Below are positions 1 through 64,000 of a DNA stretch of 64,000 bases, one piece after another; within the stretch, counting starts at the first letter, position 1, and every line of letters starts with the position of its first letter. Under the pieces are notes generated by a model that had not been told where the DNA came from, ran no database searches, and saw only the letters and a list, made by a program, of their open reading frames with translations. This stretch comes from Metallosphaera tengchongensis. Its GTDB lineage: Archaea > Thermoproteota > Thermoprotei_A > Sulfolobales > Sulfolobaceae. The stretch is from assembly GCF_013343295.1 (NCBI RefSeq), contig NZ_CP049074.1, positions 1,593,501-1,657,500 on the forward strand, in the 5' to 3' direction. Made by a program: the position numbers and the translations under genes.

Positions 1-525
1 CTGCTTTTCATAAACTAAGTGTGTTAGCATAATACTCTCGTCCTGATGCTTTAGGGAATTGATCTTTCCCTCCTCGAAGGTTAATTTCCCTTCCAAAGGT
101 TTCACATCACCTAGTTTCATCTTAACGCTACCGTCCATGAGTATCCAGTCGACCTTCTCTCCATTCTCAAGTGCCAACTTCAGTTCCATCAGGTTCATCA
201 GCTCCCCAACCCTCTCCCTAGCTTTATTCCCAGGCCTAAAGACCCCGGACCTCACGTCCTGAGCCATATCCACTACGTTTATTCCCTCCGTGATCAACGC
301 TTCAGCGTTAAGCACAAACACCGTCCCAGCCCTCAATTCCTTTACAAATTCTCCACCATCAACAGCCATGAATTTCTTCCTTGTTGGACTCGAAGGGACA
401 AATTCCTTCCAATTACCCTGGACTATAGACCCTAGCTCCTCAGTTAGTTCCTCCTTAGTGACGTTGAGCTTACCCGCTATATTTTGAGCATTTACAACCA
501 GTTCCTCATAGACCTTCTCTATCAC
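1..525 (-). CDS. nurA: NurA 5'-3' nuclease (partial, runs off the window)
   Basis: Minus-strand reading frame left open at the window edge; 175 codons are present from a GTG start whose first bases overlap the rad50 stop (GTGA). The translation has the NurA features AVDGG (first metal-binding Asp, about residue 58) and LMDGS, followed by the typical helical segment. NurA is the nuclease that pairs with the HerA translocase to resect DNA ends after Mre11-Rad50. It is the fourth gene of a tightly overlapping operon herA-mre11-rad50-nurA. The C-terminal part, with the remaining catalytic residues, lies outside the window. Confidence 0.9.
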   Translation of the reverse strand, partial: MIEKVYEELVVNAQNIAGKLNVTKEELTEELGSIVQGNWKEFVPSSPTRKKFMAVDGGEFVKELRAGTVFVLNAEALITEGINVVDMAQDVRSGVFRPGNKARERVGELMNLMELKLALENGEKVDWILMDGSVKMKLGDVKPLEGKLTFEEGKINSLKHQDESIMLTHLVYEKQ

Positions 526-3107
526 TGGGGTATCTCCTCCTTTACCCTACTACTCTCTCCCACCTTCTCGACCCTTATAACGAAATCAGCTATCCTGAGA
601 ACCTCCTCATCATGCGTCACTACTATTATTTGAGGTACTACGTTCATAGATTCCCTTATCACTTCGAGGAGTTCAGCCCTCCTCTGGGAGTCCAAATGTA
701 TTGTGGGCTCATCTAGGATCATAAAACCTAGTTCTCCCATCAAGGTTTTGGCTATCGCTAACCTTAAGCCTAAAGCTATAGCTATCCTTTCCCCACCGCT
801 AAGCATATTGATGGATAGAGTTTGCCCTGCCGGTGTACGAACTGATAGGTTCACCTTACCAGTCAGCGACCTAGTCTGTTCGATTATTATTTCAATCCTC
901 ACGAAGGACAGGTTGAACATTGAAACTATATCGTTTAGATTGTTCTCTATTCTGCCCTTCAGCGTGGATATCAAGTAGGACTGTAACATACCTTCACCTA
1001 GAACTTTCCTGAGCCTCTCAAGCCTCTCCTTTGCCCTCTCAAACTTACTTACCTCTAACAACCTCTCCTTGATCTCCTCCTCTGTTTTCCTTATCCTCTC
1101 TAAGTTCTGCATAGATGAAGTCAATCTCCCTTCCTCTGTAGCCTCATCTCTACTTAAAGTCTCCAACTGAGCGAGAAGAACCTTCAGCTCATTGTTTTTT
1201 CTTTCTAGGACTTGCGCATTGAAGTTAAGGGAAGCCAGCTCCCCCTCTACCCTCCTCTGTTCGTCTTCCAGTGTTTCCAGCCTATCCGATAACACTCGCT
1301 TTCTCCCCAGCTTGGATTGAAGCAGGGACAGTCTCTCCTTAAGGGAGCTCAGTTTCCTCTCAGACTCCTCTATATCTTTAGCGGTAACGTCCCCCAACTG
1401 TTTCCTTAGATTTTCGATATCATTTTCGATATCGAATAATCTCTGGTCCATCGAAGCTATCTCCATCTCTATGCTCTCTAGTTCCTCCCTACTGGCATTG
1501 GCTACTGTAAGGTACTTCACGGCCTTTTGCTCTATCTCTTTGAGTCTCCTGTCCACGTTTATGTAGCTCTCTTCATCTCTCCTGAGTTCCTCTACCTTAT
1601 CCTCTAACGATTTTATCTCGGTGGACAGTTTGTTGACATTTTCCATGGAATCTCTTTTCCTGTCCTCTAACCTCTTGGCTTCCATTAGTTCCTTCTCTAG
1701 ATTTTCCCTCTTACCCTGCAAGGAGGTGAGAGATGCCCTGAGCTTGTAAACTTTTCCCTCTATGTCCTTTATCCGTTGGGTATATTCCTCCAAAAGCTCC
1801 CTCCTGTGAAGGTCGTCGAGTGGACCGTTACAAACTGGACACTTTCCGCCCTTAGCTGTCTTAAGGGACTCTACACTTTTCTCCAACTGTTTCTTCTCGT
1901 TGGCGAGGGAGCTGATCTCCTCGTTCAGCTCAGTGATCTCCCCCTCTGTAGACTTCAACTCCTTGTCTATTAGTTCTAAGTCCCTGTGTGTAGGAATGAG
2001 ATCTAGCTTCCTCTGTTCCTTCTTCAATGCGTCCCTCTTTTCGTTAAGAGCACTACTCAAGGACAAGTACATGTCGTGGGATTTTCCCAGTTTTTCCTTA
2101 TCCTCCTTTAGCCTAACGTATTCCCTATAGACGGGTTCCAGGGACTCCTTCAGCTTGACGTCTGATTCCAACTTCTCCTTCCTCTGTCGATAGACCTTGA
2201 CGCTCTTCTCCAGTTCCAGTTTCCTCTCTGTTTTTTCCTCCAACTGGGTGAGGATCTCCCTTTTCCCTCTCAAAGCCTCTAATCTCTCTATCTCACGTTG
2301 AGTCTCACTTATGTCTCTCTCCACGTTCTCCAAGTCCTTGAGCTCCGAGATGATCCTCTCCCTTTCCGAGATTACGTTCCTTCTAGTCTGATCCAGTTTT
2401 ATAAACATTTCCTTCTTCTTCCCTAGCTCTTCAATCTCCTTCTCAAGTTTGCCTTTCTCCTCCTCTAACTTGGAGCGCTCACCCTTTAGACTAGAAATCC
2501 TCTCCTGCAATTCTGTTATCTTTTTCTCCTCTTGCTCCCTTTCGCTTTGAATTTTATTTAGATCCTGTCTATCCCTCTCTGAAAGTTTAATCCTGGTGTC
2601 GTATTCCTTGATTAGGCTAGGAATCCTTCCTCCAGATTCAGTAAGTTTTTCTAAATTTGTAATTTTCATTATCTTTTTAAGTACATCAGTAAGGCTATCA
2701 AAAATGGATTCAATATCACCTTGTTTTACAAATACTGTGGCAGGCAGAACTTTCTCATCTAGTCCCAACCTCTCAATTTTCCTCGTGACTTCGTTAGCTG
2801 ATCTAGCCTCGAGTCTCCCGTTAATTAAAACCTGATCGGATTTGCTGGTTGGTATTACTCTCTTGACGTAAACTGAAGAGAGCTGATCCTTCAACCAAAG
2901 TTCGACTTCAGAGGTGGTCTTCCCTTTCTTTACAAGTTCTTCCTGTTTACCCCTAGCGTCCCTAAAGAGGGCAAACAGTATTCCATCCACTAGGGAACTT
3001 TTGCCTGCTCCGTTGTGACCAATTATGACGTTAATATCCCCTTTGAAGGTCACTTCAGTCCTCTCGTGGCTTAGGAAATCCCTAAGGCTCAATTTCTCTA
3101 TCCTCAT
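522..3107 (-). CDS. rad50: DNA double-strand break repair ATPase Rad50
   Basis: 861-residue SMC-like ATPase. Walker A GHNGAGKS spans residues 30-37. Two long Glu/Lys/Arg-rich coiled-coil arms flank a zinc hook CPVC (C423, C426). Near the C terminus are the ABC signature LSGGER, Walker B FMILDEPT and an H-loop VVTHDEE. With Mre11 it forms the complex that senses and processes broken DNA ends. Its ATG overlaps the mre11 stop by 4 nt (ATGA), and its own stop overlaps the nurA GTG, so the four genes are translationally coupled. Length and layout are normal for archaeal Rad50. Confidence 0.97.
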   Translation of the reverse strand: MRIEKLSLRDFLSHERTEVTFKGDINVIIGHNGAGKSSLVDGILFALFRDARGKQEELVKKGKTTSEVELWLKDQLSSVYVKRVIPTSKSDQVLINGRLEARSANEVTRKIERLGLDEKVLPATVFVKQGDIESIFDSLTDVLKKIMKITNLEKLTESGGRIPSLIKEYDTRIKLSERDRQDLNKIQSEREQEEKKITELQERISSLKGERSKLEEEKGKLEKEIEELGKKKEMFIKLDQTRRNVISERERIISELKDLENVERDISETQREIERLEALRGKREILTQLEEKTERKLELEKSVKVYRQRKEKLESDVKLKESLEPVYREYVRLKEDKEKLGKSHDMYLSLSSALNEKRDALKKEQRKLDLIPTHRDLELIDKELKSTEGEITELNEEISSLANEKKQLEKSVESLKTAKGGKCPVCNGPLDDLHRRELLEEYTQRIKDIEGKVYKLRASLTSLQGKRENLEKELMEAKRLEDRKRDSMENVNKLSTEIKSLEDKVEELRRDEESYINVDRRLKEIEQKAVKYLTVANASREELESIEMEIASMDQRLFDIENDIENLRKQLGDVTAKDIEESERKLSSLKERLSLLQSKLGRKRVLSDRLETLEDEQRRVEGELASLNFNAQVLERKNNELKVLLAQLETLSRDEATEEGRLTSSMQNLERIRKTEEEIKERLLEVSKFERAKERLERLRKVLGEGMLQSYLISTLKGRIENNLNDIVSMFNLSFVRIEIIIEQTRSLTGKVNLSVRTPAGQTLSINMLSGGERIAIALGLRLAIAKTLMGELGFMILDEPTIHLDSQRRAELLEVIRESMNVVPQIIVVTHDEEVLRIADFVIRVEKVGESSRVKEEIPQ

Positions 3108-4255
3108 TTTTGACCCTCCGCGAATTTCCGCAAGAGTTCGTCAGCGTCGTCTGAATCGTACTTATTAATGATCTCAAGTATGAGGTCTACCTCTCCCTGG
3201 GTATACCCCTGTTGCTTAAGGTAGCCTGATATGAGTTCTGAGACCGTTCCCGTCTGTTCTGCCCTTACCGTCTTCATGTTTGGATCAACGGTCCTATCGT
3301 CATATCTATAGTGTTCAGCAATATCTTTCAACTCGACTAGCTTCTTGACGGCGTAGCTCTTTTTGTTGGAGTCCCCCTCTAGGACAATGTGGAGTATAGG
3401 CTTCCTCTGGAGACCTACATATCTGCTTTTGATATCCAAGATTGTCTTATCTATTTCCGAGACATCCACATGAATTATCTCTTGAGGCCTGACTTCTACG
3501 TTTATTGGTTGGACGCTAGGTTCCTTCTTGCTCAAGTCCACGAGGTAAGCTCCCTTTCCCAGCTTCTTCCAACCCTCAATCTCCTCGTTTCTCATGATTT
3601 CCGGAGATCCGGCAATGCCAAAGATACTTCCATCGGGCATCCTATTTAGAACCCTAGTGTGGATGTGTCCGCTAGCGTAATACTGAAATCCCTTGGGGAG
3701 GGACTCTATCTCCAACTCCCATGAGGAGTCGTAGGGTAAAAGGGGTTTTATCCCCTGGTGGAGCATTAACACGTTCCTATCTCCCTCCGGTTTCAAGTTG
3801 TTGAGGAGGTTGACTAAAGAGTCCCTTGACACGTTACTGTGATGTCTCACACCATAGAATCTCACCTTGAGGTTATCTTCTACGTGTTCGTAGTACCTTG
3901 GATCCTGATCCCCCATGAGTAGCCTGATGAGACCCAAGGACTCTCCCAGAATCCTCTGGGTGTAAATCTCCTCCCTTACTTTTGGGGTGTCGTGATCCCC
4001 TGGAATATTAAGGAAAGCCACACCTGAGTCCCTCAGGGGTTTAACCCTATCTATAAAGAACTTTATGGACTTGTTGCTGGGTTTGTACACGTCGAAAAGA
4101 TCCCCAGTATGGACTACTACCTTGACGTGTTCCCTCTTGATTATATCAGTAAGCTGGGAAAAAGCGTCATACACGTCCTGTTCCCTGGAGTCCAAGTTGT
4201 ATATTCTCTTGCCGAGATGAGTATCGGAGATATGAAGGAACTGCAACGAGGTCAC
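3104..4255 (-). CDS. mre11: DNA double-strand break repair nuclease Mre11
   Basis: 383-residue calcineurin-like phosphoesterase. The metal-binding motifs appear in order: ISDTHLG (D11, H13), HTGDLFD, PGDHDT, LMLHQG and SGHIHTR. The C-terminal region holds the capping domain and the Rad50-binding helices. It acts as the Mn-dependent 3'-5' exonuclease and endonuclease of the Mre11-Rad50 complex. It lies between herA and rad50 with 4-nt ATGA overlaps at both ends, consistent with one transcript and coupled translation. Confidence 0.97.
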   Translation of the reverse strand: MTSLQFLHISDTHLGKRIYNLDSREQDVYDAFSQLTDIIKREHVKVVVHTGDLFDVYKPSNKSIKFFIDRVKPLRDSGVAFLNIPGDHDTPKVREEIYTQRILGESLGLIRLLMGDQDPRYYEHVEDNLKVRFYGVRHHSNVSRDSLVNLLNNLKPEGDRNVLMLHQGIKPLLPYDSSWELEIESLPKGFQYYASGHIHTRVLNRMPDGSIFGIAGSPEIMRNEEIEGWKKLGKGAYLVDLSKKEPSVQPINVEVRPQEIIHVDVSEIDKTILDIKSRYVGLQRKPILHIVLEGDSNKKSYAVKKLVELKDIAEHYRYDDRTVDPNMKTVRAEQTGTVSELISGYLKQQGYTQGEVDLILEIINKYDSDDADELLRKFAEGQK

Positions 4256-5727
4256 CCAAACTCCGTTTCAATTTTCCTTTCCTTCAATGCGTTCCACTCA
4301 CCCTTAAGGTCGGGGTCTGAGCCTCCAAGTCTTCCAGGAAACTTCGCTACTTTCACAAAGGCAGGCAACTTCACTAAATTACCAATAACAATGGCCTCCC
4401 CTATCCCCAAGGAAGACAATTGCTCAACCAGGTCCTCAGTAAGGTTGTCGCTTGCCTCAAGTACGTACTTCTTATCTGTAGGTTCGACCATTCTTAAAAT
4501 GATCTTGTTGGTCATCTGACTCAGGATGGTCTCGTCTAAGCCCTTAGGCCTCTGGCTGACTATGACCATACTTACGCCGAACTTTCTCCCTTCCCTTGCT
4601 ATCTTCGAGGCCTGATATTTGGTTAGTGTATCCTCTGTCTTTGAAATGAAAACGTGTGCCTCCTCAATCACAGCCACCACTGGGAAACTCAGCCCGGTCC
4701 TCCTGTGCTTGAACTCCTTCCTTGAGTCCAAAATCCTCCTCAGATAGTGGGAAACTATAGCGTCCATGGCATCCTCATCGAGGTGGTTTATACTAATTAC
4801 ATTAACCGATGAATGCCTTATTCTGGAGGGAATGTCAGGGACGGTGAGATCGATAATACCTTCATACCTGTCCACAAACTCCTCTATTTTGTTTATGACC
4901 TCAAGCGCAGAGTCCTTCTGGTTCCTTTGATTTTCACCACCAGCTAATTCATTCACCTTGTCAATAATATCCTGAGCAAAATTGGCATTCAGTTCAGAGT
5001 AATCCACATTACCTTCCTTAATTTTCTGTCTGATTTCAGAGACGTAAGTGGTGAATGCATTCCTTAAAAATCTATACTGTATAATAGCATTCGATCTCAG
5101 TTCTAATAATGTTGCAAACTCCCTCGGAGTAAGATATAAAGGATTTAATTTTGCCTCTATAGGATTTAGATTCTGTATATCGGAGTTGTAATACTCACCG
5201 TGATAGTCAAAAATGACCACAGCACCACCAATGTTTGCTAGAGACTGCGATAGGACTGCGACCGTGTTGGATTTTCCGCTTCCCGTAGCTGCCAAGATAG
5301 CTAAGTGCCTAGAGAGAGAGTTCACTTTTATGTTAACTGGGATGTTGACTCCTATGACGGTACCTATGGTTATATCTCCTTCAGCAAAGATGTCCTTCAG
5401 CTCCTCCTCTTGAGCGAACCTGACTGGAGTACCAGGACCAGGAGGCATATCCGGCAAAGTACCGGTGTTCATCTCGTAAAGGAGTTTAACTGTAGCCTTT
5501 ACGAACTGGGGAATTGAGGTGTCCAAGGTCTTTAACCTTTGGACTATCTTCACATCATTAAGCGTGGGGTCTAGCAAAGGGCTACCCCGGAAGACCGACG
5601 TCACTAAGCCTATTACCCTCATTCCGTCATACTCCAACACCACATACCTTCCCACTCTGACTGGTCTCTCCGCTAGCATTAGAGCCTCCTCTGGGGAGGA
5701 CTCTCCTATAACGTAGCCCACATTCAT
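4252..5727 (-). CDS. herA: HerA bipolar DNA helicase/translocase
   Basis: FtsK-like hexameric pump that works with NurA in end resection. An N-terminal HAS-barrel is followed by Walker A ATGSGKSNT, Walker B VAVIEEAH and a C-terminal arginine-finger region (SQRPKG). The open frame can start at 5742, but a TATA box (CTTTATAATA on the minus strand, about 5749-5758) would put the transcript start near 5727. That is exactly the internal ATG giving MNVGYVIGE, which is also where I recall HerA homologues starting. The upstream ATG lies too close to the TATA box to be transcribed. First gene of the herA-mre11-rad50-nurA operon. Confidence 0.94.
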   Translation of the reverse strand: MNVGYVIGESSPEEALMLAERPVRVGRYVVLEYDGMRVIGLVTSVFRGSPLLDPTLNDVKIVQRLKTLDTSIPQFVKATVKLLYEMNTGTLPDMPPGPGTPVRFAQEEELKDIFAEGDITIGTVIGVNIPVNIKVNSLSRHLAILAATGSGKSNTVAVLSQSLANIGGAVVIFDYHGEYYNSDIQNLNPIEAKLNPLYLTPREFATLLELRSNAIIQYRFLRNAFTTYVSEIRQKIKEGNVDYSELNANFAQDIIDKVNELAGGENQRNQKDSALEVINKIEEFVDRYEGIIDLTVPDIPSRIRHSSVNVISINHLDEDAMDAIVSHYLRRILDSRKEFKHRRTGLSFPVVAVIEEAHVFISKTEDTLTKYQASKIAREGRKFGVSMVIVSQRPKGLDETILSQMTNKIILRMVEPTDKKYVLEASDNLTEDLVEQLSSLGIGEAIVIGNLVKLPAFVKVAKFPGRLGGSDPDLKGEWNALKERKIETEFG

Positions 5728-5746
5728 GGATTTAGTTAGCATGACG

Positions 5747-5778
5747 TATATTATAAAGATAACCTGAAGATTTCAGGT
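5747..5778 (-). promoter_or_regulatory. herA operon promoter with upstream perfect palindrome
   Basis: The minus-strand TATA box lies at 5747-5758, about 26 nt from the preferred herA start. Directly upstream, 5762-5778 is a perfect 7-bp inverted repeat, ACCTGAA-gat-TTCAGGT, placed where BRE/TFB or an activator would contact DNA. It could be an operator for the repair operon. A second TATA-like element (ATATAAAG on the minus strand, about 5782-5790) could give a longer leader. Confidence 0.45.
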
Positions 5779-5966
5779 AATACTTTATATGGAGGTATTA
5801 CGTCCTGGCACAGAACCCAGAGCTTATTGTAGGTTAAGTGATTGAAACCTAGTTGTCCAAAGAGGCGAATATTACATACGTGTACTACGAGCTGCTAAAA
5901 CGCAAAACTAGTAGGAAAAATCCGCATGAAATAAGAAATAGAAAATTGAGAAAAAGAGTGTTCGAG

Positions 5967-6689
5967 TTAAAGTGCTTTAGCGACTTTCTTGGTTGCCTCA
6001 GCTATGTCTCTCTCTTGCTCAGCGTATGCGCATAGCATCGCTTCTACGTCCATATGTCCCTCTGCCTTGGCTTTCATTGCAACGTTGTTGTACTCGCTTA
6101 CGTGCTCTTCTGCCTCCTCTCTGGTGAACTCGTTGAGCATCGCGGAGACTTTCTTGGTTGCCTCAGCTATGTCTCTCTCTTGCTCAGCGTATGCGCATAG
6201 CATCGCTTCTACGTCCATATGTCCCTCTGCCTTGGCTTTCATTGCAACGTTGTTGTACTCGCTTACGTGCTCTTCTGCCTCCTCTCTGGTGAACTCGTTG
6301 AGCATCGCGGAGACTTTCTTGGTTGCCTCAGCTATGTCTCTCTCTTGCTCAGCGTATGCGCATAGCATCGCTTCTACGTCCATATGTCCCTCTGCCTTGG
6401 CTTTCATTGCAACGTTGTTGTACTCGCTTACGTGCTCTTCTGCCTCCTCTCTGGTGAACTCGTTGAGCATCGAGCTGGAACCTGCATGAGTGTAAAGCTT
6501 CTCAAATATTCCTCTAGCATGTCCATACTCTACTTTAGCTTTCTCCCTGAGTGTCTTGGCCTCCTCCTTCTTTCCAGCTGCCTCTAGCTTGTCAGCTAGG
6601 AAGCTGAGGAGCATGTAGTCCTCAGCATTAGCCTTAAACAATTCCTTTAAACCCATTTCCGTCTCTTTTCCCAGAACCATTCGGATCAC
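5967..6689 (-). CDS. Rubrerythrin/ferritin-like protein with triplicated C-terminal helix pair
   Basis: 240 residues. Residues 1-75 give one helical pair with an ExxH element (EYGHA), as in the ferritin-like superfamily (rubrerythrin, sulerythrin). The rest is a 55-residue helix pair repeated almost three times with identical sequence. It is encoded by three perfect 165-bp DNA repeats. A single-copy version would be about 130 residues, a normal length for a minimal rubrerythrin-like four-helix bundle. In each copy the usual second ExxH reads QERD, so metal ligands are partly changed. No rubredoxin domain is present. GTG 6689, ATG 6680 and ATG 6656 are possible starts. A TATA box at about 6711-6721 predicts transcription from about 6689. 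The ferritin-like assignment is inference from motif spacing. Confidence 0.6.
   Translation of the reverse strand: MIRMVLGKETEMGLKELFKANAEDYMLLSFLADKLEAAGKKEEAKTLREKAKVEYGHARGIFEKLYTHAGSSSMLNEFTREEAEEHVSEYNNVAMKAKAEGHMDVEAMLCAYAEQERDIAEATKKVSAMLNEFTREEAEEHVSEYNNVAMKAKAEGHMDVEAMLCAYAEQERDIAEATKKVSAMLNEFTREEAEEHVSEYNNVAMKAKAEGHMDVEAMLCAYAEQERDIAEATKKVAKAL
5982..6472. repeat. Perfect 165-bp tandem repeat, 2.98 copies
   Basis: Identity runs from 5982 to 6472 with a period of exactly 165 bp (55 codons). I see no mismatch between copies, including third codon positions. This means a very recent duplication or active homogenisation. The plus-strand open frame through it is an antisense shadow. Confidence 0.95.
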
Positions 6690-6843
6690 TATTATTACGT
6701 ATTAACACAAGTTAATAAACTTTGATTATCGTCATTATAATACATTTACCAAAAAATCAGAAGTGTATTTCAAAATAGGTTATTGGTTCCTGCATAAAGA
6801 AAAGTAGTGATAATGTTAAAAAGTTATTGTACTATTTAAGCTT

Positions 6844-6898
6844 AGATGATGAGTGACTCCAATTTTGACATGATGATTATGTAACTCGAATCTGAGAA
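6844..6898 (+). ncRNA. C/D box sRNA, predicted 16S rRNA 2'-O-methylation guide
   Basis: Complete C/D architecture: C box ATGATGA 6846-6852, 12-nt guide 6853-6864, D' box TTGA 6865-6868, short spacer, C' box ATGATGA 6870-6876, 15-nt guide 6877-6891, D box CTGA 6892-6895. A TATA-like GTTAAAAA near 6815-6822 places the transcript start at about 6844. The D' guide GTGACTCCAATT is complementary over 11 nt to the conserved archaeal 16S stretch AATTGGAGTCA, the site of the archaeal 958R primer. By the D+5 rule it would methylate the first G after AAUU (about position 962, E. coli numbering). The target of the second guide was not recognised. Confidence 0.75.
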
Positions 6899-6928
6899 GA
6901 TTTTAATCTGGGTTGCAAAAAGCTAAAC

Positions 6929-8431
6929 ATGATAACAACCTCTAAAATGAGGGCACTGGAGATAAACTCAGAGGCCTTTGGAGTTTCAACTCTCCAACTA
7001 ATGGAAAACGCTGGTAGGTCTGTGGCGGATGAGATAGAGAGAGAGGTTGAGGTGAAGAACTCTAAGGTTGTGATATTCGTAGGTCACGGAGGTAAGGGCG
7101 GGGACGGCTTAGTTGCAGGTAGGCATCTATCGGAAAGGGGAGCTAAAGTCGAGATTGTCCTTCTTGGCGAGATCAAACATAAGGACAGCGTTACTAACCT
7201 TCAGTCCATACTAGATATGGATTTCTCCGTATCCTTGAGGAACTTCGAGGAAGTTGAAGGGTTAGATCTAAACGGGGATGTCCTTGTGGACGCTATGCTT
7301 GGGACTGGGGTTAGGGGCAAGATCAGGGAGCCGTTTAAGAGTGCCATTAAGCTTTTCAACCAACTTAGGGGTTTTAAGGTGTCAATTGACGTTCCTTCTG
7401 GGCTTGATCCTGATACTGGGAAGGACTTGGGCGAGTCCGTGAAACCCGATCTCGTAGTCACATTCCACGATATGAAACAGGGTCTCTTGCGGACTGACTT
7501 TAAGGTAGTTGTCAAAAGGATAGGCATCCCCCCTGAAGCTTCCCTTTACGCTGGACCAGGGGATCTCATGGTGAATTTGAAGCCAAGAGAAATGAAAAGT
7601 AAGAAGGGAATTGGGGGGAGGGTCCTCGTTGTGGGAGGTAGTGAGACTTTCTCTGGAGCCCCCACACTATCAGCGCTGTCTAGTCTAAGGACAGGGGCTG
7701 ACTTAGTTTACGTAGCTTCCCCAGAGAGGACGGCTGAGATAATATCATCTTACTCACCTGATTTAATTACAATAAAACTAGAGGGAAGGAATTTTAATGA
7801 GAAAAACGTCGAGCAGTTGACCCAGTGGGTCGAGAAGGCAAACGTGGTTGTATTTGGTCCTGGCCTAGGCTTAAGCGAGGACGCTGTAAGGGCCACGCCT
7901 ACTTTCGTTGAACACGTGTTGAAAATGGGTAAACCATTGGTACTTGACGCTGACGGGTTAAAGATTATGAAGGGCTCCAAGCTCTCAAGGAACGTGGTAA
8001 TTACTCCACACCCTGGGGAGTTCAAGATATATTTCGGGACTGAGCCTTCAGCTAGTGAAAGGGAAAGGATAGAACAAGTTATGGACAAAGCTAGGGAATG
8101 TAATTGTGTGGTACTTCTCAAAGGTTACTTGGACGTAATTAGCGACGGCACCAGTTTCAAGCTGAATAAGGCTGGGAATCCAGGGATGACAGCAGGAGGA
8201 ACTGGAGATACACTCACCGGGATCGTTGCGACTTTCGTGGCACAAGGCATCGACCCGTTCACCTCTGCCTACATGGGGGCTTTAGTTAACAGCTTAGCTG
8301 GTACCTTAGCTTACTCGGAATTAGGTCCTCACATTACTGCATCAGACATAGTGCAGAAAATCCCCGCGGTTCTTTCCAATCCCATCGAGGCTTTCAAAAA
8401 GAGGGTGTACAAAAGGGTCATAACTTCTTGA
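6929..8431 (+). CDS. nnr: Bifunctional NAD(P)H-hydrate epimerase / ADP- or ATP-dependent dehydratase
   Basis: 500 residues made of two fused domains. The N-terminal YjeF epimerase has the loop GHGGKGGDG (about residues 52-60). The C-terminal ribokinase-like dehydratase has GGTGDTLTG and the Asp-rich DADGLK region. Together they repair hydrated, inactive NAD(P)HX, a form of heat damage. Start ATG 6929 sits about 26 nt after a TATA-like AGATTTTAAT, so the mRNA is probably leaderless. The 3' end overlaps the convergent peroxiredoxin gene by 14 bp. Confidence 0.95.
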   Translation: MITTSKMRALEINSEAFGVSTLQLMENAGRSVADEIEREVEVKNSKVVIFVGHGGKGGDGLVAGRHLSERGAKVEIVLLGEIKHKDSVTNLQSILDMDFSVSLRNFEEVEGLDLNGDVLVDAMLGTGVRGKIREPFKSAIKLFNQLRGFKVSIDVPSGLDPDTGKDLGESVKPDLVVTFHDMKQGLLRTDFKVVVKRIGIPPEASLYAGPGDLMVNLKPREMKSKKGIGGRVLVVGGSETFSGAPTLSALSSLRTGADLVYVASPERTAEIISSYSPDLITIKLEGRNFNEKNVEQLTQWVEKANVVVFGPGLGLSEDAVRATPTFVEHVLKMGKPLVLDADGLKIMKGSKLSRNVVITPHPGEFKIYFGTEPSASERERIEQVMDKARECNCVVLLKGYLDVISDGTSFKLNKAGNPGMTAGGTGDTLTGIVATFVAQGIDPFTSAYMGALVNSLAGTLAYSELGPHITASDIVQKIPAVLSNPIEAFKKRVYKRVITS

Positions 8432-8861
8432 GCTCATCTAGGGCTAGGTCAGCATGATCCTCAGCCTTCTTTAGGTTCTTGAGGACTGACCTTATTACCC
8501 CCTTTTCATCTATTATAAAGGTAACCCTTTGGGCACTTGTTCCCTTGTCGTTAAGAACGCCATATGCAGCAGATATTTTCTTTTCCTTATCTGACACCAC
8601 TGGAAACTTAGCACCATACTTCTCGCTAAACCTTTTCTGAGTCTCCACAGAGTCAACGCTGACTCCCAAAACTTCTGCGTTCAGCTTCTTAAACTCGTCG
8701 TAGAGCTCCACAAACCTTTGAATCTCCCTAGTGCACCCAGGGGTGAAGGATTTAGGGTAAAAATAAAGAACCACTTTCTTTCCCCTAAGGTTTGACAACT
8801 TCACCCTCCCTAAGGAGGACTCGGCCTCAAATTCTGGAGATTTTTCTCCTGTGTTTAACAT
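8418..8861 (-). CDS. bcp: Peroxiredoxin, Bcp/PrxQ family
   Basis: 147-residue thioredoxin-fold thiol peroxidase. The peroxidatic cysteine is C43 in the motif FTPGCT. The resolving cysteine that many Bcp/PrxQ proteins carry five residues later is absent (CTREIQ), so it should use another thiol or behave as a 1-Cys enzyme. It detoxifies peroxides in the cytosol. A TATA box CTTTTAAGG near 8884-8892 fits a leaderless ATG at 8861. The promoter region is shared divergently with the PEP carboxylase gene. Confidence 0.92.
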   Translation of the reverse strand: MLNTGEKSPEFEAESSLGRVKLSNLRGKKVVLYFYPKSFTPGCTREIQRFVELYDEFKKLNAEVLGVSVDSVETQKRFSEKYGAKFPVVSDKEKKISAAYGVLNDKGTSAQRVTFIIDEKGVIRSVLKNLKKAEDHADLALDELKKL

Positions 8862-8916
8862 AATTCTACATCACTTATGAAAACCTTAAAAGCGTTTGGT
8901 CAGAATTCCTGAACTC

Positions 8917-10449
8917 ATGAGGAAGATTCCCAGGACAATGTCTACCCAACACCCCGACAACGCCTTGGTTCCCGATTGGGCAAAAGGGGAGGTTATAGAG
9001 GGGGAGAGCGAGGTCATTGAGGCATATTACTCCTTTTCCACCTTAGGAGTTAATGAAGTTATGTGGGACGCCGAGGGCAAAGACGTAGATACGCATGTGG
9101 TTAGAAAACTCTTCTCTGAGTTTGGTGAATACTTCAAGTCCAACCTTCTTGGGGAAGATATATTTCTAACTTATAGGATTCCAAACCCTAAAATCGAAGG
9201 TGCAGAAAGAAAAGTCTTCGCGGAGACCATGGAAAGCATACCCGTAACCTTTGATGTTGCTGAGAAGTTCTACGGTAGAAAGATAGTTCCTGTGTTTGAG
9301 GTAATTTTACCCTTTACCACGGAGGATCTGGACATTATCTCAGTTGCCAAATATTACGAAAAAGCCGTAGCTATGGAGGAGGACATACAACTTTACGACA
9401 ACGTCAACGTAAGGGACTTGGTGGGAGAAATTTTTCCGAAGCGAATAGAAGTTATCCCTCTCATTGAGGACAAGAACTCCCTCCTAAAAACGTCAAAAAT
9501 AGTGGAAGGATATTACAATGCCATAAAGCCATCTTACATGAGGGTCTTCATTGCCAGATCCGATCCTGCCATGAACTATGGAATGCTCACTGCAGTATTA
9601 CTGGCTAAACATGCATTAAGTTCCATAGCTAAACTTTCGAGCAAACTCGGGATACCTATCTATCCGATCATTGGGGTAGGATCCTTACCCTTCAGAGGGC
9701 ACCTAAACCCCGAAAATTATCAGAGGGTCATGGAGGAATATGAGGGAGTTTACACGTTTACAATACAATCTGCGTTCAAGTACGACTACGATGAAAACCA
9801 GGTGAAGGGTGCAATCTCCCACATCAATAGGGAACAAGTAAAGGACCCCAAAATCCTAAGCGTAGAGGAAGAGAAGATAGTTGAGAGCATTATAAACAAG
9901 TACACTGCCAGGTATCAGCCAGTAATTGAAGAGATGGCTGACCTGATCAACCTAGTCGCGATTTATATGCCTAAAAGAAGGGCTAGAAAACTACACATAA
10001 GCCTATTTGGATACGCTAGGAGCACCGGAAAAGTGATCCTCCCAAGGGCCATCACTTTCGTGGGATCTCTGTATAGCGTTGGAATACCACCTGAAATTAT
10101 TGGTCTCTCGTCCCTTGGTGAACTGAAGGAAGAGGAGTGGGAGGTATTAGAGGATAACTATAAGTTCCTTAAAAACGACCTTCAGAGAGCTTCTGAGTTC
10201 GTCAACCCTGAGAGCCTATCCACTCTCTCAAGTTACGGCCTTTTAAGTGAGGAGACTTCAAAGAAGATAAGGGAGGACATGCTCTTCCTTGAGTCCACCA
10301 TGGGTGTAAAAGTCGGTCCTAGGGGTTACGAATCAAAGAAACATGCGTTACTATCTCAGCTCCTTACCCTTTCCCTTAAGGAAAGGAGGTATGACGAGGC
10401 TAGGCAGTACATCAGAGAGATGGCTATGATAAGGAAATCAATTGGATGA
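8917..10449 (+). CDS. ppcA: Phosphoenolpyruvate carboxylase, archaeal type
   Basis: Archaeal-type PEPC, which forms oxaloacetate from PEP and bicarbonate. The N-terminal signature [12 protein letters not shown] is diagnostic. An open frame begins at TTG 8896, but ATG 8917 (MRKIPRTM) fits the TATA-like CCTTAAAAG at about 8884-8892 with 26-nt spacing and gives 510 residues, the usual length. It replenishes the TCA cycle and supports CO2-fixing metabolism in Sulfolobales. The 3' end overlaps the convergent amidase by 12 bp. Confidence 0.95.
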
Positions 10450-11607
10450 TAGAATGTATCTTGCTAAATCTAGGACGGTACCGTCAGCAAAGGGCATCCC
10501 GCTCAACATGAGCCCTACGGGAAGACCTTCTACTTCCATGAATGGGACGCTCAAAGAGGGGGCTCCGACTAGGTTAAAAAGCTCAGTATTGGCAACAAGT
10601 TTAGACCTATACTCCTTCTCCCTACCCACTACCTCCGAGATCTTGGGCGCAGTTATTTTGGTTGTGGGCGAGACCACTACATCGACCTCTTCAAAGGCTT
10701 TTACATACTCTTCCAGGATTAATCTTCTCACCCTCAGTGCGTTAATGTAATCCACTGCCCTCACCCTTAGTCCAGACTCCAGGGATTCCCGAACATCTGG
10801 AAAGTATAACTCTGCTCTGCTATTCAAGTTAGACAGGTGATAGGACGATCCCTCTGAAGAGGCTATTGTCCTCCTGACTTCCGATCCAAGTCTCTCCATG
10901 AGAGGGAGATGTAATTCCTTAAAGTTGGGAAAGAACTCCCTCACCTTCTCCAACATTAGTCTTGAGATTTGACTCTCGTCAAATAAAAATAAACCTACCC
11001 GTATCTCTGTTTTGGAGGTCGATAGTAATACCTTCTTATTTTCTTGTGGTATTACCCAGTTAAGAGTGTTCCACATGGTCTCCACGTCTCTAGTGAGAAA
11101 GCCCAAGGTATCCAAGGACCAACTAAATGGGATTACGCCTTGAGTGGGAATTATTCCGTAAGTGGGTTTAAAGCCTATCACTCCACAAAGGGACGCAGGA
11201 ATCCTGACGGACCCCCCTGTGTCTGAACCTACACCGATGTCCGTCATTTTGAGTGCTACTGCCACAGCAGAACCTCCGCTGGATCCCCCGCTTATTCTCT
11301 CGGGATCCCTGGGGTTTCTCGCGGGACCGGCCACTGATGAGGTATTGGTAGCACCAATGGCGAACTCATGGGTATTGGTCTTCCCTAAGATCTCGCCACC
11401 TAAATCTAGGATTCTCCTTACTATCCACGCATCACTTTTAGGAATATAGCCCTCTAGCAACCTGGAACCAGCTGTAGTTCTAATCCCTTTAGTCTCAATG
11501 ATATCCTTAACACCAAATGTAAGTCCAGAAAGGGGACCTACGGCCTCCTTCCTAGTCTGAATGGTTATGAACGCGTTGTAGACTGAATTTAACCTCTCTA
11601 ATGACAT
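10438..11607 (-). CDS. Amidase signature family hydrolase (GatA-like)
   Basis: 389 residues with the Ser-cisSer-Lys triad of the amidase signature family: K34 in FGVKDI, the cis-Ser in [10 protein letters not shown] (about 109-110) and nucleophile S133 in [11 protein letters not shown]. It is shorter than GatA (about 470), and no gatB/gatC partner is nearby. A stand-alone amidase is therefore more likely than the tRNA amidotransferase subunit. It starts 23 nt downstream of the 143-aa gene, likely in the same transcript. Confidence 0.82.
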
Positions 11608-11630
11608 CTTCTGTCACTCTCATTAAGGGC

Positions 11631-12062
11631 TCAGGTAACTTTGTTGAGTCGAAGTTTTCTGACGTTTTCCATCACCGCATCCACGAAGCCATTTACTTCT
11701 TCCCTAGTTATACCTTTCTTCTCAACTTGAGAAAGGACAACTTCCTCAACCTTTGAGTAGTCTTTCATCTGCTCGTTCAGCCTCCTCCACGGAACTCCAT
11801 GGAGAGCCTGGGATATCCTCTGATCAAAGGGCAACCTACCCTCCATCATAAGCGCAGCTATTATTGGATATCCCACATAGTTCCTATACTTTGTACCATT
11901 ATCATCGCTACTAACTTTCCCTTCCTCGATGACAACTGTATACTTCTTGTCTCCCTCAGATGAAACAACAACGTATCTATCCCCCATTTTCTTGACCCTC
12001 CCGTCAGCTATAGCGCCGAGGGCCTCCAACACCTTTATTCTAGGGGGTTGTTTGAGTTTCAT
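11631..12062 (-). CDS. Conserved hypothetical protein, 143 aa
   Basis: Soluble basic protein, not recognised as a named family. It starts with ATG inside the 3' end of the DUF998 gene (23-bp overlap) and is followed closely by the amidase, so the three genes form a probable operon. The N-terminal half looks like a small alpha/beta domain (ALGAIADGRVK... YTVVIEEGKV). The C-terminal half is helical with a possible helix-turn-helix-like segment, which is only a weak impression. Confidence 0.6.
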   Translation of the reverse strand: MKLKQPPRIKVLEALGAIADGRVKKMGDRYVVVSSEGDKKYTVVIEEGKVSSDDNGTKYRNYVGYPIIAALMMEGRLPFDQRISQALHGVPWRRLNEQMKDYSKVEEVVLSQVEKKGITREEVNGFVDAVMENVRKLRLNKVT

Positions 12063-12600
12063 TTTTGCTCCCCATTATGGAACCGAAGGATATTGCCCAT
12101 ACAATATCGGGCAAAACTATAAACCTTTCAACTCCACCGGGTCCGATGGGACCATAGTCGTGGAAAATGAAGAAGACCAAGCTAATTAGGGAAATTACGC
12201 CTAGGATAGGGAAGAGATATCTTAGGTTAGAGTTGATCATCTTAAAAGCAGGAAAGGACGCAAGTGAAGAGAATAGGAATGCCAAAAGGGCCGAAATTAA
12301 GTGAGGTGTACCAGTAGTTTCCGGGAAAACTCCCACTCCTATCATCCCTATGGCACCTATGATAAGGAAGGAACTCAGGATCTTGCTTGAGAAGAGAAGT
12401 CCACTTAATATTATGAGGATGCCCATTAATACGATGGAAGAGTTGAAAATTATCGCAGTGCTTCCTACTCCAAGGTCGCTGATGTAGTTTTGATTGAGGT
12501 TGTAGCCCTTATATAATTCCTCAGATAATAACATAAATATCCAAAATTGTGCTACTGAAATCACCAGGATCTTTCCTCCTAGTGAGGTTTTAGGTTTCAT
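12040..12600 (-). CDS. DUF998 family membrane protein
   Basis: 186 residues with about six transmembrane helices. The motif NYISDLGVGSTAIIFN and a later pattern around VFPETTG are typical of DUF998. Function unknown. First gene of a likely three-gene operon with the 143-aa protein and the amidase; it overlaps the former by 23 bp. Confidence 0.75.
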   Translation of the reverse strand: MKPKTSLGGKILVISVAQFWIFMLLSEELYKGYNLNQNYISDLGVGSTAIIFNSSIVLMGILIILSGLLFSSKILSSFLIIGAIGMIGVGVFPETTGTPHLISALLAFLFSSLASFPAFKMINSNLRYLFPILGVISLISLVFFIFHDYGPIGPGGVERFIVLPDIVWAISFGSIMGSKNETQTTP

Positions 12601-12937
12601 GTCACTATAACTAGGGATTATTAATAATTATAAATTCTAGATAAGTGATAGCTGACCTCCTTCCCGTCCTGAAGGGCGAGGTTTGCTGTTCTTTTTATTA
12701 TATACAGTATCTAGGAACCTTCTCCTTTTATATGGAAATCACGAAACTTTAAAAATTTGACTAGTTAACTCAAATAACTTTTCCTCCATAATGCCTTGAC
12801 TATCGCTAAAAATCTCTTCCTCTAAGAAGAAGTCATAAATGTACATGGTTCTCAAAGATATTATAATAAATGTCTAAGGCTTTATATGGGAAATTTTTCC
12901 CACTAACTTTATATTCTTATTGAAATCGTTTAATGTA
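12601..12937. other. Divergent intergenic region with one IS-like hairpin
   Basis: Lies between DUF998 (minus) and the MscS gene (plus). It holds an IS200/IS605-like hairpin at 12651-12688 and, at its right end, the MscS promoter: ACTTTATATT at about 12905-12914, 26 nt before ATG 12938. The rest is AT-rich and I see no gene in it. Confidence 0.6.
12651..12688 (-). repeat. IS200/IS605-like terminal hairpin, copy 1
   Basis: Contains TGACCTCC, then CGTCCTGAAGGGCG (stem-loop core), then AGGTTTGC. The same order of blocks recurs at 16190, 41836 and 42009, and inverted at 56013. It is read as a remnant end of an IS200/IS605-family element or a derived MITE. Confidence 0.55.
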
Positions 12938-13624
12938 ATGAAAGACGAGGAGATAGTGTCCGTAAACGAAATAAGGAAGAAGATAACCGAAAGTATAGGT
13001 AGACTTGTATTATACATCGTCATCTTTGTAGTTATAGAAGCGTTGGTGAATAACTTCCTCTTTCCATATCTGGAGTCGCTCAGGCTTAATCTTGTTTCCA
13101 CGAGCGTCTCCGGGATAGGCATAGCGTCTTATGCTCCATATGTCAATATTCTTTTATCCCTCCTTTTTGGCTACTTCATTATCCAGGCTTTCGTATCAGT
13201 TGTCTATTGGAATCTTAGATTAAAGTATGATCACTCCATAGCTGCCTCTATGAGGAGCGTGTTCAGACTCATTGGTATAGGAGCTCTGGTTGCTGCCATA
13301 GCTGGGGCAGTTGCTGGAGGTGCTAGTGGGGTAGCTCTAGGCGGATTTATAGGCATTGTGGTGGGTTTTGCGTCACAACAGGTATTAGGTCAAGCGTTAG
13401 ATGGTCTTTTCATTCTTCTTTCAAGGCCTTTCAAGATCAAAGATCACATTAGCGTAACTGGGGATGAGGGAATTGTTGAAGAGATAACGACGTTGTTCAC
13501 ATACGTTCAAAAACAGGATGGGACAGTTGCCATAATACCTAACAACTTGGTGATCGGAAACAAGGTTTATCTTTACCCTAAACAGACGCAAACCGCTACC
13601 CAAACCAAAGGAACTAATCAATAG
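12938..13624 (+). CDS. Small MscS-family mechanosensitive channel (short form)
   Basis: 228 residues from ATG 12938, which fits the TATA box at about 12905-12914; the longer TTG start at 12920 does not. Three or four N-terminal transmembrane helices lead to the pore-lining Gly/Ala-rich helix (AGAVAGGASGVALGGFIG) and the beta domain (SRPFKIKDHISV, VAIIPNNLVIGNKV). The C-terminal alpha/beta domain of canonical MscS is missing. It probably releases osmolytes under osmotic downshock. A paralogue of 291 residues lies at 24291. Confidence 0.85.
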   Translation: MKDEEIVSVNEIRKKITESIGRLVLYIVIFVVIEALVNNFLFPYLESLRLNLVSTSVSGIGIASYAPYVNILLSLLFGYFIIQAFVSVVYWNLRLKYDHSIAASMRSVFRLIGIGALVAAIAGAVAGGASGVALGGFIGIVVGFASQQVLGQALDGLFILLSRPFKIKDHISVTGDEGIVEEITTLFTYVQKQDGTVAIIPNNLVIGNKVYLYPKQTQTATQTKGTNQ

Positions 13625-13657
13625 AGGAGAAGTGTTCCCCAAGCGATTAACCGACCC

Positions 13658-13664
13658 TTTTTTT
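13658..13664 (+). terminator. T-tract after the MscS gene
   Basis: A run of seven T residues 34 nt after the stop codon, in a short intergenic stretch. Sulfolobales transcripts typically end in such T-rich tracts. No strong hairpin precedes it. Confidence 0.4.
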
Positions 13665-13755
13665 CCTAGTTAACCAATAGATTTCGAGGCAACAGGCAGG
13701 TCTACTTTCAATCCTAGTTAGTAATGTTTAAATTCCATTACCTCACAATAATGTT

Positions 13756-14028
13756 GTGATAAGTCAGAAAATAGATATTTACCAACTCATTTTGCTATTA
13801 CTAATTATTTTCCTCCTGCTACTTTCCCTTGTGTTTCCCCTGGCTTTGTTCGGTGCAATTTCCCTTTCTGTTTTTGGTTTCTTTCAGAATAAAACATTTA
13901 TTCCCATTACAGTTATTATGGTCTTACTCTTAGCGTTGCATGGGGATTTTTATTTACTTGGAGTGGTACTTTTGGTGGGACTAATCCTTCTTAATTTCAT
14001 TAAAAACTATAATAGGAGTCCATTTTAG
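13756..14028 (+). CDS. Small hydrophobic membrane protein, 90 aa
   Basis: Two or three transmembrane segments (residues about 10-37 and 47-82) and a short charged tail; family not recognised. GTG start 13756 lies about 26 nt after the TATA-like GTTTAAATT (about 13727-13735), which supports a leaderless transcript and a real gene. Nothing in the sequence suggests a function. Confidence 0.55.
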   Translation: MISQKIDIYQLILLLLIIFLLLLSLVFPLALFGAISLSVFGFFQNKTFIPITVIMVLLLALHGDFYLLGVVLLVGLILLNFIKNYNRSPF

Positions 14029-14149
14029 CTTATTTTCCGGTTCACTTGAATGGAATTCATGACATAAATTGTATTATGTGGCTGTTCTACTAAATTTAAT
14101 GCCGTTTCTAAACTCTAGGATTAATATATACTGTGCCACACTAGATCAC

Positions 14150-14395
14150 ATGATGCGGAAATTAGATGAAGTCGTAAGCGGAAAAGGATGGGAAACAAGG
14201 AAAAGAATTCTAGAGGAATTAATTTCCAGTCCAAAAACTCCATACGATCTTGCAAAAAGACTGAATCTAAACTATTCTACCGTTAGATATCACTTGGACC
14301 TCCTGGAGAGCTCTGGTCTGGTAACGCACGTGAAGGAAGGTTCTAAGCAAATCTTCCTGCCTTCCAAGAGCCTCACCGCACTGAAAATAATATAA
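14150..14395 (+). CDS. ArsR-like winged-helix transcriptional regulator, 81 aa
   Basis: A single winged helix: ILEELISSPKTPYDLAKR (helices 1-2), LNYSTVRYHLDLLESSGL (recognition helix) and the wing VTHVKEGSKQIFLP. The frame opens at 14069, but ATG 14150/14153 follows TTAATATATA (14121-14130) at leaderless spacing. It ends one base before the LysO-like exporter gene, so it probably controls that operon. The effector is unknown; no cysteine metal site is visible. Confidence 0.8.
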   Translation: MMRKLDEVVSGKGWETRKRILEELISSPKTPYDLAKRLNLNYSTVRYHLDLLESSGLVTHVKEGSKQIFLPSKSLTALKII

Positions 14396-14396
14396 G

Positions 14397-15287
14397 TTGG
14401 AGAACCATACATCTCTCGTGGATTTTACCATAGTTTTTATGTTGTTATATGTGGCGTTTTTAGGAATAGGTAAGATTGGTAAAAGGTCGTTTCCGAAGGT
14501 TGGGGACTCGGTAGTGCTTTTGCTCATTTTTTCCATATCGCTATGGGGTGGGGCGAAGGTAATCTCAGTAAATGCTCTCACAGGAATTCTCTCAACCTCT
14601 TTAATACTATCTTTGTTGGTGGTGCTCCTTACCTTTGCTGGAGGTTTGGCCTTGAAGAAAACCGTTCCTGTCAGAGGATCCCACGACTTAGCTCTCTACC
14701 AATTAAAGTATGGTGCCCCCCTATTGTTGGGCATAGCCCTAGGGTTCTTGTTTAGACCCGACCTACCTTTTTCAAGCCTTATAGACTACGAGCTTTATGC
14801 CCTAGCCATTGTTATAGGATTTAACATGGGAAGCGAGATTAGATTCAGGGCGATTTTCAACGTGACAAAGGATGCCACATTAACCATGCTAGTAGTATTC
14901 TTGGGGGCAATCATATCTAGTGTCGTTGCATTCGCTCTGGGGATAGTCCCTAACCTTAAGCTATCCCTAGCCATCTTCATGGGATCCGGTTGGTATAGCT
15001 ACACAGGGCCTATAGTCTCGTCGTACTACGGTCCCATTTACGGGGTAATAGCGTTCCTAACCAACTTCTTTAGGGAACAACTTGCTTTCCTCCTCATTCC
15101 ACTCCTCGTAAGGGTTAAATCAAATCCCTACTCTGCTATAGCCATAGGAGGCGCGACATCGATGGACACCACCCTAGGCCTATACTCATCAATCTTTGGT
15201 GGGGACTACTCGGTAAGCGCCATGATGAGCGGAGCAGTTTTAACTTTAGTTATTCCTATAATTCTTCCATTGATTTTGGGGGTTTGA
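14397..15287 (+). CDS. LysO-family (DUF340) amino-acid exporter
   Basis: 296 residues, about eight to nine transmembrane helices. The conserved segment GSGWYSYTGPIVSSYYG followed by GVIAFLTNFFRE is characteristic of LysO, which exports lysine in E. coli. The substrate here is inferred. The TTG start at 14397 is one base after the HTH gene's stop, which implies a two-gene operon (regulator plus exporter). Confidence 0.8.
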   Translation: MENHTSLVDFTIVFMLLYVAFLGIGKIGKRSFPKVGDSVVLLLIFSISLWGGAKVISVNALTGILSTSLILSLLVVLLTFAGGLALKKTVPVRGSHDLALYQLKYGAPLLLGIALGFLFRPDLPFSSLIDYELYALAIVIGFNMGSEIRFRAIFNVTKDATLTMLVVFLGAIISSVVAFALGIVPNLKLSLAIFMGSGWYSYTGPIVSSYYGPIYGVIAFLTNFFREQLAFLLIPLLVRVKSNPYSAIAIGGATSMDTTLGLYSSIFGGDYSVSAMMSGAVLTLVIPIILPLILGV

Positions 15288-15568
15288 AGATCCGTTCATT
15301 TGAAATTTCCTGAAAGGAATCTATTCAACCCTAGGGGGTTAAGTAAGCGTCCATCTGGTCATTGCTTAAAGAGGACACCTAACGACCTTCCGTAAGGGAA
15401 AACCTATGATGCTTTTAGGTGATTTAGACCGCCTCTGAATTTTATCTTCTGATTTCATGGAGATACCAAAATGGTCCCAGTAGCTCAAAACTTATTTTGT
15501 CACCCCGTTGAGTTGGAACAAGTTAGTATCGGAAGAGAGAGTGACATTCATGATATTACCACTTAAAC

Positions 15569-16192
15569 ATGATGAGAGCGCTTCTTCTTATACCTCTTTT
15601 GGTGGTCCCTGTTGTGCACGGGATTACATTACATATTTACATCTACGGTCAGGGTGTGAACGCGTTTCTTTACGTGAATGGAAGCTTCCTAAGCGTATCA
15701 AGGAACGACACAGTCGAAGTACCTAATGGGACAGTTCAGCTTTTCGTAAATTCCTTTGACCCTTCCTCTAAAGTATTTATAAATGGAGTTCAGACTGACA
15801 ACCTTACATTCCTTCCATGGAGGGTTAACAACATTAACATTACGTCTGAGCCAACATACTACTTCTTAGAGATCAAAGTTGTAGGTCCTGGGCACGTGGT
15901 GGTACGTTTTGAGAACTCATCTCAAGTGGAGACCAACGAGACCTTAAAAATTAAAGTCGTAGCTGGAACCATTCTCACTATCGTAGGTGTTCCAAACAGT
16001 GGGTATTCGGTCAACTGGAGCGGAGGTTTATCAGGTTCTCAAATATGGTATATTGTCTACAATAACGCTAACTTAACTGCCCAGTTCGTTAAGTCTTCAG
16101 TGGTTAAGACCACAAACGTTGGGCTCAGCTTCAGTGGAATTGGTCTCCTAGCTGTCATAGGCGGGGTTTATTGGTTTACTAGAAGGAGATAG
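15569..16192 (+). CDS. Secreted, membrane-anchored surface protein, 207 aa
   Basis: Signal peptide (residues 1-18), an extracellular beta-rich region with many N-glycosylation sequons (NGS, NDT, NGT, NLT, NIT, NSS, NET, NWS), and a C-terminal transmembrane helix followed by RRR. Probable cell-surface protein; family not recognised. The stop codon lies inside an IS-like hairpin (copy 2), so the present 3' end may result from an insertion. Confidence 0.6.
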   Translation: MMRALLLIPLLVVPVVHGITLHIYIYGQGVNAFLYVNGSFLSVSRNDTVEVPNGTVQLFVNSFDPSSKVFINGVQTDNLTFLPWRVNNINITSEPTYYFLEIKVVGPGHVVVRFENSSQVETNETLKIKVVAGTILTIVGVPNSGYSVNWSGGLSGSQIWYIVYNNANLTAQFVKSSVVKTTNVGLSFSGIGLLAVIGGVYWFTRRR

Positions 16193-16222
16193 CTGACCTC
16201 CTTCGCGCCCTAAAAGGAGACT
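16190..16222 (-). repeat. IS200/IS605-like terminal hairpin, copy 2
   Basis: TAGCTGACCTCC followed by CGCGCCCTAAAAGG. The first 11 bases are identical to copy 1. It begins at the stop codon of the upstream surface-protein gene; the right arm is eroded. Confidence 0.45.
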
Positions 16223-17080
16223 ACCTTTTCAGCGCTGAAGACTATCTTCATCGTCCTTAACTAGAGTTGGATCTCCTTCGATTGTCAAAATTTCTTTGCT
16301 TTCATCACCTGAATAGTCCTAAAGAAGCGTATTAACTAATAAGTGACGGTTCAACTCATCGGGCTGGAATTGATCCTCTTCCACTGCGGACGTTGAGGAC
16401 ATATTGATGTTTAACCATTTAAGCTTATGGTCAGAGTAAAATCTAGGTTCACCTTTTTTATTTTCTTCAAAATTAATGCGTATTTCACCTCCCTTGACAA
16501 TTACAAAGGAGGAAAGCCTGCCTTTTGGGCCTGGGAGGAAGTCAGATCGTAGACTTCCAAGTTGGAGGTCCTTTTCCATCTCCTAAAATAGTTGACGCAA
16601 GGTATTTCACATTTCACGGTTTCGCGATATCCCTATAGAATGCTTGTCTCGAACGAGAATGTCACGAAGAAATATGCTTACTCGAGGTGTAGGATATTCA
16701 CTCATAACTTAGTGGAATTATTGGAGTAGCCAGCGTACTCTCTCGCTCTACGGAATTTCCCCTGGTTTTGAAGAATTTTTTAGCCCGAACGCATATGTTC
16801 AACTGGTGAAGAACCCAACCTTACCTGAGACATGATGAGGGGTTGTTACACCTGATCCTTTAAGATAACATCCAGGGAGTTCCTAACATCGTACATGGAC
16901 GAAGATAGCCATATTCGCGGTGACCTACGACTATTGAATTACCTAGCTCAGAGTTAGAATTAGCTGTATATTTCACCACACTACGGAAGTACGCGCTCAA
17001 TCTAAGGACATTTCCGATGGTTTCAGACCTCTGGGATAGAGCTCACAAAGAGATAAAACCTGCTTCCTGAATCTTGTCTT
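16193..17080. other. 888-bp gene-poor region containing a C/D box sRNA
   Basis: No convincing protein gene. The 86-codon minus-strand frame at 16319-16579 lacks a promoter and family features. The left edge carries an eroded IS-like hairpin, so part of this may be decayed mobile DNA. Within it, 16803-16858 has full C/D box sRNA structure. The promoter of the next gene (GATAAAACC, about 17051-17059) is at the right end. Confidence 0.6.
16803..16858 (+). ncRNA. C/D box sRNA, predicted 23S rRNA guide
   Basis: C box GTGAAGA (one mismatch) 16806-16812, 12-nt guide 16813-16824, D' CTGA 16825-16828, 3-nt spacer, C' ATGATGA 16832-16838, 13-nt guide 16839-16851, D CTGA 16852-16855. A TATA-like AATTTTTTAG at 16774-16783 predicts a start near 16805. 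The D guide GGGGTTGTTACAC is complementary to GTGTAACAAC, which I recall as part of the conserved large-subunit rRNA segment ending in CACCUGCCGAA. By the D+5 rule the methylated base would be the first A of GUGUAAC. Confidence 0.7.
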
Positions 17081-17929
17081 GTGACTCTAACAGTAGTAAT
17101 AAACGGTGCAGAAATACCAATTGGAACAGATAAGATCATAATAAAGGGTAAAAAGAGATATTTGACCTCAAGGCTCCTGTACTTTACGCTAAAAACCTTC
17201 TCCCAGATGCCTAGACTTTACGGGGTGGCGGATTCGGACCCTGTGAAGGCATGGAAGAGGAACTTTGAACAGAAATACGCCTCAATTTTAAGCTCCCATC
17301 TAGATCCAGGAAAGATAAGACTTAAGGGGGAGTTTACGCTTCTAGCCAAGAGGTTCGCGATCTCAGGAAAAATTGATGGAAATGGATTAAAGGTGACTGT
17401 AGATCTACTTGAGAAGCCTAGTAACGTCTCTACGGGTCTTAGAGGAATGGTTGAGGTCGACTCCTTCTACTTCACCGGGATTGAGAGACCAAAACCTTCC
17501 TTAATCCCAGGTTCTAAGGACGGATTTCTAGGAGGTTTTCACAGATTTCTTGTTCTTCAAACCGAGAGTGCCTCAGGCATACCAAAAACATTAGGGATAA
17601 TCTCTGAGTACATCAATTCCATTGTGCTTCCACAAGGGTTTTCCACCAATGTTCTCGGTCGCGTCGTCACCATAGACGAGAAGGAAGGTCTATTCTTGGA
17701 TGGGGAGCCACTTTACAACGTGGACCCAGAAATGCTAAGCCTAATTGGTCTGAAGTTGTCCTTAGATATGGCTCCCGAGAACGGAGTAGTGGTATTGGAA
17801 GATCCAGAGGCTCATCTTTCAGATGAAAACAAGGATGTTGTAAAGGAATGGATAGATAAGTACAAGGGGACTATGGTCATTGTTACTTGCGACAACATCT
17901 TCTCAAATGGTAAGGTTATTGAGGCTTAG
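17081..17929 (+). CDS. Degenerate P-loop ATPase-like protein, 282 aa
   Basis: Not recognised as a named family. The C-terminal part carries an ABC/SMC-like Walker B and D-loop region (VVLEDPEAHLSDENKD) followed by a strand resembling the H-loop region (MVIVTCDN, with no His). The N-terminal strand that should carry Walker A reads IIIKGKKRYLTSRLL, without GxxxxGK[ST]. It may therefore be a non-hydrolysing RecF/SMC-like relative. GTG 17081 fits the TATA box GATAAAACC at leaderless spacing. The 3' end overlaps the convergent gene by 4 bp. Confidence 0.5.
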   Translation: MTLTVVINGAEIPIGTDKIIIKGKKRYLTSRLLYFTLKTFSQMPRLYGVADSDPVKAWKRNFEQKYASILSSHLDPGKIRLKGEFTLLAKRFAISGKIDGNGLKVTVDLLEKPSNVSTGLRGMVEVDSFYFTGIERPKPSLIPGSKDGFLGGFHRFLVLQTESASGIPKTLGIISEYINSIVLPQGFSTNVLGRVVTIDEKEGLFLDGEPLYNVDPEMLSLIGLKLSLDMAPENGVVVLEDPEAHLSDENKDVVKEWIDKYKGTMVIVTCDNIFSNGKVIEA

Positions 17930-19239
17930 TTTCTGGATTTCACGGTGATCATTTCCTTCAGAAGGATATCCCTTATAACCCTCTCCAGCTTCCTGTAATT
18001 TTCAGGTACTCCTCTGATCCTCACAGCGGTCTCCTTGAAGTTTCCACAGTCCCTGCACATAACTAGGAATTTATTTCCCTCAGTCCTCAGGCTAAGCCTA
18101 ATTATCTCCTCTGCCACTTTAATTTCCAGGGTAACACCTTCCCTCAACTTGTCTAGTCTGACTCCCTTAAGGTATTTCCTGGCAACGCTAGTAAAGTTTA
18201 CCCTTGATACGTCGTTAACGTAATTCCTGGAGTTGACATAGGCTTCGAAAGAAACCTCCTTACAGAAGTTCACGTCTCCTAAAACCTTAACGCAGGAGAA
18301 AAAGAGTGAACACTTACCTGTGGACATAGGAGATATGAACTGATAGATTGATGGGTAGCTGGAGGAGAGTGTAGATTGCTCACCGCAATTTACCGTCAAA
18401 TGGAACCTCTTTCCCCTTATTTTATATAGTCCTATCCTTTTTCCGCCTACCGCTATCATCCCCCTTCCAAAGGTAAACTCTGGGAGATCCCTGGGTTTAA
18501 CATCTTTCTCAACCTTCAGTATGGGAGCCTTAGGGGACTTATCGTATGACGTTACGCCTGTGGTTCCCTCCTTTAAAAGTGTGAAGTAACCAAGCTCCCC
18601 TAGAGTGACTTTAGTCCATTCCTCCATCTCCACGTTATTTGCGAGGTCTATAATGACGCCTCCCCTCAACGCCAAAGATCTCATTTGAAGGTAAGCTGGT
18701 TGACTCTTTAACTTCCTCGCTAAAATGACGGCGCCTTTTTCGGGGGACTGCGGGACTTTAAAGACATCAATAACCTCTATTCCCCTGTTTCGGAGGACTC
18801 TGCCCTCCTCCTCGTTTGCAGGGAGAACTAAAGCTTCGTCAAAGGACGCTATAAAGTCTACCCTTGCACTGGAAAGCCTGAAAACTGGGGTATTACACGC
18901 GAACGACCTCACCTTAAATGGGCTAAGATAACCCTCTTTCATGAGGGTCTCAGATTTCTTTACTATAACCTGATCAAAGGATTTAAGGAGGTTAGGAGTA
19001 GCAAAATTCGATATAACAATCAGTTTACGTGCTTTCTTAAGTGAGGTTGGGACAGGGAACCGCGAGATGTATACTTTGTCCTCTTGGAGGGTACCTTGAA
19101 ATCTTTCATCCTCAATCACCTCAGATGAGTCGATCTCATCTCCGATATAATCCACGAACCTCCTATCATGCCCTGGGACTACTAGCAGACATCTGGATCC
19201 CGAAATTTTCGACGCGATCTCTCTAGCTAGCTTCTTCAA
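17926..19239 (-). CDS. Conserved hypothetical protein, 437 aa
   Basis: Function not recognised. The N-terminal third has a Rossmann or helicase-like alternation of strands (CLLVVPGHDRR, LIVISNFATP, EALVLPANEEEGR) but no Walker motifs. The C-terminal part contains scattered cysteines, including CRDCGNF, which could bind metal. TTG 19239 lies about 26 nt after the minus-strand TATA GTTAAATAA (about 19262-19270). The same region drives the divergent C/D sRNA. Convergent with the degenerate ATPase gene, so no operon is implied. Confidence 0.45.
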   Translation of the reverse strand: MKKLAREIASKISGSRCLLVVPGHDRRFVDYIGDEIDSSEVIEDERFQGTLQEDKVYISRFPVPTSLKKARKLIVISNFATPNLLKSFDQVIVKKSETLMKEGYLSPFKVRSFACNTPVFRLSSARVDFIASFDEALVLPANEEEGRVLRNRGIEVIDVFKVPQSPEKGAVILARKLKSQPAYLQMRSLALRGGVIIDLANNVEMEEWTKVTLGELGYFTLLKEGTTGVTSYDKSPKAPILKVEKDVKPRDLPEFTFGRGMIAVGGKRIGLYKIRGKRFHLTVNCGEQSTLSSSYPSIYQFISPMSTGKCSLFFSCVKVLGDVNFCKEVSFEAYVNSRNYVNDVSRVNFTSVARKYLKGVRLDKLREGVTLEIKVAEEIIRLSLRTEGNKFLVMCRDCGNFKETAVRIRGVPENYRKLERVIRDILLKEMITVKSRN

Positions 19240-19292
19240 CTCTTTATCCGGAGCACAGAATGTTATTTAACCATTAAAAATACCTTTCAAGT

Positions 19293-19346
19293 GCATGTGA
19301 TGAACTTTACAAGGTCTGACAAGTGAGGATAATGCTAGGCTGAAAC
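19293..19346 (+). ncRNA. C/D box sRNA
   Basis: C box GTGATGA 19297-19303, 12-nt guide 19304-19315, D' CTGA 19316-19319, spacer CAA, C' GTGAGGA (one mismatch) 19323-19329, 10-nt guide 19330-19339, D CTGA 19340-19343. A TATA-like TTATTTAACC at about 19263-19272 predicts a start near 19293. The guides would pair with ACCUUGUAAAGU and CCUAGCAUUA; I did not recognise their targets. It lies in the gap between two genes, where no protein is encoded. Confidence 0.7.
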
Positions 19347-19387
19347 TTTATTTAGATTTATTATCAGCTTTTTCTATTAAATAACGT

Positions 19388-19753
19388 ATGAGCTTTGAGT
19401 ATTTCGATCTCGAGACAGCCAGGAAATTACTCCCTTGGGTTAAAACAAAGATGAAGGAGCTGAAGAGCGCCCAGCTAAACGCTGAGAAGGCACTGGTAAG
19501 CGGGAAGAAGGAGTATATTGAAATCTACTCCATAGAGGTTGACAGGATCTTAAGGGAGATCACCGAGAAGGGCATAGTGGTCAGGGACGTGAACATAGGT
19601 CTAGTGGACTTTCCTGCTGTGATAAACGAAAAACCAGCCTACCTATGTTGGAAGGAAGGAGAGGAGGACATAATGTACTGGCACTACGTTGAGGAGGGAT
19701 TCAGGGGAAGAAAGAGGATAACAGGAAGGGAAAACATCCTAAGTTACCTGTGA
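19388..19753 (+). CDS. DUF2203 family protein
   Basis: 121 residues with the full DUF2203 pattern: FDLETARKLLPWVK at the N terminus, then KGIVVRDVNIGLVDFPA and YLCWKEGEEDIMYWHYVEEGFRGR. Cytosolic, function unknown. A TATA element GATTTATTA (about 19355-19363) fits ATG 19388 as leaderless. Confidence 0.88.
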   Translation: MSFEYFDLETARKLLPWVKTKMKELKSAQLNAEKALVSGKKEYIEIYSIEVDRILREITEKGIVVRDVNIGLVDFPAVINEKPAYLCWKEGEEDIMYWHYVEEGFRGRKRITGRENILSYL

Positions 19754-19975
19754 GTATTTTCCCGTTTGAGCCATCTTGTAGGCCTTTTCAAGTTTGTAAT
19801 TGGAGACCCCAGTTCTTCTGACCGAGGAGGTCTGCGAAGATGTGTGATCGAAATCTCACATATCTCTAGCAATGACCCTATTTTCCTCACGGGCTCTATG
19901 GACGGGGATCTTAAGGAGATGAAGAATAGCTCGTTTTCTAAAACAGAGTTAAAGTCTGAAAAAACATATCCCCTT

Positions 19976-21934
19976 ATGAATAGATTAGCCAATAGCCAAA
20001 GTTCCTTCCTGAGGGAATCAGCTGATCAACCCGTAGATTGGTTTCCCTGGTCAGACGATGCCTTCCAGAAAGCTAAACAGGAGGATAAACCTATTCTCGT
20101 TGACGTAGGAGCGGTTTGGTGTCACTGGTGCCATGTCATGGATAGGGAAACTTACTCCAATAAGGAGGTAGCTGAGCTAATCAATAACAACTTCATTGCA
20201 GTGAAGGTGGACAGGGATGAGATGCCTGAGCTGGACAGAAAGTTACAGAGGGCAGTGGCTAGCATTACTGGAGAGTCTGGGTGGCCCTTGACAGTTTTCA
20301 TGACCCCCTCAGGCGAAGTGTTCTTCGGAGGTACGTATTTCCCTCCTGAAGACTCCTACGGAAGGGTAGGAATGAAAAGGCTATTGAGGGAGGTGGCCAG
20401 ACTATGGAGAGAGGACAGGGAAAGGCTAAGGAAATCAGCCCTGTCCTTGATAGACTACTCTCCCAACACTCAAGTCCCCATATCTTTCGACATTGTGGAT
20501 GTAACTATTTCATCCGTTGTGTCCTCCTTTGACATGGAATATGGTGGGTTAGGTAACTCAATGAAGTTTCCCCACCCTCTCGTTGATCAACTTTTGACTG
20601 CCTACTCTTTTTGGACAGGGGACGAGGTAACGTCCAGGCTAGCGGTTTTCACGCTCAAAAAAATGTATCAAGGTGGGGTCTTCGACCAGCTTGGAGGAGG
20701 TTTCCATAGATACGCAGTGGATAGGGAGTGGAATGTACCCCATTTCGAGAAGTTGCTCATAGACAACGCTGAACTTCTGGAAGATTACGTCAACGTCTAC
20801 CTGTACAGTAAGGATCCTCAACTACTGGACGTGATTAAATTGACTTCTCAGTTCCTATTTAGGGACATGTGGACCGGGGAAGGATTTGCGACCTCCATTG
20901 ACGCTGACGTAGGGGAGAAGGAAGGTGGGTACTACGTATGGGAATGGGAAGAGCTACTGAGTGCATCTAATGAATATAGGGAACTCGTTAAGAGGGCTTT
21001 CACATTGGTAGGAGAGGGAGCCCTTGAGGGTGGAGTGCTAAGAATGAGGGAAGATCCTGACGACCTCTCCAAGGAGCTAGGAAAGACAACCCCTGAGGTT
21101 CTTGAAGAACTAGGGAAAGTGAGGGAAAAGCTAAGGGAATACAGGGACCGGACTAGGAAGAAACCTTTCGTGGACAGAAACCTTTACACTTATCCCAACT
21201 GTAGGGTGGCTGACGCAATTATGACATCTTCCCTTATTACAGGCTATGGGAGGGAAATTTCCTTAAAAGTAGTGGATAGGTTAGGGAGGAAAGTCAGCAG
21301 GAGACTTGACGGTGGCTCTGAGGGACTCTTAGAGGACTACGCTTCTGCTACACTCCTAGCCCTCAGGGCATATCAAATCACAGGCGAGATGAAGTACAGG
21401 AACCTAGCTGTTGACCTTGGTGTGGAACTGGAGAGCTTCGCTACTGGCTCAGGATTCTCAGATAGGAGGGGCTCTAACGAAGTGCCCACCATGGATACGC
21501 CCAACGAATCACCGAACTCTTTAGCGGTAAGGGCTCTGCTTTCCCTGTCGGTCATCAATGAGCAGTTCAATCTCAAGGAGGACGTTATGGGTAAGATCCT
21601 TGGTGATTACGTACAGGGGCCGTCATTCTACGCCGGATTAACCCTCTCGTTGGGCTCCATGATCAAGGGAATTGCTCACGTCGTAGTAATCGACTCCGGA
21701 GATGAGTTGGCTAAGTCCCTCCACCGTTATTCCTTGCTAACCTATCATCCGTTTAAGATTGTCGAGATCGTAAAGGAGGACGACAGAGACCTTGTAATAC
21801 CCTTGGTCAGATCCATGATAGATCAAGGGAGTGGTAGTAGGGCTTTCGTCTGTGTGGGGAATACGTGCAGTTTACCCGTTAGGGAGCAGGAAAAAATTAA
21901 GCTATTACTTAAATCCAAGGCAAATCTACATTAA
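19976..21934 (+). CDS. DUF255 thioredoxin-domain protein (YyaL/SPATA20-like)
   Basis: 652 residues from ATG 19976. The family N terminus begins NRLANSQSSFLRESADQPVDW, matching MNRLANS here. The 70 extra codons upstream in the open frame look non-coding. A thioredoxin-like domain with the CHWC motif (VWCHWCHVM) is followed by a six-hairpin glycosidase-like helical domain. The family is predicted to have a redox or sugar-modifying role, but no reaction is established. The SDR gene follows with a 3-nt gap, so co-transcription is likely. Confidence 0.88.
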   Translation: MNRLANSQSSFLRESADQPVDWFPWSDDAFQKAKQEDKPILVDVGAVWCHWCHVMDRETYSNKEVAELINNNFIAVKVDRDEMPELDRKLQRAVASITGESGWPLTVFMTPSGEVFFGGTYFPPEDSYGRVGMKRLLREVARLWREDRERLRKSALSLIDYSPNTQVPISFDIVDVTISSVVSSFDMEYGGLGNSMKFPHPLVDQLLTAYSFWTGDEVTSRLAVFTLKKMYQGGVFDQLGGGFHRYAVDREWNVPHFEKLLIDNAELLEDYVNVYLYSKDPQLLDVIKLTSQFLFRDMWTGEGFATSIDADVGEKEGGYYVWEWEELLSASNEYRELVKRAFTLVGEGALEGGVLRMREDPDDLSKELGKTTPEVLEELGKVREKLREYRDRTRKKPFVDRNLYTYPNCRVADAIMTSSLITGYGREISLKVVDRLGRKVSRRLDGGSEGLLEDYASATLLALRAYQITGEMKYRNLAVDLGVELESFATGSGFSDRRGSNEVPTMDTPNESPNSLAVRALLSLSVINEQFNLKEDVMGKILGDYVQGPSFYAGLTLSLGSMIKGIAHVVVIDSGDELAKSLHRYSLLTYHPFKIVEIVKEDDRDLVIPLVRSMIDQGSGSRAFVCVGNTCSLPVREQEKIKLLLKSKANLH

Positions 21935-21937
21935 AAT

Positions 21938-22660
21938 ATGAGATTTAAAGATAAATCAGTTTTAATCGTAGGGGTAAGTAAGGGCCTAGGTTTCGCAACT
22001 GCTTACTTCTTGCTAAAGGAGGGAGCAAAAGTAGTAATCTCCTCCAGAGACGAGAGGAAGCTCAGGGAGATGGAGAACGCCTTAAGGAAATACGGCACCG
22101 TAATGTCGATATCTGCAGATGTGAGCTCTCCAGAGTCTCTAGAGAGTTTAAAGAGGTCGGTAAAGGAGAAGGTTGGTAAGCTTGACGGCCTGGCGATAAT
22201 GATAGGAGGGTATGAGGAGGACACTATCGAAGATCTGTCCGGATTGGACTCGATGATAAACAACCACTTAAGGCTCCCCCTTACGGTAATCCACAGTCTA
22301 CTGGATCTGATGAACCCCGGGAGCACAATACTACTTGTTTCAGCCCTGAGGGCGATAGATAAGGCTGGAGCGAATCAGCTCTCCTACGCCTCGGCCAAGG
22401 CAGGTCTAGCAAAGGCTGTGGAGGTATTAGCCTCAGAGATGATAGATCGTAACATCAGGGTCGTGGGGATTGCGCCGAGCTGGATCTACGGCGACTTTGA
22501 ACCTGAAAGGGATTGGAGGAAGATGAGGAAGCTGGGGGAGGAGAAAGCTCCCCCTGAGGACTTCGCAATTGTAGCAGTTTGGCTCATGAGCCAGGAGGCG
22601 GAGTGGGTAAACGGAGTCGTAATCCCTGTGGACGGAGGAACTAGACTAAGGTGGGCGTGA
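21938..22660 (+). CDS. Short-chain dehydrogenase/reductase
   Basis: 240 residues. The nucleotide-binding motif is GVSKGLGFATA (about residues 12-22), the catalytic Ser lies in LLVSALRA and YxxxK is YASAK (about residue 151). The usual NNAG reads MIGG. NAD(P)-dependent oxidoreductase with unknown substrate. Sits three nt after the DUF255 gene and nine nt before the 217-aa gene in an apparent operon. Confidence 0.88.
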   Translation: MRFKDKSVLIVGVSKGLGFATAYFLLKEGAKVVISSRDERKLREMENALRKYGTVMSISADVSSPESLESLKRSVKEKVGKLDGLAIMIGGYEEDTIEDLSGLDSMINNHLRLPLTVIHSLLDLMNPGSTILLVSALRAIDKAGANQLSYASAKAGLAKAVEVLASEMIDRNIRVVGIAPSWIYGDFEPERDWRKMRKLGEEKAPPEDFAIVAVWLMSQEAEWVNGVVIPVDGGTRLRWA

Positions 22661-22668
22661 ATTAACCT

Positions 22669-23322
22669 ATGACAGACTGGATAAAAGAGATGAGCTTCAA
22701 GCTGATGGCGTCCAAGGATAACCTCTCATTGCAGTGCAACTGCAGAGGTAAAGTCATCGAAGTTCAGAAAGTTTCAGGTAAGTTTAACATTAGGTTTCTG
22801 AGCAATGAGAAAAGGGTGAGCTACGAAAACGGAAAGCTGTTCGATTTTCACGGACTCTCGGTCCTTAAGGGGAACGAAGCGTCCACGCGTATGATCGCTG
22901 AGATTGGGGACTTCGTCCCTCAAGTTAAACAGGATTTGATCTCCCTTTCGACGACTTTTGGAATTCCAGTTAACGTAGCTTTAACCGGTGTAGAGGACTT
23001 GGGGAGACTCTACCTTGATGAGAGGAGATTCCTGGACTTCTCTACCAACTACATAGAGTACGATCTTGGGAGAGAATTTCTGAAGGACAGGCCAGGACTC
23101 CTGAGCGAAAGGAGGCTTAAACTGGGGCTTAGCTTTAGCGAGTCTAACCTAAGGACCGTTCATTGGCTAGAGAGCGGGAGAGGGGAGATATACGTGTCTA
23201 AGGATGGAAATAGCTGGAGTTCAGATGTGGATGAGTTCAGAAACTTGCTAAACTCCCTTAGACCTACCTCTGAGTCGTTCCAAGAGATAAAGAACTACAT
23301 GTTAGCTTTCGTGTCCTTGTAA
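22669..23322 (+). CDS. Conserved hypothetical protein, 217 aa
   Basis: Soluble protein with no recognised family, no signal peptide and no membrane segment. It has mixed alpha/beta character and contains CNCRG near residue 24. Third gene of the likely DUF255-SDR operon (9 nt after the SDR stop). Confidence 0.5.
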   Translation: MTDWIKEMSFKLMASKDNLSLQCNCRGKVIEVQKVSGKFNIRFLSNEKRVSYENGKLFDFHGLSVLKGNEASTRMIAEIGDFVPQVKQDLISLSTTFGIPVNVALTGVEDLGRLYLDERRFLDFSTNYIEYDLGREFLKDRPGLLSERRLKLGLSFSESNLRTVHWLESGRGEIYVSKDGNSWSSDVDEFRNLLNSLRPTSESFQEIKNYMLAFVSL

Positions 23323-23363
23323 TTCAAGTGTTAGTTCAAAGCAGTTTTTCTCTGGTTTCAGAG

Positions 23364-23963
23364 TTAAATGGTATACAACCTTGGTACTATTGTTTTTCTT
23401 AGCTTTAGAATTTTATAGGAAGTATTTAGGTGGTCCTCAACCACTTGAGCTGTGAAAAGGGAGCATAACTTAGATTGTCTCACAAGCTCCATGGACAGTC
23501 CCAGTTCCTTCTTAGCGTAATCAAGGTCTATCTGTTTCACCAACTCCACTCCCTCCCTTAACGCGCTAGGGTTAGACCAGAGGTCAAACCTCGTGACAGG
23601 AGACCAGATTATGTCCTCAATATAATACAGGGGTTTCCAGGCGTCCAGGACGTGACCGTGATCTATTATATATCCCTTCCTGTCCTTGACCATTACATGT
23701 TCCCTCTTTAGGTCAACGTTTAAGAGGAGTTCCTCAAATGGGAGAGACATCCCTAACTCCTTTTTGTTGACGATCTCCTGGTCCTTTAAATCCCCTAGGT
23801 AATCCATTGATAAGCCTATGTCACCGTTGTCTAAACTCACAAGCTCAACTTCCGGTATCGGTAGACCCAGTGACCTGCCCAGGGTAGAGGAAAAGATCTC
23901 ATAGGAAAGTTCCAGCGCTATATTTACATCCTTTTCCTTCTTCGCCTTCTTAATATATTTCAT
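23364..23963 (-). CDS. HipA/PI-kinase-like fold protein
   Basis: 199 residues. The central segment NVDLKREHVMVKDRKGYI followed by IDHGH resembles the catalytic loop and metal-binding Asp of HipA and phosphatidylinositol-kinase-like proteins (N-D-R-H-x-N-hh... hDH), with some key positions changed. N-terminal IKKAKKEKDVNIA could hold the nucleotide-binding Lys. A minimal or degenerate kinase fold is my inference; the substrate is unknown. Confidence 0.45.
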   Translation of the reverse strand: MKYIKKAKKEKDVNIALELSYEIFSSTLGRSLGLPIPEVELVSLDNGDIGLSMDYLGDLKDQEIVNKKELGMSLPFEELLLNVDLKREHVMVKDRKGYIIDHGHVLDAWKPLYYIEDIIWSPVTRFDLWSNPSALREGVELVKQIDLDYAKKELGLSMELVRQSKLCSLFTAQVVEDHLNTSYKILKLRKTIVPRLYTI

Positions 23964-24290
23964 TTACGACTACTCTTTTCCGTGAGCTACAACGTGACCC
24001 TTTAAATTTAACTAAACGGGTGACGGCCGAAATTAGGTTTTGGTTCACTTACCTTGAGACAGTCATGTTTTAAATGATATTTTATAATCAATATAAAGAT
24101 CTAAAATAAAAATATTGTCAAGGGGTTCAACTCTTGATCCAACTATTTATATTTTATCGGATAAGGTAATAGTAAGCCCTGAACAAGTTCAGACATTACC
24201 TCGGCTAAATCTAAACCTATTTTCGCTCGTTATATTCTTTATTAAGAGAGAACTCAAGTTTTTTATAAAGTAAGTATCGTTATATTAGCT
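23964..24290. other. 327-bp AT-rich divergent region with nested inverted repeat
   Basis: No gene. It contains TATTTATATTTTATC (about 24144-24158) and, at its expected start site, a nested dyad 24164-24201: outer arms AGGTAAT/ATTACCT and inner arms CTGAAC/GTTCAG. The MscS promoter TTTTTTATAAAG (about 24259-24270) lies at leaderless distance from ATG 24291. Confidence 0.55.
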
Positions 24291-25166
24291 ATGAGCTCGG
24301 TTCGATCTTTGACAAAGGTACTCATCTCCTTGGTGTTAATAGGGGTTGCTGTCTTCATAATCCACGCTTTTGTCTCGACCATAGTTGCCTCAAACTCGAA
24401 GCTCATACCCTACGTAAATGAGGTTCAGCTCGGTCTAGACGCAGCGTTGGTGGGGATAGGTGGATACATTATAATAAGGATAATTAAGTATGCCTTGGAA
24501 AATTACCTGCTTAACAAAGCTGATAAGGTTACAGTAAGGTCTGTATCCCTACTTGTGGATCTCCTGCTATACACCTTGCTAGTTTTGGCCATTCTCTCAG
24601 CCCTAGGAGTGAACCTTACAGGAGCTGCTATTGGAGGTGCAGTAGGAGGAGTTGCCATAGGCCTAGCTGCGCAGACGGTAGTGTCCAACATTCTATCTGG
24701 GATAATGGTAACGTCTTCAAGAACATTGAGACCTGGGGATGCTGTTGTTCTCCAGTCATGGATTTGGTCCCCTCCAATAGTTGGGGAAGCTGAAAGGGTA
24801 ACTTTGCTATTTACAGAGGTCAGGACTATTACAGGCAACCTCGTTAAAGTTCCCAACTCGGCCTTTCTAGGAAACACGGTCTTCACTAAATTAAAGGAAG
24901 GGGATAACTTGGTGTATCCTTACCAACTGACTATAAATGCTGACGTACCGGCTGATATATTGGTTCAACGGGCTAGACTGGCCTTGGAGGACGAGTTCAA
25001 GAAAATTAACATGAAGACGCCTGAAGTTTCCTTCTATAACAAGAATGGCAGTACAAACGTGTTCCTGGTCCTAGTGACCTTGAACGACATGACAAAGTTG
25101 TCCTCCTACCTCGATATGATTAACAGGACGTTTGAACGAATTTATTGGGAGCTTAAAGGTAAGTAA
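24291..25166 (+). CDS. MscS-family mechanosensitive channel
   Basis: 291 residues with about four N-terminal transmembrane helices and the pore helix AAIGGAVGGVAIGLAAQTVV. The beta domain follows (RPGDAVVLQSW ... VKVPNSAFLGNTVF), then a C-terminal alpha/beta domain. This is the full-length counterpart of the short MscS at 12938. Leaderless ATG 24291 has its TATA at about 24259-24270. Probable emergency osmolyte release valve in the cytoplasmic membrane. Confidence 0.9.
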   Translation: MSSVRSLTKVLISLVLIGVAVFIIHAFVSTIVASNSKLIPYVNEVQLGLDAALVGIGGYIIIRIIKYALENYLLNKADKVTVRSVSLLVDLLLYTLLVLAILSALGVNLTGAAIGGAVGGVAIGLAAQTVVSNILSGIMVTSSRTLRPGDAVVLQSWIWSPPIVGEAERVTLLFTEVRTITGNLVKVPNSAFLGNTVFTKLKEGDNLVYPYQLTINADVPADILVQRARLALEDEFKKINMKTPEVSFYNKNGSTNVFLVLVTLNDMTKLSSYLDMINRTFERIYWELKGK

Positions 25167-25233
25167 TTTCAACGTGTTTAACTTCTCATTTAAACCTTCT
25201 TGGGTCAGAGTAATTCCCCCTTTCATCTAAAGA

Positions 25234-25253
25234 TAAGGTTATGGATAACCTTA
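25234..25253. promoter_or_regulatory. 20-bp palindrome upstream of the surface-protein gene
   Basis: TAAGGTTAT-GG-ATAACCTTA: perfect 9-bp arms with a 2-nt centre, about 90 bp upstream of the start of the repeat-rich surface protein. It has the form of a homodimer operator. The regulator is unknown. Confidence 0.4.
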
Positions 25254-25346
25254 GCCATTCTCATCTATCGCCAGGATCTGACCTGTACCTCAAATCCCTC
25301 GAAGCTTTGCATGACTTTAAATACTAAAGATATATCTTTAACAACT

Positions 25347-27935
25347 ATGACATTAAGGTTAAAAAGCATAATAATACTTGGACTTTTGCTCTTTGGTACG
25401 TTTTTTAGTTTAGTTCCTTTGGGGCTCGGTATTTCTTCACCTAACCTCCATTTTCTCATGTACGCTAAGCCACTTGAAGAACCGTTAGCCCCTGGACTAA
25501 CTGACGTACCTATAAACTTCACAATTGTTAACTTGAATAACTTCGCCCTTCACAACGTCAACGTTTCTGCGTTCTCAGTGTTTCCGTTCGATCTGATAAA
25601 TTACTATAATGATACTCAGAACATCTCCATACTAAATTGGAATCCCGGACAAGCGATAAGCGTCATTTACTATTACAACATTAATAACTCGGCATCCCAA
25701 GGCGTGTATAACATCTCCTTGAAGGTGGCAGGTCCCATATTTTTCTTCGGACATTTTCACGAAACGCTAAACGCTTCTGTCGCAATCCTCGGTTACGCTA
25801 GGGCTTCAGTTCAGGCAGTATGGGGGTCACCCTCATCTCCACAGCTTGTAGCCCCTGGAGATAATAACGTCCCCATAACCTTGGTAGTGGTCAACCAAGG
25901 TAACGTGGAGCTTTCCAATTCCTCAATATTGCTGACCTCAACTTACCCGATCAAGTTCATGCAGAACTACCTCAATATAGGTTACTTACCTCCAGGTCAA
26001 CCTGTGGAGCTGACCACCTACGCATCGGTCTACCCCAACGCTACGTCTGGGGTGTACCAAATTCCAGCTCAAATACAGTACTTCTCAGATTCAAAAATAC
26101 ACACTACAGTATCAATTCCAATTACTGGTTACGCCAACTTTTCGGTAACCTCCCTGTGGGGAAGTTCGAGCAATCCCATAGTGGTGGGAGCAGGGAGCGC
26201 TAGAATGCCAATTACACTCATAGTGAATAACCTAGGGGACGTGAACGTGAATAACGTCTCCATATCTTTCCCTCAAAACGAGTTTCCGCTACACTTCCTG
26301 CAACAGACCGGTTATCTGGGAATAATTCCGGCAGGGCTTTACTCTGAAACCACCTTGACCGTCTCAGTCTACTCCAACGCGTCACCTGGGGTGTACTACT
26401 TGCAGGGTACTATTCACTACTTCAACACCAATGAGAAGATTTACGTACCTGTCGCAATCCTCGGTTACGCTAGGGCTTCAGTTCAGGCAGTATGGGGGTC
26501 ACCCTCATCTCCACAGCTTGTAGCCCCTGGAGATAATAACGTCCCCATAACCTTGGTAGTGGTCAACCAAGGTAACGTGGAGCTTTCCAATTCCTCAATA
26601 TTGCTGACCTCAACTTACCCGATCAAGTTCATGCAGAACTACCTCAATATAGGTTACTTACCTCCAGGTCAACCTGTGGAGCTGACCACCTACGCATCGG
26701 TCTACCCCAACGCTACGTCTGGGGTGTACCAAATTCCAGCTCAAATACAGTACTTCTCAGGGAAGGAGGTCATAAACACAATGATTACTGTACCCATAGT
26801 GGGTTACGAGAGTTTCTTCATCTCCACAGTTTGGGGGTCAACCTCCTCACCGCTCACTGCGGCCCCAGGACAAACCAATTTGCCCTTGACTTTCCTTCTG
26901 AGGAACTTGGGAGATGTAGATGCACTTAACGTTTCGCTCTACTTCTCCAGCTCAGAGTTTCCTATTCAATTTTCCCAGAACGCCATAATGATAGGTATTG
27001 TCCCTGCTGGGCAAATAAATGAGGGTAGTGTAACTGTTAACGTGTTTCCCAACGCGACTCCTGGAACATACTACATACCCGTTGTAGTCCATTACAGCCA
27101 AGTGAATGTCACTCAATACGTACCTGTTACGATTTACTCACCGAAGATAACGCTTTCTGTGTTCACTGTTCCTCCCCAAGTGTTTCCGGGATTCTATGAC
27201 GTCAGGATAGGTACAATTTTAACCAACTACGGTACTGCGTCTGCACAAAACGCTTACATAACTTTCCAGTCGCCTTTCCCCGTGGTCTCCCAAAGTAACA
27301 TCACTGTGGGAGCTATACCTCCTGGTGTTCCAGTAAACTCATCCTTCATCATAAACGTTCCTGACAACACGCCTGCAGGACAGTACCACCTAACGTTTAA
27401 CGTATATTATGACGGAGGTAGCTACACTAAGACTTACACTTTGACAGTCTACCCAAAGGCTAACATTACGGTGGTTGATGTAATTTACTCTCAGTTACAG
27501 CCTGGAGACACGAAGGTTCCAGTGACGATCGTCCTCAAGAACATTGGAAACTCAACTGCCAAGAACGTGAAGGCGATCCTTGGATCCTCTGACGTTATAT
27601 ATCCACATGTGAGCTCGTCCAATCCATTACAGGCTCTAACTGCCTCTGAAGCCAGCGTGGGCGATTTAAGCCCAGGTCAGGAGACTAACGTAACCTACGT
27701 TATTGACGTCAGCGGTGGAGCTTCTGCTGGAAGCTATCCCCTCACCTTAACCCTCGTATGGAACCAGACCGGTTCCTTTGTGCCCTTCGTACAAAACGAT
27801 CAGTTCCACGTTACCGTGAGCCCACCCCTAACCTCAGTATTGTTACAAGATCCGGCGTTTTACATTGCCCTGATAGTGGTTGTCATAGTTATAATCATAT
27901 TGATAGTACTTCTCAGCCGTAGAAGGAGAAAGTGA
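25347..27935 (+). CDS. Repeat-rich cell-surface protein (COG1361/CARDB-like), 862 aa
   Basis: Starts at ATG 25347, 26 nt after the TATA-like CTTTAAATAC (25315-25324); the upstream part of the open frame is not needed. Signal peptide, then about seven Ig-like repeats of roughly 110 residues, each with a pattern like VWGSxSSPxxxAPGxxxxPITxxxxNxGxVxxxN, then a C-terminal transmembrane helix and the tail SRRRRK. Many N-glycosylation sites. It resembles S-layer-associated or adhesion proteins with NEW3/CARDB-like domains. Two repeats (residues about 145-247 and 369-471) are identical because of a 312-bp DNA duplication. Confidence 0.75.
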   Translation: MTLRLKSIIILGLLLFGTFFSLVPLGLGISSPNLHFLMYAKPLEEPLAPGLTDVPINFTIVNLNNFALHNVNVSAFSVFPFDLINYYNDTQNISILNWNPGQAISVIYYYNINNSASQGVYNISLKVAGPIFFFGHFHETLNASVAILGYARASVQAVWGSPSSPQLVAPGDNNVPITLVVVNQGNVELSNSSILLTSTYPIKFMQNYLNIGYLPPGQPVELTTYASVYPNATSGVYQIPAQIQYFSDSKIHTTVSIPITGYANFSVTSLWGSSSNPIVVGAGSARMPITLIVNNLGDVNVNNVSISFPQNEFPLHFLQQTGYLGIIPAGLYSETTLTVSVYSNASPGVYYLQGTIHYFNTNEKIYVPVAILGYARASVQAVWGSPSSPQLVAPGDNNVPITLVVVNQGNVELSNSSILLTSTYPIKFMQNYLNIGYLPPGQPVELTTYASVYPNATSGVYQIPAQIQYFSGKEVINTMITVPIVGYESFFISTVWGSTSSPLTAAPGQTNLPLTFLLRNLGDVDALNVSLYFSSSEFPIQFSQNAIMIGIVPAGQINEGSVTVNVFPNATPGTYYIPVVVHYSQVNVTQYVPVTIYSPKITLSVFTVPPQVFPGFYDVRIGTILTNYGTASAQNAYITFQSPFPVVSQSNITVGAIPPGVPVNSSFIINVPDNTPAGQYHLTFNVYYDGGSYTKTYTLTVYPKANITVVDVIYSQLQPGDTKVPVTIVLKNIGNSTAKNVKAILGSSDVIYPHVSSSNPLQALTASEASVGDLSPGQETNVTYVIDVSGGASAGSYPLTLTLVWNQTGSFVPFVQNDQFHVTVSPPLTSVLLQDPAFYIALIVVVIVIIILIVLLSRRRRK
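25777..26088. repeat. 312-bp perfect direct repeat, copy A
   Basis: Identical to 26449-26760 (offset 672 bp, a whole number of codons). It encodes one surface-protein repeat domain beginning AILGYARASVQAVWG. Neighbouring repeat domains share only the pattern, so this pair arose recently or by gene conversion. Confidence 0.93.
26449..26760. repeat. 312-bp perfect direct repeat, copy B
   Basis: Second copy of the 25777-26088 segment. Divergence starts abruptly at both ends. Confidence 0.93.
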
Positions 27936-27969
27936 TAATATTTTTTAGTTTTCACACTAACATATTCAC

Positions 27970-28113
27970 ATGTTATTGGATCCGATAGTGAAGCTGCTAG
28001 CTTTTATTGTACCTGCGTATTCTAGGTTGGCTGTAGTTATAGCGCTAGGCTTCTACTTGTTACTTTTCTTCCTCTCTTTGTTTGCGGTGTTTTCAACATG
28101 GATAAAGGGATGA
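27970..28113 (+). CDS. Small membrane protein, 47 aa
   Basis: Short frame from ATG 27970 to TGA 28113 encoding one long hydrophobic stretch (residues about 20-42, ALGFYLLLFFLSLFAVF) with a charged N-terminal end. The TATA-like TATTTTTTAG (about 27939-27948) gives a start at the ATG, so the gene is probably real and leaderless. It overlaps the start of the membrane-anchored regulator gene by 16 bp, suggesting coupled expression and perhaps a partner role. Confidence 0.6.
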   Translation: MLLDPIVKLLAFIVPAYSRLAVVIALGFYLLLFFLSLFAVFSTWIKG

Positions 28114-28826
28114 TCTTGGTGATCTTTCTGAGTATCTCCTTGGTTCCAGTGGTTTCATCACAAGTCTATCTCACGGAGTACTACAACGGTACCGTGATCC
28201 TTGACTTCTACTCGCCTAGGTTCGTAATAGTGCCAAGTAACTGGACATTAATTTCCTCCCACAATATATCCAGGAACGGGAACGTTCTAGTCCCCACAAC
28301 AATCCCAGCCTCGGCTGAGTTCGAGGTCCCCAATCAAGGTGTAATAAATGTCTCTGAGCCCAACGTCTCCAAGGTTTTTGTAATTCTACCTATAAACTCG
28401 AAGATAACCTACATGAGCCCTGATCCAGTATCTTTGATCCAACAGGGAAACTTGATAAACATCAGTTTCGATTCTGGAAACGTTATAGTGGCATATTACC
28501 TTGTAGATCAAGGTACCCTTCTGGACAATCCCTATCTATACACAACTGGGGTGAGCACAGGCCTCTCAGCCTATCTGGCGTTCTTGCTCTGGAGGAGGAG
28601 ACCTCAACCTGAGGTAGCTGCCCCCAACGAACTGGACAGCCGGGATGCCAAGATCTTGGAGGCCATAAGGTCAGGTGCGGACAACCTAAACAAGATTTCC
28701 GAGATCTCCCTGCTCCCAAGAACCACAGTTTACAGGAGGGTAAAGAAGCTAGTCGCCTTAGGGCTTGTTGAGGAAGTTAGGGAGAGGGGAAGAGTTAGAT
28801 ACGTTGTTAAAGGTGAACCCAAATGA
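28098..28826 (+). CDS. Membrane-anchored winged-helix transcriptional regulator
   Basis: 242 residues: signal/anchor (1-20), an extracellular beta-rich domain of about 130 residues with glycosylation sequons, a transmembrane segment (about 155-170, TGLSAYLAFLLW) ending in RRR, and a cytoplasmic C-terminal winged helix (DAKILEAIRSGADNLNKI ... RTTVYRRVKKLVALGLVEE). This is the COG2512-type layout of a one-component sensor that reads an extracellular signal and binds DNA. It overlaps the next gene by 4 nt (ATGA), and the repeat-rich surface gene upstream is a plausible target. Confidence 0.78.
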   Translation: MDKGMILVIFLSISLVPVVSSQVYLTEYYNGTVILDFYSPRFVIVPSNWTLISSHNISRNGNVLVPTTIPASAEFEVPNQGVINVSEPNVSKVFVILPINSKITYMSPDPVSLIQQGNLINISFDSGNVIVAYYLVDQGTLLDNPYLYTTGVSTGLSAYLAFLLWRRRPQPEVAAPNELDSRDAKILEAIRSGADNLNKISEISLLPRTTVYRRVKKLVALGLVEEVRERGRVRYVVKGEPK

Positions 28827-29245
28827 GAACCTACATTATTATAGCCCTCCTAATCATTTCCGTTGCGTTTACGGCTTACTCATCGGCCAGGCTGATAGAC
28901 TCCACAGTGAGCCAATACCAAGGTCAGGGCACGCAGAGCTACCCATTTAGTTTCAATTATACTGAAGTACTTTACGTCCCCCACTCAGGAGATTACGCAG
29001 TTAAGATAGAGAGCAACAAATCCATTTTCAGTTCGCTCTACGTCATAGCGTTAATAAGCTTAGGGGAAGATTCAAAGACAGTAGCGGTAACCCTTTCCTC
29101 CCCGTATCAAGTGGTTCATTTACACAGGGGTCTTTATCAGGTGAAGTTTTTCGTTACAGGAACCTCGAGAGATAAGATCAATATTACAACCTTAGAACAA
29201 AACGTTAACTTAACTATAATTTACGAAGGGGAAGGTGAAGATTAA
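28823..29245 (+). CDS. Exported or membrane-anchored hypothetical protein, 140 aa
   Basis: N-terminal hydrophobic helix (residues 4-20) with the rest extracellular and containing several N-glycosylation sites. Family not recognised. ATGA overlap with the regulator gene upstream places it in the 27970-29245 operon; it could be a ligand or partner of the sensor, which is inference. Confidence 0.55.
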   Translation: MRTYIIIALLIISVAFTAYSSARLIDSTVSQYQGQGTQSYPFSFNYTEVLYVPHSGDYAVKIESNKSIFSSLYVIALISLGEDSKTVAVTLSSPYQVVHLHRGLYQVKFFVTGTSRDKINITTLEQNVNLTIIYEGEGED

Positions 29246-29688
29246 TACAAAATGGCTATCTTACAGTTCTTTAGAAATTCCCTTACGTAATTAAGATATT
29301 CCTTTACGTCATCTGATTGCAGGAACTCAAAGATATATCCGTCATAGTGTAACCTTTTTCCTATCTCCCAGGTGTTATCTATCCAGTCCCCCAATATGTC
29401 TGTAAGGAAAGCTGGCAACTCCTTAATGTCCTTCTTCAAGCCGAAGTAGTCCCCTAGGGCTTTCATCCCCTCCACTATTGCCTTAAAGAGCATCTCACTC
29501 GCCAAGTGGGGCGAAGTTACCGATAGCTCCTCAGCCCTATCTGCGTAGAAGTCAGCTGTATCTAACCTAATTTTCACGATCTCCTCTTGGCTTAGCTTAC
29601 CCTCTAGGGCGTCGTTCGCCTCACTCCAGTCGTTTTGCTTACCTATTTCTAAAATAGCTTCGGGTAAATTCACACTAGTTATTTTCAT
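29242..29688 (-). CDS. PaREP1/HEPN-like family protein
   Basis: 148 mostly helical residues. The pattern ASEMLFKAIVEGMKALGDYFGL followed by LHYDGY and DDVKEYLNYVREFL resembles the crenarchaeal PaREP1 family, which has a HEPN-type fold. Function unknown; HEPN proteins are often toxins or RNases, but no RxxxxH motif is visible. ATG 29688 is only about 12 nt from the TATA-like CTTTTAAG (29697-29704). GTG 29673 fits that promoter better. Confidence 0.6.
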   Translation of the reverse strand: MKITSVNLPEAILEIGKQNDWSEANDALEGKLSQEEIVKIRLDTADFYADRAEELSVTSPHLASEMLFKAIVEGMKALGDYFGLKKDIKELPAFLTDILGDWIDNTWEIGKRLHYDGYIFEFLQSDDVKEYLNYVREFLKNCKIAILY

Positions 29689-29753
29689 ATAGGAGGCTTA
29701 AAAGACGGAAACGAGAATATTACGGTGAGCATGGGGTATGTCACTATCCTATC

Positions 29754-31049
29754 CTATTTACCTTGTCCTTCAGTAAAATTAAATGACGAGATCACTAACC
29801 CAGTTAACCCCAAACCCACCACGACAACAATTCCCAACAGAGCTATGGGGCCAGTGGTTAAATAGGTTGAATAGAGCCCTCCAATCATCACCGAAGCTGA
29901 GACCAAACCGAGGAGAAAGTCCTTAATATGATATCCGTTCCTCAAGGAGAGCTTAGAGTAACCAATGGAAAGTAAGGTGTGCGAAATGAAAAGCGAGAAA
30001 AGGGAGAAAATCAAAAAGTACTCATACGCCATCGAGAATTGGTCAGACAGAGCGATCGTAACTGCTGAAGTAAAGAACACAGCCCCTACCGCAAATACAG
30101 ACCTAGACAGGGAGATTCCATTGAGCGATAGGGTAAGTCTAGACACAGAAACGTAAGCTGCTATTAAGGATCCTATTAGACTGTTCACGGTAAGCAGAAA
30201 CATGATGGTCGCGAAGGGTTCTCCTAGATAAAGTTTTGCAACTATTAGTCCAGGGAAGCCCGTGTTAACTAGGTTAGTGAGTCCTCCGACCACATTCTTG
30301 GATGCGCTCACCAAAAAGAAGGCCGAGAAGATCATGATTATCGAGGCTGAAATGAAGGCCATAATGTAAGCCATCCCCACGGCTCTACCCTTTCCCTTAG
30401 CTTCCTTTCCCAGGAAGAAGGAGGCTCCACCTCCAGCCACGGTAAAGGACGCTACAATAGACCCCGTCAATAGCTGGTAAACACTACCTTTAGGAGGTAC
30501 TACTAGGTTAATTCCGTCCAAGCGGATGACCTGTAGACCTAACACTACTATGAACAGCATCTCCAGTACGGACGTGATTAGACCGTAAAATAAGGGCGGT
30601 CTAACTCCGGCTATCATTATTAGTATTATCAACGATGGAACAGCTACTTCTAGGACTTTGCTTACGACTGGCGGTGTGTTGTAAAACTGAAGAAGAAATC
30701 CTGCAAGATAAGTCAAGGTTGAGACCATGTAGAACACGTAGCTCCCCCAGTAAATCCAACCTACTGCAGAGGATAACCTTGGACCGAAGATGTTCCTGGC
30801 GAATGTGTACGTACCACCTTCTGAAGGATAGAGCTTTGAAAACCTGTAACCTATGTAAGCCCAAGTCGAGTACATTAGGACACCTAAAATGGTCGCCAGA
30901 CCACTTGATGTCCCAGCAGTTAACAGGGTAACGGTAAGATATGCAGATACTGAACTCAGTGGAGCTATGGACGCCATGGATTGACTAAAAACTAAGTAGA
31001 AGGGCAGTTGGGACTCCCTTATCCTTAACCTTTGGGATAGGCTATCCAT
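29754..31049 (-). CDS. APC-superfamily amino acid permease
   Basis: 431 residues with about twelve transmembrane helices. The N-terminal sequence SMASIAPLSSVSAYLT and SEGGTYTFARNIFGPRLSSAVGWIYW match APC-family helices 1-3. Probable proton-coupled amino acid uptake; substrate unknown. A minus-strand TATA GAATAAAAG about 26 nt upstream fits a leaderless ATG at 31049. Confidence 0.85.
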   Translation of the reverse strand: MDSLSQRLRIRESQLPFYLVFSQSMASIAPLSSVSAYLTVTLLTAGTSSGLATILGVLMYSTWAYIGYRFSKLYPSEGGTYTFARNIFGPRLSSAVGWIYWGSYVFYMVSTLTYLAGFLLQFYNTPPVVSKVLEVAVPSLIILIMIAGVRPPLFYGLITSVLEMLFIVVLGLQVIRLDGINLVVPPKGSVYQLLTGSIVASFTVAGGGASFFLGKEAKGKGRAVGMAYIMAFISASIIMIFSAFFLVSASKNVVGGLTNLVNTGFPGLIVAKLYLGEPFATIMFLLTVNSLIGSLIAAYVSVSRLTLSLNGISLSRSVFAVGAVFFTSAVTIALSDQFSMAYEYFLIFSLFSLFISHTLLSIGYSKLSLRNGYHIKDFLLGLVSASVMIGGLYSTYLTTGPIALLGIVVVVGLGLTGLVISSFNFTEGQGK

Positions 31050-31500
31050 ATATTGTCATTTCCTAATCCTCTTTTATTCTTTTCGTTTATTGAGGATAAT
31101 TGGGCTCGTCTTCCCTATACGAAGTACTGAAAACCTTAGAGCCCGTTTTAGGATGAAACGGGACTTGTTCAACACTTTAAGCCCTTTTAAAGAGACCACA
31201 GTTCCATAGAGGTTTGTGAACGTTATGTAGCAATAGGCCCAATTTGTTATCAAACCCGACCTCCTATACACGATAAAGGGTAGGGTTATCCTTTTGGTTA
31301 TTACCCTTAACTGGTGAGCGTACTATGACCCTTGGAGAGGACCATTAGGCTCTGAAGTTCAGGTCTAGGATGTAGGTTTAGGTATTTCTTTGAACCTCAC
31401 CCTAGGTTGAGGTAAAACCCTTCGGTTAAGCTTCAAGTTAAGGCTAAATAAACAAGTAAAAACTCAATATTTTTATTGTCTCACTGCGTTATTTTCTCCC
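31050..31500. other. 451-bp divergent intergenic region
   Basis: Holds the permease promoter at its left end and, at its right end, TATTTTTATTG (about 31468-31478), the promoter of the 31501 gene. A 65-codon minus-strand frame (31074-31271) has no promoter or family features and covers the permease promoter, so it is not called. No RNA motif seen. Confidence 0.5.
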
Positions 31501-31875
31501 ATGAAATCTTACAGCTACTTTCTGCTAGGATCTTCTATCTGTCTGATTATTGGAGGTTACGAGCTATTAGGGACAGTCCCCTTGTTGTTAACTGTCCTAA
31601 CGTATTCCACAACTGTTGTCTTGATTGCCCTAGCTTTCTTCATAGAGAGAGGGAACCAACTAGCAATAAAGATAGGAGTGGTTCTTGGCATCTTGGCCAT
31701 TGGCTCCTCAACAGCCTCCAGCGCCCACTTGGAAGCTTTAAGTCAATTCGGCTCAGACGTTAAGATCTCGGTCCTAGATCTCCTCATGGTTATGGGCTTC
31801 TACGTCTTTCCAGGGCTCTACATCTTAACCTGGTTGTACAACCTTAGAAGGAGAGCCCACCTCGGGAAAGATTGA
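31501..31875 (+). CDS. Four-helix membrane protein, 124 aa
   Basis: Four predicted transmembrane helices and a basic C-terminal tail (RRRAHLGKD). Family not recognised. The TATA-like sequence at about 31468-31478 fits leaderless ATG 31501. It is followed after 28 nt by the AAA-associated-domain gene, probably in the same transcript. Confidence 0.6.
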   Translation: MKSYSYFLLGSSICLIIGGYELLGTVPLLLTVLTYSTTVVLIALAFFIERGNQLAIKIGVVLGILAIGSSTASSAHLEALSQFGSDVKISVLDLLMVMGFYVFPGLYILTWLYNLRRRAHLGKD

Positions 31876-31903
31876 AATAGTCTAGAACATTAGGTGTTTG
31901 GCT

Positions 31904-32383
31904 ATGAATGTAATAAGCTCAGACGCAAGAATAGCTGACCTGATAGGCTTACTCTCGGTACTTAATAACATATTCGACGGAAGGACTGACCTTTACCAAC
32001 TGGAGAAGGAGATGGAAGTGGATGTGGACGATCTAATGCCCATTGTGTATACAGCGAGCCAAATGGGGTTAGTCACTGTTGGAGAAGGTGACATTATCAT
32101 CAGCGACAAGGGCTTGGAGTTCTTGAAATCCAACATCAAAAAAAGGAAGGAGATAATTAGGGAAAGCTTAACCAAGATAGAGCCTTTCGTCACAGCTATG
32201 GAGTTGAAGGTGTTTTCCCTAAATGAGCTATTGGAGACCCTTCAGAGGAAGGGAATCCAGAACTATAATAAACCAGAAGGAATGTATGAACTCCAGCTCA
32301 TCATTTTAGAGTGGGGAGTCTACTCAGGACTCATATCTAGGCTTGACGAGAACAGGTTTAAAGTAAACTACGATAAATCGTAA
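31904..32383 (+). CDS. AAA-associated domain protein
   Basis: 159 residues. It resembles the C-terminal AAA-associated domain found after NitT/TauT-type ABC ATPases: RIADLIGLLSVLNNIFDGRTDLYQLEKEM ... ISDKGLEFLKS. Here it stands alone without an ATPase domain. It may be a winged-helix regulator or adaptor. ATG 31904 is preferred over TTG 31898 because AGGTG (31892-31896) gives a Shine-Dalgarno at good spacing, as expected for an internal operon gene. Confidence 0.7.
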   Translation: MNVISSDARIADLIGLLSVLNNIFDGRTDLYQLEKEMEVDVDDLMPIVYTASQMGLVTVGEGDIIISDKGLEFLKSNIKKRKEIIRESLTKIEPFVTAMELKVFSLNELLETLQRKGIQNYNKPEGMYELQLIILEWGVYSGLISRLDENRFKVNYDKS

Positions 32384-32425
32384 TTTAAGCAAATCTTTAA
32401 AATGAATTCTGTAAATTAGTACGAT

Positions 32426-33166
32426 ATGGCAGAAGCTGGGAAGGAAGTACAACACAGAACGGAGGAAGCTGACGTATTCAGAACTAAGGTTTTCGGGATT
32501 CAAGACGGGCTCATAGGGGTTGGTAGTATAGCCCTAGGTGCTGCAGGGTTCTCCCACGACTCCCTCCTTGTGGTAGTTACTGGTCTCATTGCTACAATAG
32601 CTCAGGCCTTCTCCATGGGTGTGGGAGAGTTCATCTCCACCAGGGTTAGGATGCAAGTTTTCAACAACGAGATACGGAAGGAGAGGTACGAGATAGATAA
32701 CTACCCTGAGAAGGAAAGGGACGAGTTAATTTCCTTTTACCTAGAGAAGGGAATACCTAAGGAGGAGTCCGAGAAGATTGCTGACATTTTGATGAAAAAC
32801 AAGGAAGTTGTATTAAATGAGATGCTAATTCATGAGCTAAAGATATTCCCCGATGAGTTCCAAGCCCCTGTAAAGCTTGGATTAATTATGGCACTCTACC
32901 TTGTAACCGGAGGGATAATACCAATTATACCATTTGCCTTTGACGTCTGGCTAAAGTTTGGGTTCATTTTAGCATTGACAGGCTCAGTTGTGCTCATTAT
33001 TATTACCCTGTCCTTATTTGGATATCTCTCTACAAGGTATACTGGTCTCTCCAGGTGGAAAGGGCCAGCAGAACAAGTGCTCACTGGAATAATAGCATTA
33101 GCTGGAAGTTACTTTGCAGGTTATGGACTTTCACTCTTAATACCCACGCAGTCATTCTTACCTTGA
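32426..33166 (+). CDS. VIT1/CCC1-family transporter (iron/manganese)
   Basis: 246 residues. The N-terminal motif VFGIQDGLIGVGSIALGAAG and MGVGEFIS in helix 2 are characteristic of VIT1/CCC1 transporters. A cytosolic Glu-rich metal-binding helix region (residues about 90-140) separates the first two from the last three transmembrane helices. Probably exports or sequesters Fe2+ or Mn2+, useful in metal-rich acid habitats. The TATA-like CTTTAAAAT (32394-32402) fits leaderless ATG 32426. Confidence 0.85.
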   Translation: MAEAGKEVQHRTEEADVFRTKVFGIQDGLIGVGSIALGAAGFSHDSLLVVVTGLIATIAQAFSMGVGEFISTRVRMQVFNNEIRKERYEIDNYPEKERDELISFYLEKGIPKEESEKIADILMKNKEVVLNEMLIHELKIFPDEFQAPVKLGLIMALYLVTGGIIPIIPFAFDVWLKFGFILALTGSVVLIIITLSLFGYLSTRYTGLSRWKGPAEQVLTGIIALAGSYFAGYGLSLLIPTQSFLP

Positions 33167-33340
33167 GTCTATTTCAACTCGTAACTCATATCCATGTCAA
33201 TGACGTAGGACATGAATTACCTGCCTGTCAACATATTTATTATTTAAGTGGAGGAAAGATCCAATCTCTGAAACTCCTTACCATCACCTGCACTCTATAA
33301 ATTACGTAATCCTTCTCAAGATACTTGGTATTTGGTCTCC

Positions 33341-34261
33341 CTACTCGTGAAAGAGGTTCCTTTGTAAGTCCCTTGGTATCCTAGCTGGTCTGTTATCTAA
33401 AGCAAATAGTTCCCTCCTCTTGGCTTCCAACTGTTTGATTTCCTTGCCCAATACCTCAGCTGCCGTGAGTACAGCTACGCCCGAGGAGTTGGCAACGTCA
33501 TAAAGAGGTTCCAGGACCTTTCTGTAATTCAAATCCCTCAAGACGTGATGGTCAACGACCATCTTCTCTAGGCCAGACTTAGCTAGGATTTCCATGTTCT
33601 TGACAGAACTTTGCAGTTGTTCCTCGCTCAGAGCCCTGCCGAGCAGGTAACTTAGAGGCCCATCTATAATGATGAAGTTGGGTTTGGTTTCCAGCGTAAA
33701 TTTCACGTGTTCTTGGCTTGGAACCCCCTCGACATCAGAGGTGAAAAGGACGTTATCTACACCATCAGATATGCTCACCTGGATCACGAAACCTAGCCTA
33801 ATGTCAGCTCCATGGGGAACAGGATGGGAGAACTTAATTACAGTGTTACCCACCTTCACTTCCTTTCCATCAGCGAAATTTATTTCCTTGGGGAGGCCTT
33901 TTAGGGCTTTTAGAAACTTAGGGGCCCTTATCTTACCCTGGCTGACGTTGATGAACTCCAAGGGATTTTTTACGTATACGGTCTTTCCCCTATATACATC
34001 GGTAGGGATAATATAACCAGGATCGTGATGATCGTAATGGTAGTGTGTAACGATCAATATGTCAGCTAGTTTCGCCTCGTCGGTAATCTCCTTAGCCAGT
34101 GCGGTGAGAGTGTCCACCTCTACCTGATGAGGAGGCAAGCCATATCTCCTCGGGCAAAGGGAAATTGCGGGATCTATCATTATTCTAACGTCCTTGGTTT
34201 CTACGAGGGTTGCCTGGGACCTAACTCCTAAGCTCTCAAAAGCTATCGGCTTAATTATCAT
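33341..34261 (-). CDS. MBL-fold metal-dependent hydrolase (UPF0282 family)
   Basis: 306 residues from ATG 34261 ([15 protein letters not shown]), which fits a TATA-like GTTAAAAATT about 26 nt upstream; the longer frame to 34300 does not. The metallo-beta-lactamase motif THYHYDHHD and later His/Asp residues ([14 protein letters not shown]) bind two metal ions. Family function unknown; nuclease or hydrolase activity is possible. Divergent from the XPB-Bax1 operon. Confidence 0.85.
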
Positions 34262-34321
34262 AGAGTATATGTTCTGTGAAATAATTTTTAACTTTGTCAT
34301 CTACAAATAATCAGGTTTATC

Positions 34322-35653
34322 GTGGTAAAGTTAAGATACTTTAAGGGCTTATTGCTTTCCGACAGCTTTGCCCCAGGGCTCCAGTGGAATGAGGAGCTGA
34401 AGAGTTACGTTTCACCAGCTTACAAGTACCTCTCCGTGCTCCAATATTTCAAGAAGGGGAACATTGAAGTGGACGATGAAGTAATGGATCCACTTCCTTT
34501 CCCTCTCATAAAGGACTCCCTGTCCCTTAGGGACTACCAGGAAAGAGCGCTCAAGGCCTGGCTGTCAAAGAAGAGAGGGATTGTTGTGCTCCCCACAGGT
34601 GCAGGTAAAACTGCGGTGGGGATTAAGGCCATTTCAACCCTTAAGGTTGCGTCTCTAATAGTTGTCCCCACAATTGAGCTCCTTCATCAGTGGAAGGAGA
34701 GGATCAACGATTCCCTAGGTGTAGAGGCCGGGATAGTTGGGGGAGGGGAGGAGAGAATGCTGGGCATAACGGTCATAACTTACGATTCAGCCTACACCAA
34801 GGTTGAGCTACTGGGCAATAAGTTCCCCTTGATAATATTCGACGAAGTTCATCACCTTCCTTCGGCGGGTTACATTAACATTGGAGAGCTAATGGCCTCT
34901 CCCTACAGGCTAGGCTTAACCGCGACTCCAGAGAGGGAGGATAATAGGCACGTCCTATTAAGGGATGTCGTGGGCCCTGTGCTCATCAGACTCTCCCCTT
35001 CCCAGCTCGCTGGGAAGTATCTAGCCGAGTTCAAGACCCAGAAAATATATGTTGAGCTCACACCGCAAGAGAAGGTGGTTTATGACGACCTCAGGGCAAA
35101 ATTCTCCAAATTCCTTCGAAAAAGGAGAATTGTCATGACGGGCCCCGGTGATTTCCAGAAACTAATCTTCATGGCTTCCAGGGACAAAGAGGCCAGGGAA
35201 GCTCTCCTTGCGTGGCATGAATCCCTTAGAATCGCAGTAAATTCTCAAAATAAGATTGAGAAGCTGAGGGAACTTCTAAGGGAGTACTCTAACGAGAAGA
35301 TCATTGTGTTCACTAGGGACGTGGAAATGGCTTATAGGGTATCTAGAGAGTTCCTGGTACCTGCGGTGACTTACCTTACCCCTAAGGATGAAAGGAGAGA
35401 GATCCTTGAGAAGTTCAGGCAAGGAACCTACAGGGTAATCGTCGCGTCAAACGTATTTGACGAAGGGGTGGATGTACCCGACGCCAGCGTGGGCGTTATC
35501 CTAGGTGGATACGGTACTTCCAGACAGATGGTTCAGAGGTTAGGTAGGATACTTAGAAAAAAGGAGGGGAAGGTGGCTACGCTCATTGAGATTGTAACCA
35601 AAGGGACGAGCGACCATAACTTGAGTAGGAGGAGATCCTATGCTACCAAGTGA
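34322..35653 (+). CDS. xpb: XPB/Rad25-family DNA helicase
   Basis: 443 residues, SF2 helicase. Motif I LPTGAGKTA, motif II FDEVHH, motif III GLTATPERED (which also contains the XPB-type RED element), and motif VI QRLGRILRK. It acts in DNA repair and possibly transcription. GTG start 34322 after a TATA-like TTTTTAACTT. Bax1 follows with a 14-bp overlap; the XPB-Bax1 pair is conserved in archaea and forms a helicase-nuclease complex. Confidence 0.95.
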   Translation: MVKLRYFKGLLLSDSFAPGLQWNEELKSYVSPAYKYLSVLQYFKKGNIEVDDEVMDPLPFPLIKDSLSLRDYQERALKAWLSKKRGIVVLPTGAGKTAVGIKAISTLKVASLIVVPTIELLHQWKERINDSLGVEAGIVGGGEERMLGITVITYDSAYTKVELLGNKFPLIIFDEVHHLPSAGYINIGELMASPYRLGLTATPEREDNRHVLLRDVVGPVLIRLSPSQLAGKYLAEFKTQKIYVELTPQEKVVYDDLRAKFSKFLRKRRIVMTGPGDFQKLIFMASRDKEAREALLAWHESLRIAVNSQNKIEKLRELLREYSNEKIIVFTRDVEMAYRVSREFLVPAVTYLTPKDERREILEKFRQGTYRVIVASNVFDEGVDVPDASVGVILGGYGTSRQMVQRLGRILRKKEGKVATLIEIVTKGTSDHNLSRRRSYATK

Positions 35654-37082
35654 GCTGGCTAGGTTCAGGATTTATGACGATAGAATATACCCCTCATTCG
35701 CTGACCAAAAGGATCTAGAACTTGTGAATAACTTGATCTCCCTCTACAAACCTGGAGTCACCTTGGGAGAGGTGGAGGACAACGTCAAGCTTTTGGAGAG
35801 GGTATATGGAATGACAACCCAAGGGGCTAAGTTGGTAAGGGGACTGCATAGGGTTATCCTGAGGCACGTTAAACTCTCTGGTGAGTCGCCTGTGGATCCT
35901 CAGGTAATAAGACGGGAGCTCTTCTCGGAAGGTCCTGCAATAAACCCTGAGGATAGGGATGAGAGGGTGAGAAGGGTAAAGGAAAAACTCGGAGTGGACG
36001 TGGAGAAGTTCATGTTTGGAGACTTGGACGAGAGCAAAACCATATCAGAAGTCCAGGTGAGGTCACCTGAGGATATTATCAAAGAGTATAACCTTTCCCT
36101 CCTCCAAACTGTCATGTTCAAGTCCTACAGGGTTACGTTCACCGTAGAGGACAATTGGAAGAACCTTCTCAGATGGGTAAAAAAATTGGGGTTAATGTAC
36201 GTTGCTTACCCCAACCCCGTCAGGATCGAGGTTTTCGGTCCCTATACCTTACTCAAACCTTCGGAGAAGTATGGGAGGAACTTAGCCCTCCTGCTACCTA
36301 TAGCAGTTTCGTCAAGGGAATGGACCGTGGAGGCCGAAATTATATTGGGAAAGAAGAAGCGTAGAGTTTACAAACTGAAGGTTGAGAACTTCCAGTGGAT
36401 TAGCTCCCATGTTGAAGAGGGGAGGATCTTTGACAGCTCCGTAGAGGAGGACGTATACTGGAGTTTAAGAAGCTTAGTCAAGGATTGGAAGATAGAGAGG
36501 GAACCAGGTCCTCTAGTGGTGAACGGAAGGATACTTCTGCCAGACTTTCTCCTTGAAAAGGACGGGTTTAAGGTTTACGTTGAGGTAGTGGGCTTTTGGA
36601 CCGAGGAGTACCTCAGGGAGAAGGTAAAGAAACTGGAGGGTACTTCAGTCCCCCTCATAGCCTTGGTTAATGAGGAGTTAGGAGTCGGGAAAATTAGGGA
36701 CTTACCCGTGATCACCTACAAGAGGAAAGTGGATCCAGGGAAGGTGTACTCAAAGCTGAAGGAGTTGGAAGGTAGATACGTTAGGTCAGTGGAGTATTCA
36801 CTCGAGGGAGGAGAAGTCATCTCTATAAAGGAAATCGCTTTGAAGTACGGGGTATCTGAAAGCCTAATGAGAAAGAACCTGAAGGAGTTTCCTGGTTACG
36901 TTCTATTGAGAAACTACTACGTAAGGGAGGAGCTTCTCAACAAGTTGGCAAAGGAGAACTTTGAGGGGAAGAGACTTCAGGATCTGGTAAGCACTTACGG
37001 TGAATATATTACGGAGATTTTAGAGAGACTCGGGTACAAGATAAGGTGGAAAAACATTCAGGAGGCAGTTGTGGTAAGATGA
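35640..37082 (+). CDS. bax1: Bax1 structure-specific endonuclease (DUF790)
   Basis: 480 residues, partner of archaeal XPB. The N-terminal region (MLPSELARFRI) is the DUF790 signature. A PD-(D/E)XK-type nuclease core appears as LLPDFLLEKDGFKVYVEVVG with a downstream Lys. The C-terminal domain has a helix-turn-helix-like segment (SIKEIALKYGVSESLMRKNL). Together with XPB it unwinds and cuts bubble structures, analogous to nucleotide excision repair. The start overlaps xpb by 14 bp; the stop overlaps the HAD gene (ATGA). Confidence 0.92.
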   Translation: MLPSELARFRIYDDRIYPSFADQKDLELVNNLISLYKPGVTLGEVEDNVKLLERVYGMTTQGAKLVRGLHRVILRHVKLSGESPVDPQVIRRELFSEGPAINPEDRDERVRRVKEKLGVDVEKFMFGDLDESKTISEVQVRSPEDIIKEYNLSLLQTVMFKSYRVTFTVEDNWKNLLRWVKKLGLMYVAYPNPVRIEVFGPYTLLKPSEKYGRNLALLLPIAVSSREWTVEAEIILGKKKRRVYKLKVENFQWISSHVEEGRIFDSSVEEDVYWSLRSLVKDWKIEREPGPLVVNGRILLPDFLLEKDGFKVYVEVVGFWTEEYLREKVKKLEGTSVPLIALVNEELGVGKIRDLPVITYKRKVDPGKVYSKLKELEGRYVRSVEYSLEGGEVISIKEIALKYGVSESLMRKNLKEFPGYVLLRNYYVREELLNKLAKENFEGKRLQDLVSTYGEYITEILERLGYKIRWKNIQEAVVVR

Positions 37083-37714
37083 GGTCTCTACTTCTGGACT
37101 TGGATGGAACGTTGGCAACAACCGCGAACGTTCACAAGGAGGCATGGGAGATCGCGCTTAAAAGGTTGGGAATCAGGGTAGAGGTTAATCTTGACCTTCT
37201 GATGGGTAGGAAGACGCTAGATATAGCAAGGGTACTGGGCGGCGATAGATACCTTGAGTTATACAACCTGAAGAACGAGATCTACGATGAGCTCGTAGGA
37301 ACTAAAGCCTTTCCTCTTCCCTGCGCCAGGGAGCTCGTCAAGGACGCTAGGGAGCTGGGCTACTCCGTCGCTGTGGTAACTTCCTCCCTTAGGAGGTCAG
37401 CCATGAGAAGCCTTCAAGCCATAGGCATCGAGCCGGACATACTGGTTGCTGGAGATGATGTGGAGAGGGGGAAGCCAGACCCATTACCAGTTTTGACTGC
37501 ATTACGAAGGCTAGGCAGCAAACCTGAGAAGAGCATAGGGGTAGGGGATACTGTTTATGACTTCCAGGCTTTTAAAGGGGCAGGAGTCGCCTACGTTTTC
37601 ATCATAAAGGGTGAACTCAACCTAGACAACTCATCGTTGGTGGATCAGGGAGGGATCCTAGTGGAAAGTCCATGTGACGTGGACAGGTTCATAAGAAGTG
37701 TAGTCTTTCAATAG
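37079..37714 (+). CDS. HAD-superfamily phosphatase (phosphoglycolate phosphatase-like)
   Basis: 211 residues from ATG 37079, which overlaps the bax1 stop (ATGA). HAD motif I is LLLDLDGTLA, motif II VVTSSL, motif III a Lys in GKPDP, and motif IV VGDTVYDF. A helical cap sits between motifs I and II. Likely a small-molecule phosphatase; the substrate is unknown. It is the third gene of the xpb operon. Confidence 0.85.
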   Translation: MRSLLLDLDGTLATTANVHKEAWEIALKRLGIRVEVNLDLLMGRKTLDIARVLGGDRYLELYNLKNEIYDELVGTKAFPLPCARELVKDARELGYSVAVVTSSLRRSAMRSLQAIGIEPDILVAGDDVERGKPDPLPVLTALRRLGSKPEKSIGVGDTVYDFQAFKGAGVAYVFIIKGELNLDNSSLVDQGGILVESPCDVDRFIRSVVFQ

Positions 37715-37774
37715 GGTAAGCTGAAGACGCAAGTCCTTTGATGTAGTCGCTACATTTAAGACAGTGCCACTGTT

Positions 37775-38920
37775 ATGTTTGATCAAGTGATGAAAGTTAG
37801 TGTTGATGGATTGATGAAGTCTCCTAGTCCAACTGAAGATAAAAATTGTTATCTTTTACTAAGAAGAGCTGTGCAATACGTGATTGGAGGGTCTCCCCCA
37901 GAGGTTGCCTTCAAAAGGGCTGTAAGCGATCTCTCCCGTAGCGTCCCTGGTTGTTATGATGTTTTCCTCGAGGTTCTGCGTCACCTTCCCTGCGTCTGGA
38001 AGAAGTATCCGCTCCTGGACTTGGGTTCATCTGAGGCTATCTCTAAGGCTCTTGAATGTAAGGAAGAAGTGTGCCTACCCAACTGGATTTATCAGAGGTT
38101 AATTCGACTTTTGGGGGAGCAGGGGATCAGAAATCTGCACAGGAGAAGGAAGTGGGTCAGGATAAATACGTTAAAGATAGACGAAGAGGAAGCAGTCAAT
38201 CTCATGACTAGGAAGGGTTACTCCTTTGAGAGGGATAAGGACTTCCCTTACCTTCTAGAGTGGAGAACCCCACACGTGATATCAACCCCAGAGTACTCCT
38301 CGGGAGTGCTTATACCACACGATAAGGCGACCTCCTATGTGGTTCAGGTCTTGGATCCTAAACCTGGCGAAATAGTACTAGAGCTTGGAGGATCTCCAGG
38401 AGTTAAGACATCCTTGATACAACAGATGACACGTAACTCCTCTTTCGTAATTTCAGTGGACATTTCCGCCAAGAGGCTGGAACTACAAAGACAACTCATG
38501 AAAAAATGGGGGGTAGAAAACGTACAACTGGTCAATGCAGACGGTGCAAAAATGTGGGTGAGGAGAGTCCACAAAGTGCTAATAGACGCGCCCTGCACAA
38601 ACAGCGGAACCATAAACGCAGACCCATCGCTCCCAATTAGGTTAAGGAAGAGAGAGCTGTTAAATCTAGTGAGAATTCAGGAAAGAATTCTCTCGGAGGC
38701 CATAAAGTTAGGAGTCCCAGTTGTCTACTCCACCTGCTCCCTATTCCCGGAGGAGGGGGAACTTCAGGTAGAGAGATACTCGAGATACCTCGTAAAGATT
38801 GCTGAGGATCCTTCATTCTTAGGTTATAGGAGGAGTAAGGTTTGGCTTAGGGTAATGAGAACTTATCCACACGTTCATTACACGGAAGGTTTCTTCATAG
38901 CTAAACTAAATCCGCAGTAG
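37775..38920 (+). CDS. RNA (cytosine-5) methyltransferase, NSUN/RsmB family
   Basis: 381 residues. SAM-binding motif I LELGGSPGVKTS, motif II VDISAKRLELQ, the catalytic Cys pair in DAPCTNSG (motif IV) and YSTCS (motif VI), with TMR-binding region SxPEYSSG. The N-terminal region may be a divergent RNA-binding part. It methylates C5 of cytosine in tRNA or rRNA; the exact site cannot be told. A TATA-like ACATTTAAG about 26 nt before ATG 37775. Confidence 0.88.
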   Translation: MFDQVMKVSVDGLMKSPSPTEDKNCYLLLRRAVQYVIGGSPPEVAFKRAVSDLSRSVPGCYDVFLEVLRHLPCVWKKYPLLDLGSSEAISKALECKEEVCLPNWIYQRLIRLLGEQGIRNLHRRRKWVRINTLKIDEEEAVNLMTRKGYSFERDKDFPYLLEWRTPHVISTPEYSSGVLIPHDKATSYVVQVLDPKPGEIVLELGGSPGVKTSLIQQMTRNSSFVISVDISAKRLELQRQLMKKWGVENVQLVNADGAKMWVRRVHKVLIDAPCTNSGTINADPSLPIRLRKRELLNLVRIQERILSEAIKLGVPVVYSTCSLFPEEGELQVERYSRYLVKIAEDPSFLGYRRSKVWLRVMRTYPHVHYTEGFFIAKLNPQ

Positions 38921-38945
38921 GTCCTTACGAGCTCGTTTAGGGACC
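38920..38945 (+). terminator. Possible hairpin after the methyltransferase gene
   Basis: GGTCC ... GGACC arms enclose ACGAGCTCGT, itself a palindrome, directly at the stop codon. It is not followed by a T-run, so it may be an RNA 3' stabiliser rather than a terminator. Confidence 0.3.
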
Positions 38946-39045
38946 CTGGAAAAAGCGTAAAATAGAAATTGACTACCTCCTCACCAAGGATAAAGTGACC
39001 GAAGATCGGGAGAAACAGTCTTGCCCCTTGGCTTGTAGAGGGGAG

Positions 39046-39405
39046 TTAAAGGAGAGAAAGACCCAACCCCAATACCGCCAAAATCACAAGGATAACTATA
39101 GTAATGATGAACGCTACTATAGTTATGCCCAGGGAGCTTAACCAACCCACGTCAAATACCGTTTTGAAAACCCAGAGCACAGCGAGGAACCCTATTATCA
39201 AGGCTATAAAATGACTAAACGGTGATATTACTCTGTCCAAAACAAAAAAGGCTATTAACCCAACAAGAGTTGCCACCATTGCTTTACCCAGACTTGCTTT
39301 AGAGGAGAATAGCTTAGCGGAGAGCCATACTGGAACAGAAGCTATTATCCAAGTGATAATTATTGAAATAATAAAAATAATTATACCTAACAAGATATGT
39401 GGCAT
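39046..39405 (-). CDS. Small membrane protein, 119 aa
   Basis: Four hydrophobic segments; family not recognised. Its TATA TTTTTTATAAC on the minus strand (about 39435-39445) lies at the end of the upstream gene. A perfect dyad ATAACAC-N6-GTGTTAT (39418-39437) between TATA and start could be an operator. Confidence 0.55.
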   Translation of the reverse strand: MPHILLGIIIFIISIIITWIIASVPVWLSAKLFSSKASLGKAMVATLVGLIAFFVLDRVISPFSHFIALIIGFLAVLWVFKTVFDVGWLSSLGITIVAFIITIVILVILAVLGLGLSLL

Positions 39406-39417
39406 CCTAACCCATTA

Positions 39418-39437
39418 ATAACACTTGATTGTGTTAT
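39418..39437 (-). promoter_or_regulatory. Dyad overlapping the transcription start region of the 119-aa gene
   Basis: Perfect 7-bp arms ATAACAC / GTGTTAT with a 6-nt spacer, just downstream of and partly overlapping the TATA box. A repressor here would block TFB/TBP or polymerase. Confidence 0.4.
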
Positions 39438-39443
39438 AAAAAA

Positions 39444-39797
39444 TTACTCGGGATATGCCTCCGCGTACATCTCCTCTTCCAGATCCTCTCTGATGTTCTT
39501 CTTGACCTCTTCAAGATGCTCTAGGATCTCCTTCAGCGTATTAAATTGCGTAGGAATATACCTAAGTTTACCGTAGCTCATCATATATGATCCAGGACAT
39601 AGGAATTGGTTCTTGACTATTATAGCCTCAGGTTCAAGCTCTAGTATTGCAGCCATGGTAGCCTCCTTACTCATCTGGAAGGCTGGGTTTTCATACTGCT
39701 CAACTTCCTTCTTCTCCTCATCTATTATGGCAATTATCTCTGATTCCTCCAATGGCTTTAGATTTTGATCTTTATCGTATGTGAGAGCTATTCTCAT
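39444..39797 (-). CDS. NifX/NifB-type dinitrogenase-cofactor-fold protein
   Basis: 117 residues from ATG 39797 (MRIALTYDK). A longer start at 39809 is too near the TATA TTTTATAAC (39826-39834). The pattern MRIALTYDKDQN ... ENPAFQM ... ELEPEAIIV resembles the RNase H-like dinitrogenase FeMo-cofactor domain (NifX/YedF-type). No nif genes are near, so the role is unknown; such stand-alone proteins may handle iron or Fe-S. The C terminus is a charged helix. Confidence 0.55.
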   Translation of the reverse strand: MRIALTYDKDQNLKPLEESEIIAIIDEEKKEVEQYENPAFQMSKEATMAAILELEPEAIIVKNQFLCPGSYMMSYGKLRYIPTQFNTLKEILEHLEEVKKNIREDLEEEMYAEAYPE

Positions 39798-39944
39798 ACA
39801 GATCGACATAGTTTAGAATACAAGGTTATAAAATAATGTATAAAGATTAAGGAGATACCTCTGCAGGGGAACAACAAGACCTTAACACAATCGCCTTAAG
39901 CAATAAAGAAGTAAAAAGAAAGAAATTATTTTCATAAAAGGGTC

Positions 39945-40133
39945 TTATTTCTTTCCGATCATGTTCAATAGCTCTTTAGGGGCGTCCTTCTCGCTGACCG
40001 CTCCTCTTCCGGTCTTTCCATTATCGTCGTAGGTGAAGGACACCATCTTGCCTACTTTCCAGACTTTCTTTACCTTGCTTATATCTACTTCTTGTTCTTG
40101 ACCCTTATACTTGAATTTTATTTTGGTTGCCAT
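39945..40133 (-). CDS. Sul7d-family 7-kDa chromatin protein
   Basis: 62 residues, clearly of the Sso7d/Sac7d family: [34 protein letters not shown] and [15 protein letters not shown]. This small SH3-like protein binds the DNA minor groove, kinks it and raises its melting temperature. DNA-contact residues (W, V, M, S, R in [12 protein letters not shown] and GRGAVS) are kept. The strong promoter GTTTATAAACC (about 40156-40166) fits leaderless ATG 40133. The C terminus is shorter than in Sac7d. Confidence 0.96.
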
Positions 40134-40478
40134 TGAGTGTATATCGCCTTCTAAGGTTTATAAACCTTGCGATATTAAGATAAGTAGTACTAATGATAAT
40201 ACCTCAATTAGAAACCCGTTTTTAGGGTATAAAATTTTAAGGAGACTCACTTAATAACAACAAATAATGGATAATTAACGGGTTTTGTATATAGATAAAA
40301 CTAAAAATTTTTTGAGATTTGATAAAATGAGGGCAAACCTCTCCCTCAAGGATGAGAAGATCTCGTTCTAGTTATACTGGGAATTCCACAAGCCCGCTGA
40401 AAACCGAGCCTGAAGATAGGTTAACGTAGTTCACGTGCTAAATACTATTTAAGGAACCTCATCCTATACTACAAGTGG
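40134..40478. other. 345-bp AT-rich divergent region
   Basis: Holds the Sul7d promoter on the left and, on the right, TATTTAAGG (about 40448-40456), promoter of the coiled-coil gene. At 40333-40352, GCAAACCTCTCCCTCAAGG resembles an eroded arm of the IS-like hairpin. No gene or RNA recognised in the rest. Confidence 0.5.
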
Positions 40479-41837
40479 ATGAAGTCTGTTCAGCTGGCAC
40501 TAGCATTGGATCCCAACGATAGCCCCTTGTCTATGGAGAAACAGCTAACCGTGGCTTTAGCTAAGGCTGTATCCAGAAAAGTGAGAATACTTAGTTCCAC
40601 CCTTGTCGGATGGCCAGTCCTAGCTATGAAGGTTGAAGATACTGGAGGCTACTTGCTCTTCGATGAGACTGGAGAAATGGAAACATCGTTCACTAAAACA
40701 GTCCTGGAAAATTATCAGCATTACCTGGACTCGTTTTCGAAGATATCTTCCCCAGAGGAGTTCCTCAACTCGCTTAGGAACATTTCCTGGTCCGAGCCCA
40801 GGGGAAGAGAAACCTTAACTTTCAAGTGGATGATCTCTGAGGACATTACGGCCTACCTAAAATACCCTTCAGTAAACCTCCCCATCTTATTGCTAAATAG
40901 AAAGATAGATGAAAACATTATATCTTTAGAGATAGAAGAATGGAAGAAAATGCAAACTATAATATCTGATGAGATCAATAGGATCGACGATTATGTCAGA
41001 AGTTTTTACGCAATCTCCGAGTCTTTCATAGGGAAAGTTGCACAGGAAAGGCGAAAGATAGAGTTGAACTATGACCAGGAGATCACGAAAGTCAGACAAG
41101 AGATGGAAAAAGTCCTAAAGGAGAAGAAGGCTCAGGGGTACGACGAAGTGAAAAAGAGAGTAACAGAATTCTATCCTAGAGTGGCTGAACTCTACGGGGT
41201 AATAGCTAAGACCAAACTCGACTTGGAGGCCGGGACTATCTCAGAGAGACAGGTTTCATCCCTCGAATCTGCTAGGGACAAACTCCTCAAGGAAATGGAT
41301 CAGCAGGCTGAGAAAGCCCTAGAGCCGTTTAAGACGGAGATTCGTTCTTTTCGACAGAGGATAGAATCCCTGGAACAGAAGAAGAAGGAAGAGCTAGCTT
41401 CCATTGACTCCAAGTTAGACGAACTACGGAAGGCAACAGACGAAGTTAGATCTTCCCTGGAATCCGTGAAGAGGATCAAGAGCAAGGAAATGGACGAACT
41501 AACAAACTTAGCTAGGAGAACGGTCTTCATTGATGATAAACTTGAAGTCATTTTACCTTTTCTAGTAGTGAAGGACGAGAAAGGATTTACCCAGGTTATC
41601 AGCACCTTAAAATATTCAGGTAGAAACAAGTCCCTCTTTGGTATAACCGCCTTTGGTAGCAAATTGGAGAACCTTGCCTCTCCCCTAACTAATACGAAGT
41701 TTAATTTACCTCAGATCTCCCTTCCAGATAACCTGAGGAAGTTTAGGGATGATATAACAAAGGGTGTGGAGTGGTTAGAGGAGGAGGGGTGGAGAGTAAG
41801 GAAATTGTTTGAAGATTATTACTTTGTGAATTTCTGA
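40479..41837 (+). CDS. Coiled-coil protein, 452 aa, function unknown
   Basis: An N-terminal alpha/beta domain (residues 1-130), a central coiled coil rich in Glu/Lys (residues about 150-345) and a C-terminal globular part ending YYFVNF. No ATPase motifs or signal peptide. Family not recognised. Leaderless ATG follows a TATA box at about 40448-40456. The stop codon lies at the edge of an IS-like hairpin (copy 3). Confidence 0.55.
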   Translation: MKSVQLALALDPNDSPLSMEKQLTVALAKAVSRKVRILSSTLVGWPVLAMKVEDTGGYLLFDETGEMETSFTKTVLENYQHYLDSFSKISSPEEFLNSLRNISWSEPRGRETLTFKWMISEDITAYLKYPSVNLPILLLNRKIDENIISLEIEEWKKMQTIISDEINRIDDYVRSFYAISESFIGKVAQERRKIELNYDQEITKVRQEMEKVLKEKKAQGYDEVKKRVTEFYPRVAELYGVIAKTKLDLEAGTISERQVSSLESARDKLLKEMDQQAEKALEPFKTEIRSFRQRIESLEQKKKEELASIDSKLDELRKATDEVRSSLESVKRIKSKEMDELTNLARRTVFIDDKLEVILPFLVVKDEKGFTQVISTLKYSGRNKSLFGITAFGSKLENLASPLTNTKFNLPQISLPDNLRKFRDDITKGVEWLEEEGWRVRKLFEDYYFVNF

Positions 41838-41870
41838 TTTCCTCCCAGCCCTAAAGGGCAAGGCTTTCGT
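41836..41870 (-). repeat. IS200/IS605-like terminal hairpin, copy 3
   Basis: GATTTCCTCCCAG followed by the perfect core GCCCTAAAGGGC and AAGGCTTTC. It begins at the coiled-coil gene's stop codon, as copy 2 does at its neighbour. Confidence 0.5.
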
Positions 41871-42155
41871 CAATCGTAACGTCAGAGTGAAGGTGCAACC
41901 AGCTATCGTAATGAAATTCTTCAAATCTAGTACTCGCCCGAGAACCTGAAACAGGCACTCTTGTTCATCTCATCGTTTATTAGTACCCGACTAGTGTGAG
42001 CCCGTCCAACTGACCTCTCTAAGCCCTAAAGGTGGAGGTTTGCCCTTATCTTATCACGATTTCGGAACATAGGGCTTTTTCCCCAGTTAACGGCTCTCCA
42101 AGCATAAATCTGAATGATGAGGGGGATTTTTATTCTCCAGTATCAAGTATTGCTT
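41838..42155. other. 318-bp region with two IS-like hairpins
   Basis: Contains hairpin copies 3 and 4, both in the same orientation and about 170 bp apart, which could bound a deleted or decayed element. At the right end, GATTTTTATTC (about 42125-42135) is the likely promoter of the 115-aa gene. No protein gene seen between. Confidence 0.5.
42009..42045 (-). repeat. IS200/IS605-like terminal hairpin, copy 4
   Basis: TGACCTCTCTAAGCCCTAAAG then GTGGAGGTTTGCCC. It has the same block order as copy 1. Confidence 0.55.
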
Positions 42156-42500
42156 GTGAACGCAAGAGCCAAGAATAAGACCAGAAAAGTCAAACTTAAC
42201 GAGAGCATCTCCACTTTTAAGGAAGAGTTGAGGGCTATCACCTTCGAACCTATTTACGGGGAATCCGTTAAGGATATCATAACTAGGCTGACAACGAAAA
42301 TTCAAGAGATAGCTGAGAAGTACGACTACGTTGTTGAGTTTCCCAAGAAAGCTGAAGTGGAAACTGATGGAAACATCTACTACTTTTCCTATGTCCTAAA
42401 GGTGAAAACAAAGGTTGGAATAAAAAGGGTAGAGATAAAGGTTCAATACATTATGTATGACCACGAAGGATGGGTCGGGATGATAACAAGTATAGCTTAG
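42156..42500 (+). CDS. Hypothetical protein, about 115 aa
   Basis: The frame opens at ATG 42114, but the TATA-like GATTTTTATTC lies just after that ATG and predicts transcription from about 42155, where GTG 42156 gives a leaderless start. Soluble alpha/beta protein (ISTFKEELRAITFEPI ... YYFSYVLKVKTKVGIKRVE); family not recognised. It ends 4 bp inside the convergent sedolisin gene. Confidence 0.5.
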   Translation: MNARAKNKTRKVKLNESISTFKEELRAITFEPIYGESVKDIITRLTTKIQEIAEKYDYVVEFPKKAEVETDGNIYYFSYVLKVKTKVGIKRVEIKVQYIMYDHEGWVGMITSIA

Positions 42501-45500
42501 GTCCTCCTTCCCCTTATCCAGACATAAATTAACACCAGGACTCCCACTATTACCACACTAATTGATATGATGGGGTTGGCGCTGGATTTAGCTTCAACTG
42601 CAGGCCTGGTGAAAACTCCCTGAGGTGAGATGTGGTTGCTGGATGTGAGGATCTGAACCGGGGTAATGGCAGTGTTGTTTAGTAGGGTGCTATTTTGGAG
42701 GGAGTAGTGAAACACTTGAGTGTTTAGCAAGCTTACTGTAGAATTTATTGCAGTTAAATTATAAATAACCGAATTTACCAGCGTTGCGTTATGGTTTACT
42801 ATGGTGGCGTTAAGGATGTAGAGGTTGTATCCAGATGTTCCGTTAAAGTAAGGAACTAGGACGTAGGGCAGAAGGACGAAAGTTTTCACGGGGCTTGGTA
42901 CTACACTTAAGGTGTTGTAATCCAGGGATGACTGAGTTTGAGTCGGATAACCGTCACTGGCTACTCCACTTACGTAGATCTGCCACTGTCCTGCTAGTCC
43001 GTAAGGAGAGAGACCAAGTTCGTTGGAGTCGCTACCTGATGGCAGATTGAAGTATCCTATCCAGTGTCCTCCCTCATATTGTAGTGGGACAGCATTTGAA
43101 ATGGCAAGGTTGTCGAAGGATCCCTGAAGATAGGAGGGAATCACAATGGCTGAGAAAGTACCGTATTTAACAGGGGTACCATTTGGATAGTCAATGGTGG
43201 CGTTTATCTCTAGAGTAGAATTTTGAAGGGCAGTCTCTTCGACGTTATTTAGGGAAAGTACCAAGGACCTTGGGGCTACATATATCTGGGTAACACCGAT
43301 TCCGCCTGCAGTGTAATTACTAAAGTTATAAGTTGCCTTAGCCACAACTGTGTAATACCCAGGCGTAAAGTTGTCTGGGAGAGAAGTCTCCAAAACGTAA
43401 AGCTGACCCGAGGAAGTCTCTATGGAGTTTACAGTAACGTTGTAAGCGCTCGTCCCGTTCCTTAGGAAAGTAACTGTTACGTTAGGGGAACCTAAAGTTT
43501 CCGTGAAGACAGCCAAGGTGAAGTTTTCCCCTGGGGCTAAGGTTAATGGCTCAGTGGCAATCCCTGGGATTATGTACGGAACCACATATATTCCCGAAAC
43601 GAACTCGTCGAAACCATAGGCACCGGAGATCTCGACCAGATAAATCCCGTTAACCATGGACGAGTTTAGCGGAAAGGATCCAAAAACGTAATTGGTAGCG
43701 TTGCTAACGGTTAGACCAAATTGAGTAAAATTAAGGACCAGAGGATGTGTCAAGTTGACTGTTGAAATTAACCTCTGACTCCCGGTGGTCGGGTCATACT
43801 TGTACAGGAAGGCGCTAAAGGAAAGTTTGGAGTGGGCTATTGTGCCGTTAGGATAGGTTAGCTGGACTAGAACGGGCAGGTTTCCAGGGGTAGGATAGAG
43901 GGCCACTTGGGGCAACAGGAACTGGGCCTGGAGACCTGAGGTGAAGTAAGCCCCAGATGTGTGATTCCCTTGGCTAACCAAGATCTCCTGGACACCGTCA
44001 CCTGTTGCTGTGAATGTCCCAACCCAGTAGGATCCGTTGTAGGTGACTGGGACCGTCCCGGTCATACCTGAACCATTAAATATCTGCACCGAAGGTTGAG
44101 GGAAGGGAGGGGCTTTAATAACGACCTTAGCGACTTGACCGTCGAGATAGGTGGTGTTATCTACAGCTACAGATACTGACTTTTCGGAATTAATAAGCTC
44201 TGAATTGAGTAAATTGACGAAGTAACCAGCATTTATGTAACCTAGACCCGTTACCGGGTTGGGGGAACCTTGAGCTACGAATGGGGTATTGTAACCGTAG
44301 TTTATTGGTACCAGCGCTTTGGTTCCATTTAGGGAGTAGATCAAGGGATTGATGAAACCTAACCTGCCGTGAACTTGAACTGCGAGGGCGATTATTGCTG
44401 AGACTAAGGGTGAAGCTAGAGATGTACCTCCAACTAGGACAGAGGTGTTGTAATAGTAGGTTACAGGCACTCCAGTATATGGATTTCCATCAGCTGACAC
44501 ATCAGGGACTAGTCTGAAACCAGAGGTACCTTGATACCAAGGAGAGGGGAAGATAACGCTGTATCCTCCCGTTGAGGCTCCAAATATACTCTCCCCGCTC
44601 CAAGCCGTCTGCTCTGAGGTACCGTTGGAGAAGTAGAGCGTCGTGCCACCCACAGATAAAACGTATGGATCAGATGCAGGTAAAACTAAATTTCCAAGGG
44701 GAGATAGGAAGAAGTTGTTTCCAGTACCTCCACCGTCTCCACTAGAGGCGACGAAGGTTATCCCCTCAACCTCCCCGAGCCAGTACTCGTAAGTCATGGA
44801 CTGGATCATGGAGAGGGGGAGTAATCCGAGAGCTACGTAGATCTCTGGAATCCCGAAGCTCTGGGAGACTACAGATACCTTGTCTTGGCTGTCTATGTAA
44901 GCAATAATGGCAGGCAAGGATTCGTTTGGATTAGCCACATAGAGGATCAATCCGGCGTTTGGAGCTAAGACGTGAGAGTACTCCACATCTAGAGAGATCT
45001 CCAGAGCCCAGCCAGTAGATATTCCATCATTAGGGTTATAAGCCCCTATACTTTGCACCTGGAAGGACGGTGGGGGAGATAAGTTGTAATTCTTGTCAAA
45101 TGACGCCAGTTGGCTCTGAATGTAGGGGTCGCCATAAAAGTCTATGATGCCTATGGTAACGTTTGTCCCGTTAATGCCTTGACGTAGAAGCGGGGACACG
45201 TTATAGGCCTCCTGAAGCTGTTTGGGGTTCACCAGAGAGAAGGCGACTGCTTGGGAAACGTTATATAAGGTGGTGGGCCTCTGGAGAAGCGTCTTTGTGA
45301 CGTTGGTGGAAAACACCTCCGCGTTCTGTATAAGGGGAGAGTCAGCCCCTAGGTACTCGTAAAAGGTAAGGTTATGAAACCTTTGGAGGTAGAACTCTCC
45401 TCCCAGGGCCCTCTCAAACTGTGAGGCCTTACCTGTAGCCGTGATGACGTTCATGTAGGCTGAAGCCTGAATACCGTAGTGGTGCAAGTAGTCGATTGTT

Positions 45501-45727
45501 CTATTTATTTCATCGCTTGGTATGAAGAGCGACTCTACCTGACTCTTGTTTAGAACCTTGTGTTCCTGGACATACAACTGGAGTAGCTCAAGATTCTGGG
45601 GCTTTTCCACGATGTTCACGGTTACCATCTGGTTAGGCGGTAAAGTTACCTGGGTCTGCTGGTTGTAATGGAAAACCGGTAAGACCTGGCTTAGTATAAG
45701 TGTAAGGAGCACTATTTCCTTAATCAT
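42497..45727 (-). CDS. S53-family acid protease (sedolisin/kumamolisin-like), membrane-anchored
   Basis: About 1076 residues. Signal peptide, then the pro-domain and the S53 catalytic core. The Ser-Glu-Asp triad is E246/D250 in ALEISLD and Ser439 in GGTSLASP, with the oxyanion Asp334 in SSGDGG (numbering from ATG 45736). After the core come about 550 residues of beta-rich domains with many N-glycosylation sites and a C-terminal transmembrane helix ending RGRRT. It degrades protein outside the cell at low pH. ATG 45727 fits the TATA GTTTATGAG (45752-45760) slightly better than ATG 45736. That TATA lies inside the TnpB relic. Confidence 0.9.
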   Translation of the reverse strand: MIKEIVLLTLILSQVLPVFHYNQQTQVTLPPNQMVTVNIVEKPQNLELLQLYVQEHKVLNKSQVESLFIPSDEINRTIDYLHHYGIQASAYMNVITATGKASQFERALGGEFYLQRFHNLTFYEYLGADSPLIQNAEVFSTNVTKTLLQRPTTLYNVSQAVAFSLVNPKQLQEAYNVSPLLRQGINGTNVTIGIIDFYGDPYIQSQLASFDKNYNLSPPPSFQVQSIGAYNPNDGISTGWALEISLDVEYSHVLAPNAGLILYVANPNESLPAIIAYIDSQDKVSVVSQSFGIPEIYVALGLLPLSMIQSMTYEYWLGEVEGITFVASSGDGGGTGNNFFLSPLGNLVLPASDPYVLSVGGTTLYFSNGTSEQTAWSGESIFGASTGGYSVIFPSPWYQGTSGFRLVPDVSADGNPYTGVPVTYYYNTSVLVGGTSLASPLVSAIIALAVQVHGRLGFINPLIYSLNGTKALVPINYGYNTPFVAQGSPNPVTGLGYINAGYFVNLLNSELINSEKSVSVAVDNTTYLDGQVAKVVIKAPPFPQPSVQIFNGSGMTGTVPVTYNGSYWVGTFTATGDGVQEILVSQGNHTSGAYFTSGLQAQFLLPQVALYPTPGNLPVLVQLTYPNGTIAHSKLSFSAFLYKYDPTTGSQRLISTVNLTHPLVLNFTQFGLTVSNATNYVFGSFPLNSSMVNGIYLVEISGAYGFDEFVSGIYVVPYIIPGIATEPLTLAPGENFTLAVFTETLGSPNVTVTFLRNGTSAYNVTVNSIETSSGQLYVLETSLPDNFTPGYYTVVAKATYNFSNYTAGGIGVTQIYVAPRSLVLSLNNVEETALQNSTLEINATIDYPNGTPVKYGTFSAIVIPSYLQGSFDNLAISNAVPLQYEGGHWIGYFNLPSGSDSNELGLSPYGLAGQWQIYVSGVASDGYPTQTQSSLDYNTLSVVPSPVKTFVLLPYVLVPYFNGTSGYNLYILNATIVNHNATLVNSVIYNLTAINSTVSLLNTQVFHYSLQNSTLLNNTAITPVQILTSSNHISPQGVFTRPAVEAKSSANPIISISVVIVGVLVLIYVWIRGRRT

Positions 45728-45738
45728 GAAGGTCATTA

Positions 45739-46011
45739 TCAGTTGATGCTCTCATAAACTTTTTCGTGAGTAATTCTAACATCTCTGACTTCCTCCACGC
45801 AATGGCGAGTTTCCCCCATCGACTCGTAGCAACATCCCTCATGTGGGGGCAGTCGAGAGGGAAGAGGACTCCCATACAAGTTCATGACCGCGATGACGTC
45901 AAGGTCGTCCTCATAACCGCAGTCAACACAACGGAAGTACCTATAAGCTACTCTCTCCACCTTAGTACCGCACTTATGGCAAACCCAGAGCTTTTTCATG
46001 GCTAGAGACAA
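45739..46011 (-). pseudogene. TnpB (IS200/IS605 OrfB) C-terminal relic
   Basis: A 90-codon remnant. [12 protein letters not shown] and [20 protein letters not shown] form the Cys4 zinc finger and final RuvC Asp motif of TnpB. The catalytic N-terminal 300 or so residues are gone, and the sequence after VMNLYG drifts into unrelated codons. It ends 2 nt before the sedolisin ATG 45736 and contains that gene's TATA box. A member of the element family that probably left the dispersed hairpins. Confidence 0.85.
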
Positions 46012-46305
46012 GAGCGAATAGGGAGGGGATGGGGGAAATCCTCATTGAAATCGTAGCTCTGAATTTAATCCCACTCTTTTTTGGCCCTTCTGCCCATAGA
46101 CAGATGTAGGGGAAAGGGTTTATGCCATTTGTCATCTCCGCTGAGCGAGGCTTTCCCCAACTTTATAAACCAAACCAATTGAAGGTTTATTCCATCCGTT
46201 CTAGCTCTCATGTCCTCATTACGCTAACTTCCATGAGAAACTTGTTTCTATACTTTTAATATTAATCTTTAATATTAAGAATTCATAAGGTTCACTGATC
46301 AGATT
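46012..46305. other. 294-bp region between the TnpB relic and a methyltransferase gene
   Basis: No gene. At about 46131-46158 the blocks GTCATCTCC and GAGCGAGGCTTTCC look like an internally deleted copy of the IS-like hairpin. Near the right end AATTCATAAGG (about 46279-46289) is the likely promoter of the next gene. Confidence 0.45.
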
Positions 46306-46815
46306 ATGCCCGTCTACTACCCTGTGAGAAGGATGGGGATAACGCTTGAGGAGGAGGAATTCATAGCTAGGAGGCTACAACAAATATCTGTAGATGGGGA
46401 GGTTCTAGATGTAGGTTGCGGAAACTGTATGATTCCCATCCTGTTGGCTAAGAAGTGGGGTAAAAGGATCCACGCGGCTGACATATGGGACGAGTTCCCA
46501 ATGGAGCAGGCTATGAAGAACGCTAAGGAGGAGGGAGTGGAACTAACTTTCATGAAAATATCGAGACCAGATATAGTCCTCCCATTCCAGGACTCCTCTC
46601 TGGAAATGGTGTATTCTGTGATGTTCGTTTATAACTTGAGGAAAGAGGAGAGACAGAAACTTTTCTCAGAAGTGCACAGGGTCCTGAAGAAGGGAGGTCT
46701 TTTCCTCATAGTAGATCCTGTGATAGTAAGGAGGGAGAGGAAGGAACTGGTTAATTTCTCTGAGGTCTCGTACAGGGAGGAGAACGCCCTCTTCTATTAC
46801 CTAACTAGAAAGTAA
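46306..46815 (+). CDS. Class I SAM-dependent methyltransferase
   Basis: 169 residues. Motif I VLDVGCGNCMIPILLA (about residues 34-49), acidic strand-2 end HAADIW, then LEMVYSVMFVYNL and the post-motif VLKKGGLFLIVDP. Typical class I methyltransferase of the UbiE/Methyltransf_11 kind, small and without an extra substrate domain. Substrate unknown. Confidence 0.82.
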   Translation: MPVYYPVRRMGITLEEEEFIARRLQQISVDGEVLDVGCGNCMIPILLAKKWGKRIHAADIWDEFPMEQAMKNAKEEGVELTFMKISRPDIVLPFQDSSLEMVYSVMFVYNLRKEERQKLFSEVHRVLKKGGLFLIVDPVIVRRERKELVNFSEVSYREENALFYYLTRK

Positions 46816-47069
46816 TCTCGACTACCTAGAGAGTTGGAGCTTCGCACGGCCTTTTGTTGGTATAAGTCTTAAACATTTATAGGTCTCGCCATGTTCCCTC
46901 GTCCACTTCCATTCTGAAATAGTTTTGAACGAGTACAGTTAGGTTGAGGATTTTCTACATGCCCCACGTTTTCACGAACCTTCTTCCAAGATATCTAGCT
47001 TCATGACTTATACTGTTCGCAACTACAGTATTGCTAAAAGTTAAAAACAACTCCGCAGTGTAATTGACT

Positions 47070-48302
47070 ATGAGCGTTGGGGAAGATGGAGATAGGATCA
47101 CCTTCGATATGGGAAGGTGGATTGTTCCTAAGAGACCCGTTGTTCTTTATATAGAGGGAGATGGGATAGGGCCAGAAATTGTGAACTCCGCAATCCAGGT
47201 AATAAATAAGGCAGTGGAGAAGGCTTACGGTTCGGACAAAGAGATAAAGTGGGTTGAGGCTTTAGCGGGCGAGAAGGCCGTTACCAAGGTCAACGATAGG
47301 TTTCCAAAGGAAACCCAGGAGATGCTCATGAAATACAGAGTAGTACTGAAAGGGCCTTTGGAGACCCCAATAGGGAAGGGGTGGAAGTCGGTAAACGTCG
47401 CCATAAGGCTTATGCTCGATCTATATGCCAACATAAGACCGGTCAAGTACATAGAAGGCTTGGAGTCACCCCTGAAGGAGCCAAACAAGGTGGATATGAT
47501 CATCTTCAGGGAAAATACCGATGACCTGTACAGGGGGATCGAGTACACTTACAATAGTGAGGAGGCTAAGAAGATAAGATCGTTCTTAAGGGACCAGTTA
47601 AAGGTAGAGGTAGAGGACGACACGGGGATAGGGATCAAGGTTATCAGTAAGTACAAGACCGAGAGGATAACCAGAATGGCCCTAAAGTATGCGGTGGAAC
47701 ACGGAAGGAAAAGGGTTACCATAATGCATAAGGGAAACGTGCTGAAGTATACGGAAGGGGCCTTTAGGGACTGGGCCTACGATTTGGCCAAGACTGAATT
47801 TAGGGACAAAATAGTTACAGAAGAAGAGGTAAACTCTCAGTACTCAGGGAGCGTGCCTGAAGGAAAGATCCTAGTTAACGATAGAATAGCCGATAACATG
47901 TTCCAACAGATAATAACTAGGCCGAACGAATACGATGTAATTCTCGCCCCTAACTTGAACGGGGATTACATTTCAGACGCTGCTGGTGCCCTAATAGGCA
48001 ACATAGGTATGCTAGGCGGAGCCAACATAGGGGACTCTGGGGGGATGTTCGAGGCCATCCACGGGACAGCTCCCAAGTATAAAGGGAAGAACGTGGCCAA
48101 CCCAACTGGAATAATAAAGGGGGCAGAGCTCATGTTGAGATTTATGGGATGGAATGAGGCAGCCGACCTTGTAGAAAAGTCCGTGTTAACAGCTATCTCC
48201 AGGAAGAAGGTAACTCAGGATCTGGCTAGGTTCATGGGCGTTAAAGCCCTTAGTACCACTGAGTACACGCAGGAACTGATTCAAATAATGGAGACCATCT
48301 GA
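47070..48302 (+). CDS. icd: Isocitrate dehydrogenase
   Basis: 411 residues from ATG 47070, 26 nt after the TATA-like AGTTAAAAAC (47039-47048); TTG 47064 is less likely. The substrate and Mg sites are visible: IEGDGIGPEI, FRENTDDLYRGIEY, and the isopropylmalate/isocitrate dehydrogenase signature NLNGDYISDAAGALIG. It converts isocitrate to 2-oxoglutarate in the TCA cycle. Coenzyme choice (NADP likely) cannot be settled from sequence here. Confidence 0.95.
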   Translation: MSVGEDGDRITFDMGRWIVPKRPVVLYIEGDGIGPEIVNSAIQVINKAVEKAYGSDKEIKWVEALAGEKAVTKVNDRFPKETQEMLMKYRVVLKGPLETPIGKGWKSVNVAIRLMLDLYANIRPVKYIEGLESPLKEPNKVDMIIFRENTDDLYRGIEYTYNSEEAKKIRSFLRDQLKVEVEDDTGIGIKVISKYKTERITRMALKYAVEHGRKRVTIMHKGNVLKYTEGAFRDWAYDLAKTEFRDKIVTEEEVNSQYSGSVPEGKILVNDRIADNMFQQIITRPNEYDVILAPNLNGDYISDAAGALIGNIGMLGGANIGDSGGMFEAIHGTAPKYKGKNVANPTGIIKGAELMLRFMGWNEAADLVEKSVLTAISRKKVTQDLARFMGVKALSTTEYTQELIQIMETI

Positions 48303-48319
48303 CCCTAATTTGGACGACG

Positions 48320-48325
48320 TTTTTT
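48320..48325 (+). terminator. T-tract after icd
   Basis: GTTTTTTATTTG 18 nt after the icd stop, typical of crenarchaeal T-rich terminators. Confidence 0.4.
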
Positions 48326-48337
48326 ATTTGTCGCGTT

Positions 48338-48354
48338 TTAACTCCCCGGTTAAA
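48338..48354. repeat. TTAACTCCCCGGTTAAA element, copy A
   Basis: 17-bp sequence with dyad TTAAC-N6-GTTAA, identical to 50782-50798. The two copies flank the orc1/cdc6 gene and the candidate origin. Confidence 0.7.
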
Positions 48355-48528
48355 AACAGTGTTAACCTCGAGACATAAAGCCCTTAGCGCTACGCGTTCA
48401 GACTGGAACAGATGTGAATAATCTAGCTTAATGCGTTTCTATCCAGGTATTTTTAGAACGAGTGGGAATAATTACCGCATAAATCGTAGAAAACTTAGGT
48501 TGAACCCTCTAGATGCGAGACTAAACGA

Positions 48529-48819
48529 TTAAACTTTCCCTTCTTGAAGGGCCAGTGATATCCTCTCTAGAACTTTCCTAAGCCTCCGCTCTTCCTCCTT
48601 TACTATCAAGAGTTCCCTCTTAAGCTCTGAGGCCCTTTCTACCCTTTCCTTCATTTTCTCACCTTCTTTTCCCAGATATTTACTCCTCAATTTACCTTCC
48701 TCCCAGAACCTAAGGTAATAGTAGACCTTGCCGTTGACTGTCTTGGCCTCCAGGTGACCTGATGGCAAACGTTCCAGTTCCTTCTCCAGTATGTCCCTTT
48801 TCCTTTCCAGGTCTTCCAA
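48529..48819 (-). CDS. Hypothetical coiled-coil protein downstream of orc1/cdc6, 96 aa
   Basis: Two charged helices flank a small beta motif, GHLEAKTVNGKVYYYLRFWE followed by KLRSKYLGKEGE. Family not firmly recognised; similar motifs occur in small DNA-associated proteins. TTG 48819 is 16 nt after the orc1/cdc6 stop, so it is probably expressed from the same transcript. Confidence 0.55.
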   Translation of the reverse strand: MEDLERKRDILEKELERLPSGHLEAKTVNGKVYYYLRFWEEGKLRSKYLGKEGEKMKERVERASELKRELLIVKEEERRLRKVLERISLALQEGKV

Positions 48820-48835
48820 TCTATCCTCGAGATCC

Positions 48836-50020
48836 TTAACCCGTTTCCATATCTGGTTTCTCGTCGTACTCGTATCCCATCTCCTCCGTCAAGTTCTCCT
48901 CCAACGCCTTCACGATCTTCTCTTTGTCTTGAACCTCCACGTACTTCCTTATCCCCCCTGCCCTCCCTCTGTTCATTATCTTTATCTTCACGATCCCGAA
49001 CATATCTAGTTCTGAGACAATGTCTGAGAACCTCCTGTAGGACAAGGGTTTCTGCTTTAGTTTGTCGCAATATCTTGAATATATCTTGTGGGCAGTCACC
49101 ACGTCATCAGCCATCACAATTGCCCTAAGTGCCAGCTTATAGTGGAAAGGAAGTGACTTTATCGCCTCAAATAACCTCTCCTGCTCATACTCTATAATTG
49201 CCTTGTCCACGTGCTCCTTCTTTATAAAGCCTATACCGGAGGCCAACTGGGCTGATCTAAACAGGAGGTTGACGGCTTTCCTGGCATCCCCGTGTTCCCT
49301 CGCGGATATGGCTGCAATATACGAAAGAATCTCATCGTTATATGTCCCGTCTATGAGACCGTAGTTCGCGTACTTGGCTAGTATTTCTTTGAGCTGGACA
49401 GCATCATAGGGTTTAAAGATCACCGAAGGGCCCAGGGAGGACAAAACCCTCGGTTCCATGTAATCCCTCACGTTAATGTCGTTACTAATCATTATGACTG
49501 AGACGTCGGCGTCAGCCCTTAAGAGCTGATATAGGACTATGTCTCCCCCTCTCCTTTTCACGAGAGTGTCCACCTCGTCTAGGTACACTATGGCCTTCTT
49601 TCCCTTCAACACGCTCTTTATCTTATCAATGTATTCGCCTAGGTTTACTCCGTGTCTAGGGACGAAACTGTTGGTTAGCCTCTCAGCTATAACCGAGAGA
49701 ACAGCCTGAGGGGTTCCTCCGACTTCTCTGGAGTTCAAATAAACCTGCCTAACCCCGCTGTAGTCCTGGTCTTCCTTCTTCACCTCTTCTATTTCGTTGT
49801 AAATGTACTTCACCACGAACGTCTTACCAGTTCCCGTCAGGCCTAGAAAGAGGTTTGAAAACTTGACGTCATTTTTAACGAAATACCTTACAGCTATTGC
49901 TGCCTCCCTAATTATATCTTCCCTGAAAGGTATGTCAGTAAAGACCGAGAGGGGATCAATGAATACCTTAGGGTTTCTGATTACTTCTCCCTTTCCCCCC
50001 TTCAGAGCTTCCCTTATCAC
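48836..50020 (-). CDS. Orc1/Cdc6 replication initiator (probably Orc1-3/Cdc6-3)
   Basis: 394 residues, AAA+ ATPase plus winged helix. Walker [10 protein letters not shown], Walker B VYLDEVD, sensor 1 VIMISND and a sensor-2 region HGDARKAV; the C-terminal winged helix is [19 protein letters not shown]. The sequence [15 protein letters not shown] and the overall text match what I recall of the S. solfataricus Cdc6-3 protein rather than Cdc6-1. It binds and marks replication origins. GTG 50020 fits the TATA-like GAATTTAAC (about 50044-50052) as leaderless. Confidence 0.9.
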
Positions 50021-50491
50021 AGAGTTTCATACGTTTCGGCAGTTAAATTCAGTTTCATATATTCTCATAGTATTATCCCGATAGAAATTTCCTAAGTTAA
50101 TACCATGTTCAGGTCTATAATCATGGATACAGTATAAATGCAATGTTTCCTCCAATTCTATACCCTAATCCTTGAGACTCACTCCGTGAATTTCATCCGT
50201 TTCTAGTAAACTGAAAAGGTAAGGTTTTGTGGTGGCCTTCTCGAATTATACAAACTCGACTATGAATTCGTATAAAAGTTATATAAAAAACGAAGTTGAG
50301 TTGCAGGGACACACTATAGTTTAAATCATACCATTCTTCTTGGTATAATCGATAATCTGTATAAAAACACCATCATCATTTCTTATTACATAGGCATAAT
50401 TTTAGGGTATGAAGGTGCATGAAACACTGCTTTTATACTGTAAAGAGTGTTCGTAACAAAAGAATATAGATATGATGTCGCCATTTACTAT
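50021..50491. other. Candidate replication origin (oriC2-like)
   Basis: 471-bp AT-rich gap between orc1/cdc6 and the pterin dehydratase gene. In S. solfataricus an origin lies beside cdc6-3. Here several GAAAC cores of mini-ORB type occur on the minus strand: near 50024, 50034, 50053, TTGGAGGAAACA at 50144-50155, and TAGAAACGG at about 50197-50205. A very AT-rich stretch (about 50240-50460) could be the unwinding element. The matches are degenerate, so this is a context-based inference. Confidence 0.5.
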
Positions 50492-50779
50492 ATGGCTAAG
50501 TTATCGGAACAGGAAATCGAGGCCGCTCTCAAAAGATTAAGCGGTTGGAAGCTTGAAAATGGTACGCTAGTTAAGGAGTTTAAGTTTTCTGACTTCGCCG
50601 AATCCGTCAGATTTCTGACAAGAGTTCAGCCAGTAGCGGACTCACTAGACCATCACCCAGACGTGTGCATCTATTACAATAGAGTTGTAGTCCATCTCAC
50701 TACCCATGACGAAGGGGGGATAACCCAGTTAGACGTGAAGCTTGCAGAGAAACTTGACGACTTAGCTAAGCTACACTGA
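50492..50779 (+). CDS. Pterin-4a-carbinolamine dehydratase
   Basis: 95 residues from ATG 50492; an in-frame start at 50447 precedes the TATA GAATATAG (about 50462-50469) and is excluded. The PCD/DCoH signature is complete: WKLENGTLVKEFKFSDF, DSLDHHPDVCIYYNRVVVHLTTHDEGG. It dehydrates 4a-hydroxytetrahydropterin; in archaea the partner hydroxylase is usually not known. Confidence 0.93.
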   Translation: MAKLSEQEIEAALKRLSGWKLENGTLVKEFKFSDFAESVRFLTRVQPVADSLDHHPDVCIYYNRVVVHLTTHDEGGITQLDVKLAEKLDDLAKLH

Positions 50780-50781
50780 TG

Positions 50782-50798
50782 TTAACTCCCCGGTTAAA
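50782..50798. repeat. TTAACTCCCCGGTTAAA element, copy B
   Basis: Identical 17 bp to 48338-48354, three nt after the pterin dehydratase stop. In both places CTCGAG follows shortly after. Confidence 0.7.
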
Positions 50799-50838
50799 GC
50801 AACTTCTCGAGTAGCTAGTAACCTATTGTCAAACAAGG

Positions 50839-51651
50839 TTAACTGACAAGCCCTGTACTCACGCAAGATCCCTTCCAACGCCTTTGTAAACCTTCAAGTA
50901 TAAGGTTGACGTATTCCCTCGAAGGGGTTCCCTCAGAATGCCCCTCATCCGAGGCATATGCGACACCGAAATATTCCTTACCTTCCGTATCGTAAACCTT
51001 TACGGTTTTCCTTATGTATCTTATGAGATGTCCCTCAGCCTTGTCCAAGGAGTTTAGATAGTCCTCCATCATCATATAGACGTAACCGCAGACCTTTCCT
51101 TTCTCATCCTTGGCCAGGTTCGCGCAAACACCATACTTGCACGGTACGTTGAAAACTACCTTGTATCCAGGTAGGTAAGCGTTGATTTCTCTTAAGATCT
51201 CCCTCACTCCCCTTTCCCTTAGAACTTCGTAGTTGGTATTCTCGGCGTAAGCGAAGAGATTTGTCACTACTGGCATTCCTATCCATCGCGAGTAATCCCC
51301 TGAAGTGATTTGATCCTTCTCCTTCGTGGGTTGGTTGTAGATGTAAAGGTAGACTCCACTGAGCTTGTGTTGCCTCTGTTCATCGAAATATACAGTTGTA
51401 GTCTCCCTAACGTAGAGGTCATCCTCTAAGCCCTCATAACCCTCCACTTGGTCTAGTCTGGCTAACGTCTCTTGATTAATCTCATAAACCTCTCCCCATA
51501 CCCTTCCGTCTCCCTTCACGACTCCTGGATATCCACCTAGATTATACATCTCAAAGCCCTCAGCGTAACCTAGTCCAACAAACCTGGACCTCCTAAGGTA
51601 ATGATGAAGCTCGAAACCGTACCTTAAGCTTCCGTAAACGAAGATGTACAT
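50839..51651 (-). CDS. Gamma-glutamylcyclotransferase-like protein, tandem domains
   Basis: 270 residues. The N-terminal GGCT/AIG2 domain has YGSLRYG and the catalytic-Glu region around VYEINQETLARLDQVEGY. The C-terminal half repeats the fold (GYVYMMMEDYLNSLDKAEGH ... KEYFGVAYAS) but has lost the YGSLR loop, so it looks like a fused second, probably inactive, GGCT domain. Possible role in gamma-glutamyl peptide turnover. Third gene after the NfeD-like gene on the minus strand. Confidence 0.78.
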   Translation of the reverse strand: MYIFVYGSLRYGFELHHYLRRSRFVGLGYAEGFEMYNLGGYPGVVKGDGRVWGEVYEINQETLARLDQVEGYEGLEDDLYVRETTTVYFDEQRQHKLSGVYLYIYNQPTKEKDQITSGDYSRWIGMPVVTNLFAYAENTNYEVLRERGVREILREINAYLPGYKVVFNVPCKYGVCANLAKDEKGKVCGYVYMMMEDYLNSLDKAEGHLIRYIRKTVKVYDTEGKEYFGVAYASDEGHSEGTPSREYVNLILEGLQRRWKGSCVSTGLVS

Positions 51652-51654
51652 GAG

Positions 51655-51930
51655 TTAACCCTCAAGAAATTGGATCCACAACTCCAGTTCTTCCAAGGAT
51701 ATTTCCCTCACTTCCTGACCGTTCTCCTTTATCTTTCCACCAAGCACCTGATATTCGCCGTTTACTTTCTTTAAGCTGACCTCCATAGTCCTAACAACTT
51801 CAGCGCTCACCCCGGAGGCTTCCTCTATGGAGGGAGGGTAGTAAATTAGAGTTACATCGTCACCCCTTTCCTCAGTTTTGTACCTACCTGAGGCCTTGAG
51901 CTTATCCAGAGTTTCAAATGATAGCTTCAT
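51655..51930 (-). CDS. Hypothetical protein, 91 aa
   Basis: Small soluble protein (MKLSFETLDKLKASGRYKTE...). The frame allows a start at 51948; ATG 51930 is chosen as the first ATG giving a natural N terminus and a smaller overlap with the NfeD-like gene. Family not recognised. Its stop lies 3 nt before the GGCT gene, so they are co-transcribed. Confidence 0.5.
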   Translation of the reverse strand: MKLSFETLDKLKASGRYKTEERGDDVTLIYYPPSIEEASGVSAEVVRTMEVSLKKVNGEYQVLGGKIKENGQEVREISLEELELWIQFLEG

Positions 51931-52279
51931 CAACTCTCTTTTTAACAAGAAGCTTTAAATCTCTCATGCCCTCTACTTTGATCTCCTCCCCTTTCCTTAT
52001 ATCCTCAAGGGCTATTGCTTCCCAGTACTCTCCATCAACTATAACGTAACCGGCTTCTCCCCTCTTTATATCGTCAACTGCCTTTCCAGTTTTCCCCTGG
52101 TAGGTGAACAGGTTCCTCTTTCTGGTCTTAGCGATGACGTATATCATCCTATAGGAAAGAAAGCCGATAATGGCTAAGGACGGCACAACCACAATGGGGT
52201 CTGAAATGTAACCAGTCAGAATTAAAGCTATGATTAACACAATAATGATTATTACAGGTATTACATACGCGTGAGCCAC
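51914..52279 (-). CDS. NfeD-like membrane protein, short form
   Basis: 121 residues: two N-terminal transmembrane helices and a C-terminal OB-fold (GKTGKAVDDIKRGEAGYVIVDGEYWEA ... IKVEGMRDLKLLVK), as in truncated NfeD. NfeD proteins usually work with SPFH/stomatin proteins, and one is encoded at 53781, beyond the thermopsin gene. Confidence 0.82.
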   Translation of the reverse strand: MAHAYVIPVIIIIVLIIALILTGYISDPIVVVPSLAIIGFLSYRMIYVIAKTRKRNLFTYQGKTGKAVDDIKRGEAGYVIVDGEYWEAIALEDIRKGEEIKVEGMRDLKLLVKKRVDEAII

Positions 52280-52317
52280 AAAAATTTTATTGTCCTCGGG
52301 TATTATAAAGTATATTC

Positions 52318-53613
52318 ATGAACTTTTTATCGCTCTTCGTAGTATCCCTTCTGCTTATTGTGGCAGTAACTCCTTCGGTTGGGCTGTTAGCTGTGGGACA
52401 GACCCAAATATCTCTACCTGTGGGGATGTCGTATTTCTCCCTATTCTCTGTGGAGTACACTCCATACGTTGTGGGAACAGTCAACATTTCTTCCCTATCC
52501 ATCGGTAGGTCATATATAGCCGGGCAACCCTTTCAGTACGGTAACGCTTCCCTTCAGCTTAACGCGATGCTTAACGGATCCTACTGGGCCCAAAATGTTA
52601 TGCTTTTCCAAGAGGTGGGTAACAATACCTTTAGGGTCAGCCTCATAGTGAACTTCTGGAATTTATCTGGGCCTTTCCTCAACCTAGTTCAGAACACTAC
52701 AACTTTCCAAGGTCTAGGGGTTTACTGCTACTATGGCCCTTCCATCAACTTGACTTTGCCAGCTTCAATCTCCCTCTTCATGAATTCCTCTCACTCTCTC
52801 CAGTTCGGCTTCATGATAGACGGGAAAAGAACAGTTTACCTAACCTTGCCCTTTTCAGGTTACTTCAAACTAGGAGGCCTATCCGCTAACGGTCTTCCAA
52901 ACGACTTGGAGCTCGTATGGGGAGGACCAGGAGGAGGTAGCGAGGTAAACATGGTGGCACACGCAACGGAGGAGTTGCAGTTCCTTAGCGAAGACAAATT
53001 AACTATAGTCCCATCAGCCCTCTCGGTTGGGCTCGACACCGCAGAATCAGCGTACGGAATTGCCTCGTCCCCCAACCTCGGGAATATTCAGTCTCCCTTC
53101 GATGTTATTAACCGGGGGGTTAATTCACCATCGGTTCTCTGGCCTGTCCCACCAAAGGTAGACCTAATCCAGCAAAATCAGACCGTGACAGTTAAGCTCT
53201 CCTATGGAAACTTCACTTTCCCTAACCAAGAGGTGGAGTTAAAGGTTCTTAAGGGTTTGTCCCTCACTACCCTTTACGCAAATTTTACCAACTCCTCCGG
53301 GGAGGTAAAGTTTACGAACGTGACAGAGAACTTCTATGAGGTCTATTTCCCAGGTAATTATTCCCTATCTCAGTCCTCTGCCCTCTCGTCTCCCACGTTG
53401 AACCACGTTATAAATGAAACCTCCACCCTTTTCGATTCTTTGGTGAAGTTCTTAGAGACTTATAACTTCAAGAAGGCGTTGAGCTCTGACTTCAATCACG
53501 TAAAGTACCAAGGTAAAACTCAGGTTAACTACCTACTTCTGGAGGTCATTGGTGGCTTAACCGCGGGGATACTAATTTCCGCAGTTCTTCAGAGGAAAGG
53601 TTATAGGTGGTAG
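52318..53613 (+). CDS. Thermopsin-family acid protease (A5), membrane-anchored
   Basis: 431 residues. Signal peptide (1-25), N-terminal LPVGMSYFSLFSVEY, the middle segment YWAQNVMLF ... NFWNLSG and the thermopsin hallmark DLELVWGGPGGGSEV, then a C-terminal transmembrane helix. Numerous N-glycosylation sites. It degrades protein at the acidic cell surface. TATA ATTTTATTG (about 52284-52292) fits ATG 52318. Confidence 0.88.
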   Translation: MNFLSLFVVSLLLIVAVTPSVGLLAVGQTQISLPVGMSYFSLFSVEYTPYVVGTVNISSLSIGRSYIAGQPFQYGNASLQLNAMLNGSYWAQNVMLFQEVGNNTFRVSLIVNFWNLSGPFLNLVQNTTTFQGLGVYCYYGPSINLTLPASISLFMNSSHSLQFGFMIDGKRTVYLTLPFSGYFKLGGLSANGLPNDLELVWGGPGGGSEVNMVAHATEELQFLSEDKLTIVPSALSVGLDTAESAYGIASSPNLGNIQSPFDVINRGVNSPSVLWPVPPKVDLIQQNQTVTVKLSYGNFTFPNQEVELKVLKGLSLTTLYANFTNSSGEVKFTNVTENFYEVYFPGNYSLSQSSALSSPTLNHVINETSTLFDSLVKFLETYNFKKALSSDFNHVKYQGKTQVNYLLLEVIGGLTAGILISAVLQRKGYRW

Positions 53614-53780
53614 TTACGTGTTGATTGTCCGAGCTCACGAATTATTTTGTGGCTTAACTGAACTTGCCTTAGACCTTCCAGTTCAAGAAAGGGAAGGTAT
53701 TCTAGACTCTTGGCTAAAATAAGAGATAATTACAGCAATTTTTAGCCAATGTTTTTAATTTAGAAAACGCAATACATTAT

Positions 53781-54593
53781 ATGTCTTTAATAACAGACGC
53801 AATCGGTTTAGTCTTCCTTTTAATCATCATACTGGTATTTGTATCTTTATCCCTTAGGATAGTTAGGGAATGGGAGAGGGCTGTCGTCCTGAGGCTCGGG
53901 AGGATCTTAGCAATGAAGGGGCCTGGAATAATCTTCCTTATTCCTTTCGTGGACAGACCCATGGTGGTTGACCTCAGGGTAAGGACTGTGGAAATCCCTC
54001 CTCAAACAACCATAACTAGGGACAACGTGACGGTATCCATTGACGCAGTAGTCTACTACAAGGTGGTGGATCCAATGAAGGCGGTCTCCATGGTAGCCAA
54101 TTACAACGCAGCTGTACTGAACATTTCGCAGACCTCATTAAGGGACATTATTGGTCAAATGGAACTTGATGAAGTCCTGAGCAAGAGGGAGGAGATAAAC
54201 AAGAAGTTACAAGAGATTTTAGACTCCTACACTGAGGCATGGGGAGTCAAGGTGACAGCTGTGACCGTGAGGGACATAAAGCTTTCCCCTGATTTACTTA
54301 CAGCCATAGCGAAACAGGCAGAAGCGGAAAGGCTCAGGAGAGCTAAGGTGATACTAAGTGAAGGTGAGAGACAGGCGTCGACTATATTGGCTGAAGCGTC
54401 CAAGTCCTACCAGACTAACCCCATGGCCCTTCAATTGAGGTTCCTTGAGACACTCTCTGATATATCCCAACGTGGAGGACTTATAGTGGTAGTTCCAGCC
54501 GAGAAGGAGATTTACCCAACTCTCTCCACATCTTTAGCTTTAGTGAACAGTCTTAAAAAAATGGAAAGCCCAGGATCTAAGGGAGGAAGTTGA
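53781..54593 (+). CDS. SPFH/stomatin-family membrane protein (slipin)
   Basis: 270 residues: N-terminal membrane helix, SPFH domain (REWERAVVLRLGRILAMKGPG, VDLRVRTVEIPPQ), a coiled coil (about 185-215, KQAEAERLRRAKVILSEGE) and a short tail. It forms membrane microdomain scaffolds together with NfeD. Leaderless ATG with TATA TGTTTTTAATTT (53750-53761). The next gene (cobM) overlaps its stop. Confidence 0.92.
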   Translation: MSLITDAIGLVFLLIIILVFVSLSLRIVREWERAVVLRLGRILAMKGPGIIFLIPFVDRPMVVDLRVRTVEIPPQTTITRDNVTVSIDAVVYYKVVDPMKAVSMVANYNAAVLNISQTSLRDIIGQMELDEVLSKREEINKKLQEILDSYTEAWGVKVTAVTVRDIKLSPDLLTAIAKQAEAERLRRAKVILSEGERQASTILAEASKSYQTNPMALQLRFLETLSDISQRGGLIVVVPAEKEIYPTLSTSLALVNSLKKMESPGSKGGS

Positions 54594-55330
54594 GAAAAGT
54601 CACAATACTGGGAGTAGGACCAGGTGATCCAGAGCTACTTACCATCAAGGCCATGAAGAGGATAGAGGAATGTGAAGTAATTTTCTTCACCGGTTCCTTG
54701 ATAAGCGATGAAGTGAAAGCCCTATTCAAGTGTAAGAAAATCTTTGACACGTCCTCAATGACCATGGAGGAGATAATCAACGAGACCAAAAAGGAAGTAG
54801 AAATGGGAAAGAAGGTCTGTATAGCCCACGACGGGGATCCATTTATTTACGGTGCCATTAGCGAGGAGATCAACCGGCTCGCTAAAGAGGGGATCGAAGT
54901 TGAGATAGTTCCTGGGATAAGCTCATTCCAACTCTCGGCGTCCCTCCTAGGCATTGAGCTCACTTGCCCTGGAGGACCCCAATCCGTGATTATTACAAGG
55001 CTTCCCTATAGGACAGACTACGAGAGGAGACTAGTCTTGGACAGGAACTCCACAGTGGTGGTTTTCCTCTCAATACACCTCATTAACCTAGTGGAGGAGC
55101 AACTATTGAGGGTCTTCCCGCCCGATTTTCCTGTTGCAGTAGTGTACAGAGCGGGGTGGCAAGACCAAAAAATTTTGAGGGGAGAGCTGAGTAACCTTGA
55201 GAAGATGGTGAAGGACAATAAAATCACTAAGACTGCCCTAATCATAGTCAGCGAGTGTTTAAAGTATACCGGTAAAAGGAGTAATCTTTACTCTCCAGAT
55301 TTCGTCCACTCTTTCAGGGGTTTGAAATGA
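54590..55330 (+). CDS. cobM: Precorrin-4 / cobalt-precorrin-4 C11-methyltransferase
   Basis: 246 residues of the CbiF/CobM family: VTILGVGPGDPELLTIKA at the N terminus, a Gly-rich loop DGDPFIYGA and VPGISSFQLSASLLGIELT. It adds the C11 methyl group in cobalamin ring synthesis. TTG start 54590 overlaps the SPFH stop and has a GGGAGGA-like ribosome site. The stop overlaps the next gene (ATGA). Two corrin genes sit in one operon with a stomatin gene. Confidence 0.9.
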   Translation: MRKVTILGVGPGDPELLTIKAMKRIEECEVIFFTGSLISDEVKALFKCKKIFDTSSMTMEEIINETKKEVEMGKKVCIAHDGDPFIYGAISEEINRLAKEGIEVEIVPGISSFQLSASLLGIELTCPGGPQSVIITRLPYRTDYERRLVLDRNSTVVVFLSIHLINLVEEQLLRVFPPDFPVAVVYRAGWQDQKILRGELSNLEKMVKDNKITKTALIIVSECLKYTGKRSNLYSPDFVHSFRGLK

Positions 55331-55854
55331 AGATAGTGGGAGTAGGAATTGGTCCAGGAGACCCTGACTTACTTACCCTGAGGGCCCTCAACGTTATAAA
55401 GAGCTCGGACGTCGTAGTTGTACCAACCTCTTCCAGGAGAATAACCTACAATGCTGTAAAGCCTTACCTAAGTGATAAGGAAGTTATTGAGTTCCAGTTA
55501 CCGGTAAGGGGGGAGAGAAGGGTATATGGAGATCTCGTGGACTCACTCAAGTCTTACAACAACGTGGCGTATGTCACTTTAGGGGATCCAGCGTTCTACA
55601 GCTCCCTCTATAGACTTCGCCAATACGCAGAAATACAACAGGTCATACCCGGGATCACCTCTTTCTCGTGGTGCTCTTCACTAAACAGGATCCCGATAGC
55701 CCTTGGTAAGGAGAGGGTCCTGATCACGCCGAGTCCACTCCTGGAGAGTGGGGCAGATACCTACGTGTACATGAAAGGAGAAGTGGAAGGAGGTATAAAG
55801 TGTGGCAACGGTTACTTTACTGTAACTATCAAGAGATCAACCCAAGGCGTTTAA
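55327..55854 (+). CDS. cbiL: Precorrin-2 / cobalt-precorrin-2 C20-methyltransferase, compact
   Basis: 175 residues of the CbiL/CobI family: VGVGIGPGDPDLLTLRAL, a conserved TLGDPAFYSSL and VPGITSFSWCSSLNRIPIA. Family members usually have about 220-240 residues. Here the segment between YVYMKGEVEGG and the last strand GYFTVTIK is only about six residues, so roughly 40 residues of the C-terminal lobe are missing. The SAM site looks intact; it may be a shortened but working enzyme. Confidence 0.78.
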   Translation: MKIVGVGIGPGDPDLLTLRALNVIKSSDVVVVPTSSRRITYNAVKPYLSDKEVIEFQLPVRGERRVYGDLVDSLKSYNNVAYVTLGDPAFYSSLYRLRQYAEIQQVIPGITSFSWCSSLNRIPIALGKERVLITPSPLLESGADTYVYMKGEVEGGIKCGNGYFTVTIKRSTQGV

Positions 55855-56171
55855 GGTAACGTACTCATCAAGGTCCATTTCGCTTCTGTATATACTTACG
55901 TAAATCATTTCATATCACTGGATGTCTATAGCTCTTCAAACCTTTAAAGGGTTTGCCAGGGGCAGATATAGACGATTGACTAAGTTAGTCTAAATTTTGA
56001 TTAGGTAGAACAGCAAACCTCGCCCTTTAGGGTGGGGTGGAGGTCAGTCCAAGGAAAGAATATCTCTGTTATATCCCGTAAGTTGTTCTTTTCTGATCTA
56101 TAATCGACTTTCGTATCTCCAAAGTTAAGGCCCCGAGAAGAGATTTAACCAAAAGTTCCCTTTCTACTCTG
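55855..56171. other. 317-bp region with one IS-like hairpin
   Basis: Contains a palindromic AAACCTTTAAAGGGTTT (about 55938-55954), hairpin copy 5, and a TATA-like GATTTAACC (about 56140-56148) that would drive the MTA phosphorylase gene. No protein gene or RNA recognised. Confidence 0.5.
56013..56047 (+). repeat. IS200/IS605-like terminal hairpin, copy 5 (inverted orientation)
   Basis: GCAAACCTCGCCCTTTAGGG then TGGGGTGGAGGTCAG; the reverse complement of the copy-1 pattern, with a strong stem. It is the best-preserved copy in the window. Confidence 0.6.
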
Positions 56172-56978
56172 ATGTCACAAGAAAATAAGGCCCTGATAGG
56201 CGTAATAGGTGGATCTGGACTTTACGATCCAGGGATATTTGAAAATACTAGGGAAATAAAGGTCTATACTCCCTTTGGAGAGCCTAGCGATCTTATAACC
56301 TTGGGAGAGCTTGAAGGAAAAACCGTAGCTTTTCTACCTAGACATGGAAGGAGACATAGAATACCTCCACACAGGATAAATTACAGGGCAAACATATGGG
56401 CGTTAAAGGAACTGGGGGTTAAGTTCCTAATTTCAGTTTCAGCTGTAGGCAGCTTAAACCTTAGCTACAAGCCAGGGGACTTCTTAGTACCTGACCAGTT
56501 TATAGATATGACAAAGGGACGCCAGTATACCTTCTACGATGGCCCTGTAGTGGCTCACGTATCCATGGCCGATCCTTTCTGCAATTCCTTGAGGAAAGTC
56601 ATTCTTAAGTCCGCGGAAAAATTAGGGATTGTCACACACAGTAAAGGAACCTACATATGCATTGAGGGACCCAGGTTTTCCACCAGGGCAGAGAGCTTGG
56701 TATGGAAAGAGGTGTTCAAGGCCGATATAATCGGGATGACGTTAGTTCCTGAAGTCAACCTGGCCTGTGAGGCCCAGATGTGTTACGCTACCGTGGCCAT
56801 GATCACCGATTACGACGTATTTGCAGACGTACCTGTTACTGCGGAGGAGGTCACCAAGGTTATGTCAGATAACACCGCAAAGGCCAAGATATTGCTCAGG
56901 GAAGTTATAAGGTCTTTACCAGATAGACCAGAGGGAGAGTGTTCGTGTTGCAATTCCCTGAAGACAGCCCTGATTTGA
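56172..56978 (+). CDS. mtnP: 5'-methylthioadenosine phosphorylase (MTAP II type)
   Basis: 268 residues. [12 protein letters not shown] and the phosphate-binding [11 protein letters not shown] are characteristic of [15 protein letters not shown] and GMTLVPEV complete the substrate site. The C-terminal CSCC contains the CxC pair known from Sulfolobus MTAP II, which aids thermostability through disulfides. It salvages methylthioadenosine from polyamine synthesis. Overlaps the next gene by 40 bp. Confidence 0.93.
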
Positions 56979-57727
56979 CAAGAAAGCTCAAGGTCTCCGT
57001 GATTAGTCTAGGCCAGCCAGACGTCGTGGTGTTCGGAAAGGACATGGAGTTACCTGCATATACCTTATCTAGGGCCATCACTTCCCTAGAAGGGAGGATA
57101 ATCAAGATCCTCAACGTGTATGAGTTTGCGTTCTTGGACTCTCCTTACGTGGAGAGCCAGAATGTGGTATTTCTAATTAACGACGAGGGGGAGGCAAACG
57201 AACTCTCCGGGAACGTTAGGTCCCTCGGCATTAACGGTTCTTTGTTCACTTGCAACGATAAGGTAAGTATCGAGGGGTTGAAAGTCTCCAAGTTTAAGGA
57301 TGAGCTCTGCGAGGTCAACCTCAGTTTATCTCTGCTATCATACGTTGTAAGCGGGACTTCATCTCCGAGGTCTAAAAGGATTTCCCAGGAGCTTGACTTT
57401 TCCGACCTCTCTGAATGGTTAAACAGTAAGGTGTCAGAGTTCCAACCCTCACTGGACCTTGTCCTCTCTCCAGTCCTTTTCCCGTCTTTGGGAGTAGCTA
57501 GGCGGAATCTAGGTAAAAGAGTAAAAGGGTTTTACGAAAATAACTTTTCTGACTCTAACGTAGTTTATACAGGGGTGGATCAGTTAGTGGGCAAGAGGCT
57601 AGCAAACCATGTGAGAGTATCTGGTAAAAGGGTCAAGGAAATACTGATGGATAGTGACCCTCTAACGGCTCCAATATATTTAAGTATAATATCTTACATT
57701 TTAAAAAGTAGAATTAGTGGAAGTTGA
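56939..57727 (+). CDS. Conserved hypothetical protein, 262 aa
   Basis: Not recognised with confidence. The alpha/beta pattern ([15 protein letters not shown] ... [15 protein letters not shown] ... [10 protein letters not shown] ... [13 protein letters not shown]) recalls SIS-type sugar isomerases, which is weak evidence. GTG 56939 lies within mtnP; TTG 56948 is another option. Probably co-transcribed with mtnP. Confidence 0.5.
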
Positions 57728-57742
57728 TGTAATTTGGACTTA

Positions 57743-58582
57743 ATGGAATATTGGTTCAAAACCAGAGCCCTCATTGACAATTTGGTAGAGGACTTCCTGA
57801 AAGGATCGCAGGACTGGGAAGTCATGGAGATGTCAAAGTACATTATGAGGGACGGAAAGAGGTTCAGGGGAACCCTTCTCTTCCTCTTCAATGAAGCCCT
57901 AGGTGGAGAAGAAAGGGACGCTTACCCAGGAGCTCTAGCAACAGAGATATTACATTCAGCTTCCCTAGCTTTGGACGACATAGTTGATTACGATGAGATA
58001 AGGAGAGGTATGAAGGCAGCGTGGGCAGTGTACACCAACAGGAAGGTCATATTCGTATCAAATTACCTTATACCTACTGCCCTAAAAATAATATCCGAAT
58101 ATGGAGATAAGGCCCTGAGGATTAGTGTAGACCTTTGGAAGGACACAGCAATAGGTGCCCTTAAAGACATGTACGGTAAAGAGGACGAATACATCAGGGT
58201 TATAGAGCTCAAGACAGCCTCCCTGTTTAAGCTCCCAGCTGCGCTTTCGTCCTTCTCTTCCAAGAGAAGAGAGTACCTAGACTCCCTCCTAGAGGTAGGA
58301 AAGGACCTCGGCATAATATATCAAATAATCGACGACTACGTGGACTGCGTAACTCAGGAGAGGGAAAAACTTGTGGGGAGCGCCAAGCAGTTGTATTCAC
58401 TCACATCGGGGAGGTTTGAGTCCTACGTTAGGCTGAAGTATAGTGCGTACAAGGAGCACTATGAGAACTTGATAAAGTCCCTACCCATTAAGGGAGAGTT
58501 GCTCGATCAACTTCTCGCCCTCCCCGACTTTTTAGCCTTTGGTCTCATGGGAGAAGCCGGAATAAAGAATAAAATATTTTAA
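57743..58582 (+). CDS. Polyprenyl diphosphate synthase (GGPP-type)
   Basis: 279 residues from ATG 57743 (TTG 57734 also possible; TATA-like CATTTTAAAAAG at about 57697-57708). Both Asp-rich motifs are present: [13 protein letters not shown] (first) and IIDDYVD (second), plus GKRFRG near the N terminus. It elongates isoprenoid diphosphates for archaeal membrane lipids or quinones; the chain length cannot be read here. Shorter than typical Sulfolobus GGPP synthase (about 330). Confidence 0.85.
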
Positions 58583-58606
58583 AATAGTCCCAATACTCGA
58601 TGGTAT

Positions 58607-59497
58607 TTGGCAAAAATAGCTGTCATTCATGAGTCGCAAAAGCTAACTGAGGCTTCAAAACAGCTCCTTTACGAAATAAAATCCAGAGGGCATAGTGCTT
58701 ATTACATAAGGGTCTCAAAAATAAACGTGTCCGTTGACGACGAGACCAAGGTGACCTATTCAGGGAGGGCCTTAGAGCTCAATGGAGCTCTCATCAGAAA
58801 CCTAGGATTTCTTACCACGATAGAACAACTGATAAGGAGGGCAGACATGATCAGGGAAATAGAGCAGAGGGGAGTCGTCACCATGAACAGCATACAATCA
58901 ATGCTTTTAGCAAGAGACAAATTTGCTAGCATATCAAAGTTAGCTAAGGCTAATCTTCCAGTACCCAACACAGCTCTCGTCGAAGACCCCTTTGAGGTAA
59001 TGAGGCTAGTTGAGAAGTGGGGTGAGGTAGTAATTAAGCCTCTAGTTGGGAGTCTAGGGCTTGGTTCGGTGAAGGTCTCTGATGCCGATATAGCGTTCAG
59101 AGTAGCCAAGTCAATACTTTCAGTAAATCAACCCGTTTACGTTCAGAAGTATATAAGGAAGCCCAATAGGGACATAAGGGCTTTTGTGGTTGGTGATAGG
59201 CTACTGGGTAGCATATATAGGATCTCCCCAGAGAACTGGAAAACCAACGTAGCCCAGGGGGCCCTAGTCCAGGCACTGTCTCCAAAGGACTTAGGCGAGA
59301 TAGAGGAGATCAGTGTAAAGGCGACCAGGACTTTAGGTTTAGACTACTCTGGAGTTGACATAGTGGAGGACCTTGACGGGGGATACAAGATACTAGAGGT
59401 AAATGGTGCCCCTCTCTGGAAGGGCTTTCAGAGCGCCACCTCTGTCAATCCCGCTAAATATATAGTTGACCTACTCACTGAGAAAATCAGGAAATGA
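58607..59497 (+). CDS. RimK-like ATP-grasp ligase
   Basis: 296 residues of the RimK/LysX/MptN group: [35 protein letters not shown] (ATP-binding loop), [13 protein letters not shown] (Mg-binding ENGx-like element). It probably joins an amino acid, usually glutamate, to a substrate such as a cofactor or carrier protein. TTG 58607 fits the TATA ATTTTAAAATA (58575-58585). Not in the usual lysW cluster, so the LysX role is not supported. Confidence 0.8.
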
Positions 59498-59546
59498 GGA
59501 GAAGCAAAACCGGCTGACTTGTGATGCAGAGCTCTCGCCCTGATTC
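59490..59546 (+). ncRNA. Possible C/D box sRNA between ATP-grasp and Lrp genes
   Basis: C-like ATGAGGA 59494-59500, 13-nt guide, D' CTGA 59514-59517, 3-nt spacer, C' GTGATGC 59521-59527, 12-nt guide 59528-59539, D CTGA 59540-59543. Both C boxes have one mismatch. A TATA-like AATATATAG lies about 30 nt upstream. Spacing is right but the C box core is changed; an eroded IS-like hairpin is the alternative reading. Confidence 0.35.
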
Positions 59547-60003
59547 ATTCTTCCAAACCTTTCTTCTCCTTTATAGTCCTAAGGGCTACCATCGTGTAGG
59601 TAGAGGTAATTCCCTCCAGTTTGCCGATGTAGTCGAGAACCTTAGCTAAATCCTCCCTTGACTTTACCCTGACCTTAAGGAGGGCGTAATACTCACCTGT
59701 GACGTCGTAGATATCATATATTTCCTTCATCTCTATCAATTTCTTAAGAATTTCCTCATACTTCTTGGGCTCTGCCTTGATCAATACAAAAGCCAAAACG
59801 TTAAGCCCTATCCTGTCCAAGTCGATCTCTATCCCAAAATTCTTAATTACACCCTCCTTAACCAGTCTCTTCACTCTCATGTGGATGGTTGACTCGCTCA
59901 GGTCCAGCATCTTAGCTAATCTTGAAAATGGGGTTCTAGAGTCCTTCTGGAGTATATCTAAAATTTTCCTATCAATACCGTCTAGGTAATAATGCTCGTT
60001 CAT
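59545..60003 (-). CDS. Lrp/AsnC-family transcriptional regulator
   Basis: 152 residues: an N-terminal helix-turn-helix ([20 protein letters not shown] ... [16 protein letters not shown]) and a C-terminal RAM ligand-binding domain ([16 protein letters not shown] ... [17 protein letters not shown]). Full Lrp length. It overlaps the upstream flavoprotein gene by ATGA and is co-transcribed with it. Effector unknown, probably an amino acid. Confidence 0.92.
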
Positions 60004-60989
60004 ATAATAGAACTTCCGAACAGTTTAATAAGATCTAACTTCCCGAAATCCCCCATGGCGAACTTCACAACTAACCTGGGGTCAGCCTTCAGTAATACCC
60101 TCTCCAGTCCTTTGACTGAATTTCTGGCTTTAGCCTCCTTAATTACCTTAGCGTGAATTTGTAGGGACCAGTAAAGCTTGCTCCTTTTGAACTCCTTGCT
60201 GAAGTCCTTATCCTCGAGGAGGGCATTGGCCATTATTTTAGCAGACATAATAGAGGGTCTTATTCCCTCCCCTGTCACAGCGTAAACTGTCCCCAGGGCC
60301 TCTCCTATGTAGGAGCCGTTCAACCTTTCTTCCAAAACGCCAAAGTCCGAAACCCTGGCTCCGTGGAAACCTAGGACCTTCCCCTTGGTTATGGTCTTGA
60401 GCTTCTCCTTAATGAAATCAACTGAGCCGTACCCTCCAACCCCTATCTTAGCTCCTTTTGGGTCAGGGAATATCCAGCCGTACCCTAGGAGGTCGGAGTA
60501 GAAGTACATGTCCACCATCTCAGGGTCGTAGTTTAGGTCGGTTATATACTGGACTGCTGGGATCGTCACATCCTTACCTAAGGAGTAGTGACCGGTGGCG
60601 AATATTACCTTGTCGGCTTGCTCTTGCTTCCCGTTAACAGTCAGTACGCCGTCTTTAACCACCACCTTAGAGTTTAGCCTCAGATCGATCTTCTCCCCAA
60701 GCTTCCTCAAGAACATTGGTTTATCAACAATGTAACCTAACCTCTCCCTCTCCCTTACTTCAGAGATAAGCTTCCCGTCTAAAAATATCCTAAACCCCTT
60801 TATTTCGCTGTAGATGCTCTCCTTAGGGATGTCTATTTGGTTCTCAATTCCCTTAAGTAGTCCCCAGGCGCAAGGTTTTTTCCCAACGTCATCTAAACCT
60901 TCGTACACTGTCGCATCGATTTTAGTCCCTCGCAGGAACCAACCCAGTGAAATTCCCGCAGGACCACCACCCACTATCGCCAGCTTCAA
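60000..60989 (-). CDS. Geranylgeranyl-reductase-like FAD oxidoreductase
   Basis: 329 residues. An N-terminal FAD Rossmann motif [13 protein letters not shown], the KPCAWG segment (family motif KPCGxG), GYGWIFP and the C-terminal [16 protein letters not shown] are all typical of the geranylgeranyl reductase family. Probably reduces isoprenoid chains of lipids or quinones; the substrate is uncertain. Likely operon with the membrane protein at 61000 (10 nt apart) and the Lrp gene. Confidence 0.8.
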
Positions 60990-60999
60990 TAGGGTTCAC

Positions 61000-61500
61000 C
61001 TATTTCCTGAAGTAAAGCATTAGTATAAAACCCATGATAAGGAATCCAGAATAAAGGGTAATTAACTCGTAGAAGTTATGCAAAAACCTCCCTATTATTG
61101 CCCCTATTAGAATGGTAAGAGCGAAGGCTAGGTAACCATCCGCAAGGTAAAGTACCTCTTTCTTGAAAATCTTCCCCCAAAGGTCCTTGGTAGCGAAGTA
61201 GAGGGAAATAAAGAAGGGTATAGATTCAACCAGCGACACTGCACCGTACAGTTTAGGATGAAGAGGGAGGGTGAAAAACACACCCAGAGCAAGTCCGAAC
61301 GAGAATATTCCAGAGAAGAAGAGTGAGACTGTTGCGTTTGTCTGATCCACCCAAGGCTTATACGTCGCGAACAGGTAAAGAACTATAGCGAAACCCACCA
61401 CCGATGCCCCTACAAAGGCGTAGAAGTTATCTGCCAGAGCAGGTAGAACAGGTAGTAGAATTAGTAGTAATGATACCCCTGTCACTTGCCAATCCTTCAT
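61000..61500 (-). CDS. Membrane protein, 166 aa
   Basis: Five to six transmembrane helices; family not recognised. ATG 61500 is preferred, since the minus-strand TATA ATTTTTATC (about 61530-61538) would start transcription near 61508, downstream of ATG 61518. First gene of the operon with the flavoprotein and Lrp regulator. Confidence 0.6.
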   Translation of the reverse strand: MKDWQVTGVSLLLILLPVLPALADNFYAFVGASVVGFAIVLYLFATYKPWVDQTNATVSLFFSGIFSFGLALGVFFTLPLHPKLYGAVSLVESIPFFISLYFATKDLWGKIFKKEVLYLADGYLAFALTILIGAIIGRFLHNFYELITLYSGFLIMGFILMLYFRK

Positions 61501-61525
61501 TTGAATCACTATAGCCATGTTGTCA

Positions 61526-61539
61526 AAGATAAAAATATC
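61526..61539. promoter_or_regulatory. Shared bidirectional TATA element
   Basis: AAGATAAAAATATC serves as a TATA box at about 26 nt from ATG 61559 on the plus strand and from the predicted start at about 61508 on the minus strand. One AT-rich core seems to drive both divergent genes. Confidence 0.5.
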
Positions 61540-61558
61540 TAATGGTAATAGTAACTAC

Positions 61559-62374
61559 ATGAAGTACACTTCACCAATTCTGCTCATACACGGCGGAGCA
61601 GGTCTCTGGCGAAATGGATCTGAGGAGAGAGTAATTGACTCCTTGAAAGAGGCCCTGGAAGTAGGCTACCTGGAGTTCAACAGAGGGAGTTCCCTGGAAG
61701 CGGTAAGGGAGAGTATAGCCTCCTTAGAGGACTCTGGCGTTTTCAACGCAGGTAAGGGAAGCGTCAAAAATTCTCACGGAGAAGTTGAAATGGACGCGGG
61801 GATAATGTATGGGAATACCCTGTCTGTTGGCGCTGTAGCCTCTGTAAGAGCCAAAAATCCCATAAGGAAGGCCTACGAGGTGTTGCAACAGGGTAAGCAC
61901 GTCCTCATGGTCAGGACTTACTGGGAGGAAACTCAAGTTTTATCGCAGGGACTTGACGACAGGGATACTGTAGGTGCAGTTGCACTGGACAAGGATGGAA
62001 ACCTATCAGCTGGGACTAGTACAGGAGGCATAGCTGGTAAACTTCCAGGCAGAGTTGGAGATTCTCCCATACCAGGGGCTGGCTTCTACGCTACCAAGTT
62101 AGTGGCAGTTTCCTCAACAGGGATTGGGGAGTTAATTTTGAGGACGCTTCCAGCCAAGGAGGTGGAGATTCTAAGATCCATGGGTTACCCTCTTGAGGAC
62201 TCCTTGAGGGCAGTTGTGAACAAGTTTACCAGTTGGTTTGGGAGGGATAACCTAGGAATGATAGCCTTAGACAACCAGGGATACGCCTCAGCATTATTTA
62301 ATACTTACGCAATGCCAAGAGGAATTAAGTGGTCTGGAGGAGAGAAGACGTTCTTCAAGGAGGGAGAAATATGA
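61559..62374 (+). CDS. Isoaspartyl peptidase/L-asparaginase (Ntn hydrolase)
   Basis: 271 residues from ATG 61559. N-terminal LIHGGAG and the autocleavage nucleophile Thr in [10 protein letters not shown], followed by [19 protein letters not shown]. The precursor self-cleaves before this Thr into alpha and beta chains. It removes isoaspartyl residues from damaged peptides, important at high temperature. The stop overlaps the next gene (ATGA). Confidence 0.92.
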
Positions 62375-62910
62375 AAATCCTGGTCATAAGCAACGTTAGG
62401 TTTCCAGAACCCCACATAGAAAGTGTGCTCTCCAATATAATAAAGAAGGAGGAACCTGAGACCATAGTCTTGGATGGGGATACAACCCAGTGTTACTGGG
62501 ATTACGAGTGCCCTAGGGTTATTGACGTCCTATACGTAATAAGGAGCATCGCACCTTGGGCCCAATTGGTCTATATCCAGGGGGATATGGATCCACACGC
62601 CCTCAAGTGCATAATGGCAGAGCCTAGATATAGGGAGGAAATAATAGGTACAACCATGTACATCGCCGACATATCTTCAATAAAATATTACATAATTCAC
62701 GGCCATCAGGGCGACATAGATCAATTGAGGAAAACAGTTGGGGCTGGTCCCTGGGATTGGCTCGTCATAGGTCAACAAAAGAGGTTAGAAGTGGACAAGC
62801 TAGCCAGAGTGATATACACGGGGGGTATAACTAGGGAGTACCCCCCAGAGAGTAGGGGTTACGTTGTAATAACGGACTCTGCCCATTATACCAGGAGCCT
62901 CAGCCACTAA
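62371..62910 (+). CDS. Metallophosphoesterase-like protein with altered first motif
   Basis: 179 residues from ATG 62371, overlapping the previous stop. Calcineurin-like motifs LDGDTT, IQGDMD and HGHQGD are visible. The first motif, normally DxH, reads VISNVRF, so a metal ligand pair is missing. Activity may be reduced or use one metal. Co-transcribed with the isoaspartyl peptidase. Confidence 0.7.
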
Positions 62911-63133
62911 TTTGAGGGTTTATTTCAGAAATCCTTTTTAGAATTGTTATGTCATATATTCCATCTATCGGATCTCCCTTTCCCTCCTCCCACGCAAGCA
63001 AACCGTCAGCCAAGATCAGGTTCCTGTCCCCCTTATAGAATAAAATTTCATCTATCAAATGAAATTTCCTTAACTTTCTAACTACTCTGCGCATCTCTGG
63101 GGTAAATTTATTGTAAATGACTTGGACTATCAC
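62900..63133 (-). CDS. Hypothetical protein, 77 aa
   Basis: Small protein with basic N-terminal helix and a beta segment ([14 protein letters not shown]). Family not recognised. GTG 63133 with TATA-like CTTTATACC about 20 nt upstream. Convergent with the metallophosphoesterase gene, overlapping by 11 bp. Confidence 0.5.
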
Positions 63134-63240
63134 AACATTATATTGGTGGTATAAAGTTAAAAGGCGATTGAAAGGTGCCGAGGGTATAACCTCGGTCGAG
63201 TGTACATTACTAATATTAACTAGAGCCGTTATCCCTCTTC

Positions 63241-63618
63241 ATGGAAGTAAGAAACAAGTCCCTTCTAGTTTTCGTCGGGGCTAGGGAGGACACTTTGGCT
63301 GACCTTTTTAGGAAGATAATGAAGGACGCTAGAACTTCTGGGTTTAGGAAAATAGTAATTGACGTAATTTCAGACTCTCCTCATTGGCAGGTTCTAGCTA
63401 GCGTTAGAGAAGCTATCCTGGACAACATTGATTTGGGCCTGGAGGTATATACGTGGAAGGCAGAGGAAGCAGATAGGATGTTAAAGAAGGCCGAAGAGAT
63501 TCGACCTGATGGAGTCATGACCTATTGCGATGAGGATAACAAATTCTTCATGTCTAGGCTCTTAAGTAATCTCTCTGAAAAGCTCAAGATCAATATAGTT
63601 AGAGATAATTGTAAGTAG
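63241..63618 (+). CDS. Hypothetical alpha/beta protein, 125 aa
   Basis: Rossmann-like strand-helix alternation (SLLVFVGAREDTLADLFRK ... KIVIDVISDSPHWQVL ... LEVYTWKAEEADRML). Family not recognised. ATG 63241 fits a TATA-like ACTAATATTAA about 26 nt upstream. Confidence 0.55.
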   Translation: MEVRNKSLLVFVGAREDTLADLFRKIMKDARTSGFRKIVIDVISDSPHWQVLASVREAILDNIDLGLEVYTWKAEEADRMLKKAEEIRPDGVMTYCDEDNKFFMSRLLSNLSEKLKINIVRDNCK

Positions 63619-63657
63619 ATTTTTATTTTGGACAAGAATGTAGGAATAGGGATATTT

Positions 63658-64000
63658 TTGAAACAGGTCAACTATGACTTACTAATCATAGGTGGAGGTT
63701 TTGCTGGATCAACTGCGGCCTGGCATTTGGCGAACAAGGGCCTGAAAATATTGCTTATAGACAGCAAACCTTGGAGCAGAATAGGAGATAAGCCTTGCGG
63801 AGATGCAGTAAGCAAGGAGCATTTCGACAACTTAGGTATGCCCTATCCAGAAGGAGAACAACTGGAGCAGAAGATAGAGGGCATTAAGCTCTATAGCCCG
63901 GACATGTCCACTGAGTGGACCGTTAAGGGCGAAGGTTTCGAGATAAACGCACCGGCATATACGCAGAGGTTACTGAAGGAAGCTCAAGATCGTGGAGTTG
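63658..64000 (+). CDS. Geranylgeranyl reductase (partial, runs off the window)
   Basis: Open to the right edge. TTG 63658 begins [20 protein letters not shown], an FAD Rossmann motif, followed by [11 protein letters not shown], the KPCGD signature of geranylgeranyl reductases that saturate archaeal lipid chains. A TATA GATTTTTATTT (63619-63629) predicts a start near 63650, so TTG 63628 is too early. Probably the digeranylgeranylglycerophospholipid reductase of membrane lipid synthesis. Confidence 0.85.

Follow-up and report, generated by a model that had tools for sequence, protein, structure and literature searches.

A conserved C/D box sRNA gene upstream of nnr in Metallosphaera tengchongensis with predicted guides for two neighbouring sites of 16S rRNA

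The C/D box sRNAs of Sulfolobus acidocaldarius, reportedly described by Omer et al. in 2000, are of the same class, and come from the same family of organisms, as the RNA considered here. Dennis et al. 2015 (PMC4644070) cover 61 S. acidocaldarius C/D box sRNAs and list no Sulfolobus sRNA among their bridging guides. The same paper gives the targets of sR15 of Nanoarchaeum equitans as G930 and G1217/1218 (alignment numbering), and suggests a role for this sRNA as a folding chaperone. In Rfam, the closest described RNA is sR46 (RF01130); expression of an sR46 is documented for Thermococcus kodakarensis (PMC9014305). The locus that we describe is a small RNA gene that protein gene callers pass over, and the support for it is good.

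The gene lies on the plus strand of the window (the whole 64-kb stretch of the M. tengchongensis genome that was analysed), in a 239-nt gap (6690–6928) between a minus-strand ORF (5967–6689) and nnr (YjeF_N + Carb_kinase), which starts with ATG at 6929. A preliminary description of this DNA had placed a C/D box sRNA in the gap upstream of nnr, with perfect C and C' boxes, CTGA as the D box and TTGA as the D' box, and direct reading agrees on all of these points. The C box ATGATGA (6846–6852) is followed by the 12-nt D' guide spacer GTGACTCCAATT (6853–6864), the D' box TTGA (6865–6868), the C' box ATGATGA (6870–6876), a 15-nt spacer (6877–6891) whose last 12 nt are the D guide TGTAACTCGAAT (6880–6891), and the D box CTGA (6892–6895). 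Boxes, homologs and an alignment to Rfam sR46 over 6842–6897 put the mature RNA at approximately 6842–6897. The layout is the archaeal one, with terminal C (RUGAUGA) and D (CUGA) boxes, internal C' and D' boxes and spacers of about 12 nt, the D' box being UUGA. The k-turn rule, by which nucleotide 6 of the C box pairs with nucleotide 1 of the D box, yields a G-C pair at C/D; the corresponding pair at C'/D' is G-U in the host and G-C in relatives that have CTGA as their D' box. The host genome also encodes fibrillarin (PF01269, E 1.4e-100). Between the two guides, GTGACTCCAAT (6853–6863) and GTAACTCGAAT (6881–6891) are identical at 9/11 positions, a resemblance that may reflect an internal duplication.

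Elsewhere in the window, the intergenic gap 19240–19387 holds a second C/D-like candidate (19297–19343, plus strand) that reads GTGATGA-ACTTTACAAGGT-CTGA ... GATAATGCTAGG-CTGA; it has no convincing target in 16S or 23S rRNA, and a search of 24 genomes turned up no relative of it at the DNA level. The minus-strand ORF at 5967–6689 contains three perfect 165-bp tandem repeats (5982–6472, 100% identical), encoding three identical 55-aa units, which suggests a very recent duplication. Its matches in Pfam are weak and inconsistent.

A DNA search found the sRNA locus in 5/5 other genomes of the genus and in a few others. A sequence-only model, built from ten of the genomes found in this way and then run on 31 genomes of the family, detects a homolog in 28, with no match in G011, G013 and G021. 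Among these 28 homologs TGATGA of the C box is unchanged and the D box is always kept, while the D' box is CTGA in many relatives; averaged over alignment columns, identity is 1.00 within TGATGA and ∼0.93 within each of the guide cores, but falls to 0.49 in the upstream and 0.47 in the downstream flank. The gene directly downstream is nnr in 25 of the 28 genomes. The three genomes of genus g3 have the sRNA elsewhere, after the 3' end of another gene, as read from the sequence. Given guide cores that are kept where the flanks are not, and the g3 genomes in which the sRNA is away from nnr, we conclude that it is selected in its own right and not merely as a leader of nnr. In other families of the same order, the C box and the D' guide are kept while the D guide differs: several families have one resembling CTCAACCCTTA, another family one resembling CTTTCGCCCCTA, and G028 has GGACGACGGCT. 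It is a clear example of a guide that an archaeal order retains while the partner guide is exchanged. At two loci of family f7 (L149 and L150), the D guide CTTTCGCCCCTA, which stands beside the kept D' guide, appears on inspection to be a complement of 16S TAGGGGCGAAA (∼E. coli 690).

The preliminary description had also claimed an 11-nt complementarity between the D' guide and 16S rRNA and, from the D+5 rule, a target G at about position 962, and both claims survive comparison with rRNA. Targets were read from same-genus and same-family rRNA rather than from the host's own. The same-genus genome G004 offers the first 1086 nt of its 16S gene, which covers the D' target and not the D target; it carries AATTGGAGTCAA at 920–931 of the gene, and positions +1 to +11 of the host D' guide pair with its AATTGGAGTCA in an unbroken run of 11 Watson-Crick pairs, above a threshold of at least nine such pairs including +5. 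Position +5 (C6860) faces G924 of this 16S, which aligns to E. coli 962 in helix 31; in E. coli numbering the duplex covers 958–968, and its predicted energy is -15.2 kcal/mol. The chance that a shuffled guide reaches the D' score anywhere in 16S and 23S is P ∼0.0017. When each genome's own guide was set against its own rRNA, 16S 962 came out as the top site anywhere in 16S or 23S in 7/7 genomes, and in a joint permutation test on the D' guide columns of six genomes 0/400 permutations reached the observed score. All 28 guides keep pairing at +3 to +9 and at +11, where C/T at +6 opposite G and A/G at +4 opposite U are the sole variants. In 11 genomes +10 is an A that faces C, and +12 is unpaired, which is in keeping with a duplex of ∼10 pairs adjoining the D' box. 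On these comparisons we consider 16S G962 very likely to be the target of the D' guide. The tip of helix 31 in S. solfataricus carries the hypermodified m1acp3-pseudouridine 930, equivalent to E. coli 966 (PMC11698992), four nucleotides 3' of the predicted target. By the count of that source the small-subunit rRNA has 25 modifications, and its main text names neither position 926 nor the equivalent of 1231.

While the earlier account of targets was right for the D' guide, it overlooked that the D guide is conserved and has a probable second target in 16S. The D guide core GTAAC(T/C)CG is invariant among the 28 homologs apart from its T/C position, which is +6 and lies opposite G in 16S. With G-U allowed, +4 to +11 are paired with 16S ACGCGGGTTACA in 28/28 guides, and the guides of genus g6 pair additionally at +2 and +3; the 16S site was read in six genomes' own 16S and is conserved among these. 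The host guide pairs at +4 to +12 with 16S CGGGTTACA, forming 9 bp including one G-U, with mismatches at +2 and +3 and a predicted energy of -11.4 kcal/mol. Its +5 (C6887) faces the nucleotide aligned to E. coli G1231, and the duplex covers 1230–1238. Helix 30 of E. coli 16S we take to be 946–955/1225–1235, which places G1231 on its 3' strand. With the genomes taken together, 16S 1231 ranks first among the aligned sites for the D guide, and 1/400 permuted guide sets reach its score; in single genomes the significance of this target is marginal at best (P 0.02–0.41), and the host D guide alone falls short of nine Watson-Crick pairs. Dennis et al. (PMC4644070) work with nine consecutive Watson-Crick pairs, a rule that they relax for double guides with linked targets. 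Since the D guide is also conserved and fits best to 16S G1231 in helix 30, the sRNA looks like a double guide, and we regard G1231 as a reasonably probable target of the D guide.

Might the D guide instead act mainly on GGTAGAGTTAC of 23S rRNA (helix 38 region), on a tRNA or on some other RNA, so that the sRNA would serve 16S through one guide only, the other being unrelated? In favour of this is G016, where the genome's own D guide pairs over 8 bp (+5 to +12) with 23S GGTAGAGTTACT and outscores 16S 1231. Yet the D guide stays GTAACTCG or GTAACCCG in genomes whose 23S has GAGAGAC or GAGTGAC at the place of GGTAGAGTTAC; since the guide does not follow these changes, we dropped the 23S site as its target. 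Nor did a scan of 44 host tRNA genes yield a fit within a tRNA. The sequence AATTGGACTCAAC at G000:530991, which lies in no RNA family, was dropped. With 16S 1231 winning jointly, we think it unlikely that the D guide serves mainly one of these other RNAs. The D' guide, for its part, might mainly or additionally target 23S at E. coli ∼653 (CTGAAGTCAC/CTGGAGTCAC). This site forms 9 Watson-Crick pairs with the guide in G016 and G028, and D' +6 is T where 23S has A (CTGAAGTCAC; G007, G016 and G042) and C where it has G (CTGGAGTCAC; G010 and G028). However, the 23S pairing fails in G012 and G018, whereas the 16S site fits in 7/7 genomes, and a T at +6 still pairs with 16S as G-U; a 23S target for the D' guide therefore seems to us improbable, and 16S G962 remains the preferred reading. 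In some genera (loci L028, L024, L029, L026 and L025), D' +6 thus seems to covary with 23S ∼653 as it would with a second target, a pattern that G012 and G018 break.

Two further explanations concern whether the locus encodes a free guide RNA at all. One could see in it a chance assembly of short AT-rich motifs, each box alone being short and common. A search of both strands of the window for the strict four-box C/D architecture returned a single match (6846–6895, plus strand), though, and 100 dinucleotide-shuffled windows returned none (0.0 per window); together with the homologs in 28/31 family genomes this leaves chance a negligible probability, and conservation already refutes it. Alternatively, the k-turns could belong to the leader of nnr, with L7Ae or an RNP regulating that gene, a view favoured by the position of the sRNA upstream of nnr in 25/28 genomes. 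It is at odds with genus g3, where the sRNA sits at the 3' end of another gene, and with the conservation of both guide cores, as a regulatory k-turn does not need guides. A TATA-like element after the D box (TTTTAA, 6902–6907), from its spacing probably the TATA of a leaderless nnr, also speaks against it, and we hold the leader explanation to be very unlikely. We are as good as certain that the locus encodes an archaeal C/D box sRNA, the class first assigned to it, which is upheld by the architecture, by the homologs and by the presence of the sR46 guide in Rfam.

A TATA-like element at correct spacing had also been claimed for the sRNA itself. The element TTAAAAAG (6816–6823), a possible promoter ∼25 nt upstream of the expected 5' end, does fit a start near 6842–6844 and is plausible as such; the better conserved TATTTAAG (6833–6840), 6–13 nt upstream of the C box, is too close for canonical use. 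A TATTTAA-like element is kept 6–13 nt before the C box in genera g1, g4, g6 and g10, at the same place as 6833–6840. Small RNAs of S. acidocaldarius have TATA motifs 24–30 bp upstream of their starts (PMC12817955). As many archaeal C/D sRNAs lack a promoter of their own (PMC7994747), the TATA evidence neither supports nor weakens the case for the sRNA much.

Our conclusion from these comparisons is that the sRNA most likely serves to guide ribose methylation near the P site of the small subunit, at one site or at two that are neighbours. As we picture it, a double-guide C/D box sRNA of ∼55 nt would be expressed from the locus and, through its C/D and C'/D' motifs, would bind L7Ae, Nop5 and fibrillarin. 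The D' guide would pair with 16S 958–968 and lead to 2'-O-methylation of G962. The D guide would pair with 1230–1238, in the 3' strand of helix 30, and 2'-O-methylation of G1231 would probably follow, so that two methylation sites are predicted near the ribosomal P site. Because helix 30 carries helix 31, both guides would act on one structural neighbourhood, and as helix 31 springs from helix 30 a single RNP could hold both segments during assembly, a role already proposed for sR15 of N. equitans. We have high confidence in the predicted double guide, with G962 addressed through D' and probably G1231 through D, and with one RNP that could hold both. A bridging guide would have two targets distant in sequence and close in secondary structure; of the two sites proposed here, the D' site is firm (0/400 in the joint permutation), while the D site has joint support (1/400) and is weak in single genomes (P 0.02–0.41). 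That such bridging of helices 30 and 31 matters in assembly we propose only tentatively. Equally speculative is a wider scheme in which an order-wide D' guide to G962 would, in one family, be firmly tied to a D guide directed at the helix 30 3' strand. One RNP would then clamp the junction of helices 30 and 31, next to the P site, while the 30S subunit is being assembled; in other families the D' guide would be coupled to other D guides.

Among known RNAs, an Rfam scan of the locus gave no family above its own cut-off. At a relaxed threshold sR46 aligns over its whole model with 29.5 bits (E 7.8e-6), below its gathering cut-off of 50 bits, and the locus is the best sR46 match in the host genome. 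The two RNAs share a common layout, with D' guides aUGAaUCCAAUG-CUGA in sR46 and GUGACUCCAAUU-UUGA here; in the paired part the sR46 guide is that of the locus with one substitution, A for C at +8, while the unpaired ends differ too and the D guides are unrelated. The change at +8 matches that between the presumed euryarchaeal form AATTGGATTCAAC and the crenarchaeal AATTGGAGTCAAC; the archaeal primer 958R has a degenerate base that allows for AATTGGATTCAAC as well. As sR46 carries the guide with one substitution, neither the D' guide nor its site is new among archaea, and the novelty implied in the preliminary description was overrated. In the literature searched, the guide sequence returned only unrelated primers and matched no named Sulfolobus sRNA; a homolog probably sits in the published S. 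acidocaldarius C/D set. The likeness to sR15 of N. equitans is of another kind. That RNA is a double guide whose targets lie one on each strand of 16S helix 30 (Dennis et al., PMC4644070); judging from the other conversions in that paper, its target 1218 appears to be E. coli ∼1231. Its D' target lies on the 5' strand of helix 30 and that of our locus in helix 31; the likeness proposed here is one of targets. The pairing of a helix 30 with a helix 31 site at our locus is relevant to the proposed role of C/D sRNAs as chaperones of rRNA folding.
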